Source of the DNA: Corallium rubrum
Lineage: Eukaryota > Cnidaria > Anthozoa > Scleralcyonacea > Coralliidae
Reading direction: 5' to 3'
Length of the DNA: 64,000 nucleotides
Assembly: GCA_964035015.1 (NCBI GenBank)
Contig: OZ036006.1
Coordinates: forward strand, 62,001-126,000
Below are positions 1 to 64,000 of the stretch, piece after piece; within the stretch, counting starts at the first letter, position 1; every line of letters begins with the position of its first letter. Below the pieces are notes generated by a model. That model saw only the letters and a program-made list of their open reading frames with translations, did no database searches and was not told where the DNA came from. The translations under genes were made by a program, and so were the position numbers.

Positions 1-379
1 ACGAAACGAAACGAAACGAAACGAAACGAAACGAAACGAAACGAAACGAAACGAAACGAAACGAAACGAAACGAAACGAAACGAAACGAAACGAAACGAA
101 ACGAAACGAAACGAAACGAAACGAAACGAAACGAAACGAAACGAAACGAAACGAAACGAAACGAAACGAAACGAAACGAAACGAAACGAAACGAAACGAA
201 ACGAAACGAAACGAAACGAAACGAAACGAAACGAAACGAAACGAAACGAAACGAAACGAAACGAAACGAAACGAAACGAAACGAAACGAAACGAAACGAA
301 ACGAAACGAAACGAAACGAAACGAAACGAAACGAAACGAAACGAAACGAAACGAAACGAAACGAACGAACGGACGGACG

Positions 380-416
<37 letters not shown>
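1..416. repeat. Pentanucleotide (ACGAA)n microsatellite with tetramer tail
   Basis: The unit ACGAA repeats without visible error from the window edge to about 364. It then passes into ACGA, CGGA and AGAC tetramers up to about 416. The array is cut by the window start, so its true length is unknown. It lies in the intron after the third visible exon of the dehydrogenase gene (minus strand). Confidence 0.97.
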
Positions 417-417
<1 letters not shown>

Positions 418-526
418 TTAAGAAGTGGTACAATCTACACATAAAAAATGAGTGGTAATGCCACTTATTATTTTATAGATTAATTTATTAATTAATTATT
501 TATTTATTAACAATTAATTAATTATT

Positions 527-653
<127 letters not shown>

Positions 654-659
654 CTATAC

Positions 660-904
660 CTTCCCTTAGCACCATCAAACATTCCGGTATCAACCTTGCT
701 TGGCAAAACTGTTGTCAAAAACACACGATTTTTATGTTCGGAGATCACTTCATGTCGTAACGCATCCATCATTCCAATAACGGCCGACTTAGAACAACAA
801 TAATCCACTAAAGATGGCGAGCCAAACATGCCCATGACGGATGCAATGGCCACGATATTCCCACGATTTCGTTGCATCATAGGACCCAAAAAAGCTCTTA
901 ATGT
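660..904 (-). CDS. SDR16C-type dehydrogenase, visible exon 3 (catalytic exon)
   Basis: Third exon of a short-chain dehydrogenase/reductase, about 81 codons. It opens after acceptor CTCCGCAG and ends at donor GTATAG in phase 2. It carries the catalytic signature: a Ser in IASVMG (about residue 200), then YCCSK with Tyr 213 and Lys 217, the 13-residue Ser-Tyr spacing usual for classical SDRs. The family (epidermal retinol dehydrogenase 2, 17-beta-HSD 11/13) uses NAD(P)H to interconvert retinol or steroid alcohols and ketones on ER or lipid-droplet membranes; the substrate here is unknown. The C-terminal segment is missing because the next exon lies beyond the left edge. Confidence 0.87.
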
Positions 905-1059
905 CTGCGGAGTTAAAGAACGTAATAATACTGTATTGTTAGGTATTAGAGGGATTGGTTGCAGTGTATACATGATGTTAAAAAATTAACGTGTAGGCCA
1001 TCAGCACAAGCCGAAAAAGCTTCCCGAAAACCAAAAAATTTGAAAATTGTGGTGCCGGT

Positions 1060-1197
1060 GTGACAGGAAATATGTCCCCCCAAAAAACGTCCCCCCCGGG
1101 ACAGATTTCATAGGAAATGTGTCCCCCCCCCCCAGGGACACATTTCCTAGGAAATATGTCCCCCCTTTCGGAAATCCCCCCCCCCCCCCCCCCCCCT
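1060..1197. repeat. Short palindromic repeat with C/G runs
   Basis: Alternating forms of GGAAATRTGTCCC and its reverse complement GGGACACATTTCC form small hairpins separated by C runs, ending in 21 consecutive C at 1176-1196. It lies in the dehydrogenase intron between exons 2 and 3. No coding potential is seen. Confidence 0.75.
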
Positions 1198-1440
1198 CAG
1201 AATGATTCCTTACATTTGATTTTAGTTAAACAAGTATTAAACACGAGTGTTATGCGTCTGTAAGTATTTTTTGATTAATCTTTCTGACTTTCTTTTTCAT
1301 TATTTTGACACCATGCATAACTGAACTATAGAACTAACACGGCACACAAATAAACAAACAGCTTGAGGGTGGAAATACCAGTCATTAGTGTTAATGAGGG
1401 TGGGCGGTGCATGCATGCAGTACACGTGTGTGTAAAGCCT

Positions 1441-1505
1441 AGTTTACACGGGCAATTTTCTTTGGCAATTTTCAACTTGACAAGTTTTAGTTGCCCGTGT
1501 GTATA
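1441..1505. repeat. Small inverted-repeat (MITE-like) element
   Basis: GTTTACACGGGCAA near the left end is matched in reverse by TTGCCCGTGTGTATAA at the right, giving a compact 65-bp hairpin. It is probably a relic of a miniature element; no target duplication could be fixed. Confidence 0.5.
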
Positions 1506-1762
1506 AGGAAACATGGCAAGTTTTTCCTTGACAATCTCCCTTTTTAACACTCATTTATATCGAATAAACAGCTTAAGAATCAAAATAGATACTCGAAACG
1601 AGATCCGTCATATCGTCCCGGTTAGGCGGGACAGGATTTACATGTACAGTATATGGCGAAAATTGTTCCTCTCAAACCAGGATCCCGGTTGAGGAAAACA
1701 CATTCTTCATATATCTTGCATGAACAAAATGAGATAAATAAAGGGAAAATATAACCACTTGG

Positions 1763-1900
1763 TATAAAATAAAATACTTATTGACTCGAACCTTCGGCAA
1801 ACAGTATGTTTTGTGGTCCCTCGACCGTCGATGTTTCCACGCTCTCGGGTCTACAAAACATACTGTTTCTCTCGGTCCCAGTCAATAAGTGTTAAATACC
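1763..1900. repeat. Hairpin MITE with GC-rich apex
   Basis: Left arm ACTTATTGACTCG and AAACAGTATGTTTTGT are matched in reverse by ACAAAACATACTGTTT and CCAGTCAATAAGTG. The apex contains CTCGACCGTCGA. It belongs with other hairpins in this window whose apex is built from CGAG/CTCG. It is intronic, between exons 2 and 3 of the dehydrogenase gene. Confidence 0.7.
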
Positions 1901-1953
1901 ATACGTAAGCCAAATCCAATAATTGTTTAATATTTAACATCAATATAACTAAC

Positions 1954-2225
1954 CCAAAAGTTCGCCATCACATTAACATCCATTGTTCTTGTAATATCGT
2001 CATCAGAACAGTGCAGAAATTTCTGGCCACTAACAACCCCAGCATTATTGACCAGAATATCAACATCACCAACTTCACGTATTATTTTCCTGGCAGTTTC
2101 ATATACTTCTTCCTTTTTTGTGACATCGCACCTGAATGAGAACGCATGACGCTTTTGCTTTATAATATCTTGGGCAACGGAATCGATGCTCTGTTTATCG
2201 ATGTCCAACAATACGGCTTTCACTC
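1954..2225 (-). CDS. SDR16C-type dehydrogenase, visible exon 2 (Rossmann core)
   Basis: Second exon, 272 nt. Acceptor TTCTCCAG precedes it and donor GTTAGT follows it. The split glycine codon from exon 1 is completed by GA, so phases agree. It encodes residues 88-178: the beta-strand AVLLDID, whose acidic end usually contacts the cofactor ribose, then DVT and the SDR structural motif NNAG at about 147-150 within VDILVNNAGVVSG. It ends in NFW in phase 0 and joins directly to TLRAFLG of exon 3, a junction that aligns well with vertebrate SDR16C5 as I remember it. Confidence 0.88.
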
Positions 2226-2405
2226 CTGGAGAATAGCAAACAAAACCTGAATTTATTATCGAGTATAAGTAAATTCATGACATTGATGGTTTTTAGGCCT
2301 GCGCTAAACTTCGCACAATAGACGAATTTAATCCAGACGAATTTAATTGTTTGGATTATATTCGACGAAACTGCGACGTATAACTCGATTAAATTCGAGG
2401 TATAA

Positions 2406-5400
2406 CCATAGGCAGCCCATAACTACAGGTTGTTTTTATTATTTTCTTGCTACGGTCTGCTCGGCGACCATCTTGGAACTTGAGATGAATACTCGCCCCG
2501 TTTCCCTTCTTGCCGCGGCGTCGCGCGCGAAACGCGTAAGCAGCATAGCTGTCTATAATAATTGATAAGGTAGGAAAGCATTTTAATTTTTGACTACAAC
2601 ATGCCTCAACAAATCCGAAAACTTTTGAAAACAACGAGGAGGACAACCACAAACATAACAACACTTTGAATACTGATAATTTTACTAAGTAGTTACAAAT
2701 TACTGGCTTTCAAAACAGTCCGGAAAGACATGAAATAAACGAAAGTCTACGGGGTTTTATCCAAAATTTTGTCTGTCCAGATGCGGGATGCCCATTGCCT
2801 ATTGCTCGTCATACGAAAACGAAAGCTCATTGGCTATCAAAAACGCCAAAATCATAACATCATTTGCCGAACAGGGGGTGGAGGTACAAGCCATAAAAAT
2901 TGTCGAAATATTAAGCAATAGACCAAATATTGCGTGTTTTTTGCGTGTCCGGAAAGACTTCTTGAATTTATATTTACAAGTCTACTTCATTATACTTTAC
3001 TATATAAAACACATACTGGGGAAAACGATGTAGGAAAAAGAAAAGCAAAGAAGTGATTTAAGTGCGGTAAGGAAACATAAATATCTTTTTTTTCTGAGAG
3101 GAAATAAACATTTTTAAAAGTACCTTGATTTTACTGCTTCCTTCGCGTCGGCGGAAAATGGCTTCCTTCATCGCTTCGGCGAAAAATAAATTTAATTATA
3201 CATTCTCTCGGGAAACAGGATGCTAAAGATGGAAAGAAAGAAAGCAAACATATTTTGCAAGAATGGCCACTCTCTTGTTTGGTAACTGTTCGTGTACTTG
3301 TTCTTGGTTTAAATTATTTTTTGTTTTGTGTTTGAAGTGTACTTTTTTAATAATAGACATATCCGACGACAGTCGCTGAATGCCGGCAAAGTTTCACTTT
3401 CTTCAATTAATATATCTCATATACAATTGTTTTAAAAAGGCTGCATGAACGGTTAAAAACCACTGAAGTTTAATACGTTTGTTAAAAAGAAACAACTTGA
3501 AAACATGACCCAAAGAATGCTATTAATATAAATACGAGATTTATTATAAACCGCCAACAACAAGAGGAAGACCTTTAACTGCTGCTCTTTATAATAATCG
3601 GTACCAGAAATTTCGCCGTCTTGAATGCTTATTTGAAATCGTTTCATTTTCATTTGAAAAGGCTTACGAAAAATGACAACTATTTTTAAATATATAAAGA
3701 CAGCTGTAAAAATTAATGTTTTATTTCAATACAGGCACACACACTGCCAAAAGGAAACATGTATGCACTATAAAAGCTCCAAATTAATTGTTTTTGTCAG
3801 TCGTGTTAAAAAAAAACGTGTTAAAAATGACGCAAAAAACCTACCTGTATACAAAAGCAAATAACTTGTTAAAGGCGAATTTGTTCCATTTCTTGATCAT
3901 ATAGACATAAAAATCCTTTTTCGATTCGACTGTGAGCAGTCTCCAAACTCTAGTACCGCGAGGCGAAAAGAAAGCATATAGTTTCCATAGGCATAAACAT
4001 GCACAAACTATCAGAAGGACAAATGCAAATCAGACCATTGTATTAAAGCTATAAAATTAAAAGAAGCAAATCAAAAGGACTATACAAAAAGCCGGAACAA
4101 CTGTCACTTCGTTTAAATCGAATGGCAGAGACGACCAAAACTCTGCAACCAACACAAAAGCAGCAATGTATGTTATCTGAAATAGACATGATTCAAAACA
4201 ATACTTTATACCTTGTCAGTAAAATCTGCTTTTGGGCAATCGTAGTAGAGCAAAAATAAACATTATGCCGAACCAAACGTACGTGTTTGTCAAAAGTCAG
4301 TTGTTCGAACTTCGAAATATACCATGCAGCCTGCATGGTAACCTGGCAAAACAGGTTTGACAAGTTATGACAAGATAGGGGGGGGGGGGAGAGGTCCACG
4401 ATTTGGCCCCACAAAGCATTGCGAAACTTCAAGTCAAAATGGCGAGTTGTCGCTTGCTTCCATTTTCGATCGAGTTCATTCTTTTTGACAGATTTGCCTT
4501 TGATCGACTTAGGTTGATGTGTTGTCCGACATCTCAGCTATCAGTAGCCCGAGTGAACGCCTGAGCAGGCGTCTTGTTATTAGTACTAATAGTGATGCAC
4601 ATGATCACACGATAATGACCCCACGTATATAATGTTATAATATTCATAAATAAAAAAGGAAACAAATTCTCAGCTGTAAAATTTATTTTCACAGGAAATG
4701 AATACTTGTCATTTATACCACCTCTCATTGGCCTATCTTGTCATAACTTGTCAAACCTGTTTTGCCAGGTTACCATGCAGGCTGCATGGTATATTTCGAA
4801 GTTCGAACAACTGACTTTTGACAAACACGTACGTTTGGTTCGGCATAATGTTTATTTTTGCTCTACTACGATTGCCCAAAAGCAGATTTTACTGACAAGG
4901 TATAAAGTATTGTTTTGAATCATGTCTATTTCAGATAACATACATTCCTGCTTTTGTGTTGGTTGCAGAGTTTTGGTCGTCTCTGCCATTCGATTTAAAC
5001 GAAGTGACAGTTGTTCCGGCTTTTTGTATAGTCCTTTTGATTTGCTTCTTTTAATTTTATAGCTTTAATACAATGGTCTGATTTGCATTTGTCCTTCTGA
5101 TAGTTTGTGCATGTTTATGCCTATGGAAACTATATGCTTTCTTTTCGCCTCGCGGTACTAGAGTTTGGAGACTGCTCACAGTCGAATCGAAAAAGGATTT
5201 TTATGTCTATATGATCAAGAAATGGAACAAATTCGCCTTTAACAAGTTATTTGCTTTTGTATACAGGTAGGTTTTTTGAGTCATTTTTAACACGTTTTTT
5301 TTTTAACACGACTGACAAAAACAATTAATTTGGAGCTTTTATAGTGCATACATGTTTCCTTTTGGCAGTGTGTGTGCCTGTATTGAAATAAAACATTAAT

Positions 5401-6707
5401 TTTTACAGCTGTCTTTATATATTTAAAAATAGTTGTCATTTTTCGTAAGCCTTTTCAAATGAAAATGAAACGATTTCAAATAAGCATTCAAGACGGCGAA
5501 ATTTCTGGTACCGATTATTATAAAGAGCAGCAGTTAAAGGTCTTCCTCTTGTTGTTGGTGGTTTATAATAAATCTCGTATTTATATTAATAGCATTCTTT
5601 GGGTCATGTTTTCAAGTTGTTTCTTTTTAACAAACGTATTAAACTTCAGTGGTTTTTAACCGTTCATGCAGCCTTTTTAAAACAATTGTATGAGATATAT
5701 TAATTGAAGAAAGTGAAACTTTGCCGGCATTCAGCGACTGTCGTCGGATATGTCTATTATTAAAAAAGTACACTTCAACACAAAACAAAAATAATTTAAA
5801 CCAAGAACAAGTACACGAACAGTTACCAAACAAAAGAGTGGCCATTCTTGCAAAATATGTTTGCTTTCTTTCTTTCTTTCCATCTTTAGCATCCTGTTTC
5901 CCGAGAGAATGTATAATTAAATTTATTTTTCGCCGAAGCGATGAAGGAAGCCATTTTCCGCCGACGCGAAGGAAGCAGTAAAATCAAGGTACTTTTAAAA
6001 ATGTTTATTTCCTCTCAGAAAAAAAAGATATTTATGTTTCCTTACCGCACTTAAATCACTTCTTTGCTTTTCTTTTTCCTACATCGTTTTCCCCAGTATG
6101 TGTTTTATATAGTAAAGTATAATGAAGTAGACTTGTAAATATAAATTCAAGAAGTCTTTCCGGACACGCAAAAAACACGCAATATTTGGTCTATTGCTTA
6201 ATATTTCGACAATTTTTATGGCTTGTACCTCCACCCCCCTGTTCGGCAAATGATGTTATGATTTTGGCGTTTTTGATAGCCAATGAGCTTTCGTTTTCGT
6301 ATGACGAGCAATAGGCAATGGGCATCCCGCATCTGGACAGACAAAATTTTGGATAAAACCCCGTAGACTTTCGTTTATTTCATGTCTTTCCGGACTGTTT
6401 TGAAAGCCAGTAATTTGTAACTACTTAGTAAAATTATCAGTATTCAAAGTGTTGTTATGTTTGTGGTTGTCCTCCTCGTTGTTTTCAAAAGTTTTCGGAT
6501 TTGTTGAGGCATGTTGTAGTCAAAAATTAAAATGCTTTCCTACCTTATCAATTATTATAGACAGCTATGCTGCTTACGCGTTTCGGGCGCGACGCCGCGG
6601 CAAGAAGGGAAACGGGGCGAGTATTCATCTCAAGTTCCAAGATGGTCGCCGAGCAGACCGTAGCAAGAAAATAATAAAAACAACCTGTAGTTATGGGCTA
6701 CCTATGG
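2406..6707. repeat. Near-perfect palindrome: two 1.97 kb inverted arms
   Basis: Left arm 2406-4378 (1973 nt) is the reverse complement of right arm 4733-6707 (1975 nt), with only scattered substitutions and one-base indels by eye. The 354-nt centre (4379-4732) starts with a 12-G run. ORF pairs in the arms mirror each other (for example 3453-3653 and 5459-5659). They look non-coding: hydrophobic, low-complexity, and inconsistent with any family I know. Such symmetry implies a recent inverted duplication or a foldback transposon. Confidence 0.93.
4379..4732. other. Spacer at the centre of the 1.97 kb palindrome
   Basis: This single-copy spacer holds a 12-nt G run, TA-rich sequence and the hairpin-bearing segment AGTAGCCCGAGTGAACGCCT at about 4543, which also occurs at 63416. 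No ORF of interest is seen. Confidence 0.6.
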
Positions 6708-7601
6708 TATAACTCGATTAACACGAATTAAATACGTTTGGGAAATTAAATTCGTCGGAGTCAGACCGATAATGCGACGATAATGCGTGTTCGAGATAGA
6801 CGACGAATTATCGTCGTGTCGAATAAAATATATATATATATCTTATTAGATATTTTGCTTTTTTCTTTCTTCATGCCCCAAAATCCGGCAAGAAGTATTG
6901 TGTAACTTTTATATTGTATAAAACAAATAGATTCCATTTTTTTGTTGTCTGTTCAGTTAGAGATGCACAGAAGACGTAACAACGTGGCTCTCTCCTCCGC
7001 AGAGGCTTTATATTACAGACGCATGAGGGAATATTACATGACGCATGAGGGAATATTAACCGCGGGGCGAAGGAACGCAGGCGGAAAACGAAGTGGGGAG
7101 AGAAAGGCGAGAAGCCTCTGCCAGATTTCCATTACAAAGTGGGACAAAGTGTTACAAGCTTTAAAATCCTTAAATATCTGGGCCATCCGAAAAGAATATG
7201 TGAAGAACAACCCAGTGGTGTGTCTATTTTATGCCAGGAGTTAGATGGTGGTGATATTTTTATTATTCATTGGCATTATATTCTTAAATTCAATGTCGGA
7301 TTCTGGGGAAGAAAGCGATGTCGATGTACTAAACATTCTCCCGAAACTTGAACCTTAAAACCTTTATTTGATTCTTCCAATTTCGGCATCGGATGCTTAT
7401 GGTCCAAGTACATGCCAAACAGTTTCGCTGCTTCTTTGTCGCTGGAACTATACAGTTCGATCGACTCGTTTCTTTCGGACGATTTGCATTTATACGGTTT
7501 GTATAATTGTATTCAGACGATCCCTGTTAAAAATTGAGGAGTATCTAATATAGATTGATCCGGTTATTTACAAGCATTTACACAAGCAACATTTTACTTA
7601 C

Positions 7602-7836
7602 TTCTTGTCTTCTTTTAACGGACAAATCCATTAAATTGGACAGGGTTTCTTCGCTTGCGTATTGGCGCACCAACGCCTCGCCTTCGGCCAAAACCTGTTC
7701 ACTAAAAACGATATTTTTATGCAATGTTTTGTAGTGCTGATGCAGACCTTGGCTTGAAAATATGGCAGACGCTTTGCCGCAAACAGGGCATAACACTTTC
7801 TCATTTCGAACAGCGAGTAAATAATTTCTTTGTGGG
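7602..7836 (-). CDS. Zinc-finger-like exon inside the inverted-repeat element
   Basis: A 235-nt open segment between a possible acceptor CAACAG (just above 7836) and a consensus donor GTAAGT (7596-7601). It encodes a Cys-x2-Cys unit in VLCPVCGKASAIF followed by spaced histidines in LHQHYKTLH, compatible with a C2H2-type finger, then an acidic helical stretch ending VKRRQE. The codon pattern looks protein-like, unlike the ORFs of the neighbouring palindrome. It could belong to a transposase, or be a host exon captured by the element. Its partner exons were not found. Confidence 0.45.
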
Positions 7837-8057
7837 CTGTTGCATGTTTTGTTTTGTTTGCATACCCCGTAAAATATTCGGCACCCCCCGGTTTACCGCC
7901 ATGTTGGGTGTGGCATCTGGCAGAGGCTTCTCGCCTTTCTCTCCCCACTTCGTTTTCCGCCTGCGTTCCTTCGCCCCGCGGTTAATATTCCCTCATGCGT
8001 CATGTAATATTCCCTCATGCGTAGTGTAATATAAAGCCTCTGCGGAGGAGAGAGACA

Positions 8058-8128
8058 ACGTGGTAAGAATATCAGTGACCCACTCGACTTCGTCTCGTGG
8101 GCCACTTTTTTGTTCTTACCACGTTGTG
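8058..8128. repeat. Hairpin insertion in the right arm of the second inverted repeat
   Basis: ACGTGGTAAGAA at the left is matched by TTCTTACCACGT at the right, with CACTCGACTTCGTCTCGTG at the apex. The left arm of the larger repeat lacks this segment, so it is a later insertion. Confidence 0.75.
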
Positions 8129-8924
8129 ACGTCATCTGTGCATCTATAACTGAACAGACAACGGCAAAATAGAATCTATTTGTTAAATATTTTTACGAGT
8201 TGTGCCGTATTATGGCGAGCCCGCAGGGCGAGTCAAAATACAAACAACGAGTAAAAATATACAGCGATACTACACACCAAAACATCTAATAAGAGATTTA
8301 TTATACAACTGCTCTGATCAACAAATTTTTATGGAAAAAGAAAACTCTAAAAAGGCCAGAGAAGTAGCAAGCGTGACTTGCACAGGACAAAATAATAAGC
8401 ATACATGAAGTAGTCTCCCGTGTGTAAATTTGATTGGCTAACAAAATCTGTCAAACCGGTTTTCTACTATCCAAATAACTAACTATCCAAATATCGCTGT
8501 ATATTTGTACTCATTTTTAGCGTTATTTGGACAGTTTTTAATGCAATTGTATAATAATTACTTTTATCTGTGACTATCTGGCGCCACGTTTTCAAGAAGT
8601 CGTTTTCAGGCTCCACGAGTCCAATTAAAAAAAATTAAATTCGACTGAAATTCGACCTTTAACTTCACGTTGCATTTACGTCGCATTACCGACGAACTTA
8701 ATTTGAAATAAATTCGTCTGAATTAAATTCGTCTATTGTGGGACGTTTAGCGCATTTAATCACTAAAAACCCGAAATGTCATGCATTTGCTTTGTAATTT
8801 TATACATGGACACCGAGGAAAGAAACAAAAGAATGGACACATGCGCAAAAACAAATTATTATCCCATAATAGTTGGAGGCAAAAACAAGATTAAATATAG
8901 AGAATGAATTCACTTTGCAACAGT

Positions 8925-9275
8925 CTTGACAGGTTGCAGGTTCGAACCCTGTTTGGGGTCTCCGAAATCTTTTTTGACGAACGTCTACCAAACGTCTGTT
9001 ACATTTGCACCAAGCTCGCAATACCACATGCACTACATGTATACGTACAATTTATCATATCACGTTAACTACATCTCCGATATGCAAACACTACCACTTA
9101 AGAGCACATATGACTGTAAATTTTCAATCTTAACTCTACATCTGAGCCTCAGTGGCTAAATGGTTAGGGCATCTAACTGGTCATTAGAAGATTGCAAGTT
9201 CGAACCCTGTCTGAGGTCTCAGAAATCCTTTTTGAGTAATTGAGCTTGGCGAACATCTACCAAACCTCTGTTGTA
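8925..9275 (+). repeat. Pair of tRNA-derived SINE fragments
   Basis: The fuller copy contains a 72-nt tRNA-like head (9146-9217). It has a GCCTCAG/CTGAGGT acceptor stem, an A-box-like TGGCTAAATGGTTAG, a TCTAA/TTAGA anticodon stem and the B box GTTCGAACC. A truncated copy at 8925-8965 has only the B-box half. Both continue into the same body, AATC then TTTTTGA and ATCTACCAAAC or a close variant. A weak T stem and a pyrimidine at position 37 argue against a working tRNA gene. Confidence 0.68.
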
Positions 9276-9384
9276 TACAGTACCTACAATTTGTCATAGT
9301 CTTGACAGTGTTGTTCAGATCACAGTCAGTAGAAGTCAAGAGAGACTTCCTTCTGTTAACAGTGTTCACATCACCCTTTCTTTA

Positions 9385-9612
9385 AGGTGAAGTAATACGA
9401 GCAACAAATTGCTACATTGTTGCACTGCAAGTTGAAAAGCGTTGTTGCACGTATTACCACCCACTTCAAACATGTTGTGGCGAAACGATAATTTTGTTGC
9501 AAGTTGAAACAGCATGCTGCAGCAAGTAAAACTGGTGTCTACTTTTTTCAACAATTTTTTTCAACTTACAACAAAATCATTGTTGCGTGACAATGTTTAA
9601 GGTGGGTGGTAA
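9385..9612. repeat. MITE-like element rich in CAACAAAATT/GTTGCAAGTTGAAA motifs
   Basis: AAGGTGAAGTAATACGAGC at the left roughly mirrors the segment ending GGTGGGTGGTAATAC at the right. Motifs related to TTGCAAGTTGAAA recur in both orientations. A palindromic GAGCAGGCTCTCT / GAGAGCCTGC hairpin follows at 9618-9670. This looks like an old non-autonomous DNA element. Confidence 0.45.
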
Positions 9613-10004
9613 TACTATACTGCGAGCAGGCTCTCTCAACGCGGCGCTGTGAAATGAGAGCCTGCAACATTCCTGGGGGTAAATCAATAATGCCCACTTA
9701 ATTAATATGCAAATGTCGCGAATCAAACCAATCACATTCTTTCAGAAGTCCCTGTGAAAACCCTCATTCAAAACGCAACCTAGCCTGCCTAGCAGGCGTT
9801 CTGTTCTGGGGGAGAGGGTTGAAGTCTCCAATAAACAAGAATATTAACTCGAACCAAACGCAGTTTAGAAAAATATGCAAGAAACTATGTACTGATTATT
9901 GTCATACAGCTATTGATTTCCGTCCATCGTGAGACATTGAAAACAAGAAAGACGCTAATCTATAATATCTACCGTCTTAAGGAGAAACCTATGTTAAATA
10001 AATT

Positions 10005-10217
10005 AATAAAAGAAAACACTGTCCGCTTAATACAAGGATTTGGTATTGTTTTACACTGATTTAGGTGTCGGCGTCCGCTTAAATTGAGGTGTCCGCTTAA
10101 TAGAGGTGACCTTTGTATGGTTAATATGGGATTCAATTTGGGACTTTGGGAACTGTCCGCTTAATACAGGGTGTCCGCTTAATGGAGGGCCGCTTAATAC
10201 AGGTTTGACTGTATATA
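10005..10217. mobile_element. Terminal remnant of a pogo/Tigger-like element
   Basis: Repeated GTCCGCTTAATAC/GTCCGCTTAATAGAGG units lead into GCCGCTTAATACAGGTTTGACTGTA. In reverse this reads ACAGTCAAACCTGTATTAAG, matching the type of inverted end I associate with Tigger/pogo transposons, with TA-rich flanks (TATATA). Only one end is recognisable and no transposase is seen. Confidence 0.5.
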
Positions 10218-11795
10218 TACTTTAGAGGACATTTTTTTTTTAATTCAGGGCAAAATTACTTGTATATACATGATTGGTTCCTTGATCAGCAGCTTGATTG
10301 GTTGTTTTGTTACTTACAACAGTGAACCTCTTAGGACTGACCTTTTTTCAACAAGTCTGCAAGTTTGTATATTTTGAACTAATTTAAACTACTGAAGGAA
10401 TGTAAACTATTAGTGAAATGAAAATGAATACACTAGAAAATTTACAAACTTTGCCTGTATTTACAAAAACGAAGCTTACAGGCACAGCGATAGCCAACAG
10501 GCCAAGGAAAATTAGGAATGTTGCTGAACACTGACTGTGATAAAGTACATGTATATACTGTACTTTGACATTTTCTGAACATAACATAGCTCTTGAATAA
10601 TTTTGCCCACTATATTATTAACACCTAATTGCATGAGTTCTCATAAAATTAAGGTTTAATTTCACTCGTGTTTTCAAAATCTTACAAATTACCCTCATTG
10701 CATTGCAACTCGGGCAATTTTGTAAAATTTTGAAAACACTTGTGAAATTAAATTAATTTTCCTCAGTCCCATGCAATTACCTATACTGTATTAATTACAT
10801 CATTACTGGATGAAAGTCATTTCATTTTAAACATCCCTCATCCAGTACAGTATTCACATGAGGAACAATTAATTACACTAAACATTCCATGTTACTATTA
10901 ATTAGGAAATTGTCCCTCATAATAATCATGGAGGCAATGCTAGTAGATTGGCACACTACAAAAGAAAGGGTGTGAAGGTTTTACTGCTAACGGAAGAGAG
11001 TCTCGCTTCAATTAACTGTGGTCTAAAATGAGCAACATTGTCAAGATTGTTGCAAAGCTGAATTAATCCTCTATTAATATTGTTTAATCCTCCAAAATTT
11101 ATGGAATAATAATTTATCTTAGTTTGCACATGTGTCTATTCTTTTGTTTATTTCCTCAGTGACTGTGTGATTATACTGTAGGTTACCTTGTCAATTTTTG
11201 GGTAGGGTTGTGCCACTGTGACCTTAATCCCAGACCAAATTTAAAAAAATTGTTACAGTTTCTTAATTCGATTATGTATTTACGAGTTCAGATTTGCTAT
11301 AATGACAATAAGTATACCTTTTAACTAGATCCACTAGAGGTAAAAGAAACAACTTATGCTTATACAGTAGAATCCAAGACATCATATTGATCATATTGAT
11401 CTACCAAAACATCATAAAATTATTTGTTGACTTAAGGCATTAGGTTTAATACAGGATTTTATCAAAGGCCCATTTTTTTAACATATTGAGTTTTACTTGT
11501 GGTGTACAGTTCTAATGGCCCCAGAAAATTTTTAAAATTTGGGTCTATTAAAAATGACATTTCCCGTGAAATTTTAGCAAAATTTTAAAAGTTTTAAAAC
11601 ATATTTTTAATGGAACATTTTACCATTTTAAATATTTAATGTTTTTAAAACTTTATTGGGAAAATTGCAGCATTAATTAAGATATATGTATTTGAGAAAA
11701 TGCAGAGAATAAAGTTTTACAACGTCAACGTATCAATACTGGAACAAAAGTGAAAGTATGACAATTAATTAATTATTAATTCAATTTAATAACTA
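10218..11795. other. Intronic AT-rich stretch, no gene seen
   Basis: This is part of intron 1 of the dehydrogenase gene. It is AT-rich with many TTTTAAAA-type runs. The short ORFs have no protein-like composition and I see no exon supported by splice sites. Confidence 0.6.
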
Positions 11796-11896
11796 ATTCA
11801 TTCATTCATTCATTGATTCATTCATTCATTCATTCATTCATTCATTCATTCATTCATTCATTCATTCATTCATTCATTCATTCATTCATTCATTCA
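11796..11896. repeat. (ATTC)n microsatellite
   Basis: About 25 ATTC units with one interruption (CATTGATTCA). It lies some 75 nt downstream of exon 1 on the gene strand, so two of the three visible exons of this gene have a tetranucleotide array close behind their donors. Confidence 0.95.
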
Positions 11897-11972
11897 TCAA
11901 TTCATTTGTTAATTAATATTCTAAAAATTTCAAGAAAGTCAAGAAAGAACAAAATTTCGTATAAACTCTGAC

Positions 11973-12234
11973 CTTTCTTTGCGAGACCAGTAGCAATGAG
12001 TTTTCCAATTCCGTGACCAGCTCCAGTGACAACAGCAGTCAGTCCATCGATCTTTTTGCGCCTTCGAGGTACAAACCACCGAACAAGGGCTTCAAGCGTG
12101 TAGCAAATTGCGTAGAAGACTAAAACAACCAGTTCAATAACAATATTCCTACAACCAATAACGTTCAAAAACGTTATGAATAGTATAAACAAGAGAAATA
12201 GGAAAAGACAAAGAATGCATAGTTGGTACTCCAT
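11973..12234 (-). CDS. SDR16C-type dehydrogenase, first coding exon
   Basis: The start ATG is at 12234. The first 55 or so residues are strongly hydrophobic (two possible membrane segments), followed by basic RRRKK and then the SDR cofactor-binding glycine motif TGAGHGIG at residues 70-77. This matches the N-terminal membrane anchor plus Rossmann entry of SDR16C / 17-beta-HSD 11-like enzymes. The exon ends AAAG before donor GTCAGA, leaving a phase-1 glycine codon completed by exon 2. The donor is slightly weak. Intron 1 is about 9.7 kb and is swollen by nested repeats. Confidence 0.88.
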
Positions 12235-13990
12235 ATGGTTTGCAAATCGAGGATGAGCATGAAATCTTTTTGGTCAGCAGTCATATTAACTTTTTAACAT
12301 CACCTGAAACTAGTCTGGCTTTGCGAGACAGGAAAGTAAAAATACAGAGAATAGTGAACTAGCTAGCCACTATAGGCGAAGTGTTTTGAACAATGTAGAT
12401 TACCTAGCTTTGAAGATACGTGATCCTTAAAGACAATTTCAGTAATATATTAAATCCACTCTCTTATTTAATTCAAAAACAACTGTTCAGTTTGATGGCT
12501 AGAACACGCCTCCAAATAACATTCTCAAGTCGTCTGCACAAGAGGTAAACACTATCGACAATTTCCAAAAATTCTGAAATAAATCCAATTCTGCGGGTTG
12601 AAATTTTTTATGCCAGCAGAATGTTTGGCACTAAAAGGAGTAACGTATGCAACCTTACCACTCAGGGAAAACCCTTATTTTATGTAAACGGAAGATCGAC
12701 GCTGCAGCTTCTAAATGATAGCGACATATATGGCCCATAATTTTAATATTTAGATTTACAAAACGCGGCAGTGTGTTTAAAACAACATTAACGCGAAGTG
12801 AAATTAAAAAAACTAAATGTAGTTTTAAAAACGAGATCACGAATTTGAGGTTGACAAAGTCATTTTACATCAGTACGAGAGACGCATGCCTGGCTTATGG
12901 CATGTCATTCACTGCACCGTTTTTTTTTTTGGGGGGGGGGGGGGGGGAATAAAAGTTCCTTGCCTTAAATTCCGAAAAGAATTTTTAAACATTAGGCGTA
13001 CGTAACTTAAATAGTTTTTGTATCTACTGCGCATGAGCGAGTAGATAACTGCTATCACCCGTGTAAGTTCACAGATTCTTTAGCCGCTCGTCACTTCTTA
13101 GTTCTTATATTAGTTACTAATAACAAATGTCTTATTAATAAAGGTGCTTTCTTCTCACAGGCGTAGCAGCCCAATTCTGGTGAGGATGTGTGGGGAAGGG
13201 GGGGGGGGGGGGGGGGGCGGAGTGCAGATATTTTTGCTCGAAGAATTTTGGGTTAAATATATAGAGGACATTACACGGTGGTGCGAAGATATGGATTTTA
13301 TCTTCGAGTGGTGAAAACAATATTTTACAAATGAGCGTAACAAACGAGTAAAATATCGTTTTTACCACGAGAAGATAAAATTCATATCTTCATGCCAGCT
13401 TGTAATTCAGTTTCTTTTTATTATATAGATTCAATGCAAAAAGAGGTAAAATTTTTAATGACGTCATCGATATCTTCACTAGTGAGGATATCGAAAATAC
13501 GACACTGCATATTTTCTAATATAACACTCGCATCTATATAATGATGATTTTTAAGTCGTATTTTTCAGTCTGAACTTAACGTATGAATCTTTCCTGAACA
13601 TTTGACAGCGCAATACATGTCAAAATTGACCGAAATTCCTAGCAGAAAGTGCCCAAATTTTCTTTTTTCAAATATTTTGGGAGGGCAATTGCCATCCAAC
13701 CTCCCACCCCCCGCCTATGTTTCTTCTGGCACGTTCTTATTAGGTCTGCAACAACCTCGTACTCTGCAAGCGCGTGAAGCTGTTATCGAAGAATGTTCGT
13801 TTATCCCGCGGTGTTTTATTATCAAACTCTTGTTATGAATGCGTAATCACCTCATGTTGAGCAGCAATGTTTCAACGCGACAAAAGTCGCTTACTGCTTT
13901 TGATATTCGTGCATATTCGCAAGCGGTATTTTTAAAATCTCATACTTTCCTAGAGTACTATTCTATTATACTTTTTTTTCTTTTCATGCT
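12235..13990. other. Upstream region of the dehydrogenase gene, repeats only
   Basis: The dehydrogenase 5' UTR and promoter should lie here, but I cannot fix a start site. It contains T11G17 at 12920-12947, a 20-G run at 13198-13217, and an imperfect hairpin around 13262-13405 (GAAGATATGGATTTTATCTTC and its reverse). No ORF looks real. Confidence 0.55.
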
Positions 13991-14533
13991 GATTTCGACA
14001 ATTTAACACCATTCACTACTCACTAGGCGGCATCCTTGAGAGACCCATCAATCAATAATTTTACTTCCAACTTATACGAACCGGATGTTTTTCGGTTCTG
14101 CAACAAAAGTGGGGGATTTCCCTACAGCACGCCCTCTGGACTAGCGCGAACCAATCATAATTTAACTCACGGAACGCTCTCGCATATAATGAAACTATAA
14201 AAGTTCTGGAATCCAGATTTCTGTTCAGAATGTGATTAGCTTCCTCAGCAGACGACATTCTGACAGTCATTCATAATGCCAAGCACAATTTTTTACTTGA
14301 TCGTTAATAGTTAAAGGTTACTGTGTGGTTAGTTTGGTTCGGTGTCCTTTTTAGCCAAGTGGTCATTTGAAATATCTCAAATCAAGTCGACAGTCAAATA
14401 TTTCTCTAAAAAAGCCAGTTGAATCACAAGATCGACGCCAGTAAGTTGTTGCCTGTCTGAGAGTGCTATTGGTTCGCAATCTGAATCTCATTAAGCATTT
14501 GTTGCTTTTGAGAAAATAGTTACAGGATTCGCT

Positions 14534-14555
14534 ATGGATCAGCCGATGGAAAATG
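14534..14555 (+). CDS. Candidate start exon MDQPMEN, copy 1
   Basis: ATGGATCAGCCGATGGAAAA followed by TG and then donor GTAGGT. The same 22 nt and donor occur at 18745 and 30407 in related surroundings. Conservation of ATG, exon and donor across diverged copies suggests the first coding exon of a duplicated gene, with phase 1 at the junction. No downstream exon was recognised, so it may be a promoter-exon relic. Confidence 0.4.
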
Positions 14556-14897
14556 GTAGGTTTTGTGCTGTAGGCTTTATAATAGTAATAAGGAATAAGA
14601 CTAATAATTTGAAAGCTTTTATGGCCATGATAATTGTATATTAGTTTATTATAACATTAGTTTTACAAAATTAGTATCTGGATAATTTCGCGAAATGGAT
14701 TATAATTATATGCACTTTTGTAGCCTGTTCTCTTTTATGATTTCTCAGTATATTATCTATTGAAAGGTCAGAATGAATCAGGATCACACTTTCAGATTGG
14801 GCATGGAGACTTTTGGCTTTTAAAAAGGCACTAAAAAAGCATTCTAGCTTGTATTGTAGTTCCATAAACAAGATTAATTACATCTAGTCATTAACGT

Positions 14898-14965
14898 AAC
14901 TTCCAACCTAAGAACTGGAGCCATGGGGATCTCTCCCTATGGTTCCAGTTCTTAGGTTGGAAGTT
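14898..14965. repeat. Perfect or near-perfect hairpin
   Basis: AACTTCCAACCTAAGAACTG at the left is the reverse complement of CAGTTCTTAGGTTGGAAGTT at the right, with about 27-bp arms. Other units have only a single CCTAAGAACTGG, so the hairpin arose by inverted duplication in this copy. Confidence 0.85.
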
Positions 14966-15656
14966 GCGTTCCAGTTCTTAGGAGGCGGGGGGGGGGGGGG
15001 GGGACTGTTTCAAAGTCATCAGGGTTCTAGTTTAAAGGGCGGGCCGTATCACGCTATTTTAAGCATTTCTGGCACAAACAAAATTGTCTATAAATCATAC
15101 AAATTTCACAATAACCATTTTAAAAGATATAAAAACACAAAGCCTGCTAGAAACGTGCACAGAAGTACGGATGGACGGCAAGATTAAGCGAGATTGAAAG
15201 GGATAGCAAATGGACATATCTTGATTTCTGTTTGGCAAAACTGGACCTAAAAGTTTAGCTCAATTTGTGCGAGTGCTTGGTCTCAAATGTTCAGAACTCA
15301 GCTGTTAGGTAACTCTTATTTCATAACTGATCCATGAATCAATGTATAATTTTAATTTTGAAGCGGTTTGCATCTCAGAATTTGAATGCAAGGCAATTTG
15401 CTTAAAAATTGCGTGATACAGCCGGCTTTTAAAAGAAATTTAATCACTTCATTCTGCACGAACGAATGGAAGAACGAAATCAGAGGCAGAGTAAAGGAAA
15501 TAACTGAGCAAGCAAAGCGAGTGTGACTGTTTGTCTATTTCAGTTATGTCATTAATATAACCCATTTAAGCGTGTTAAATTTTTCGTAGAAGCTATAAAT
15601 TGTGTTGATATCTACAGTGGTTTATTATAGTGTCTGTGGTCATAACTACTATGAAT

Positions 15657-16540
15657 TGGGGGGGGGGGGGGGGGATTATAGGGGGTCGGTCTTTCCACAA
15701 ACCGCCGCATTTTTTTCTCCTTCACCGTTTTTTAACCGCTTCCGTTTCTTCGTAAAACCGTAACCGTAATTTTTTGGTATAAAACCGTAACGGCCGTTTT
15801 TCTATAACGGATATTTTTCTCGTAAGCAGTTCAAACATTCATAACGTGACCATGGTGACCACAATAATTATTTCTCTTGAGTCTTGACCTCCAGATCTTT
15901 AGGCCCTCTTTAGAAGGCCTTAAGGCGGTTTTCCACTAGGCGAATTTGTCGACCGACTCGACATTTTTCTTTTGTCTTGGCTAATTAGTTCCACTTGAGA
16001 GCTTGCGAGACAAAAGAAAATGTCGCTCCGCGCGACATTTTTCGATTCGCCAAGTGGAAAACCGCCTTTTATAGAACACAGCTATTTTTCCCCGATTGAG
16101 TTATGAAGGCTTATGCATGAAGCAGCTCACAAACACAAAGAACCCCAAAGAATGTTATACACAGTATTATTAATAACCTCTGTGGGCTCTGTGGCCTCAA
16201 GATTTTCCATCTTTTGGCATCTTTATCACGCTAAGCTTAATAGCCTGGCCTGGTGGCAAATTTACGGCCCATTTACGGCATTTACCTCTTTCCAGGGGAG
16301 GGACGGGAGAAAGTTCCACATTGTAGCAGCTGTTAGCTTCCTTCTTCTGGAGCATCTGCAAGGCCGTCCCAAAGTTCGAGAAAGGCTCGGGTTCTATTCC
16401 TAACCGTATTAAATCCGCGACTGAAAATGCTTAACAACCGAAAAACGCGCGAAAAAGTAATGATTTTCCGCCACCGCACGATAATTTCTTCACCATAAAC
16501 CCCAAAATAGGCTAAAATCGCCTACCCGCCAGACTATAAT
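15657..16540. other. Spacer between tandem units, with a MITE
   Basis: It opens with a 17-G run (15658-15674) and then degenerate CCGTAACCG repeats. A MITE occupies 15922-16068. The remainder has no supported gene. Confidence 0.55.
15922..16068. mobile_element. 147-bp MITE with long inverted ends
   Basis: AAGGCGGTTTTCCACTAGGC at the left is matched by the reverse complement of GCCAAGTGGAAAACCGCCTT at the right. Inner arms ACATTTTTCTTTTGTCT and AGACAAAAGAAAATGT also pair. The flanks suggest a short TTA-like target site but are not exact. Confidence 0.75.
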
Positions 16541-17895
16541 AGCCCCCTCCTGAATGGGCAACCTTGAGAAACCTACGAATCAGTTTTACTTCCAACGTAC
16601 GAACCGGATGAGTTTTCTGCAAATATAGTAGGCCGGGGATTTCCCTCCAGACTAGCGCGGACCAATCATAATTGCAGCTGAACTGAACGTTCCGTTGAAG
16701 GCCGACGAGCACATATTCATTTATTTAAACTTTTGGCTTCACATAAAAAAAGCTTCACTAACTTTAATATCAGGCATTCTAGCTTGTATTTGTGTTTCCA
16801 TATAACAAGTTTATTCCGAAGGGGACGCGTTTAGTCATGTAAATCATATAGTTCTAAGCCAAGTACTGGAACCATGTGGAGAGGATTAGGGGGGGGGACT
16901 GTTTCAAGGCCATGGTTCTATTTTAAAAGGCGGGCTGTGCCTCGCTATTTTAAGCAATTCTGCCAACGAACAAAATTGTCATAAAATCACAAAACTTCAC
17001 AATAACGATTTTAAAATATATAAAAACACAAAAGAGGTGCTAGAAACCTGCACAGAAGTACGGATGATTAGAAATTGAGCAAGATTGAAAGGGATTGCAA
17101 ATCCACATCTTGGTTTCTGCTTGGCACATCTGTAATCAAGTTTAGCTCAATAGACGACTTTCACGATCATGCGCAGTAGCAACACATATTCAAATTTTCG
17201 TCGGAGATAAAAACAACTGTTTTAGCTGGAACGAGCCTATTGAAAATAGTAGAAGTGCAAAGTTTGAAACGAATTGCTTAACAAATGGAAAAAGTTTCAC
17301 AAGCGGAAAGTTGACCATTCCAACAGGGATTTATTAGTGATTTGATAGGGATTTTGGCTTGGCGGGCGGGAGTTGCACGCCAAGCCAAAATCCCTATTAA
17401 ATCCCTAGTAAATGTTCGATTTATTTTAAACTTTGCACTTTTACTATTTTTAATATGATCTTTCCAGCTAAAACAGTTGTTTTTACCTCCGATGAAAATT
17501 TGAAGTAAAGTTGCTACTGCGCATGAGCCTGAAAGTCGTCTATTTGTGCGAGTACTTGGTCCTTAATGTTCACTCTGCTTAGCTGCTGTTATTTAACTCG
17601 TATTTCATAATTGATCCATGTACAATGTACAATTTTAATTTTGAAGCGGTTTGCAGCTCAGAATTTGAATGCAAGGCAATTTGCCTAAAAATCGTGTGAT
17701 ACAGCAGCCCTTTTAAAGAATTTTAATCACTGCATTCTGCATGCCGAGAACGGAATCAGAAGCAGAGCAAAGGAAATTACGGGAGCAAGCAAAACGAGTG
17801 TCGCTGTTTGTCTATTTCAGTATGTTATTTAAGCATGTTAAATTTCATGAAACTATAAATTGTGTTGACATCAACAACGGTTTATTAGGGACCTT
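16541..17895 (+). repeat. Tandem unit 2, start-exon region deleted
   Basis: The upstream part (GGGGATTTCCCTCCAGACTA, CCAATCATAATTG) jumps at about 16715 to sequence that in unit 1 lies beyond the start exon (GGCATTCTAGCTTGTATT). The exon and about 550 nt are therefore missing. The tail is present but interrupted by the foldback element at 17151-17542. Confidence 0.68.
17151..17542. mobile_element. 392-bp foldback element inserted in tandem unit 2
   Basis: The ends TAGACGACTTTC and GAAAGTCGTCTA are inverted. Long arms pair through GCAAAGTTT and AACAACTGTTTTAGCTGGAA-type sequence, with an inner hairpin GATTTTGGCTTGGCG / CGCCAAGCCAAAATC. Units 1 and 3 read CTCAATTTGTGC straight through this point, which defines the insertion exactly. 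No target duplication other than the terminal TA is apparent. Confidence 0.85.
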
Positions 17896-18199
17896 AAGAT
17901 CTACGGCGTGTCGTCGACCTCAACGACGACGTCCTTTAAACAAAATAATTATTTTTAAAAAACAAAGAGAGTGGATAATTTTCATTTTCAGTCCCTTAGA
18001 GCATTCTCACGGCTTCGGGAACGACGTCAACGGCCAAAAGATAAGAACTGTTGCTTGAGATTTACTTCAATATATACGGACACTACAATTATTTTAACAA
18101 TACTGGGACGTTTTGGAAGTCATTAAACTTCAAATATCAAATATAATAGCGATCAATTAACCGTGACTTCTTTAAATTGTAAGATTTATGTTGCTGTCG

Positions 18200-18915
18200 T
18201 CCTGGCCTGGCACATGATCGGAATTACTATAAATGGGCATTCTTCAGAAACCCACCAATCAGTTTTACTTCCAACTAAGGAAACGGATGTTTACTCTTCA
18301 ACTATCATAGGCTGGGGATTTCCCTCCAGAACCCAGCCTTCCAGACTAATGCGGACCAATCATAATTGAGATCACGGAATCTTTTACATATAGTGGCATA
18401 TACATAGTGGCAGAATGTGATTAGCTTCCTTGTCTTCCATGGCGGACGACCTTCTGACAGTGATTCATAAATAAAGGCTTGATATTTAGGCATGATATTT
18501 ACTACACTCGATAAAAGAATACCAAGCACAGTTTTTTACTGGATCGTTGATAGTTAATAGGTAACTGTGCTGTTACTTGTGTACTGGTTAGCCTGAGTGG
18601 TCATGCATTTGAAATATCTCTAGTCCGATCGAGTTCTTCAAATTGAATCACAACATCGACGGGATTTGTTCGCAAGGTATCGTTGGTTTGGAATAATCTT
18701 ATTAAGCTTTTACTGCATTTGAACAAATAGCTACAGGATTCGCTATGGATCAGCCGATGGAAAATGGTAGGTTTTGTGTTCTAGGCTTTATAATAATAAT
18801 AAGACTAAAACCATTTGAAAGCTTTTATGGCTGTTTATAGTTTATTAAGCATTAGTTTTCCAAAATTAATATCTGGGTAATCTCGCTATAAAACAGATTA
18901 TATATTATGCATGTA
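18200..18915 (+). repeat. Tandem unit 3, upstream half
   Basis: It starts with GAATTACTATAAATGGGCAT, resembles unit 1 through CCACCAATCAGTTTTACTTCC, and includes the start exon and TAGGCTTTATAATA. It stops near 18915, where foreign sequence begins. The unit resumes at about 22300. Confidence 0.68.
18745..18766 (+). CDS. Candidate start exon MDQPMEN, copy 2
   Basis: Same 22-nt start exon and GTAGGTTTTGTG donor context as the copy at 14534. The upstream 30 nt (GCATTTGAACAAATAGCTAC) differ slightly from copy 1, so exon and donor are better conserved than the flanks. Confidence 0.4.
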
Positions 18916-19044
18916 AACAGTAGAGGATACGTTTTTCTGGGGTCCTCCATTTACAGCTCAGACCTATAGGTGTTGATTTTACAGTAGGAAAACCGGAGAA
19001 CCCGACGAAAAACCCTCGAAGCACAGGAGAGACCAACTAAACCC

Positions 19045-19131
19045 TTCTCTAGCATCATTTCTGGCCTGGATGGTTGCGAAGCATACATTGACAATGTCAT
19101 CATTTACAGCAATACGCTGGAAGAACACATG
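19045..19131 (+). pseudogene. Fragment of a Gypsy-type reverse transcriptase
   Basis: About 29 codons resembling the palm of Ty3/Gypsy RT: GLDGCEAYIDNVIIYSNT. The YIDD catalytic box reads YIDN, a change that should abolish activity. It is flanked by non-coding sequence and is only a scrap of a retrotransposon. Confidence 0.6.
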
Positions 19132-19489
19132 AGTCCCCACCCCGAGAACACTAATGCAGGAGTCAAGTTAACCCCCCCCCCCGGGACATGCAGGATTATA
19201 GGGGCATTCAAGGGGAGGGCATTTGAGATTATTTGGTATTTAGCAGTCCCCAGGGTACATGGGTTAGGTGGGGATTTCTACAACAACTGCTGTTACTGAG
19301 TTCAGTGGTAATTTGTCCAATCTCTGAGTGTCACATTGCCACAAGACCAGGAACATTCTACTGGAGATAAAGTGCACTCAGATAGGATAAATTGCGCTCA
19401 TCGATACGGAATAGTATACCACAATCATCCTTATGGTGACCCTAGATAGTTTTTGTATGGTCATCTAATATGTTTAGCACTTCAGCCTA

Positions 19490-21754
19490 CCTAGTTCTTG
19501 TTAGATGCGACGCCTTCAAGAAGGAATCCACTACCCCAGAAGAGCTTCAGTCAAGGCGACAGTCCAGCCAGACTCGTCCAGCAAATCACCAAGCACACTC
19601 CATAGGGCCATCTCGATATGCAGGCCACCAAGCATAACAACATACGCCTGCTCTCCATGTGAGTCTGACCACTTCCACTGGACCATCTTCGCTAGCGCAA
19701 ACAGGGGCTGGTCAACGGTGATGATAGGAACCTGGCCTGGATTTAGAAAGGTAACAGCCTGCCGTATGACATTCATGCCGTGCTTAACCATCGCTGGTGT
19801 CGCCGCCTTTTCGTAGAACAAAGGGAGTAGCGCAGTCAAAGCAGGTGGATCTTCTTCCATCTGGGTCGAAGCGTGAAATGCTGCCCAAGCCACCGTATCT
19901 CCTGAAGTTACCGATTCTGGGTCTAGATTTTCGAGAGAATGCACCACACACTGTTCCTCACTTCCTTTCGCTTCAGCCATGCAACTAACTATTTCCTCCA
20001 TCTCACGCGCTGGCACAACTGCCTTGCTAGTGTTCAACTCCACGGGGTAAACAGTTGCGTATTCCTCTGGGAGAGCATGCCCGGTTCCCTGCGGCGGTAA
20101 CGTCACTGGAGGCCTCTCTTCGCCAGGATTATTAACTGTTGGCAATTGAAAAAGACTAATGCCTGTGCCATGGAACGAGGAGGCTGCCGTCATAGAGCTA
20201 GGGTTATGGTCTAAATTATCAAGGGCTCCGATGGTAAACACGCCCTTTTTTAGACAAGCAGGCACCACACAACCGTCCGCTTCAAAGCGCTCACTGATGG
20301 AAGTAGCAAGCATGTCCTCTAACTCCATGATCCTTAGATATGATACCGAAAGTCCCATCTGGTACAACTTAGCTATTGGTGTCTTACTTCTGGTCATTGC
20401 ATGGACATTAAATCCGAGGTATAAAGGAAGAGGTGGTTCGCGTGCTTTAGTATGCCGTGACTGGCCAGTTTTTGACTGTACAGTTGAGCGTTCCTTGGCC
20501 TTTGTATTAAAAATTATGGTTTGGCACACTGTTAAGCATGGCTGAGATTCTTGCGCCTCGGTGTTCTTAATGTTCACCCCACTTAAAATCATTGATACTA
20601 ATGACGTAAGACTAGCTGGTACGGATCTCGCTTGGCAGTCTTGCGGAAAACTTCCGGAAAATTTAAAACCTTCATGACCAAAAATGTCTTTTCGAACAAT
20701 TGCTGAAGCCTTAGCTAGAATCAGAGCGTCCTCTGAGAAGTCTCTTTGCTGTACCACCTTTTTCACAATGCCCTGTATGGCTTTCTTGAAAGTTATAACA
20801 ACATTCTTTCCATCATTTTGCTCTTGAGCGTCTGGAAAGTTCTCCAGTATCGAGGTTTTAAGTCTAGTTCTATTCACTTGTTTTTGAATGACTAGGATTT
20901 GAAGCCGACTTACATAAAGTGCATGCAACTCAGAAAGCAAAAAAAAATAACTTCTCATTCTCGATAGAATATGTATGCGTTTAACTCGATAAAGGCTCGA
21001 GATTCCTTCATTTTCTCATCTTCTTCGCATGATTCTTGTAATACTCGATGTATGCGTTTAACTCAATAAAGGCTTGAGATTCCTTCATTTTCTCATCTTC
21101 TTCACATGATTCTTGTCGTGCTCGTGTTAAGTGACCTCTATAGCGGTTGCGCAGGTTTGTCATGCATTTCATGTGATATTTTGCTTCAGCTGCAATGAGG
21201 TCAACCCCAGAAATCTTGGGTAACAGCGTGGTGTCTTGTAGTTCTGTTATCATTCGCCGAAGGTCTTCATTAGTGGCTAAAGTAGTGACATCATGAAGCG
21301 GGCCAGTACGAGTTTGGTCACACAATACGCAGTTCTCTTTGCAGTTCTTCTTTATGTCACAGGACAGTATACGGGTTTTAGTTGCTTTCTCCTCCGCTGG
21401 CTTTGCTTGATCTAGCTTTCTTTTTCGAGCTGCCCGTTCCTTTGCTTTATTTAGTTTAGATTTACTGAATTGTAAATGGCAAGACTTGTGCCACACAGCT
21501 TCTTTCTCGATCAAGGCATCAACATTTAGGTCGAGCGGCAGAGTAAGGCTAACGGGCAATGTGACATCCAGTGAATCACGGAACTCAGAAACATTATGTA
21601 GAAACGAGTTATACACGGTTCTGGGATCGCTCTTGTCTGCTTCACGTGATCTTAATGGGCATCTTAGCTCTTCTGATGTATGTTTCTGGCAGATGATGCA
21701 ATGACTCCAAGAAAATGCCATTATCTCTGAATTTTTTAAAAACGTTGAAGGCAC
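19490..21754 (-). pseudogene. Degenerate member of a multicopy cnidarian zinc-binding gene family
   Basis: Two long open parts, 21008-21754 (248 codons) and 19531-20958 (475 codons). The N-terminal part has two repeats of a Cys-x2-Cys ... His-x2-Cys pattern (CIIC with HKSC; CVLC with HMKC), suggesting treble-clef zinc sites. The second part carries phrases I associate with a high-copy unnamed family in corals and anemones (LDNLDHNPSS, FHGTGISLFQ, VDQPLFALAKMVQWKW). A 77-bp tandem duplication separates the parts, the frame changes there, and the frame changes again near 19535 before the homology stops at about 19490. Probably a dead copy of a transposon-borne gene; the function of the family is unknown to me. 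Confidence 0.6.
20974..21127. repeat. 77-bp tandem duplication inside the degenerate gene
   Basis: TATGCGTTTAACTCRATAAAG to the end of the unit occurs at 20974 and again at 21051, with a few substitutions. 77 is not a multiple of three, so the duplication shifts the frame. Confidence 0.88.
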
Positions 21755-22299
21755 ACAATCAGGATTTTTAGCTCAAAAAAAGGCAAAACTAAAAGCAGGC
21801 AGAGTTTAAAAACATCCTTTAACATAAGAAGATTTATCTAGAGAAATTTGTAAAAAAGAAAAACCTGTTATAATTGCATATAAAAGGCTGAATACTTACA
21901 GTTTTCGTATATATGCATGGCGCCGCCATCTTGGAAATGACAAATTGACGAGAGGGACTGGTACTAGTTGTGTATAGCAATTTCTAAATATAGCTTTTTT
22001 CCCCATTTAGAGAGGTTTTAACAAACAGAAATAAAAGATATCAGACTAAATAGTTTACTTCGACCATTAAAACGACATTTAAGATTGATTTTCGGCATAA
22101 AATGCACTTTATATAAAAAGCACCACAGAGAGCCCAAGAAGGGATATTTTCAAAAGTTTAATCCCCTCTAAATCGCTTATCAGGAATATCTGCATTGGGC
22201 ACCCCTTTCAATATTGATAGTACTACCATAAGCTATAACTGAGCCAAGCTTGGTGCTTTTGTCAGCTCTGTAAACATCGTGACCTTAAGAGACCTGACT

Positions 22300-22348
22300 A
22301 CACGAGGTTGCCTAAGAACTGGAACCATGGGGAGAGAACTCCTTCTCT

Positions 22349-22381
<33 letters not shown>

Positions 22382-22989
22382 AATTGTCTATAAATCACAC
22401 AATTTTCACAATAGCTTTTTTAAAAGATACAAAAACACAAAAGAGATGCTAGAAACGTATACAGATGTATGGATGGACAATATTAAGCGAGATTGAAAGG
22501 GATTGCAAATATAATGGAACATCTTGATTTCTGTTTGGCACAACCGCACCTAAATGTTTAGCTCAATTTGTGCAAATGCTTGGTCTTAAATGTTCAGAAC
22601 TCTGCTTAGCAGCTGTTAGGTAACTCGTATTTCATAATTGATCCATGAATCAGTGTACAGTTTTAATTTTGAAGCAGTTTGCAGCTCAGAATTTGAATGC
22701 AAGGCAATTTGCCTAAAAATCGCGTGATACAGCCCTATTTAAAAGAATTTTAATCACTGCATTCTGCACGAACGAACTCGGAAAGATTGAAATCAGAGGC
22801 AGAGTAAAGGAAACTACGGGAGCAAGCAAAGCGAGTATCACTGTCTATTTCAGTATGTCATTAATATAAGCCATTTAAGCATGTTTATAAATCTCTCGTC
22901 GAAACTATAAATTGTGTTGACATCAACAACGGTTTATTACAGTAATGCGCGCTGACCTGTCATATGATCAGGCTGTCTGTGGTCATAAC
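22300..22989 (+). repeat. Tandem unit 3, downstream half
   Basis: It resumes at CCTAAGAACTGGAACCATGG, has a 31-G run (22349-22379), then the conserved tail CAATTGTCTATAAATCACAC to CAACAACGGTTTATTACAG, ending in GGTCATAAC. There the hAT-like element begins. Unit 4 continues on the far side at 30090. Confidence 0.7.
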
Positions 22990-24017
22990 CAAGGGAGCAC
23001 GTTAGAATGTGATAGTTCTTGTATAAAATAAAATAAACTTTACTGCCGAGTTCGATAAAACCGCTGACGATATGAGCCCCCGACGAGCGAGCCGAATACT
23101 CTCCGAAGATACGCGAGGGCGGAGCGGGAAGGGAAAAGAGAAGGGGAGTGCAACTGCCGAGCACGTGATGGCTTTCAGCCAATAAAATGGTTCATTTAGA
23201 AATAGCTTTTCTCCGATGCTCGTAGCAACCTTTCTCGTAGCAGTAGATACTAGATCGAGCCAAATACACTAAAATTATCATATTCTACGACTCGTTAAGT
23301 AACTACTAACTACCCTATTAAAGTTCTTGTAAGAATTTTATTAAAAACAATGAATAGTTTTAACACAAAAGGATCAGTACTCGTACTGGTCGATCGTTCC
23401 ACAAACTCGTCTCCTCTTCTTCTCGCACGAACTCACCGGCGAAGGAAATAAATGAAACAAAAACTTCCCAAAAGTTGAACGATTCAGTTGGTTGACCTTG
23501 CAATCTAACTCCTTTTGTATATGTTGTGGGCTTCTTCGGTATTGAGATCATACTCCTGGAGCGTCGACAAACAAACCCGCGATGGCGCGATTCTGACAAT
23601 AAAAATTCAAAATGACTTATAACTTATTCATGAAAGCCAACGGTTTTCTCATCAGAGTCCAAATTGATAAATCATTCAACGAAAACAACTTACGTCCTGC
23701 TGTGAATATCACGAAGATCTGTTGTCTCGGTATTCGTATATAATTGTTGTAAATAGCAACACTCTTTGTGCATAGCAACACTCTATGTGCATAGCAACGT
23801 GCTACGAGCATTGTCGAAAGAAATCTTGTAGTTGCACTCCCCTTCTCTTTTCCCTTCCCGCTCCGCCCTCGCGTATCTTCGGAGAGTATTCGGCTCGCTC
23901 GTCGGGGGCTCATATCATCAGCGGTTTTATCGAACTCGGCGCCTCGCACAAAACGTCAACAACTTAGGTAAGTAAAGTTTATTTTATTTTATACAAGAAC
24001 TATCACATTCTAACGTG

Positions 24018-24348
24018 TGTAGGAAATAGTATCGCCTCCCAATACAGATCTTTCCAACAAGTCACTTCTCACAGTTATATTCAAAAGGATTTTATTTACA
24101 CAGTCACATAAACACGTCGCGTCACATCTCAAGTCTCAACCACAGTCACGATCACAATATTTTACTCTCTCTCAAGTCGCATACCACACTCCCGTTTGCT
24201 GTCCTCTTATTGGCTCACTCGTGTTTACGCAAGACGTGTTCACAATCAATCGTCACTATTTAATTACATTCTAACCCAACCTAAATATAACCTAATTTAT
24301 TCTTACTGCAATCATTAACTCATCACTCATTTGGCTCAGTCTCCGACA
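24018..24348 (-). repeat. BEL 3' LTR (left on the plus strand)
   Basis: 331 bp, bounded by TGT...ACA. It matches the LTR at 29746-30076 base for base as far as I can see. Its promoter and polyadenylation signals cannot be placed with confidence by eye. Confidence 0.95.
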
Positions 24349-24360
24349 CACTCCCCCATG
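24349..24360 (-). promoter_or_regulatory. BEL polypurine tract
   Basis: On the element strand CATGGGGGAGTG lies directly against the start of the 3' LTR, the expected place for the plus-strand primer in reverse transcription. Confidence 0.65.
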
Positions 24361-24474
24361 AAGCTACTGCAGGAGCTTCATGTCCTTAAAGGAACTGAGC
24401 CCTCACTAACAAATAACAATATAAGTTTTACTAATGTTCAATGTCTTAATAGGAGTCTTAACTTATTTAAATGT

Positions 24475-24939
24475 TCAAGGTAGTTCATCTTTTTGTTCCA
24501 CAATCATTTTGATGTTCTCTGCAGCTGCTATGGCTGCTGCACGTTTAGGAACAAATTCCATTGCTTTCGGATTCAGCTGCTGTTCTTCCGATGAAACTTC
24601 ATCACACGCAAGCTCTAAGGGATATAGGTGCTGAATGGGTCTTTCTAGTAAGCCTTTGCTTGTTTCCACTTGAACTGCTCGCACTACACCGTCACGTCCT
24701 GGGTATGTTGCACGTACGATCGCCAATGGCCACTTCCCCCTGTTCTTCTCGTCTGACTTGACAAGCACCACGTCTCCCTCAGATACTTCAAACTGAGTTC
24801 TTCCATGATTGAGATTGTGTCTTTCTCTCAAAGCAGTCATGTATTCTTTCGCCCATCTTCGCCACATGACATCCTTACAGGACTTTAGATATCTGGCTCG
24901 CTTCCGAAGTCCCTTGTCCTCTTCGTGCCACGGCTGCTG
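24475..24939 (-). pseudogene. BEL pol C-terminal segment (DUF5641 domain)
   Basis: About 154 codons downstream of an in-frame TAG (24940-24942). It contains KRARYLKSCKD and MWRRWAKEYMTALRERHN, then DVVLVKSD and RPIQHLYPLE, matching the DUF5641 region that closes BEL integrases. It shares frame with the integrase core before the stop, so a single nonsense codon separates them. No initiation is expected at the internal ATG. Confidence 0.85.
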
Positions 24940-25504
24940 CTACGGGAGTGAACTTGACCTCTGGAACAGAAACGTCGAGGGGGTCAGTATAGGCATTTCC
25001 ACATCATCTTCCACGTAGGACAAGGGTCTTCTATTGATTTGGATTTCCACGTCCAGAATCACCTCACTCAATTCGGACCAGCTAAGCGTCGCAGCTCCAA
25101 TCGTCTTGTACATGGCTCCCTTCACCACTCCGATGAGGCGCTCGAATTGTCCGCCCCACCAAGGGGCTCGGGACAAGTTGAACTTCCACCGTATTTCTTG
25201 GTTCTCCAAGAACCCTTGTAACCGCTCATCCTTGCGGACTTTGGCTAACCACCTCGCCGTCTTGACAAATGCTCCCCCGTTGTCTGAGTAGATCACTCGG
25301 GGCCGACCACGGCGGGCAATGAGACGCTTCAAGGACGGGATGAAGGTTTCGGTTTCCATATTAGGCAACAGTTCTAGCTGCACCGCTCGGCTCAAACTGC
25401 AGGCGAATAGGACGAGATATGCTTTTCCTTCTTTCTTGCACGTTTTCTTGTATTTAATGGGCCCAGCAAAATCTACTCCAATGACTTCAAACGCCGCGTT
25501 CCCT
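24940..25504 (-). pseudogene. BEL integrase catalytic core
   Basis: The first catalytic Asp lies in a GVDFAGP context near 25475, encoded just past the stop of the preceding pol frame. The second is in YSDNGGAF and the Glu in GGQFERLIGVVKG, so the D-D-E triad is present but spread over a frame break. Integrase would insert the DNA copy into the genome. The segment ends at the TAG at 24940-24942. Confidence 0.87.
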
Positions 25505-27595
25505 TCAGTTCTGTCTTTCGGGAGGATTCCAGGTGGCGGTGTACGTACTGCTATTTGCTCGGAATCTTTTGCAGCCCGGACACTCGCTAATGATTGCTTT
25601 GGTCAACTGCTTCAGCTTCGGAATCCAGTATCTTTCTCTTACCACCGCCATAGTGAGATTTACTCCTCCATGAAGGGATTCGCAATGCAATCGCTGTACT
25701 AGCCTTCGGGTAAATTGAGCTTCACTGGGCAAGTATATGGGATACTCCCCTTGGATTCTTCCTCTGCATCCTGCTAGTCCTTGGGCATTGACTTGTAGAT
25801 TGAGCTGGCTCTTCCTCTGCTCGTAGTCTGGTGTCGTGCTATTGCGGAGCTGCACGCGCTTTATCCACCAAGTGCGGCTGTCGTCCACCTCTTCTGTGGT
25901 TAAGGGGCCACTCCGCTTGGTTTTATTTTTGCAGTTATACAGGAATCTCTCGATCCACGAACGGATTCGCAGGCTGCGGCGTAGAGGATGCTTAACTAGC
26001 AGCTCGTCAAGGGTGTTAGTTGCCGTTTCGGCTTGTGCCACACACAGGACATTCTTGATAATTTTGGCTTCTGCCTCTGAGGCTGGAGAGCTCTTGGAAA
26101 CTGGGTTCTCCGGCCATTGGTCGGAATTCTGAAGCCACTTCGGTCCGTTCCACCAAATTGTCGACTCGCTTGTGGATCCGCCACGGCTAGCCAAGTCGGC
26201 AGGGTTATCTTGGGTGGGGACATGTCTCCACTGGATTTCTGGGTGTTCCCGGATCTTTCGCGCTCGATTCTCCACGAACTGGTTGTATTGCCCATTTCCA
26301 CAGATCCAGTATAGGGCGACCGTACTGTCAAGCCAGCCGTAGATGGTTGGTTCAGGGAGGCCTTGTATGGCGTTGCGCACGTTTGACACCAGATTCGTTG
26401 CGACGTGGGCGGATACCAGCTCGAGACGGGGCACGGTTAGGTCTTGCTTAGCCAGCCGGGCTTTGGCTGCAATTAGACGTTGGGTATTCCCTGAATGTTG
26501 TCGGACCACGGAATACACTGCAGCGCCAACCCCTTGAGTTGATGCGTCACCAAACACATGCAATTCGACACTCGAAACCGATTCTTTGTAGTCCACAATA
26601 GGGCGGGGCACTGTTTCCCCCGTTGGTAGTGATTGCTCCCACTTCATCCAACGTCTTCTCAGCGACCCGTCTAGCTCAGCGTCCCAAGGCAATTTTGCAC
26701 AGCAGACGTCTCGATAGATGAACTTCCCTTCCAAGGTCATCGGCGAAACCAACCCTAAGGGATCGTAGATCTTCGCTAGCTTCCTGAGGATTTCACGTTT
26801 CGTTATTTTGGCGACGGCGCCAGGGAAAGGAACGGTTAGAGTGTCCTTTGACTTTTCCCATTTCAACCCAAGCATCTTTGATTCGTTTGGCTGTACCCCA
26901 AACTGTTGCTTCGCGTAGGATTGTTCGTTTTCATCTTTGGGCAAGTCTGCTGCCTTCTCCAATTCCTTGACGTTTGAATTCCACTTGTGTAGTTTGAAGG
27001 TTGCGTCGTTGAAAATCTCGATGGCTCTTTCCTTGCGCTCGTTAGCTTGATCGATAGTTTGTCCTCCGGTAAGTAAATCGTCTACGTAGAGACTTCTGCG
27101 TAACTCGAGGACCACCTCTGGATATTTCTTCTCCCAGGCATCTAGATGACAGTCGATCACTCCCCCCAAGAGGAAGGGAGATGGGGCCAGTCCAAACAGT
27201 GCTCGCGTGAAACGTAATGTTTGTAGCTCTGAATGTTCTCCACACCTCCAGTGAAAGCGGAGTGCATCGCGCTCATTCTCTCTTATCCGTACTTGCAAAA
27301 AGGCTTTCTGAATGTCAGCGGTGACTGCGACAGGATACATACGTTGGTGAACGAGAATGTCCCACAACTTATTCTGGAGAGGCGGTCCAGGGTACAGACA
27401 CTCATTCAATGACGGAGCGGTTGGGTTCTCTCTGGCCGATGCGTCGTACACGATTCTTAACTTTGTACTCTCGGAAGATTCTCGGATTACAGGCTTGTGG
27501 GGTATATAAAACTCTACCCTTCGCTGGGGTGTTGGCTGCTTCGACCACTCCTTCCTCCTTCTGTTCGTTGATGATGGCATCGTACGCGTTAACAA
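25505..27595 (-). CDS. pol: BEL pol: reverse transcriptase, RNase H, integrase zinc region
   Basis: Open for 696 codons. RT palm motif YVDDLLTGG is at about residue 170, preceded by RIVYDASA and PVAVTADIQKAFLQV. The RNase H region begins near VFGDAS at about 342. The integrase N-terminal His/Cys zinc region (HCESLHGG ... CPGC) is at about 635-672. The first ~25 residues before EFYIPHKPV are not RT-like, because the true upstream frame is that of the gag-protease ORF; the switch lies near 27505-27510 at a GGG run. The ORF ends early at 25505 after another one-base shift near an AAA run. Confidence 0.92.
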   Translation of the reverse strand: MLTRTMPSSTNRRRKEWSKQPTPQRRVEFYIPHKPVIRESSESTKLRIVYDASARENPTAPSLNECLYPGPPLQNKLWDILVHQRMYPVAVTADIQKAFLQVRIRENERDALRFHWRCGEHSELQTLRFTRALFGLAPSPFLLGGVIDCHLDAWEKKYPEVVLELRRSLYVDDLLTGGQTIDQANERKERAIEIFNDATFKLHKWNSNVKELEKAADLPKDENEQSYAKQQFGVQPNESKMLGLKWEKSKDTLTVPFPGAVAKITKREILRKLAKIYDPLGLVSPMTLEGKFIYRDVCCAKLPWDAELDGSLRRRWMKWEQSLPTGETVPRPIVDYKESVSSVELHVFGDASTQGVGAAVYSVVRQHSGNTQRLIAAKARLAKQDLTVPRLELVSAHVATNLVSNVRNAIQGLPEPTIYGWLDSTVALYWICGNGQYNQFVENRARKIREHPEIQWRHVPTQDNPADLASRGGSTSESTIWWNGPKWLQNSDQWPENPVSKSSPASEAEAKIIKNVLCVAQAETATNTLDELLVKHPLRRSLRIRSWIERFLYNCKNKTKRSGPLTTEEVDDSRTWWIKRVQLRNSTTPDYEQRKSQLNLQVNAQGLAGCRGRIQGEYPIYLPSEAQFTRRLVQRLHCESLHGGVNLTMAVVRERYWIPKLKQLTKAIISECPGCKRFRANSSTYTATWNPPERQN

Positions 27596-29645
27596 CTCCG
27601 TCTCGCTGTAATTTCTTGGTAAGGCTCTGGAGGCGGCGCAGGCTTCCTAGCTCATTACTCGGTAAAGGTGGATGACTTCCCTTCCAGGGTAGAGCAGCTT
27701 CGTACCAGCCATCCACATCTCTACGCAGTTGTTCTTTGAATTCATCGTAGACCACACTTTGGTCATGCTCGGCTGTATCTTTAAGTCCCAAGACATCCAA
27801 ACGACACAAATCTTCATAATCCGATTGGCTGGTTTGGGTTAAAAGCATCACTTTGCGGTCGAATTCTTGGCCTGGGGACATGATAAACCACCCAAGTTTG
27901 GTGAATTCTGCGACAGGCTCATACTCTTTGCCGACTCTTGGAGGAGTGTTGGTTTTGATTCTGGCGTATTCCCCACTGCCAAGCACTATGTGAACCGGAA
28001 GCTGAGACTTTGTGGCACGTTCGGTCACTGTAATTCCCTCCAAGTGTGAGTAGTCGCTGATCAGTTCTCCATAGTTGGGATTATCCACAGACAACAACTC
28101 GGCTTTGTCGACTTTCATCATTCTGACTTCCATCTCGTAATGACGGTCGAGCGATTCTATCTTCAACTGATAGGTTTCAAGGCGGACCTGTTTGTTGCAC
28201 ATCAACATGTCGATCTGCTTCGTCTCCACTTCAACGGGTTTAGCCTTAAGAACGTGGATTAATTTAGCTGAGATGTAGGAGCTCCCTGCACCAGAGTCAA
28301 TCAAAGCCCTACACATTACTCCACCAATTCTCACTGTGACAACAGGAAATATTCCCTCCTCGCTCTTGGTCGTGGTGTACACCTTTTCTTCTTTTGTGGT
28401 CTGGTCTTCTTGGTCACAAATAGAGGTGTGATGTCGCTTATCGCAGCGTTGACAGGTAGATTTACTTGGACAGTGAGCAGCTTTGTGGGTCCCTGCTGCG
28501 CAATTGAAACATAGACGTTGTTTCGCTAACGCTTGTTTGCGGTCGGACGTCGTTATCACCTTGGAACATTCGTTGGCCTTGTGGTTTGTGTCTCGGCAAT
28601 ACACGCACCCTCGTACGCGAGTATTGAACAGTCTGTCTCGGCGACGTGGTGATTGATCGTCGACAGGTTGCTTGTCGATCGGATTACGTCGGGTCCACAA
28701 GGTCAAGGCTTCGGTCAGCTTCACGAAGTCCCAACTTTCCCACTCTGGATCTGATCGCACTAAATCGCCTCGAATCCCTGGCAGCTTGTCTAGCGTCATC
28801 GCCACATTTCCATTTATTTTCTCCAGACTTCCCATCGTCTCCAGTGACTGCACTGCGTAAGACAAGTTCTCACAAAACTCGTGAATTCTTTTGATGTTGA
28901 CATTAGGGATTATCGGCAGGTCAAAAATCTGTTTGGTATATGCTTTGATAATCTCCGAGTCCTTCCCGTATTTATCCTTCAATATGCTTTTAGCTCTGTT
29001 ATAGCCTTCATTGGTGAATGGTAGCGCTTCGACAGTTCTACGGACTTTAGTGTGAAGTAACTCACGCAAATAGGAAAACTTTGTCACATTTGGCACACTC
29101 GTCTTGTCGATCGTCTCACTAAATTGTCCCCAGAATCGAGGCCAGTCTTGGTAAGACCCATCGAACTTCGAAATTTCGAGCTTCGGTAGCTTGGCTTGCA
29201 CTCCTTTCGTCATCTGACTGGCGTTGGTTAATTGATCTTCAGGCGATGTCTTTGTCGTCGCTTTGGCGGCTTTCAACTCTGCTTGAAACTTCATTCGTGT
29301 TTCATGAAGTTCGTGTTCAAATCTGAGTTCTTGTTCTTGTACTTTCCGTTCACTATCCGTTTTAAAGTCGTCTCGGAATCTTCGCAAACGGACCACTTCA
29401 ACATCAGCTTCGGCTAATTTCTCCTCAATCTCTGCGACCCAATTTCCGATGTCATTGAGGTCTTCCTTTGCCGCAATCTTTAGAGCCTCGACTTCTCGCT
29501 TACTGTTATCCACTTCGGAGATGGTCGTTTTTAGCGCGTTTTCATGGCGTTCGATAGCTTCATACCTTTGCGCGTTGAGTATCTTTTCCGTTCTCCCCAT
29601 AGTTATCTTAAGCTGGACAAGCTTGGTTTGAAGCGTTTCTTCCAT
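27402..29645 (-). CDS. gag-pro: BEL gag and protease, start of RT
   Basis: 747 codons from the ATG at 29645. The first ~140 residues look coiled-coil (Glu/Lys-rich heptads), followed by a gag capsid-like domain with FDGSYQDWPRFWGQF. Three Cys-x2-Cys-x4-His zinc knuckles follow at about 345-405 (CVYC, CFNC, CQRC), then a retroviral-type aspartic protease with ALIDSGAGSS at about 447. The last ~35 residues, after VVEAANTPAKG, run in the wrong frame because RT continues in the next frame. Confidence 0.92.
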   Translation of the reverse strand: MEETLQTKLVQLKITMGRTEKILNAQRYEAIERHENALKTTISEVDNSKREVEALKIAAKEDLNDIGNWVAEIEEKLAEADVEVVRLRRFRDDFKTDSERKVQEQELRFEHELHETRMKFQAELKAAKATTKTSPEDQLTNASQMTKGVQAKLPKLEISKFDGSYQDWPRFWGQFSETIDKTSVPNVTKFSYLRELLHTKVRRTVEALPFTNEGYNRAKSILKDKYGKDSEIIKAYTKQIFDLPIIPNVNIKRIHEFCENLSYAVQSLETMGSLEKINGNVAMTLDKLPGIRGDLVRSDPEWESWDFVKLTEALTLWTRRNPIDKQPVDDQSPRRRDRLFNTRVRGCVYCRDTNHKANECSKVITTSDRKQALAKQRLCFNCAAGTHKAAHCPSKSTCQRCDKRHHTSICDQEDQTTKEEKVYTTTKSEEGIFPVVTVRIGGVMCRALIDSGAGSSYISAKLIHVLKAKPVEVETKQIDMLMCNKQVRLETYQLKIESLDRHYEMEVRMMKVDKAELLSVDNPNYGELISDYSHLEGITVTERATKSQLPVHIVLGSGEYARIKTNTPPRVGKEYEPVAEFTKLGWFIMSPGQEFDRKVMLLTQTSQSDYEDLCRLDVLGLKDTAEHDQSVVYDEFKEQLRRDVDGWYEAALPWKGSHPPLPSNELGSLRRLQSLTKKLQRDGVVNAYDAIINEQKEEGVVEAANTPAKGRVLYTPQACNPRIFREYKVKNRVRRIGQREPNRSVIE

Positions 29646-29725
29646 AATTTGTTGTTGTCACAATGTCGCTTGACGAAGACTGCGTTTCTTTGCTTTGTTT
29701 CAAGCTTTATCTCACTCTCACTGCA

Positions 29726-29743
29726 ATCCCGTCGGAGGTGCCA
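29726..29743 (-). promoter_or_regulatory. BEL primer-binding site
   Basis: TGGCACCTCCGACGGGAT on the element strand lies two bases inside the 5' LTR and begins TGG, complementary to a tRNA CCA end. The identity of the primer tRNA was not determined. Confidence 0.75.
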
Positions 29744-29745
29744 CG

Positions 29746-30076
29746 TGTAGGAAATAGTATCGCCTCCCAATACAGATCTTTCCAACAAGTCACTTCTCAC
29801 AGTTATATTCAAAAGGATTTTATTTACACAGTCACATAAACACGTCGCGTCACATCTCAAGTCTCAACCACAGTCACGATCACAATATTTTACTCTCTCT
29901 CAAGTCGCATACCACACTCCCGTTTGCTGTCCTCTTATTGGCTCACTCGTGTTTACGCAAGACGTGTTCACAATCAATCGTCACTATTTAATTACATTCT
30001 AACCCAACCTAAATATAACCTAATTTATTCTTACTGCAATCATTAACTCATCACTCATTTGGCTCAGTCTCCGACA
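29746..30076 (-). repeat. BEL 5' LTR (right on the plus strand)
   Basis: 331 bp, visually identical to 24018-24348. Transcription of the element would start inside it and run leftward. Confidence 0.95.
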
Positions 30077-30089
30077 ACGTGCTCCCTTG

Positions 30090-30445
30090 GTCATAACTAC
30101 TATAAATGGGCATCAGAAACCCACCAATCAGTTTTACTTCCAACGTAAGAAACGGCCTCTAAGAACCCGCCTTCCAGTTCCACGGAACAGACTAGCTTCC
30201 TTAGCAGTGCTGCAGTGATTGACGCTTGATATTTAGGCATGATATTTACTACACTCGAAAGAAGAATACCAAGCACAGTTTTTTACATTTTGGATCGTTG
30301 ATATACTTAATTGGATAACTGTGCGGTTAGTGTGAAATATCTCAAATCTAGTCCAGAGTTCTTCAAATTGAATCACAACATCGACGGGAGTTGTTCGATA
30401 GGTGCTATGGATCAGCCGATGGAAAATGGTAGGTTTTGTGTTCTC
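30090..30445 (+). repeat. Tandem unit 4, truncated
   Basis: It continues from GGTCATAAC to ACTACTATAAATGGGCATCA and CCACCAATCAGTTTTACTTCC and reaches the start exon. It then departs from the other units at about 30445. Confidence 0.7.
30407..30428 (+). CDS. Candidate start exon MDQPMEN, copy 3
   Basis: Identical 22-nt exon followed by GTAGGTTTTGTGTTCT. If unspliced, the frame stays open into unrelated sequence to 30505. Considered a relic unless transcript support exists. Confidence 0.4.
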
Positions 30446-31190
30446 TCAGGCGTTCACTCGGGCTGCACGGAACAGCGCAACAGCGTTGCACGTAACCGTT
30501 TGTAAAAAGTACAACATTTCAGAGGGAATGTAGTTTATTAATACAGCGGAGTATATGAAGTGTTTGCTGAGTGCATATATTAAACAAGTCCGTTTTTCCA
30601 AATAACAACGGGAATTTTAATACTTTAGTAGACAAAGCGTACAGTGCTGAATTCGTCAGATTCAACCAATCATTTCGATATAGAATTTATTTATATCGAA
30701 GAAACAGAAAAATATGTTAACATGTTTTGAAACACACGTTTCCATAATATAATACCGAGTATGCGACACCTACATGAAATCTAGACGTGCAAGCATATGT
30801 GACATATCTTTTGCTATATTCGGTGCTTATTCACTTACGTTTTGTAGTTATAGGACTAAGCAGCAAGTCGTTATTTAGGAAATAGCATATACGTTCTTTA
30901 ATATACTGTGGTGTTTGTTTATTGTATCTCTTCATGTCAAGCTTGCTTAGGTATTATTATGCATTTATGCACTGTCGATGTAAACACAGCATGTGCATAT
31001 TTTCGTGTGCTGCAGTACTCGTTCCTTCTGTCTTCATGAACAAACCTTCGTTATATTTCTCTCGCATATTCTGGAGAATTGTTGAAAAAGTTTTCAAATT
31101 TGGATTTTAGAGGTTGCAGAAAAAAGGGTTGCTACTTCATGTATGCCTATTATAATGTCTTGACATATTATGTCCTCAGAGGTACACTCA
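30446..31190. other. AT-rich stretch, no gene seen
   Basis: I find only short ORFs with no recognisable composition and no convincing splice-site pairs. It ends at the edge of the decamer satellite. Confidence 0.55.
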
Positions 31191-31222
31191 CTCTGTAGAC
31201 TGCAGAAGAAAGAGTAGAGTGT

Positions 31223-32560
31223 AACAGTAGAGTGAATTAGACCGCTTTAGACTGTTTTAGTTTGAATTAGACTGCTTTAGAGTGAATTAGACTGCTTTAG
31301 AGTGAATTAGACTGCTTTAGAGTGAATTAGAGTGCTTTAGACTGCTTTAGAGTGAATTAGACTACTTTAGACTGCTTTAGAGTGAATTAGACTGCTTTAG
31401 ACTGCTTTAGAGTGAATTAGACTGCTTTATAGAGTGAATTAGACTGCTTAAGAGTGAATTAGACTGCTTTAGACTGCTTTAGAGTGAATTAGATTGCTTT
31501 AGAGTGAATTAGACTGCTTTAGAGTGAATTAGACTGCTTTAAAGTGAATTAGACTGCTTTAGAGTGAATTAGAGTGAAGTAGACTGCTTTAGAGTGAATT
31601 AGACTGCTTTAGACTGCTTTAGAGTGAATTAGACTGCTTTGGACTGCTTTAGAGTGAATTAGACTGCTTTAGAGTGAATTAGACTGCTAGAGTGAATTAG
31701 ACTGCTTTAGAGTGCTTTAGAGCGAATTAGACTGCTTTAGAGTGAATTAGACTGCTTTAGACTGCTTTAGACTGCTTTAGAGTGAATTAGACTGCTTTGG
31801 ACTGCTTTAGAGTGAAGTAGACTGCTTTAGAGTGAATTAGACTGCTTTGGACTGCTTTAGAGTGAATTAGACTGCTTTAGACTGCTTTAGACTGCTTTAG
31901 AGTGAATTAGACTGCTTTAAAGTGAATTAGACTGCTTTAAAGTGAATTAGACTGCTTTAGAGTGAATTAGAGTGAAGTAGACTAGCTGCTTTAGAGTGAA
32001 TTAGACTGCTTTAGACTGCTTTAGAGTGAATTAGACTGCTTTGGACTGCGTTAGAGTGAATTAGACTGCTTTGGACTGCTTTAGAGTGAATTAGACTGCT
32101 TTAGACTGCTTTAGAGTGAAGTAGACTGCTTTAGAGTGAATTAGAGTGCTTTAGACTGCTTTAGAGTGAATTAGACTACTTTAGACTGCTTTAGAGTGAA
32201 TTAGACTGCTTTAAAGTGAATTAGACTGCTTTAGAGTGAATTAGAGTGAAGTAGACTGCTTTAGAGTGAATTAGACAGCTTTAGACTGCTTGAGAGTGAA
32301 TTAGACTGCTTTGGACTCCTTTAGAGTGAATTAGACTGCTTTAGACTGTTTTAGAGTGAAGTCGACTGCTTTAGAGTGAAATATTAGACTGCTTTAGACT
32401 GCTTTAGAGTGAATTAGACTGCTTTGGACTGCTTTAGAGTGAATTAGACTGCTTTAGAGTGAATTAGACTGCTTTAGACTGCTTTAGAGTGAATTAGACT
32501 GCTTTAGACTGCTTTAGAGTGAATTAGACTGCTTTAGAGTTAATTAGACTGCTTTAGACT
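31223..32560. repeat. Decamer satellite: AGACTGCTTT and AGAGTGAATT
   Basis: About 1.34 kb of two related 10-mers in varying order, most often alternating (a 20-bp period). TTTAGACTGC doublets and variants such as GGACTGCTTT, AGTGAAGTAG and AGTGCTTTAG recur in blocks, suggesting amplification of longer segments. No ORF or flanking inverted repeat is evident. Confidence 0.95.
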
Positions 32561-33267
32561 GAAAATTTCGCGAATTTTTTACCCAAAGAATTAGCGAAAA
32601 AGATTGCTATACGGGAGAATTTTTGACGACTATTTTTATAGGCCAAATGTTGCCCAAAATGTCCCCAAATGTTGCAATGTAATTTTGTTAAAAATTATCC
32701 ACAAATTTAATAACATGTTACACGCAACAATTTTGTTGTTGCTGCATGAAGAATCATCATTAAAATACGTGTAACACAATTTTCGAGTGGTGAACAAACC
32801 TACTTTGTGTTGCCATAGCAACAGTGCAAACATTTTTGAAAAATTAACTTTGTTATGTTTATTTTTAACTTTTAGTGCTAATTGCAAATGGGATAAAAGA
32901 GATTTATGCTGGGTTTGTCTGTTCCCTGTATTTTGAACATTGAGAGTTAGTCTTAATACTAACATCTACCCGAAGAATTCACTTTGCGGATTGGGGTGAG
33001 ACTGCAAGGCTTTATCATCAATGGCGCAAGGATGTAAAGAAGAATACTTCAAAATTAGGTAAAAACCCAAATTTGAACATACTAAAAAGCGCTCTAAATA
33101 AAGCGCTTATGTCCAGCTCAAGAGCAAGAATTGATGAGAAGTATACTTCATCAGGTGTAACTTGTCGGTCCTACGAGATTCTGGATGACAATACCTGGAC
33201 AATTTTACAGCAGTGTTACGTATGTACAGGTTAAGGTTTTGTTTTACCAGATTTTATAATAAGCGCA
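32561..33267. other. Non-coding stretch, no gene seen
   Basis: Moderately AT-rich unique sequence between the decamer satellite and the MITE at 33268. The minus ORF at 32636-32965 has no family resemblance that I can see. Confidence 0.5.
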
Positions 33268-33688
33268 ATTACATGGACTGGGCTGGCCCGGTTAACCGGG
33301 CTAGGGTCTAAGCCCGCTTTATATATAAAACGCATGATTTTTTTTAACATTTCGGTTACATATGGCAAGTGGGCTAGCCCAGTTAACTGGGATGAAGATG
33401 TCCATGTGATCGTTTTCATCCTGGACTGAAAAATTGTTGAACTCGCTTCGGTACGCGTTCTTTAATTTACTTGACTGTGTGAGTAAATAGTGCTGAAAGG
33501 AACTGAAATTGAACACCAAAATGTTGTTTGTGTGTTTCGTGGTCATAGCAATTCGAAGACTTAAAAAATTAATTAAGCTAATTCGTGAAAATAATGCTGT
33601 TGCATATATATAAAGGCTAATTAAGCCTGCCCCATGTAATTGTTTCGTAAACTCAGCCTGGTTATTGGGCCAGCCCAGTCCATGTAAT
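33268..33688. mobile_element. 421-bp MITE with 22-bp perfect inverted ends
   Basis: ATTACATGGACTGGGCTGGC at the left is the exact reverse complement of the right end GCCAGCCCAGTCCATGTAAT (22 bp in full). The interior has further CTAGCCC / GTTAACTGGG palindromes. Diverged pieces of the same family (GCCCAGATGCCTGGGCTAGC, ACCTGGGCTGGCAC) are scattered to about 34260. Confidence 0.8.
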
Positions 33689-35000
33689 CACCCCCTAAGG
33701 TTTCTTTTTAAAAAAAACAGTGGCACAACTATGATGGGGGCGGGGGGGAGGGGGGTGCGACCTTTGCCCTTTTTCCAAATTACGGGGTTGTTTATATATA
33801 TGGAGGTGTTCACCAGCCCAGATGCCTGGGCTAGCCCGCTTTGCCGAGTTCTTGCTTATCCTATATAATTATTTCTTGTTAATTTTCATCTTGTGTTTAT
33901 ATATGAGCCAGGCCAACCCGCCTAGCGAATATCTCGCTTTGTCAGACCGAGATCTTGGTTACCCAGGCTGGTTTTCTCCCATGTTAACACAATTGACCAG
34001 TCTGGCTTGCCTACCTGGGCTGGCACTAAAAGCTTTGTACACGTGACAAAATTTGTTTTCATCAGCTTTCTTCGACATATTAACAATTCACAAGTTCTGC
34101 TTCTTCATGTACAGTTCATATTTAAAACAATGAGATTTCGTGTCTTGCCAGAACTGATAAATTACACAATTAGCACAACAAGCACATGCCAGCACGGCTA
34201 GGCGAGCTATCCCTTCTCATGTAAACACAATCAACTCGGCAAAGCAACTGCTAGCTCTCGGGTACCCGATACAATTTCTTAATTTAATTGCTCTAATTTT
34301 TATGAATATGTAATATTGAAAATAATATATCAGTCAAAAGTGCTGTTAGAATGTGCGGAAATGCCATTAAAGATGCCCTTAACCTATCCGGGCTGGGCTT
34401 TTTTGTAGTCAAGAAGGCCGGGGGTAGATCCCGTACCAAAAATTACAACCTGACATAGCGAGAATCTGGTCAGAATCTGACCATAAAGCTAAATCTTAGA
34501 CGTTAAGTAAGCAAGACAAAGCGAGATATCTGATTTGTCTTGCCATATCCTGAAGAGAAGAGACTTGTACCGCCAGATTATCGTTGGAATTATTGCTAAT
34601 GAGAACGGTACAAAACGAAACAGATGTTATCTCGTGTGTCATGGTTCAGCATGACATTTGTCAGGCTCTTTTCTCAGCCAAAACATAGCAAGAATAAGCG
34701 TGACAAAGCTAATCTATTTTAAAATCTGCATGTCGCGGTTAAGCATGACTTTTGTCAGGCTCTAGAGACTCTCTTCTTAGCCAAAACCCAACAAGAATAA
34801 GCGTGAAAATTTAAGTGATTGGGCAAAGCAATTTTAGGGGGGGGGGGGGGGGAGTTATGGGGAAAATAGCTGATAACGGCTAATTAGCAGAGAATGTCAG
34901 AATTTTAACGCCGATTTTAACCTTGCAAACGATTTTGCAAATGTTAATGCTCAGAAATCGATGTACTTAAAATATTCTAAAGGGAAAGTAAACATGCATG
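33689..35000. other. Diverged MITE pieces and unique sequence
   Basis: It holds a G-rich patch at 33735-33760, degraded copies of the previous MITE to about 34260, repeated AATCTGGTCAGAATCTGACC-like sequence near 34460 (related to 43465), and a 16-G run at 34837-34852. No gene is supported. Confidence 0.5.
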
Positions 35001-35201
35001 CTATTGCTATAAAAGTAGCGTGCTGCGTAGGCAGTGTAGAAACAACAATCGAAATATAGTAAGGTTATTATAAATGATATTGGGCATTTCACTCGATTAC
35101 ATAGCATGTTCTAAGGATTTAGGGTGAAGGAAAATTCGAGTGTAGAATATATACATTTTAAGACCAAACCGGGAGCAGTTGCGAAAAATGCAACTACACA
35201 G

Positions 35202-35273
35202 GCCCTCCGGCAGGAATTGAACCCACGACCTTGCGATTCTAGTGCAATGCTCTGACCACTGAGCCACGGAGGC
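35202..35273 (-). repeat. tRNA-like SINE head, copy 1
   Basis: 72-nt tRNA-like fold: acceptor GCCTCCG with CGGAGGG, A box TGGCTCAGTGGTCAG, B box GGTTCAATTCC. The anticodon loop CTAGAAT would give AGA, but the stem has mismatches. It is embedded in a repeated body, so a SINE head rather than a gene. Confidence 0.72.
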
Positions 35274-35508
35274 CGTTGCCGAGAGCTCGATCGCGAGTTC
35301 TGTATATATAATAAGGTGGTAATGCCAGGAGAGAATTGGGTATATTATAAATGATATTGGGCATTTCACTCGATTACATAGCATGTTCTAAGGATTTAGG
35401 GTGAAGGAAAATTCGAGTGTAGAATATATACATTTTAAGACCAAACCGGGAGCCAGGCATTACCACCTTATTATATATACAGAACTCGCGATCGAGCTCT
35501 CGGCAACG

Positions 35509-35580
35509 GCCTCCGTGGCTCAGTGGTCAGAGCATTGCACTAGAATCGCAAGGTCGTGGGTTCAATTCCTGCCGGAGGGC
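35509..35580 (+). repeat. tRNA-like SINE head, copy 2
   Basis: Appears to be the exact reverse complement of copy 1 at 35202-35273. It is followed by the SINE body (TGTGTAGTTGCATTTTTCGC and CCCGGTTTGGTC). The conceptual translation VAQWSEHCTRIARSW is an artefact of the tRNA sequence. Confidence 0.72.
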
Positions 35581-35785
35581 CTGTGTAGTTGCATTTTTCG
35601 CAACTGCTCCCGGTTTGGTCTTAAAATGTATATATTCTACACTCGAATTTTCCTTCACCCTAAATCCTTAGAACATGCTATGTAATCGAGTGAAATGCCC
35701 AATATCATTTATAATATACCCAATTCTCACCTGGCATTACCACCTTATTATATATACAGAACTCGCGATCGAGCTCTCGGCAACG

Positions 35786-35857
35786 GCCTCCGTGGCTCAG
35801 TGGTCAGAGCATTGCACTAGAATCGCAAGGTCGTGGGTTCAATTCCTGCCGGAGGGC
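35786..35857 (+). repeat. tRNA-like SINE head, copy 3
   Basis: Same sequence as copy 2. Its body is interrupted two bases after the acceptor end by the satellite-bearing element and continues at 41062. Confidence 0.72.
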
Positions 35858-35959
35858 CTGTGTAGTGATGGTTGTCCAATACTGTAGCAAGCATACGGAT
35901 CGTTAGTTTCGTGAAATTTTGGTTACCATCGGACAAGTCGTTTTGTCATGACGACTCGA

Positions 35960-38615
35960 AAAAGCAGAGTATCAATCCGTACGAGTCGTAACGGATGGTA
36001 AGCTGATTGTCGATCCGTAAATATAGTGTGTCGATCCGTACGGGTTGTGACGAACCGTATGCTACGTTTCACCATCCGTGAATATAAGTAGTATCGTGCG
36101 GTGTAGCTAAGGTAGCCCTCAAAAAAGTTGTCGATCCGTACGAGTCGTAACGGATGGTAAGCTAATTATCGATCGGTAAATATAGTGTGTCGATCCGTCC
36201 GAGTCGTAACGGATGGTAAGCTAATTCTCCATCCGTAAATATAGTGTGTCGATCCGTACGAGTCGTAACGGATGGTGAGCTAATTCTTGATCCGTAAATA
36301 TAGTGTGTCGATCCGTACGAGTCGTGACGAACCGTATGCTACGTTTCACCCTCCGTGAATATAAGTAGTGTCGTGCGGTGTAGGTAAGGTAGCCCTCAAA
36401 AAAGTTGTCGATCCGTACGAGTCGTAACGGATGGTAAGGTAATTCTCGATCCGTAAATATAGTGTGTCGATCCGTACGGGTCGTAACGGATGGTAAGGTA
36501 ATTCTCCATCCGTAAATATAGTGTGTCGATCCGTACGAGTCGTAAAGGATGGTAAGCTAATTATCGATCCGTAAATATAGTGTGTGTCGATCCGTACGAG
36601 TCGTAACGGATGGTAAGCTAATTCTCCATCCGTAAATATAGTGTGTCGATCCGTACGAGTCGTAACGGATGGTAAGGTAATTCTCGATACGTAAATATAG
36701 TGTGTCGATCCGTACGGATCGTGACGAACCGTATGCTACGTTTCACCATTGGCGAATATAATAAGTATCGTGCGGTGTAGCTGAGGTAGCCCTCAAAAAA
36801 GTTGTCGATCCATACGAATCGTAACGGATGGTAAGCTAATTCTCCATCCGTAAATATAGTGTGTCGATCCGTACGGGTCGTGACGAACCGTATGCTACGT
36901 TTCACCATCCGTGAATATAAGTAGTATCGTGCGGTGTAGCTAAGGTAGCCCTCAAAAAAGTTGTCGATCCGTACGAGTCGTAACGGATGGTAAGCTAATT
37001 CTCCATCCGTAAATATAGTGTGTCGATCCGTACGAGTCGTAACGGATGGTAAGCTAATTCTCGACCGGTAAATATAGTGTGTCGATCCGTACGAGTCGTA
37101 ACGGATGGTAAGCTAATTCTCCATCCGTAAATATAGTGTGTCGATCCGTACGGGTCGTGACGAACCGTATGCTACGTTTCACCATCCGTGAATATAATAA
37201 GTATCGTGCGGTGTAGCTAAGGTAGCCCTCAAAAAAGTTGTCGATCCGTACGAGTCCTAACGGATGGTAAGGTAATTCTCCATCCGTAAATATAGTGTGT
37301 CGATCCGTACGGGTCGTGACGAACCGTATGCTACGTTTCACCATTCGTGAATATAATAAGTATCGTGCGGTGTAGCTAAGGTAGCCCTCAAAAAAGTTGT
37401 CGATCCGTACGAGTCGTAACGGATGGTAAGCTAATTCTCCATCCGTAAATATAGTGTGTCGATCCGTACGGGTCGTGACGAACCGTATGCTACGTTTCAC
37501 CATCCGTGAATATAATAAGTATCGTGCGGTGTAGCTAAGGTAGCCCTCAAAAAAGTTGTCGATCCGTACGAGTCGTAACGGATGGTAAGGTAATTCTCCA
37601 TCCGTAAATATAGTGTGTCGATCCGTACGGGTCGTGACGAACCGTATGCTACGTTTCACCATTCGTGAATATAATAAGTATCGTGCGGTGTAGCTAAGGT
37701 AGCCCTCAAAAAAGTTGTCGATCCGTACGAGTCGTAACGGATGGTAAGGTAATTCTCCATCGGTAAATATTGTGTGTCGATCCGTACGGGTTGTGACGAA
37801 CCGTATGCTACGTTTCACCATCCGTGAATATAATAAGTATCATGCGGTGTAGGTAAGGTAGGCCTCAAAAAAGTTGTCGATCCGTACGAGTCGTAACGGA
37901 TGGTAAGCTAATTCTCGATCCGTAAATATCGTGTGTCGATGCGTACGGGTCGTAACGGATGGTGAGCCAATTCTCCATCCGTAAATATAGTGTGTCGATC
38001 CGTACGGGTCGTAACGGATGGTAAGCCAATTCTCCATCCGTAAATATAGTGTGTCGATCCGTACGGGTCGTGACGAACCGTATGCTACGTTTCACCATCC
38101 GTGAATATAATAAGTATCGTGCGGTGTAGCTAAGGTAGCCCTCAAAAAAGTTGTCGATCCGTACGAGTCGTAACGGATGGTAAGGTAATTCTCCATCCGT
38201 AAATATAGTGTGTCGATCCGTACGGGTCGTGACGAACCGTATGCTACGTTTCACCATTCGTGAATATAATAAGTATCGTGCGGTGTAGCTAAGGTAGCCC
38301 TCAAAAAAGTTGTCGATCCCTACGAGTCGTAACGGATGGTAAGGTAATTCTCCATCCGTAAATATAGTGTGTCGATCCGTACGGGTCGTGACGAACCGTA
38401 TGCTACGTTTCACCATCCGTGAATATAATAAATATCGTGCGGTGTAGCTAAGGTAGTCCTCAAAAAAGTTGTCGGTCCGTACGAGTCGTAACGGATGGTA
38501 AGTTAATTCTCCATCCGTAAATATAGTGTGTCGATCCGTACACCCTCCGTAAATATAATAACTATCGTGTGTACTAAGGTAGCCCTCAAAAAAGTTGTCG
38601 ATCCCTACGAGTTGC
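35960..38615. repeat. Satellite with 59-bp units and a 159-bp higher-order unit
   Basis: The basic 59-bp unit runs CGATCCGTACGAGTCGTAAC, then GGATGGTAAGCTAATTCTCC, ATCCGTAAATATAGTGTGT. A related 100-bp unit contains GACGAACCGTATGCTACGTT and GTAGCCCTCAAAAAAGTTGT. They alternate as a 159-bp higher-order repeat, most regularly from 37240 to 38420. Because 159 is divisible by three, spurious minus-strand ORFs of up to 255 codons appear; these are not genes. Confidence 0.95.
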
Positions 38616-38619
38616 GACA

Positions 38620-39722
38620 GACGGTATAGAACAAACGCAATCGCTGTATGTTTCTTATTTGTAATCGTCCTCGACGGCTTCAGTACTTTACTAAGCTGGA
38701 GTAATCAAGGATTATGTAAATGCGTTCGACGCATGTGGAGCAATAGATGAATAGATGGTGAATTAAGATTGCTTTATAAACATAAAATTATGCTGTAACG
38801 AATTATGAGAATACAGCGTCTCAATAATTAACCTCAATGTTTTTGACAACGTTGATCCCGCATTCCCGTTCGTTAGTTCGATTTGAAATATGACCGCTCG
38901 ATTAGTCAGCCACAAATATTGCAAAACGTGAAGTTCGATTAGGCAAACGTGTCGCTTGAATGGAAAAATTATAGTCGCGAGGCTTGCTCGTTTCAAGTGA
39001 ATGTTGTTCGAATTAGATGTATGGCGTTCAAATGGTCACATTGAATTTTGACATAATAAACGCGCCATATGATTACCGTATGTTATTTTAATATTACGTG
39101 GTTTATATTCTGCATTGTATTTATTTGATCGGCCATGCTATAGAAAATTTCTTGCATCATTCTGCTGGCCTAATCGTGAACATTTCTACGGGCAAGCTCG
39201 TATCCACTGCTCCTGTGTCAGTCGCGAGGCAGCATTTCACTTCTGCCATTCTGATATAAAGAACTCCTAGTTTTTAAAATAACATACGGTAATCATATGG
39301 CGCGTTTATAATGTCAAAATTCAATGTGACCATCTGAACGCCATACATCTAATTCGAACAACATTAACTTGAAACGAGCAAGCCTCGCGACTATAAATTT
39401 TCCATTGAAGCGACACGCTTGCCAAATCGAACTTCATGTTTGTGATATTTGCGGCTGACTTATCTACCGGTCATATTTCAAATCGAACTAACCGGAACGA
39501 ACCGGAATGCGGGATCACCGTTGTCAAAAACATTGAGGCTAACCTTCAATTTAGACACTGTATTTTGATAATTCGTTACACCATAATTTTATGTTTATAA
39601 ACCAATCTTCATTCACCATTTACTGGTGGACATGCGTCGAACGCATTTACATAATCTTTGATAGTAAACTACTGAAGCCGTCGACGATATAAATAAGAAA
39701 CATACAGCGATTGCGTTTGTCA
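38620..39722. repeat. Inverted repeat between the two satellites
   Basis: The left arm, about 38624-39100 (GCAATCGCTGTATGTTTCTTA, ATGCGTTCGACGCATGT, ACAACGTTGATCCCGCATTC), returns in reverse complement at about 39270-39722 with roughly 10 percent divergence. The middle (39100-39270) is unique. No coding content. Confidence 0.87.
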
Positions 39723-39734
39723 TGGGAATATCGG

Positions 39735-40515
39735 ACAAGCGAGTCGTCATATAAGTTCATATTTCTTTAGCGTTTCTGGTGATTTTGTTTATAGTTATGA
39801 CAAGCGACGTCATATAAGTTCATATTGTTTTAGCGTTTGCAAGGTTTTTTGAGAACAAGGCAATCCTGAACACGACGTGATATATAAATCATCATGTATA
39901 TATGACAAGCGACGTCATATAAGTTCACTTCCTTGAGCGTTTGCAAGCTTTTTTGAGAACAAGGCAATCGTGTATAAATCATCATTTATATATGACAAGC
40001 GACGTCATATAAATTCATATTCCTTGAGCGTTTGCAAGGTTTTTTTACAACGAGGCAATCCTGTATAAATCATCATGTATATATGACAAGCGACGTCATA
40101 TAAATTCATATTCCTTGAGCGTTTGCAAGTTTTTTTTAGAACGAGGCAATCCTGTATAAATCATCATGTATATATGACAAGCGACGTCATATAAATTCAT
40201 ATTCCTTGAGCGTTTGCAAGGTTTTTTAGAACGAGGCAATCCTGTATAAATCATCATGCATATATGACAAGCGACGTCATATAAATTCATATTCCTTGAG
40301 CGTTTGCAAGGTTTTTTTAGAACGAGGCAATCCTGTATAAATCATCATGTATATATGACAAGCGACGTCATATAAATTCATATTCCTTGAGCGTTTGCAA
40401 GGTTTTTTAGAACGAGGCAATCCTGTATAAATCATCATGTATATATGACAAGCGACGTCATATAAATTCATATTCCTTGAGTGTTTGCAAGGTTTTTTTA
40501 GAACGAGGCAATCCT
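39735..40515. repeat. Satellite with ~90-bp units
   Basis: About eight copies of a 90-91-bp unit containing ATATGACAAGCGACGTCATA, TTCATATTCCTTGAGCGTTT, GCAAGGTTTTTT and GAGGCAATCCTGTATAAATC. The left copies are more diverged than those on the right. ACGTCATA sits in every unit. Confidence 0.94.
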
Positions 40516-41199
40516 CATGTGTCACATGCGACGTGAGAAGTTGTTATTGCTTCAACGTTTTGTAATATAAGTTGTTATTGCTTTAACGTTTCAAGGTGAT
40601 TGTTAATATGGTTTTAAAGTTACGATATTTGGCTTACCCATTGTAAATGAAGTATTTGTAATCAGTATACGAGCTGTACGATGCGTACGGATCGTAAGTT
40701 GTTTAATTTTGTAAGGGTGTCATGTGGTCGCTCAGCTGCAGTTGATTGGTGGTTGACGGATGTAACGGATCGTAAATTAAGTATTTTCAATCCGTACCAT
40801 CCGTACGAACCGTACGGATGGTAAGGTCATTTGGTGAGGATGCAATATTGTAGCTCAGCTGGAGTTCATCCGTGAAGCGCAGGCTGCGCAGCATGACGCA
40901 ATTAACGAAACGAAAATGTAGATTACGGATCGTAAATAACGTTTACCATCCGTATACGATCCGTATGAATTCACGAAACGAAAATATAGATTACGGATGG
41001 TAAATAACCTTTACGATCCGTATGAATGCGACAGTATTGGACATGTATGGATGTGTGTAGTTGCATTTTTCGCAACTGCTCCCGGTTTGGTCTTAAAATG
41101 TATATATTCTACACTCGAATTTTCCTTCACCCTAAGTCCTTAGAACATGTATAGTAAGGTTAGATATACTGACGAAACAGAGAACGTAGGAGTCTAACG

Positions 41200-41223
41200 T
41201 TTCGAGCGAAGGCCCTTCGTCAG
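41200..41223 (-). ncRNA. Hammerhead-like core, copy 1
   Basis: On the minus strand CTGACGA, a 4-bp stem GGGC/GCTC, then GAAA and ACGT...ACGT that could form stem III. This fits CUGANGA-stem II-GAAA of a hammerhead ribozyme, a motif known from Penelope terminal repeats. Stem I is not evident, so activity is doubtful. Confidence 0.4.
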
Positions 41224-41299
41224 AGAGAAGTGCTATTGCTACCCTGCTTTTCGGCATTACATGCATGCATTATACCTGATGGTGAATAGAGATAGAAGC

Positions 41300-41849
41300 A
41301 CCATACTGCGCCAATTGTGACTTTTGCTCCAGGGTACAGCTGTTGCTGGGAACGGCTAAACATGCAGAGAGTTAATATCGGAGAGTTAAATCGGAGAGTT
41401 AAGATTTCGGAGAGTTAACTTTGAGCCACGCCCACGTCACGCCCACTTTTTTCAATGACCACACCTAATTTCTTAACTCTCCTGATGTTTTTTTTTGGAC
41501 TAACGTCAGAGAGTTAGTTTTAACTTTAACTCTTTTCCTTCAAAAAGTAAAATAAGACGCGGGAGTTAACTTTGGTGTGGGTGACTCAAATTTAACTCTC
41601 CGATATTAACTCTCTGTTTAGTCAAACCCGCTGTTGCTTATCCTGTGGAGTGTTCTTGTCTTGATCAGCGCGTTCTTCATCTAACGATGATCTGCTAAAT
41701 TCATCAGTGGATTCAGTGCCTTTTCCATCATTTAACTCATGATTACGTTCTACAAATGTCAAGTCTTCGACAACATCTATAAAATCTCCGTCCTCACATC
41801 TGGTCTTTTTAGAAGATTTTCGTTTCGAATTGAGCGACATATTTAACAT
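41300..41849 (-). pseudogene. Coding exon split by a MITE
   Basis: The minus ORF (start ATG at 41849 or 41840) encodes a Ser/Lys/Asp-rich N terminus (SLNSKRKSSKKTR, FIDVVEDL) and reaches DKQQ at 41638. There the MITE at 41348-41629 interrupts it. Beyond the MITE the frame resumes with LYPGAKVTIG (about 41310-41338), a phrase seen at the N terminus of transposase-like multicopy proteins in cnidarians. The interrupted frame ends after a few more codons in the MITE. Confidence 0.5.
41348..41629. mobile_element. 282-bp MITE with 8-9-bp target duplication
   Basis: The ends are inverted: AGAGAGTTAATATCGGAGAG on the left and CTCTCCGATATTAACTCTCT on the right, with looser matching at the tips. GCTGTTGCT occurs on both sides (41339-41347, 41630-41638), which suits a hAT-like insertion. 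GAGAGTTAA is repeated inside. Confidence 0.82.
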
Positions 41850-42166
41850 GATAGCGATAGGTAGTTAACGCTGTTGATTGGCTGCTTGTAGACGTGGAAT
41901 TTTTGTCCCGTGACCAGATTAGTGTAGGCGCGCAATTTGAGTTTGTCGTTGTCGTTGAACTGATCGCTCGAAGAGCTCATCTTGGAACCGACAAAAATTC
42001 TTGTACACAATATATTTTTTATTCAATCATGACCAATATTTTCTATGGTTGTATTTACTTTACAAGTGACAAGACAGTGTCATTCCGAAGTGTCATTCCG
42101 AAGTCGCGGTGCATTCTCAGAGATGCATTTGAAGTGCGTGAGAAGTCGAGGTGAAGTGGTGCATGC
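41850..42166. other. Spacer, possible bidirectional upstream region
   Basis: It separates the minus-strand split exon from the plus-strand candidate at 42167. No motif can be assigned with confidence. Confidence 0.35.
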
Positions 42167-42217
42167 ATGGTAAACAGCAAATATTCGTCGGCGTTGTTCT
42201 TCAAGTTTCTTCAAAAC
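42167..42217 (+). CDS. Candidate small first exon MVNSKYSSALFF
   Basis: ATG opens 17 codons ending exactly at donor GTAAGT in phase 0. A second open segment at 42506 could follow. I do not recognise the protein. Support is limited to splice signals and phase. Confidence 0.3.
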
Positions 42218-42505
42218 GTAAGTGAATCAATTCAGTTTATTTACCAGTATACTATGGATAGTAAAGGCCTTATAAGGAGTATTCTAGACAAAAACTTTGG
42301 AAGAAAGGGTTAGATTGACCAGCCACAAATTTTGGCGCGCAAATCAGAAGTGTTCGGTTGAAATCAACACATAGGTCCTAGTTATATAGAGCTCGACGTT
42401 TTTAGTTTGATGTTAGCCTTAAGAAACGTGCAAGGTTTTACATGCCAATAAATACAATTCAAGGTGGCTAAATTAGCCTTTGCCTTTATTTTTCCGACCG
42501 CAGAG

Positions 42506-42619
42506 GATAGACATCTGTTAGACCGCTATTCTGCAGATCTACATATCCACATAAAGAAGGCGATCGTAGAGGGGGAAAATGTTTCTGTGGACGACTTAAT
42601 ACAAAAGATGGAGACCTGA
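42506..42619 (+). CDS. Candidate terminal exon
   Basis: After a pyrimidine-rich stretch ending CCGACCGCAGAG, a frame opens as DRHLLDRYSADLHIHIKKAI and ends DDLIQKMET with TGA at 42617-42619. Composition is protein-like and phase 0 suits the exon at 42167. A further donor-like GTGAGT at about 42696 could extend a transcript. Unrecognised. Confidence 0.33.
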   Translation, partial: DRHLLDRYSADLHIHIKKAIVEGENVSVDDLIQKMET

Positions 42620-42772
42620 TCACTTCTCTTCGCCTTCAGAAGGCCTGCATCAAGATAACCTGACGTCTCAACCGCCAATTTTAAACCAGTTGAGGTGAGT
42701 AGTTATTAATATTTGTTTCTGATTTTTAAGCAGTAGGTGTACGATCTCAACTCTCAAAAAAGTAGTGCGATA

Positions 42773-42780
42773 TATATATA

Positions 42781-42859
<79 letters not shown>
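42773..42859. repeat. (TA)n microsatellite
   Basis: Long TA dinucleotide run with a single small interruption. The YIYIY ORFs on both strands are artefacts. Confidence 0.96.
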
Positions 42860-42862
<3 letters not shown>

Positions 42863-43031
42863 TCGCATGTCCAGGTGCCAGCATATGTATTAAATGTTTA
42901 TCTTGATGGCCGATGGCGCCGCGACTCGCGAATATCAGTAGATTTGACTTACCTTTCCTGTTATTTTAAAGCTGCTTCTTTCATTTCTTTTTTATGTATA
43001 GACTATGTAATATCCTTGTGTCGCGAATGAG

Positions 43032-43100
43032 ATGGCTCCCCCAGTTGGAAAACAAATTGAAGCCATAACGCAAAAGTTAGTTACGCTCGACGCAAACAAG
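43032..43100 (+). CDS. Candidate first exon MAPPVGKQIEAITQ
   Basis: 23 codons from the ATG to donor GTCAGT after AACAAG, in phase 0. Together with phase-0 exons at 45223-45309 and 52769-52828 it can form one plus-strand gene with symmetrical exons. I do not recognise the product; the combined piece would be acidic and probably unstructured. Confidence 0.38.
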
Positions 43101-43214
43101 GTCAGTCGCCAAACTCAATTAAAGTGTGAAGGATGTTCAAGGATCAGAAGCAATATGTTGATGGACACAGATATAACACGCGTTACAGTAAAATTAAGTA
43201 TTAACCACGTTTAG

Positions 43215-44730
43215 TTTCCAGTATATTTCTGTTTCGTTTGTTTATAAGAATCCAAGTTGCTTTTGCTAAATGTGTATATTAATCTATTTTTGTATTAAAT
43301 AAGAACATTTCGTTGATATGTCTCACTGTCGTGATATCTTTGCGATCTGAAGCCTGAAGGTGCATTATAGTGTGTGTGCGTTATCGCGTTATTCATCGCA
43401 TGTTTATTTTTCCGGTTACAATGACATCAGAAACCATATGTTACAGCCATAAAATGACCAACTATAATCTGGCCAGAATCAGGCCATAAAAATGTCATGG
43501 CGTGCCAAAATTCGTGCTCGATGCTCGTTCAAATTGGTTAAAAATGTCACGTTTCAGTACCGCTATGTCACGCTTATTATCGTCAGGTTCAATTTTCGTT
43601 CATGTCTCGCTCATTTAACTGGCCCGAATCTCGCTGCCGTCTCGCTCAAATTTTTGGTACGGGAGGGGACCAGACTCTATGTGCAAATTTACCCGTTTTT
43701 TACCACTATCTTGATATAAAAAAGCAATAAAGAAATATAATCATGCAGTATTAAAATGTTTGGAATGCATATCAGACGTATCACTCATAAAATAATCAAA
43801 CTTTGTTTGGTATTATGACATCACAATGTCATAAGCATCTCAATGTTTTATTAAATTTTCCTAGTTAATTGTTTTGCATTACCAAAGTAAATATTTTTCT
43901 TGCCATTTGCAAGTTTTCTTGATAAGAATATTCGAATACACATTTTATGAAAAAAAATCCCAGAAAACTAGTAAGAACACGTGATTTTCCAACTATCTAA
44001 ATTCATAACCAACAAAACTTTAAATTGTAGTTAAAACTAAACAGAAATAAGCCTAAATTTGTGCTTATAGATTGTTTTCTGTAGTTTAGTCATAATAAAT
44101 AGCTAAAAATTAAAATTAATAGAATCTTCATTACCATGGCGACTACAAAAATTCGTATATCTTCAATGTTGGTCTTTTACATTTGTGAAATTTCACCGAG
44201 TTGTTTACCAAGTACTAGTGAACGGACTAGTTACAAAAAACAACTGTTGCTTCTTAAACATGCTTAAGATGGCACTATTTTAATATTACAAGAAAATACT
44301 TAACATGCATTGTGGCAGGAAAGACAAAAATAGCAGACTGGAAAAACAGACATATGTAGAACGTAAAGACATCTGTGACAATTTCTAGGACATTAAAAGA
44401 TGAATTAATAAGGTTTTGAAGCTTCTTATTGAGTTATTTTGCTTTTTCAAAAACGTAGAAAATAATCTTTTAAATTGGAGTTGCCATGGCAACACGTTGA
44501 TCAGTTTGGTCAAATGCATAACATCAAAATGTTGCTTATAAAATTTGACAAAGTCTTTATAGTTAATTGATCAAATTACTGTTTCGTTCTGACGTTCTGT
44601 CTAATGATTATATTGCAAAGTTTACATAAATATTAGGCAATAGCAAAACAATTCCATAAATCCATAATTTGCTATCTCACTGTATGTAAACCTAATTGTA
44701 ATGTTCTTACTGCTTATAATATTATTTCTG
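43215..44730. other. AT-rich stretch, no gene seen
   Basis: It includes a degraded repeat shared with about 34440-34500 (ATCTGGCCAGAATCAGGCCA, GTACGGGAGGGGACC). The rest is unique AT-rich sequence and would be intron if the three-exon gene model is right. Confidence 0.5.
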
Positions 44731-45144
44731 TACTGTACTGTACTGCACTGCACTGCACTGCACTGCACTGCACGGCACGGCACGGCACGGCACGGCACGG
44801 CACGGCACGGCACGGCACGGCACGGCACGGCACGGCACTGCACTGCACTGCACTGCACTGCACTGCACTGCACTGCACTGCACTGCACTGCACTGTACTG
44901 TACTGTACTGTACTGTACTGTACTGTACTGTATTGTATTGTATTGTACCGCGCCGCCCCGCCCCGCCCGGCCCCGCACCGCACCGCACCGTACTGTACTG
45001 TACTGTACTGTACTGTACTGTACTGTACTGTACTGTACTGTACTGTACTGTACTGTACTGTACTGTACTGTACTGTACTGTACTGTACTGTACTGTACTG
45101 TACTGTACTGTACTGTACTGTACTGTACTGTACTGTACTGTACT
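44731..45144. repeat. Layered pentamer microsatellite
   Basis: A 5-bp period throughout but in blocks: TACTG, then CACTG, CACGG, CACTG, TACTG, TATTG, a C-rich irregular patch, CACCG, and a long final TACTG block. The mirrored order around CACGG suggests growth from the inside. Overlapping ORFs in several frames are artefacts. Confidence 0.96.
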
Positions 45145-45222
45145 CATGCTCATATAGATGACTATGTTATATCTATATATCTATGAATAATCTATACTCA
45201 AATTGCATTTTTCAATAATTAG

Positions 45223-45309
45223 GATATGGCCAATGATGGACATGAAGTACCTGACTTTTACGACATAGCAGACAACTCTCCTGATGATGGCAATATAGGT
45301 ACTGTACAG
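45223..45309 (+). CDS. Candidate internal exon DMANDGHEVPDFYD
   Basis: 87 nt, 29 codons, phase 0 at both ends. Acceptor TTTTTCAATAATTAG, donor after TACAG with GTATAT. Codon use is protein-like and the product is very acidic (PDFYDIADNSPDDG). It can join the exons at 43032 and 52769 without a frame change. Confidence 0.42.
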
Positions 45310-46171
45310 GTATATTATAGTTTGGCTAATAAACTCAAGTTTTGTATAGAAAAAGTTTAGAAAACAGCCAAAACAAAACAAAACAAAATTTACAACATTA
45401 TTTGAAATAACCACTTGTAAAAAGTTGCACAAATGTTGTCACTTTTCTACACTTGAGATCCTCATGTGCATAAAATTATATATGGTTGGCCCTGAACTGA
45501 GCTTTTATTAAGGTGAAAACGTTTTTGCAACTTTTTACGAATGCATAATAATAATAATAAATAATAACACTTTATTTAACCAGGGTAACTAGAATTACAA
45601 GCGTAATTTTCATCTAGGCCCTAAAACAAGATTAAAATAATTAGAGTTTTACTATTTACACGTCTATCATACATTAATACATTCAATTATTACATATGGT
45701 TATGCATATGGTTTAATTATGGTTTTATTCCATATACATTCAATTATGCATATGGTTTAATTTCAGATGTTGATGTTGATTTTGTTTGTTTTATAAACAC
45801 ACATCCCCTAATGTTTTAATTGCCTGTTTTAGCTTGTACCAAACGTGAATAAGTTTTAAGTACAGTTCTTGTTTTCTAGATCCCCTTTTTATAGAGAAGA
45901 TGCTGGGCGAGGTACAGACCCCAATGGGCACTAACTCAGAAAGTAACGGAGACCGCTACCTTGGGAACTTTACGGTATTATTATATATTTCTTGTACTGA
46001 CTATACTTTACCAGTTTTTAGTTTGGCTTTTTTCAGTATGCGAGAGCCATTTTATAAACATGTATTTGGTATATTAAAAGTAGTGTGCTGCTTAGGCAGT
46101 GTTGAAACAACAATCGAAATATGGTATAGTAGGTTAATACTGCCGAAACGGAGAACGTAAGTGGTCTAACG

Positions 46172-46195
46172 TTTCGAGCGAAGGCCCTTCGTCAG
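46172..46195 (-). ncRNA. Hammerhead-like core, copy 2
   Basis: Minus strand CTGACGA, stem II GGGC/GCTC closed by CTTC, and GAAA, followed by ACGT...ACGT as a possible stem III. Penelope terminal repeats in animals are known to carry hammerhead ribozymes. The matching place in the right terminal repeat lacks the core entirely. Confidence 0.42.
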
Positions 46196-46439
46196 AGAGA
46201 AACGTAAAGAGTAAAACAAACAACGAGCTTATATACGCGAGATAATCACGTGATAAAAATTAGCCAATCGGATAAAGGTAACCAAGACAAACTAATAATG
46301 AGATTCAAAAGAATAAGCCAATCAGAGCAAAGTAACAATAACAAATAAATAATGAGATGCGAAAGCCATTTGCTATTCTCACCATCGATAAGTTAAAAAA
46401 GGAGAGTAAAAAATAGAGAGTAAAGAATGGAGAAGTAAA

Positions 46440-46997
46440 GTGAAAACACTGTTTATGTCTGCCCTTGCTAATACAAAAACAACATCTTCAGAAGTGTTAA
46501 ATAAAAGAAAAACGTTCGTTGAGTCCATGAGGATGAATGCTTCCTTTAAGTCCCTTTACACTGTTTTTCCTGATCGTGATGGTCTTGAAGCTCTGAAGTT
46601 TTTCTTCAACAAACGCACCATTTTAGAACCTTCCACTTCTACATTACTTCGCTTGGCAGAACTTGTACTCACCCTCAAAAATTTTTCTTTTGATGGTGAA
46701 CATTACCAACAAATAAGTGGAGTTGCTATGGGTTCCAAAATGGGCCCTAGTTACGCAAACTTATTTGTTGGTTATGTTGAAAAACAAATCTTCGAACAAT
46801 ATACTGGACCACTTCCTGATTTCTTCGGGAGGTACATAGATGACTGTTTAGGAACAGCATCATGCCCACGTGTGAATTTAGAGAAATTTATCAATTATGT
46901 CAATGATTTCCATCCAGCACTCAAATTCACATGGGAAATCAGTGAAACCAGTGTGTCATTCCTTGATGTTTTGGTGTCGATTAGTGGTAATGCTTAG
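46440..46997 (+). pseudogene. Penelope reverse transcriptase, partial
   Basis: The RT motifs visible are GVAMGSKMGPSYANLF and the catalytic YIDDC, with HPALKFTWE and VSFLDVLVSI downstream. The first ~25 codons belong to the inverted terminal repeat rather than to RT. The frame stops at 46995-46997, and homology continues in another frame from about 47000, so this copy is inactive. Confidence 0.87.
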
Positions 46998-47029
46998 ACT
47001 CCGCTATTCATAAAGCTTCCAGTATTCCC

Positions 47030-47693
47030 AGTCCGGACACTTTAAAACAACCTTCGGAAAGACTTTCTGATAATAAAACTCCACTAGTTCTCACATTTCA
47101 TCCTTTCAACTATAAAGTTAAGGATATCATTAGCCGCAATTTTCACATCTTAAAGAATGACCCTGAAACATCTGCCATTTTCACTGATAACCCTTTGATC
47201 TCTTTTCGACGCAATAAAAACATTCGGGATAGTTTAGTACGCAGTGCCCTTAGAGAAAATCTACAGGCACCTGTGGGTACTACTTCTTGTTCTCGCACAC
47301 GATGCTACACATGTTCGTTTCTTGACCCTGCCACATTAATTTCGGGACCCAAATCTAATTTCACCATTCGGCATAATTTCACATGCACCTCTTCCAACCT
47401 CATTTACTGCATTTCTTGCAGTAAATGCTGCATGCTCTACATTGGTGAAACTGGCAGACATTTATCTAACAGGTTTGCTGAACATCTTCGTTCTGTGAGG
47501 AACAACGATGTTGACATGCAAGCCTGTTGCCCGACATTTTAATAATGTCAACCATCATATTTCTGACATGAAAGTTTGTGCTATCTCACCCATTTCCGGT
47601 GGTAATCATAGCCGCAAACGACAGGAAAAGCGTCTCATTTTCAAAATTGGAACCATTCATCCTCATGGACTCAACGAACGTTTTTCTTTTATT
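47030..47693 (+). pseudogene. Penelope C-terminal region with GIY-YIG endonuclease
   Basis: It contains LTFHPFNYKVKDII and FRRNKNIRDSLVRSAL, typical of the RT-to-endonuclease linker. A Cys-rich stretch follows (CSRTRCYTC, CTSSNLIYCISCSKC), then the endonuclease LYIGETGRHLSNRFAEHL. A one-base frame change near 47515 separates this from ARHFNNVNHH and the end PHGLNERFSF. The family nicks target DNA during integration. Confidence 0.85.
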
Positions 47694-48161
47694 TAACACT
47701 TCTGAAGATGCTGTTTTCGTATTAGCAAGGGCAGACATAAACAGTGTTTTCACTTTACTTCTCCATTCTTTACTCTCTATTTTTTACTCTCCTTTTTTTA
47801 CTCATCGATGGTGAGAATATAGCAAATGGCTTTCGCATCTCAATATTTATTTGTTATTGTTACTCTGCTCTGATTGGCTTATTCTTTAGAATCTCATTAT
47901 TAGTTTGTCTTGGTTACCTTTATCTGAGTGGCTAATTTTTATCACGTGATTATCTCGCGTATATAAGCTCGTTGTTTGTTCTACTCTTTACGTTTAGACC
48001 ACTTATGTTCTCTGTTTCAGCAGTATTAACCTACTATACCATATTTCGATTGTTATTTGGTATATTTATGGATATGTTTAAAACATATGAACAGCAGTCT
48101 TTTATCAATTTTAAATATTCAATATGTCAATCTTTTACAAAAAAGTCTAATAGATAAGCTG

Positions 48162-48164
<3 letters not shown>

Positions 48165-48217
<53 letters not shown>
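48165..48217. repeat. (AT)n microsatellite
   Basis: About 26 AT units directly after the Penelope element and its flank. Confidence 0.95.
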
Positions 48218-48220
<3 letters not shown>

Positions 48221-51200
48221 GTCTATAGGCCAATATAAAGAATTGTATAGGTTGAATTTTCTATAGGCAGTTGGAATATTTCTTATAGGCGACTACTGTA
48301 TAGGAGTACAACCCTATATGCAAATATAGGCAATCCACGTATTCAGATCTCTGTTGGCATTGGGGTTTTTTATTAGGCAATTGAGATGCCAACAGTCCCT
48401 TGTAGATGCCAACACTACAATTAACAGGCCCTGTTTACATGAAGCGGATTGAGTGTTCAAGTTAAATCTCCCATGTTGCTTCTCCTTGTTGTGTTTACAT
48501 GAAGTTTAAGATTGAAAGTTTTCGATCTGATCGAAACGCAGTGGAGTGGATTGACTTGAGATTCCAGCAAGGATCGACTTGAATGTTTCCAATCTGATCC
48601 ATGTAAACACGATTTGACTTAAAAATTACTTGATACGAATGACTGAAGTTGATGCGTGTTATGCTAAAGGGCAAACATCGAAGGAAGCACAGAAAATAGT
48701 GTTCCAAAACCGAAAACAAGGTTCCAACTAGATTGCATTCTCCAAAATTGCTACGCCAGTAAACTTTTACCAAATGGGTCGTTTCTGAAGCTGTTGAAAA
48801 CATTTGCAATACGTGTTTTATCAGATCTAAAACACTACTGCATGCTCAAGTTTATATATCTACTTAATACTCTCATGAAATGGATTTATTATAATTATTT
48901 ATTAAATATTTTATTCATTTAATAGATGATTAACCTCTTAAGGGTAAATTATGAGGTGGAAACACAAAGATGGTCTACTGTTCACAAATCTGTTAGCCAA
49001 TAACAAAAAGTTTATGTTTATAAGTACTTTCGAATTTCCCCAAACTTATTCGAGTTTTTTCATTAGGTTATATATACCCAGGGTGTTCATTTACTATTTA
49101 TTTTATGAAATAAAACTAAGAAATATGCCAAGACGTCACAACCGTGTTTGCATAGCCTGGTATAAACACGGTAACTGACCAATTATATAGCGTGCGTAAT
49201 AACAGTCGCCTATTTTACTAGAAATACATAAACGCAACAACCCCTCGCCCGCTTTAAATTACATGCGCTTTTGTAACACCCCACTCCACCTCCAATTTCT
49301 GGTTTTTGTTGATTAATAACACACGGAAAACAAGCCAGAAAATCAATTTTAGCAAAGTTCATCTGTAGTCATGTATTGACACACCGAAAGGACATTGACA
49401 GTCAAAATTAAAAAAACAAACAACGCGATGAACCAAATAAATTTTCATTCAAAAATAGATATAAATAGTGGCCATGCAAGAAAAGACACAATGCCAACGT
49501 CCTGGTGTCCAACGACAAATCTGGACAAGATATTATTTATATTAATTTTCATTTTCAAGATTTCTTCCGTTTTAACTCAGCGAAACTGGTAAATACGAAT
49601 CTCCTACCGTTTAACTTTCTTCTGCTTTTGTCAATTCAGTCTACCCTTTTCGGATTGTTTTTCTCGTTTGCGGTTTCTTTAACTATCTTCGTTGTTGATA
49701 AATAAATATGACAAGGCATCATTCAGTTTTTTTCGTGATCGAAAAAGCCGTTTGTTTCAAAGTTTATTCATCCTTCTGGCTCGAGTTAAGTAGAATATAC
49801 CAGAGCAGAATTCTTTACTAGCTTTGAACAGCTTCAGGTCACATCCTTGTTCTTTCAGTTACACTTGGTCGGCATAGTTTTCGGTCTTTATCGTAATTTT
49901 TAGGCTTTTTTCAGTGGTTTAAGCCGTATTTATTGTCGTCTCTTCTCGCTGTTACATCTCTTCTTAGCCTTTCTTTGGTCTTTTTCCTTTGTAATATTAA
50001 TGTCCATTTTAGCTGAAACCATTTTTTTTCTGGCACAGAATAGAGATTAACCAGAAGTCCGACTCGCCCAATGCTGGCCTCGCGATCCCGGAGGCATTTT
50101 GAACGTTACCAGAAATTTAGGTATTTGTGCCGCTTCTCTCTGTCAGCGGCTATATTCGCCTAATATATAATTATGTATTCTAGAATATCTAATGAGTGTG
50201 ATTCTACTGTATTCTAGTGTTTCTCATTATTCAGGTTATTGAGTTCTTTAGAATTCGCCTAAATCGTGCATGTATAAATATATAAACAACCTGTAAACGA
50301 CGATAAGGACTGTAAAATCAAGCAAGTTCAAACGCTTTTGGAAGAACTATGCTATAGAGACAAATGAGGACCTTTATGTGCTCCCAAAGTAGACTGACTC
50401 ATGACGAATGCAACGCGAGTTGGGCACTTCGCATCGCCCGTAACGTTGGTCAATTTGGCCAATTTCTAGAACCTGTTTGCAAAGATTACTATGGCCAACA
50501 CTATGGATAGTGGCGCTTTCAGTGCAAAAAAATAAGACGAGCTAGGGAAGTACTTTGTCGTCGAAGTAAGCAAATGTTTTTTTTAGTTATAACTGTTCCT
50601 TAGTCGATGCTGAAGTCAAATGGAGTCGGGCAAAGAAGAAATATGTCACCGTTTAAGCAAAATTTGAATTATTATGTGCTCTCCTTATTATTTACTGTTG
50701 AAAATCGCCATTATTATGCTCCTTAATACGCACGCGCGCCACCATCTTGTCCCAAATTTCTGGTAATGAAATGGTAATGCCCGCGAGAAATTAGCCCTCT
50801 CGACTTTGCGAGCCTCGGGCTCCTGTATTCAATTACTCCTGGGCGTGACCTTTTAATTAACTTCAGATTGTTATCTATATATATATATATAAATAATATT
50901 TAGTTAAGTAACTAAACTTCAGACGCAGATACTACGGTTAAAATTCCGTGGCAAAAAAGTCCTGCACTCACGAAGCTGGGTTTTACATTTCTCGATCATG
51001 CCGACACATTGTTTATAGAAAAACATGGCTAAAATTTTCGGAACTACGCATTGTTGAAATACATCGGGTACGTATGTTGTTAGAAATTTTATAAGCTTTG
51101 ATTCGGTATATAGTTCAAATTTTAGTGTTACCTGTAACTTTTTAAAATGTTCAAAACACCATTCTACGCCATTTTACGTCATTCATGATCTATGTTCTCT

Positions 51201-51266
51201 TATAAATGCACGGAGTCCAGCCAATCAGAGCGTGCGTAGAGGACACCTTATTTTATTTATATATAT
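48218..51266. other. Long non-coding stretch
   Basis: A diverged element with TTTACATGAAG and ATCCATGTAAACAC ends lies at about 48430-48620. The remainder is AT-rich and carries only short, unconvincing ORFs. It would be intron if the tentative gene with exons at 45223 and 52769 is real. Confidence 0.5.
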
Positions 51267-51600
51267 ATATGTATAGGTTATCACATGAGGGACGGGGTGA
51301 TATCAGTTTTATCGCTTGAGGGACGATATTGTTATTGTCACGAGTGAGCGCAGCGAACGAGGGACAATTACGATATCGTCCTGAAAGCGATAAAACTGAT
51401 ATACCGAGTCACGAATGTGATAACCTATTTATCACATATGTTCTAGTCGAGTGAAATGCCCAATATTACTTATTTATCACATACTTGTGCCGGGCTCCCA
51501 ACGCAGGACAGCCGGATATATGACGGGACAGATACGGTACTGCGGGAGATATCGTTTTTATGTCCCGCTGTTATCACCCTGATAAAGGCACAAGTATGTG

Positions 51601-51665
<65 letters not shown>

Positions 51666-51670
51666 GTAAT

Positions 51671-51769
51671 GTTTACAACACGAGCGGCCGTGTTGTATTG
51701 AATATACAATCACGAGCCGAAGGCGAGTGATTGTATATTCAATACAACAAGGACGCGAGTGTTGTAAAC
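51671..51769. repeat. Hairpin MITE at the palindrome centre
   Basis: GTTTACAACAC pairs with GTGTTGTAAAC and TTGTATTGAATATACAATCA with TGATTGTATATTCAATACAA. The apex is CGAGCCGAAGGCGAG. Confidence 0.85.
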
Positions 51770-51814
51770 AACTTGTGAAATGAATGAATAGTAAAAATCC
51801 CTTTGGGATATTGA

Positions 51815-51891
51815 GATGCTAATTAGTTACAAGCACTAGTGGTTGTATCAGAAGAGTATACATCCACTAGTGGTTGTAACTAATTAGCATC
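51815..51891. repeat. Second hairpin at the palindrome centre
   Basis: GATGCTAATTAGTTACAA pairs with TTGTAACTAATTAGCATC, and inner CACTAGTG units also pair. Arms are about 30 bp. Confidence 0.85.
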
Positions 51892-51987
51892 AGTGGTTTT
51901 AGTTTGTATGGGGTTTACAGGGGTAACATGTGACGTAATTTCTTAAATTGGATTGGCTGCAAAACTTATGAATTAGTAATGAATTTC

Positions 51988-52058
<71 letters not shown>

Positions 52059-52355
52059 CTTGTGCCGTTATCAGGGTGATAACAGCGGGACATAAAAACG
52101 ATATGTCCCGCTGTACCGTATCTGTCCCGTCATATATCCCGCTGTCCTGCGTTGGGAGCTAAAACACGATACAGGCACAAGTATATGTGATAAATAGGTT
52201 ATCACATTCGTGACTCGGTATATCAGTTTTATCGCCTTCAGGACGATATCGTAATTGTCCCTCGTTCGCTGCGCTCACTCGTGACAATAACAATATCGTC
52301 CCTCAAGCGATAAAACTGATATCACCCCGTCCCTCATGTGATAACCTATACATAC

Positions 52356-52426
<71 letters not shown>

Positions 52427-52460
52427 CTCGCGTGTAATTTCGCATGTAAATGTGTCCATG

Positions 52461-53596
52461 CACGCATGCCGAGTCTAGCACCCTCACCGGGCCTTCGGCC
52501 TTACGCCCGGGCTCGAGGATAAGTAAAGGTTAGTTTATACCAAGATGGAGTAAACTAAGCTATTTAGCTTATTCACGATACAGATGATTTTTGATTGTTT
52601 TTTTAATATATTCGTCGTTATTTAAAAAAATAATGGTATTCTAAACATAGTTTTAAAGCGATATATAGTAGGTCATTTAATATGCAAGGTAAATAACCTA
52701 TATCTTAACCGCGGCACTTCAGTAATGTAAGATATTGCTGCTTTTTAAATATTTTTGTTCATTTTTAGGAGCCACCACAACAATGTCCAGACACAGAAGA
52801 CTACATAAGCTTTTCTTCCTTGGAAACGGTAAGGAGAGTTATGCGAATTATTTTAGTCTGTTAAACTGTTGTTCTCAAAGTCATTCGCACCTTGAAGCCT
52901 GAAGACGAGTCTTTAGTAATTTATTCTACAATCATTGACAAAATTAGTTGAAACGACTTAAGCGAATGACGCCATGTTAATTGCCAAGCCTATTTTTACA
53001 TGAATTGCTATCCCCCAGCTCCCCCTTTCAATGTTGTTTCTCTGAACGTTTAATTGAAGCGGAAGGCGAGTCTTTAGTATTTTATTTTTCCTAACGCCAG
53101 ACGATTTTATTCAGCACAGGGAAAGGTCCAGGCCTCAAAGTGTTAACCACCCATGAGCTAATAGCCGGCAATCAGAAAAGAATATTTGGTTTGTGCTTTG
53201 AGAGTTTTTCGCCAGGTTCTCCTGTTTTCCTCCCTCCGTAAAATCAACACCTATACATCTTAGCTGTGATCCATGGTCTGAACTGTGTCGCATGGCGGCT
53301 GCCTTGAGCGCTTTTAATGGAGAGCTTAAGGATATTAGGCGTTTTTGAGACACTTATGGTGACCGGAAGAACAGGAATACAATACAGAACTACTGAACCG
53401 CGTATTCTTTGAAAAGACTTTTTTACCCAAAACAAAGGCTATGAATAATCACATATCTAAACTGTTAGCTCATAAGCTTAAATTTCATCTTTATATAAAA
53501 ATACAGATCCTTTATTTTATATTGTCCCCGAGCCGCGCGACGGGCCGAAGGCCCGGAGCCCGGTGAGGGTGCTAATCTCGACACGCGTGGAGTCCA
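52461..53596. repeat. 1.1 kb segment flanked by GC-rich inverted repeats
   Basis: TAGCACCCTCACCGGGC with GGCCTTCGGCC at the left is matched in reverse by GGGCCGAAGGCCC and GCCCGGTGAGGGTGCTA at 53540-53575. ACGCATG / ACGCGTG pieces lie outside. This may be one TIR element or two inverted MITE copies. The candidate exon at 52769 lies within it, which favours two separate copies. Confidence 0.65.
52769..52828 (+). CDS. Candidate internal exon EPPQQCPDTEDYIS
   Basis: 60 nt, phase 0 at both ends. Strong acceptor TTTTTGTTCATTTTTAG and donor GTAAGG. It encodes EPPQQCPDTEDYISFSSLET, acidic like the candidate exon at 45223. No further exon was confirmed downstream. Confidence 0.42.
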
Positions 53597-53599
53597 TTT

Positions 53600-54849
53600 T
53601 ACACGCGTGTAGAAAAAGCGAGGGGGACGAAATCTGGGAAATAGTTTATTTGTTTATTTATTTATATATATGTTTGGTACGGTGTCACGCGGTAAGAATA
53701 GTTGGACACTGGTGACTAGCGACGAAGAAAACTAATAAATCTGTCCGCATTTCGGCTTTCGTTTAACGAAATGGAGCCTGTTCTACTTAAATAATAAAAG
53801 AGAACAACGAAGAAAAGGATACAAACAGCCGTTTTAATATATCGTGAAGCGAAAGCAGAGAACCTGAAGAAACCAGACGCCGTATGGTAAACAAAATTCG
53901 ATCTGAATTGCATTGGTTGTGGTCACTCAGTGGTCAAATCATTTTAAAGTTATAAACGGTAGGATTCTTGTTGTCTTAATAACCTAAACAATATACAGCT
54001 TCACGTTTTCGTGCTTTCCCTTTGCTCGTCCAAACCATAAGTCAGCTTAACTAAAGCTAACTTAAAACACTTCCTTTATAAGCTTATGTTGATGTTATTC
54101 GTTGACTTTGCATGGGCTTTGGCGATTTTTTTTGTTGTATTTCCAAATTTTCGACTGAAACGTGGTCTGTTTAATACTTCTTTCTGGGATCCGATTCTAC
54201 TGAATAGTTTTTATCTCAGACTCTATTATAAATGTAATTTTGAGCTGTTAACTTTTAATTCTGCCTTTACAAAACATGTATAGGCTACATAGCCACATAG
54301 GGAAGCCATAAGCCATTTAAGTGCTTGCTAAAAATAATCCCTTTTGAATCCTCCTATAAAAACAATATATTTTTTACAACCAGATCTAAATTTTGCTTTG
54401 ATATGTTCAACTTTCATGAAATCAGTTAGTCATCCTCCCCATAAATTCTATAATTATCTCGAGGATTATCATTTGCTTTAAAATCTGTTTGTTTTTATAT
54501 TGGTTGTATATCAGGAGTGCTTATTTTAAATCAGGGTGGGTGGGTGGATGGGTGGGGGGTGTTTCAAAAAACCATTTAATAAAAGTGGGCGAGGGGTTGT
54601 TGCATTCATGTATTTCTAGTAATGTAATGAAATTATCCCCTTTAAAATACAAGTTTCAGTCTACTTTAAAAGTATGTCTCATCGTAGTAAAACAACGATG
54701 ACAGGCCTCAACGTTCTAGAAGTTCCCGTAGTCTCAAGAACGTGAAAATGCTCTCAATGACGTCTTGTGCAGAACGACGACGGCGTTCACCATGCTCTTG
54801 GAATTTTAAATTGCTCATTATCATTGTTTTGAATGAAAAATGCTATTGA
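53600..54849. other. Non-coding stretch, no gene seen
   Basis: AT-rich sequence with a short GGGTGGGTGGATGGGTGGGG patch near 54535. ORFs are short and unconvincing. Confidence 0.5.
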
Positions 54850-54857
54850 ATCAAAAC

Positions 54858-55552
54858 CAGGGATTATTTTAAGGAATTGTTATCACTGCACAGAGAGCTG
54901 AAAAAGGCATAAAATCTAACTTCAGTAGCACGCTAAACAGCGATAGAGCACTGAGTAGCTCGGTAGCTCGTCAGTAATCAACTAGTCATACTGTCATAGT
55001 ATACATATAGACCCTCCTTTTCCCAATTTTTAATGATTTAATCCCTTTCGCACAGCATACATTCGCATTTTCAAAATAACAATGGTCAAACAGTAGCACA
55101 CGGGCACAGACGCATCGACCTGAGAGAAGCCTCAAGCATGTTATGTGGGGTTGGCTGGTTGGCACCGTTGGGTAGTCTGGCTAAATAGTAAGAACATTAG
55201 CGTTCTGTTTATTATGGCGGTAAGGCCTGCTATAGTAGCTATACTCATGTATCTTGAAAGTTGAAATTAAGGGCATAAGGCTGTTTGTGTACGGTTAGTG
55301 GTCCAGGGTCCTTTAACTTATCGTCTTATTTGTGTATTTGCTAATTTAAATATTGATATTAAATAGTATATGTTGGAATGTAGTATGTAATGTGCCTTTG
55401 AGCATAATTTCTGTTGCGATCCTTTCACGAATAAAACTCATTCTTAAATATTAAAGACAAATTTATCACTGCACAAAATTTCGCTTATCACCGCACAAAT
55501 CTCATTTATCACTGCACAAATTGGTTATCACTGCACCTTAAAATAATCCCTG
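54858..55552. mobile_element. 695-bp hAT-like element
   Basis: The ends CAGGGATTATTTTAAGG and CCTTAAAATAATCCCTG are exact inverses. The flanking octamers ATCAAAAC and ATTAAAAC differ by one base. Four to five subterminal copies of a TTATCACTGCACA-type motif lie just inside the ends, as in hAT transposase binding regions. No transposase is encoded. Confidence 0.87.
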
Positions 55553-55711
55553 ATTAAAACGCCGTCCGTGGCTGTAAAATGTCTGTTGCTCTCTAATATG
55601 CTTCGACACGGCCACGTTGATTTGCGTCCTTCGTAATTCAGCCGCTGGCTGAACATAGATATGGGAGCTATAGACTGCGGACTCACAACAGGATCACTGT
55701 TTCGATGGTGT

Positions 55712-56860
55712 CAGGCTTCGAAATAAGTGCCGGTCATGACCGGCAAATACCATCGCTTGGCGGACATGCATGACCGGTGAATTTTTTAATCCAAGTGAGA
55801 GCGAATGTGTCAAATTGTAATACGATATGCTGGTGTTGTGGCGTTGTGCCTATATACAAATATAATTCATAATCTATATTTGCTGCGAGCCGTAAGGCGA
55901 GCAGCTCACTAATCTTGACGAGGTCTGGGCCGAGTTTATATGCGTTCACAAACTCGATTCTTAGGATTTCGTGGGCGATGATCTTCGGTATACGCAATGT
56001 CTACCGATCAGCGGCAGGCATTATTAAATTGTGCGCTACGCTACACCCGTTGTCTTTCTTCCTCCAGGACGTTTCTTGGCAAGTTTGGCGCTGGAATATA
56101 TTGATTTATTAAAGAGTAATAAGTGTATTTTTCTACTATACTATTATATCAAACACAACTCTATTTGTTGCTGGAAGTATATATCAAGGCCACAAAATGC
56201 TTAGCGACATTTCGAGGGGCAGACAGTGTATTTATACGAGCCTTTGTTCATTAATTTTTATATGGAATGCACCATTGTGCCAGATGATTTCACTTAACAT
56301 TCTAAGCATGCGACGTTATTGTCAACACTCACGTCACGCGTACAAAATTGAGCCATTAAAGATGGCAACAGCCGTTATTGCTGCAAATCAACAACCTAAA
56401 ACTGCATAGATTGCCGTTCTTCACTTCAAGCATGAGTGCTGACGCCATCACTCTTTAATGGCTCGATTTTATACGCGTGACGTCCATGTTGTGGAAAACG
56501 TCGCATGCTAAGCTCTTTAATTGAAAATGCTTCGGACGATAACAAGTATTTTACTACTAAATAGTAAATGGTAGCAACTCGCAGCACTTCACTTTTGATA
56601 AAAACTTCTAGTATAATACCTTTATCTGTCTGTGTGTGCGTGTTTGTTTGTCTCACCGTCGTTACCTAAAAACTCGAAAACGGTTACGCCGTTGGCCCGT
56701 TGTATGTTATTGTTTCTAAACTCACGAGCCACGCGAACGACGAGCGCAAATAAATAAGTATAACTAAAAATGACCGGTAAAAATTCCGCTGTGACCGGCA
56801 AATTTATTGAGCCGCCGGTCATAGTGACCGGTATACGTTTCAAATTTATTTCGAAGCCTG
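55712..56860. mobile_element. 1149-bp hAT-like element with exact 8-bp duplication
   Basis: CAGGCTTCGAAATAA at the left and TTATTTCGAAGCCTG at the right are perfect inverses, flanked by GATGGTGT at 55704-55711 and 56861-56868. Subterminal GACCGGT/ACCGGTCA motifs cluster near both ends. An inner inverted repeat (about 56300-56515) has GCATGCGACGTT and GAGCCATTAAAGA arms. A minus ORF at 55734-55997 is unrecognised. Confidence 0.93.
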
Positions 56861-57236
56861 GATGGTGTGACTATTCTGATTTCATTTCATATCATATCAT
56901 ATCATTCAACCAGGCAAAGCCAAGATGGCGGCTGAAGCCACAAAGTTGGCGAAAGCCAAGAGGGTGCTTCTTTGAGAAAATTATACTGCTTCGAATCAAC
57001 AGAAAAGGAGAATAAGTGTTTTTGATAGTTTGGGTTGGGAATTGAAACCATTCACCAGAGCTAATGACCAGCTTTACGATAAACAAATTAAAGTAGTTAA
57101 CAAAATATTTCTAGAAAATATTAAGTTTATCTTACTGTCGTGGCAATAGAAGCGTTCTGTAAAATATTGTAATATATTCGTCAAGTTGAATAATTCATTT
57201 ATAAGATTCGTTGACAAGTGACAACTGTTTTTAATT

Positions 57237-57322
57237 CTGTTTTGAATTTGATTGGTGTTTGGCAAATAATCCTTTTTCTTATTGGTTGCTTGAGAACGAG
57301 AAACCAATCAAATTCAAAACAG
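57237..57322. repeat. Hairpin with 20-bp perfect arms
   Basis: CTGTTTTGAATTTGATTGGT is the reverse complement of ACCAATCAAATTCAAAACAG. The loop of about 46 nt contains CTTATTGGTTGC. Confidence 0.88.
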
Positions 57323-57807
57323 GAAGTTAGCAATAATTTTCACCAAATGAATTGGTCAAACATAGCAAATAAATTGAAAAATCTATAAAGCGTTCTCTCT
57401 CACGTGATCGTTGGCCCATTGGGTTGGTGAAACAATACGAAATATTTGAATAAGAAAGAGCTAATTCCCATACCGTACACCAATATGGCCGCCATTTCAT
57501 TGTTTTGGTACACCAATATGGCCGCCGTGACGTAAGATGAAAACGCTCTATTGACTATTGCAACGACAGTAAGGGAATTAAAGTTTAAAAAAACCCAAGT
57601 GAAACAAAAGCAAGAAGTTTTAGCACTGAAAACATCGATCCAAAATTGAGACATGCATTACGAACAAAAACTCATAATTTTTTCCGAACATACTGATGTT
57701 GCGGTTCACAACAGGCTTGAAACAATTCTTTACATACTTAGTTCTTGAGAGTCACTCAAAGTGACTTGTCCCGTTAGGGTCACCTGAGCTTTTGCCCGGT
57801 TGAGCTG

Positions 57808-58560
57808 TTATCTTGGGGGTCCTTTACATGAACACGGGTTGAGAGCCAGCCCAGGTCAGCTCGCCAACCCGGGTTATTATTTTTTTCGTGTTTACATGAA
57901 GCCAAGTTGGCTGCTTTTGGGGGAAAAAAGCAGCCAACTTGGCTTCATGTAAACACGAAAAAGGTCAGTTTTCTCAACCCGGGTTGGGAATGGGTTTTTT
58001 TTCCGACCAGAGCTTTGGTGTCAAAACATGAGCTCGATTATTATTCACTAAACAACATGGCGAACAACACGGCTAGTGATATTGAAGAACGTCGTAAGCA
58101 AATTTTGATTGTTTCAGTTGTCGTTGTCTTGTATTCTCGCCCATTCGTTCGCGTAAGCGAGAAAACAAGGCAACAACATCTGAATTGAAGTCGACATTTC
58201 AGTAGCCCATCTCAGTTTTGTAATCCTTCTGAGACAGAATGTCATGATTCATGAAAGTTGAATTACACCGGAGTCTGATTTGACAACCAACAAAATGGGC
58301 GCCAAAGACACGTTCTGAAGCGTTTGGGTACGAGATTGGACACAAATTATCATATTGCCGACACTTTACAGAAGCCCGGGTCAAGTCATAGTTCAAGTCA
58401 ACCCGTGTTTACATGAGGAAATTGACCAAATTTTCACACCTTCGCACCTCTATCCAAACCGGGTCGACCCCGGCAAGATGGACTGACCCGGCTATCGTGT
58501 AAACGTTAACATGTACAGGAGTTTATTCATAGACGGGTTGACGAGCTAACCTGGGTTGGC
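57808..58560. repeat. TTTACATGAA-family repeat region with a perfect hairpin
   Basis: Several copies of ACCCGGGTTGG and of GTTTACATGA in both orientations. The core 57882-57962 is a near-perfect hairpin (GTTTACATGAAGCCAAGTTG and its reverse) around GGGGGA. A short plus ORF starting MANNTASDIEERRKQ at 58059 is an unrecognised candidate start exon inside the repeat. Confidence 0.62.
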
Positions 58561-59776
58561 TATTTTGAATGTTTTATGAAACAGTTATTGAATTCGGCTT
58601 ATACGGATGATATTTGACAATTACTCACCGACGTGGAGGTAAATAGTTGTTTTAGCATATAAATAACAAGTTTGACATTCTTATAATTTTCGGTATTTTC
58701 GAGCAACTTAGCTTACTCAATATTATTATTTGTCGAGAAAACAGTTTTTACAACTTTTGAATATATTAATGGCTAATAAATTGTAAGGAAACACACCTGT
58801 GACATTCTTGTACTTAATTTTGTTAGTATTTCTCGTTATTATTCGGGCTACCTGTGGTAGCCGAGTCTAGGTTTCGGTGGCTTTCCTGTATTATTATTAT
58901 TCGTCGGTATTATTTTTCTGGTCGACAAATTACAATTATTGCATCATCCTGATAACGGTAGGCTTTGCGAAACCACACGGTGCGCTCATCTTCTCTGGTC
59001 GCCATCTTCTCTGGTCGCTATTGCTCGAGTGTTCGTTGACCTGGTTTGACGAAGTGCTCTAGTCTCGAATTTAGATCACAAGTGACTTACTGGACACTGT
59101 TATTGATCAGTCATGTTGCAGGCAACTAGTCTTAATGCATTGCTCAGTACGCTTACAACTGCAGATACTGATGGCGGTAAATCTACACTAAAAGATGGTG
59201 AGCTATTTAAATTTCGATCTGGGTTGATATTCCTCTGTCTCGATCAAGACAAACTGATTATAAACGATTTATATGATTTATTGAATTTTAATACTGAAAA
59301 GTATTACTCATCCACAATCTGATAACCTGCTGACTATTGGAAACTATCTGCAAGATGAGCAAGACATAAACAACGTTATAAAGTTGAAAACAGAATTGAC
59401 AACTTGCAAAGACGGGTAAATATGCTGTGTTGACATTCCGGGTGACATTTCGTGCTGCAAAAACTGTTTACGCTAAATGGGAAAACTTTAAATGTATTCA
59501 GGTAATTTTAGTATTTGTTACTGTTTGTTTTGTAATTTGCCTGGATTATGTATCATTGTGTTAAAGTTTATATGCCAAATAAACTGGTATTATTTCTCAT
59601 TGACTGAGTGTGTGCATTTTAAATAGTTCCTAATATACTGCTTACTTAGTAAAAGAACTGAATCCATCATGGTATTTCTTATAATAATGCAATAAAGCAT
59701 AATATTATATCTCAACTGTAAATTGACCAGTTAGAGATTTGTACCACGTGACCAGTTAATTTATCATAGAATTGCC
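58561..59776. other. Non-coding or unrecognised stretch
   Basis: A plus ORF at 59113-59322 (MLQATSLNALLSTLTTADT) has a possible donor after AAAGATG but no identified partner. The rest is AT-rich. Confidence 0.4.
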
Positions 59777-59816
59777 CGCCACAGTGGGGTATAGCCTCGA
59801 ATACCCCGTTGTGGCG
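59777..59816. repeat. Short GC-rich hairpin
   Basis: CGCCACAGTGGGGTAT pairs with ATACCCCGTTGTGGCG around AGCCTCGA, about 85 nt upstream of the degenerate ORF at 59877. Confidence 0.7.
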
Positions 59817-59876
59817 GGGTATTCGAATTCGTGTACCACGCGTGAATGTCACGCACGATTCACGAAGCTGTCAACA

Positions 59877-60110
59877 ATGGCGGAGTTTGGCGAGACAAGA
59901 AAACGTTTCGCCCGAACATTCAGATGTTGACAAGAAGATTGTTAGGTGACAAGAAAATAAGGATTCAGGGAATACAAGGAAAGCAACAAACAATGCATCC
60001 AGAAGCCTTGAGACGACAACAGAATGGAAACAGACAATGAAAAGCGGACAAAAGTTAAAGGATGAGACTCCAGCTAATGCATTGCGCGCTCACAATGCAC
60101 ACTCGCGGCG
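59877..60110 (+). pseudogene. Degenerate start of a Crypton/QRICH1-like protein
   Basis: An ATG opens MAEFGETRKRFA, then the frame breaks. One base over, another frame reads EHSDVDKKIVR, a TGA, and then NKDSGNTRKATNNASRSLE. The pattern of an acidic start followed by K-x-S-x-NT-x-KA resembles the N terminus of tyrosine-recombinase-derived (Crypton, DUF3504, QRICH1-like) genes. One frame change and one stop make it inactive. Identification is tentative. Confidence 0.38.
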
Positions 60111-63100
60111 ATTTTTCGGACCACGCAATTCAACAAGAGAAGTAATCCCTCGATATCTGAGCAATCCTTGCAGTAAATTACTCAATTTATGTTTTTCGTG
60201 AGAGCAAAGATGATTTAGTAAATAGTTATTGTCATATTTTTGATAATATTTTATTACACTCAGGGGGCCGTGGAGTTTCGAGACAAGAATTCGTCGATCG
60301 GCGTTTCTTACAAAACCAAACGAAGGCCAGACAAGAGATCGTAACTAAACGTAGACACTAAATTAGATGCTACTAATAAGAGCTAGCTAGACTCAAAGTT
60401 TTGTCATTTCAATAAGACTGCTGTTAGTTGTTTACAAGTGGTTTACTTGTTGGATTACATCTCCGATTAGGATTTGTTTTGATTAGGCGCTCTTGTTCTC
60501 TGGCGTTTAATTTTCAAATGCAGTACTGCAATTTATCGCAGTGTTTTGTTTGTAGTTGTAGGCTCATATCCCTTCGAATAGGCTACAGTAACACAAGAGT
60601 GAAGACCATCCAAATATTTTTGAGTTCTCAGACAAAGACAAATCATTATCAATTAATTTCACGCGGAGCGTGAAAAGTAATATATTTCTCTTCGACACGT
60701 ACAGTTTCCTTGCAAAACCTATAAGATCCTTTTATTCCCTATATTCCATGAGCAGACATGCAGAAATACATCAGAAACGTGGACTCGTGGAGCGTGTATA
60801 CAGCATACAGAAGTGAAATGCACAGTCTGTAAAGTGCGAAATAATGTATATGTACTTGAAAGGCAACCTCGTACCCAGGGTCTTATCCCCGCTGCTCCGC
60901 CCACCGCTGCGAAAAGCACGATTGGAAATTGCGGCTGTCGATGGGGACCTAATCCAGGCTGACCTGTTTTAGCTGCACATGCATAGAACGAATATTTTGT
61001 GTGTACACGTCATCAATACACGGCCGACAGGAGCGAGGACACCCCGAGCTCAAAGTCAAACATCTCCGCTCAAAATCGTCGCGCGACCATAATACGAACC
61101 CATTACCCTTCTCAAATTCATCAGTTTCAAATGTCCTCAGAACTCACTTGAGCCAGCACGCACGTGGACTGCAAACTGCCCCATGAAAGTGGCCGATTTT
61201 CTATGCGATTTCCGATCGTGACCCTGGTCTGGTCTGGGCTGGTCACGTGTCACTCAGACTTACTGGGAGTTGGCTAGTAGGATTTGTACTATTGTAGGAA
61301 CTAAGAAGACCGCGGAATAATCACAGAGACAATGTTTGAAATGTTAATTTCTTTTATTGGTTGATTTATATATAGCACCTTCCAATGTGTTATTTGAAGT
61401 TTGCTTCACCAAACCGTCTTGGTTTTAAAACCGTTTTCAAAGAACAATGTTTGTTGCGCTGCACTTGAATTGATTGTTTGCATTCTAGATCTGTTGTACT
61501 ACTAGTTGCAGAATTAACTACCAGACGAAATTAAACCTAAATAACAATGAGAGTATTGGCAAATTACGAACACATTAGGTATTATAAGGTAGAAGAATGT
61601 GTTAAAGTGACTAGAGCAAAGTTTCAATCGAAATCTACTGACACCTTGGGCTTTGATGTATATTTTTGAATATATACAGTATACTAAATATTGCTCGATA
61701 CTTAAAATCTCGATTGTTTATGAATTGCTATATTATTCAAAGTTGATAACATGTTGAGCACTTTTTTATTATTCTGACTGCTTTATGTACTCACGGCGCA
61801 ATTATATCTATTCTTAAAACAACAAATGTATAAAAGAACAACGCAATTTGTTGATCAGCATGACGGCATCATTTTCCAAACAGGAATCGATTTTCAGCTC
61901 TGATCATGACTGATTGCATGCGGTATTATTATGTTATTAAAAGATGAATCAGTTAAATTGCGTTGGCATTACTGCCGCAGCATTCACATAACTGTTGCGT
62001 TACAAATTTAAACCCCTTTTAAAACAATAATAAAATATGTCACTAACCTTAGCTTTTGCTGAAAGCTATAGATGTCGAGTTTTAGCGATCTTGAGTTGGC
62101 GATGTTAAACACAAGGACTTTCAGGATTTCCATATATTTATTCACAAATTATCGATGACATGCAAAATCCTCTCTTTGGGCAAACGGCAGGCGACAGGCG
62201 TAACAGCCTGGCGTCGTAACTGATGAAGTAAACATTCATTTCGAGGAGGAGAATCCCCTCAAATTCGCCGTTCGTCGGAAGTTCAGAAAGATATAGGGAA
62301 AATATTGACAATCACTGACAACTTTTCCGTGAAGTGTTGAACTGTTGCGAAGCGCCTTGCCGTTCCCTGGCCTTACCGAACAGCAAAGTGTCTGAGGGTC
62401 TTTTATAACCAAATGTTTTGCCAATGTTTTTTCGTCGGTATATTATATTATCGTCGGCATATATCGGTGTTTAGTTTAAGATTCTGTCTGCGTACAATGA
62501 TGACAAATTCTAAGTTCTCTACCCCCTCCCTAACGACAATGTTGGAAAATATCCCAGAATATGGGATATACATGCACGTGACCAGCCCAGACCACAGATT
62601 CGTGGTAATTATTTTCGACAAATTCTGAGTCAGACATCGCTACAAATCGATTCAAACGACTTTTGGAAGCTTATAATATCATCGGCTGCATGAGAACCAA
62701 ACAATGAGAAACTTAGGCCCGGTTCAAACGTCGCTCTTCTCATGCGCCGAACCTAACACAATTAGATTCGACTCTGGAGCGATATAATATATCATACCTC
62801 GGGGTAATATTTCATTGAATTCCCCTCGCTCCAGGTCTATAAATGATAAATGCAATACACAACTGAAGCGCGACTGTTATCGAGGATAGTACAGAAGATC
62901 AATCAAATTCACCTTTCACTTACTGGTATAACCACATCCTGTGGAATATAATTATAATATTGTTTCACTAGCTTATATAATTTCATTGAGTGTGTGCATT
63001 TTAATAGTTCCTTGGTATGTCCACTTGTTGTCGGTCGTCTATGTAATATACTGGTTACTGAGTAATGGCTTGCTGCTTAGTCTAACAACTACAAAATGCA

Positions 63101-63794
63101 AGTAATAAGCACCAAATTATGCAAAAAATACTGATAAACATGTACTATGTCAAACTATTTGCACGTCTAGATTAACGCCGTGAAGTAAGCTGCCAGTTCA
63201 CCACTGCACCAATGTTTTACTGGTCTTGTAGCTCATTCAATCCAGCTTTTTCACTAACGGCTGGTGAACTGGCAGCTAACCACGGGGTTTCTAATGATCG
63301 CTTGAATTTACCGAATCTAGCACTGTAGGCTATTTTGTCTTTTTAACAAATGCTTAATATGTGCACGCTGTTGTGCTGTTTCGTGCATAGGCTATGCCAA
63401 GCTGTATTGCTATGAGTAGCCCGAGTGAACGCCTAAGTAGGCGTCTTGTTCTACTACATCAGCTTTCTTTATCAACAAAATCTCCTGCTTCAGTAAACAA
63501 AGAAAAACTGGCCGCCATTTTTTTTTGCCTGCAGGTGAATAGTGCAGGAAATTCCAAGGTAGAAGAACCAATCATATTGTGTAAAAAGCGCTATTCACTG
63601 CGAGATATATGCTAACAAGAATTATCCAGACCTATGTCAGTTTTGATAACTAGATAACTTTTGATATCATGCTCAGCTTCATCCAATAATAGCTTATATT
63701 CTGTGAACCAACTTAACCACCCGAATCGCGTAAGAACACAATGGTGTACTTAGGTCCTTACGGTTTACTCAAAAATCAATTTTATTATTATAAG
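60111..63794. other. Long stretch without a supported gene
   Basis: AT-rich single-copy-looking DNA. At 63413-63455 the sequence AGTAGCCCGAGTGAACGCCT with a small hairpin recurs from 4543. Near 63180-63290, TGCCAGTTCACC and GGTGAACTGGCA are inverted, forming a ~100-bp imperfect hairpin. No exon set could be assembled. Confidence 0.5.
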
Positions 63795-63952
63795 TAATAG
63801 CATGGCTTTGGGGTAGATTAGTGATTTAAATTACCCGAAAGCCGAGGGAGGTTTAGTAAAAGTCCCGAGGGCGAAGCCCGAGGGACTTTTACTAAACCTC
63901 CCGAGGATTGAGGGAATTTAAATCACTAATCTACCCCAACGCCATGCTATTA
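63795..63952. repeat. 158-bp near-perfect palindrome
   Basis: TAATAGCATGGC and GGGGTAGATTAGTGATTTAA at the left are matched in reverse at the right, with one mismatch in the outer 38 bp. The inner arms GGTTTAGTAAAAGTCCC / GGGACTTTTACTAAACC are exact. The apex is GAGGGCGAAGCCCGA. Confidence 0.93.
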
Positions 63953-64000
63953 GTTTGTAATCGTATGGTCACAACTAACTGTGGGAGGAATTCTACAAGG

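Follow-up and report, generated by a model that had tools for sequence, protein, structure and literature searches.

The window, a stretch of 64,000 nucleotides from Corallium rubrum, contains a SINE that is split by a unit of 5187 bp (position 35867–41053; coordinates refer to the forward strand unless otherwise indicated). The unit holds two tandem satellites, and this raises the question of whether such arrays are carried by a mobile element or have grown from its subterminal repeats, the two possibilities offered in the earlier note. The host of the insertion is a tRNA-derived SINE, and the unit is flanked by an exact 8-bp target-site duplication, TGTGTAGT (35859–35866 and 41054–41061). 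When the flanks were joined minus one TGTGTAGT copy, the SINE was restored with a junction identical to that of two other SINE copies in the window, as had been claimed; the 20-mer at the insertion point is uninterrupted at positions 35181 (minus strand), 35582 and 41054.

The left end (35867–35974) starts with GATGGTTGTCCAATACTGT, and the right end (40516–41053) carries nine subterminal ACGGATSGT motifs in both orientations. The inverted ends noticed previously were found near both tips as 31-nt arms (35873–35903 and, on the minus strand, 41013–41043), which are 90% complementary and set in from the tips by 6 nt on the left and 10 nt on the right. The GATG at the right tip (41050–41053) is optional: it is missing from some copies and expanded to 31 and 55 units in two others. 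Coding frames of at least 120 aa within the unit were found only through the first satellite. Thus, the statement that the unit has no gene holds for the window copy and does not hold for some other members, which appear to carry coding sequence.

Satellite A (35975–38545) consists of 59-nt units (about 23) and 100-nt units (about 12), and its 159-nt period is the sum of the two. It is followed by a degenerate last A-like unit (38546–38630), of which the segment 38567–38618 matches the A2 unit of a second family described below. Next comes a foldback with a left arm (38631–39091), a 182-nt loop (39092–39273) and a right arm (39274–39720, minus strand), the arm coordinates being assembled from several shorter listed inverted-repeat arms. 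Satellite B (39721–40515) has a 91-nt unit and is regular at 39883–40515 and degenerate upstream of that. This agrees with the description of two tandem satellites plus an inverted repeat given beforehand.

The motif ACGGATSGT occurs nine times in the right 538 bp, where 0.005 sites are expected from base composition, once in the left 108 bp and 30 times in array A. No site was found in the foldback, in array B or across the 58.8 kb of the window outside the unit (0.57 expected). The reported likeness of the subterminal motifs to the satellite A unit is therefore real, and the second family suggests that satellite A derives from the motif at the ends of the element. As for the initial alternative, the arrays do travel inside an element bounded by terminal inverted repeats (TIRs), and growth from subterminal repeats agrees with array A, which repeats the motif, but not with array B, which is devoid of it.

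A search of the 474-Mb genome with the ends gave 124 matches, versus 10 for a reversed control; no match to the end pattern was found in the viral contigs scanned. Perfect 8-bp duplications, no two of them alike, flank 13 of the 15 elements of this type (family 1) for which both junctions were read. In the remaining two, one duplication is matched at 7 of 8 positions and one is absent (element C46:38976-42734). The order of left end, satellite A, foldback, satellite B and right end is retained in eight further copies, and the copy numbers of both satellites vary among these and the window unit. In this respect, the search for other copies proposed in the earlier note gave what was anticipated: the same two ends bound satellite DNA elsewhere. 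The foldback was found in all nine family-1 copies read (partial in one, doubled in one). In seven of the eight other copies, array A is separated from the foldback by a linker of about 375–423 bp, L063 having none; in the copy C1:58.3M this linker is interrupted by an insertion. The size of members from end to end ranges from 2.8 to about 25 kb, nested insertions included. A comparison of the right ends of 22 copies gave a mean divergence of 1.15% (mismatches only), with the nearest copy at 0–0.25% for 10 of them. Thus, units with family-1 ends, carrying satellite arrays, have inserted at many sites, some of them recently.

The arrays themselves differ among copies in the number and order of units. 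Array A contains 17–42 units across the eight copies encoded. The window array and that of L063 have 25 consecutive unit types in common (shuffle mean 9.4), and their alignment of 1814 bp at 95.5% identity was the longest among the pairs compared. Unit order was shared beyond 95% of shuffles in just 3 of 28 copy pairs, with about 1.4 expected by chance. No homogenisation within copies was detected, as monomers are no more similar within a copy than between copies; nearest-neighbour monomer counts were tie-biased and were therefore excluded. These two results together indicate that most arrays bear no trace of having moved intact.

A sister family (family 2) was found to have the layout of family 1 minus the foldback. 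In this family ACGGGTSGT is present in the ends as well as in the A array, with 20 and 68 sites in two members that contain no ACGGATSGT. The motif comparison covers two families, and the switch between them is not all-or-none, since array A of the window copy also holds 11 ACGGGTSGT sites. In family 2, A2 sequence runs in both orientations towards the two ends, being inverted towards the right end as several units in C18 and as one 59-bp piece in C53, whereas family 1 has right-side motif clusters only. The similarity between families was reached by none of 500 shuffles for the A units and likewise for the B units; the likeness of the B satellites is a core with 25 of 30 positions matched. 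Both ends were read in two family-2 elements, and one of them, C53, has no target duplication. The foldback had no match in the three family-2 stretches compared, nor in the single ends of two further types. The idea of a chance pairing of the satellites has to be dropped, as relatives of both occur together in the sister family. Judging by the shared layout, the motif-bearing A array and the B core, the two satellites seem to have belonged to the element for a long time.

All these characteristics allow us to assume, with a probability of roughly 0.7, that we are dealing with a non-autonomous DNA transposon bounded by TIRs, which generates target duplications of 8 bp and whose array A provides putative docking sites for the transposase. 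Satellite A would then be a multiplied set of such sites, seeded by the 9-nt subterminal motif, and a docking role would tie sequence change in the element ends to that in array A. Array length may be altered continually by unequal exchange or by repair that follows excision, and rare relatives with a gene would supply the transposase. The foldback and satellite B could be structural cargo, the latter having presumably been inherited by at least two families from their common ancestor.

It is less probable, and in our view rather unlikely, that the satellites are passengers with no docking role, their arrays expanded by slippage or unequal exchange and kept similar to the end motif by gene conversion. 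Such an origin would account for array order being scrambled among copies that are about 1% apart at their right ends, for the variable copy number of satellite B, which lacks the motif, and for a third tandem repeat, (GATG)n, which in two copies has expanded right at the tip of the element. It sits poorly with the sister family, which retains a motif-bearing array and an inverse partner near its right end with the motif altered in step, and Galileo is a tested precedent, in the published account, of binding sites in repeats of this kind. Another explanation is that the unit is immobile, a satellite block brought between two SINE fragments by recombination or misassembly. One family-1 and one family-2 element do lack a target duplication, and cut and joined copies are known (C37), but at 13 of 15 family-1 loci, spread over several contigs, the ends are identical and each element has an 8-bp duplication of its own; together with the exact restoration of the SINE upon removal of the unit, this makes immobility hardly credible. 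The duplications at other loci exclude an assembly artefact or a chance juxtaposition of SINEs.

A further proposal, compatible with the docking-site transposon preferred here, concerns the foldback, which could be a separate transposon inserted between the satellites in the ancestor of family 1. We consider this a real possibility, somewhat short of even odds. Its presence in every family-1 copy read, without a match in the family-2 stretches, and the nested insertions seen in other copies agree with it; no flanking target duplication was evident by eye, however, and a loop-like piece sits outside the arms, in the linker.

Conserved inverted ends in other copies and a duplication of fixed 8-bp length are features of TIR-bounded (class II) DNA transposons. 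Helentrons are rolling-circle elements, and neither Helitrons nor Helentrons are known to produce a target duplication, so both are ruled out by the 8-bp duplications. MITEs are short, usually under about 600 bp, and are ruled out by the size of the members. Mutator/MULE duplications are usually 9–10 bp and thus differ in length from those found here, whereas hAT duplications are 8 bp, as in family 1. The P-type RNaseH domain PF21787 (129 matches, 145 of 145 candidates scored) and the KDZ domain PF18758 (30 matches, 54 of 54 scored) were not found in gene-bearing members; in both cases some of these members may extend further, and a diverged domain could escape. The MULE transposase PF10551 gave 98 matches with 150 of 223 candidates scored, none of these in gene-bearing members, and none of the 150 matches listed for the hAT dimerisation domain (150 of 1516 candidates scored) lay in them.

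A small protein of unrecognised family was found: the best 4 of its 17 genomic matches are located inside or next to members with three different end types, which makes these members candidates for the autonomous partner. The protein has no Pfam match, and no transposase domain was placed in the gene-bearing relatives. The presumed gene regions of the gene-bearing members are on C82 (from 619.8 kb on), C12 (10.560–10.579 Mb), C50 (upstream of 99.0 kb) and C1 (77.631 Mb). Among 5.8 billion proteins the small protein has one homologue of 147 aa, which matches the whole query at 100% identity and comes from a 1.4-kb contig whose source label is lgn. Its single-sequence AlphaFold model (mean pLDDT 57) was too poor for a fold search. 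The long copies C141 and C1:58.3M were rejected as autonomous members, since their extra DNA is retroelement-like and does not represent a gene seen in other copies. Judged by eye, their nested DNA includes Copia-like and LINE-like reverse transcriptase frames and an element with a split direct repeat and an SGNH-like frame. A separate insert in L070 has inverted arms of about 830 bp and a 238-aa frame without a Pfam match. A broader proposal, which we put forward tentatively and consider doubtful as a whole, is that this one genome hosts a group of TIR transposons, comprising the two families read and at least two more end types known from one end. In this group the end motif and a kilobase-scale motif satellite would co-evolve alongside a second conserved satellite, and its members would be moved by a transposase of unrecognised kind that travels with a small protein not assigned to any known family.

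With its sister family serving as a natural experiment, the locus provides a worked case of satellites as an inherited part of a DNA transposon. If array A does supply the transposase with docking sites, the birth and spread of satellites would follow from transposon biology, and the origin of dispersed satellites becomes a testable question. The growth of the tip GATG into a microsatellite between element and target duplication is a further transposon route to tandem repeats.

Several known systems are comparable in part. CMITE elements of Acropora corals are TIR elements without coding sequence; they are able to form tandem arrays, and their families have the internal part in common. They are small and linked to piggyBac-like transposons, and the abstract describes no internal satellites (PMC2872659). 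The non-autonomous Cg_HINE Helentrons of the Pacific oyster are reported to carry and disperse satellite-like central repeats, exceptionally of two kinds per element (PMC7492417), but the 8-bp duplications and inverted ends of the present unit fit a TIR transposon instead. In its working, the unit may resemble Galileo and Tetris. According to the accounts cited, the Galileo transposase has a THAP domain that binds to sites in tandem repeats within the TIRs (PMC3688188), and these repeats vary in number in this Drosophila element of the P superfamily (PMC3573991). Some Galileo copies are flanked by unlike sequences without a duplication (PMC3573991), as are the C46 and C53 elements here in lacking one. 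Galileo makes 7-bp duplications (PMC3573991) and has a P-type transposase, whereas the duplications here are 8 bp and no P-type RNaseH match lies in the gene-bearing members. Tetris, a foldback transposon of Drosophila virilis, is described as non-autonomous, with no apparent coding capacity and 8–10 bp target duplications; its tandem repeats, which have a 37-bp stretch in common with the outer TIR, grew into satellite arrays (PMC4079207). The TIRs of Tetris, up to 1735 bp long, contain a single repeat of about 220 bp, whereas the present element combines short TIRs with two unlike arrays and a foldback at its centre, and it has a sister family in which the motif takes a form of its own.

The mobile unit of the window (35867–41053), a member of family 1, is real, and its reading in the earlier note was right in the main. 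The target duplication TGTGTAGT was found on both sides (35859–35866 and 41054–41061), and joining the flanks minus one copy of TGTGTAGT restored a SINE with a tRNA-Ser head whose sequence over the junction is the same as in two further copies in the window, which bears out the exact insertion claimed there. The claimed inverted ends, two satellites, inverted repeat of about 450 bp and subterminal motifs resembling the first satellite were also recovered, namely 31-nt inverted repeats near both ends, satellite A with 59- and 100-nt units, satellite B with a 91-nt unit, foldback arms of 461 and 447 nt, and the motif ACGGATSGT, which occurs nine times at the right end in both orientations and 30 times in array A. 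As had been stated, no gene was found: the only frames of at least 120 aa within the unit run through satellite A. The rest of the window showed no similarity to the unit (blastn, E ≤ 1).

Three tRNA-Ser-headed SINE copies lie near each other at 35050–35866; of these, one is inverted and another is interrupted by the unit, and a tRNA was called in all three heads using Rfam and ARAGORN. In addition, long frames like those of a BEL/Pao-type retrotransposon (gag/protease, reverse transcriptase and integrase, named by eye) were noted on the minus strand at 24475–29657, and two frames comparable by eye to Penelope-type elements, a reverse transcriptase-like and then a GIY-YIG-like part, on the plus strand at 46410–47542. 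At 31228–32563, units of 10, 20 and 30 nt form a 1.3-kb array unlike satellites A and B.

The genome (474 Mb, 312 contigs; the window is G000:C25:62001–126000) was searched with both ends of the unit. The right-end probe (414 bp) gave at least 42 matches, the first 24 being 400–420 bp long with 95–100% identity, and the left-end probe at least 12 full-length matches with 95–100% identity. The other loci with the same ends and 8-bp duplications that the earlier note called for were thus found: both junctions were available for 15 family-1 elements, not counting cut elements and those seen at one end only, and most of the 15 have a target duplication. A perfect 8-bp duplication was identified by script in the window and in C85, C1:73.8M, C141, C46:7.86M, C1:5.46M, C25:0.59M, C2, C1:7.0M, C25:11.57M and C113, and by eye in C1:58.3M. 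The family-1 copy in C12 has a perfect duplication beyond 55 GATG units (L029), and that in C8:46.2M one matching at 7/8 positions beyond 31 such units (L007); no duplication was found at the two junctions of C46:38976–42734. In C8:46.2M and C12 the GATG run, a microsatellite seeded by the tip, separates the element tip from the target duplication. The right tip is TATG in 16 and TATGGATG in 12 of the 30 distinct right junctions from all families; of the other two, one ends in two GATG and one in at least six; where the border was fixed by the duplication (script), there were eight TATG and four TATGGATG. The left end, too, begins with GATG, the extra sequence of the right tip. The mean mismatch between 22 right ends was 1.15% (gaps not counted, cut ends excluded), and for 10 of them the nearest copy differed by 0–0.25%, so some movement is recent. 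At C37:10770030–10770033 (L026, L043), a cut family-1 right end abuts a cut left end, as if two copies had recombined.

The unit inserts whole, with the arrays inside and with precise 8-bp duplications, and the arrays change. In all nine copies read (the window and eight others; for C1:58.3M the first 10 of 12 kb in one piece and the right end separately, L024), the order is left end, A, foldback, B, right end. Nested insertions were found in C141 and C1:58.3M, the foldback of the latter is partial, and the foldback–B part is doubled in L066. Satellite copy number, which the earlier note proposed to compare, differs: array A has 17–42 units (1.33–2.99 kb) in the eight encoded copies. The order of units is mostly unlike between copies, 3 of 28 pairs sharing a run above 95% of shuffles (about 1.4 expected by chance). 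One of the three pairs stands out, the window and the copy L063. Their arrays are taken as a single array that two insertions inherited, because they have a common run of 25 consecutive unit types (shuffle mean 9.4), align over 1,814 bp at 95.5%, and both lack the linker between A and the foldback that is present in the other seven copies. Monomers are as alike within copies as between them, which indicates that reshuffling of the arrays outpaces homogenisation.

The pattern TGTCCAATACTGTNNNNNNCATACGG (at most three mismatches) gave 124 genome matches versus 10 for a reversed control, and at least four end types were distinguished by the letters after the core among the matches listed. Family 2, a sister family, was read in C53:1738460–1741281 (2,822 bp) and C18 (7,168 bp, including about 3 kb absent from C53). 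Its tips are as in family 1, and the arrays A2 (110 nt) and B2 (124 nt) follow. Towards the right end A2 sequence recurs in inverse orientation, as several units in C18 and as a single 59-bp piece in C53. The target duplication in C18 is TATTTTCT; none was found in C53. When best aligned, the consensus units of A1 and A2 agree at 109 of 148 positions, and those of B1 and B2 have a common core of 25/30, both scores being unmatched in 500 shuffles. The two family-2 members contain ACGGGTSGT 20 and 68 times, ends included, and no ACGGATSGT, the motif found at the ends and in array A of family 1; ACGGGTSGT also occurs 11 times in that array. The foldback had no match in C53, C18 or L070. This comparison with a sister family probably explains the satellites of family 1. 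From 2 kb read at one end each, the third end type (L079) has a weak B-like piece only and a different subterminal repeat, and the fourth (L080) has ACGGATCGT motifs and, past the end, a 126-nt array that includes the B core. Two family-2 right ends about 2.7 kb apart point away from each other in L078 (C150:544650–547750), and an insert nested in a family-2 element (L070, 1832–6243) holds a 238-aa frame with no Pfam match, and its inverted arms measure about 830 bp (96%).

Members holding a small-protein gene are possible candidates for the autonomous partner. Past its B-like array, L080 has a frame of which 120 aa were read (database twin 147 aa); its protein has 17 genome matches and no Pfam match. 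The best four are the L080 frame itself in C82; C50:99066, about 0.6 kb before family-1 B, foldback, B and right end; C1:77631279, between a family-1 right end (77609513) and A-array matches (77632716–77639154); and C12:10564095, with one stop, flanked by family-2 ends (10560735 and 10579218). Each of these four frames runs in the direction of its element's right end. The right end of the C50 member lacks the tip, and its nearest left end among those listed is 68 kb away; neither the left end at C1:77.6M nor the other end of C82 was found. No end among the TGTCCAATACTGTNNNNNNCATACGG matches listed lies near the fifth match (C8:12879339). A domain search revealed no KDZ or P domain in the gene-bearing members, and no MULE domain in them among 150 of 223 candidates scored; for hAT, 150 of 1516 candidates were scored, with no match lying in these members.

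Of the two origins offered in the earlier note, carriage of the arrays by the element is observed, as they are inserted with it as a unit; their growth from subterminal repeats would fit the presence of the motif in both the ends and array A. A transposase may read this 9-nt motif, array A would then be an enlarged docking site, and the ends and array A would change together. The literature searched contained no report of sister families in which the end motif and a satellite inside the element had switched in concert. The family comparison offers an unusual handle on satellite origin. Galileo is a precedent for binding sites inside TIR tandem repeats (PMC3688188), which expand and contract (PMC3573991). 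Likewise, Tetris is a precedent for satellites born from such tandem repeats (PMC4079207), and oyster Helentrons are reported as an exceptional case of two satellite kinds in a single mobile element (PMC7492417).
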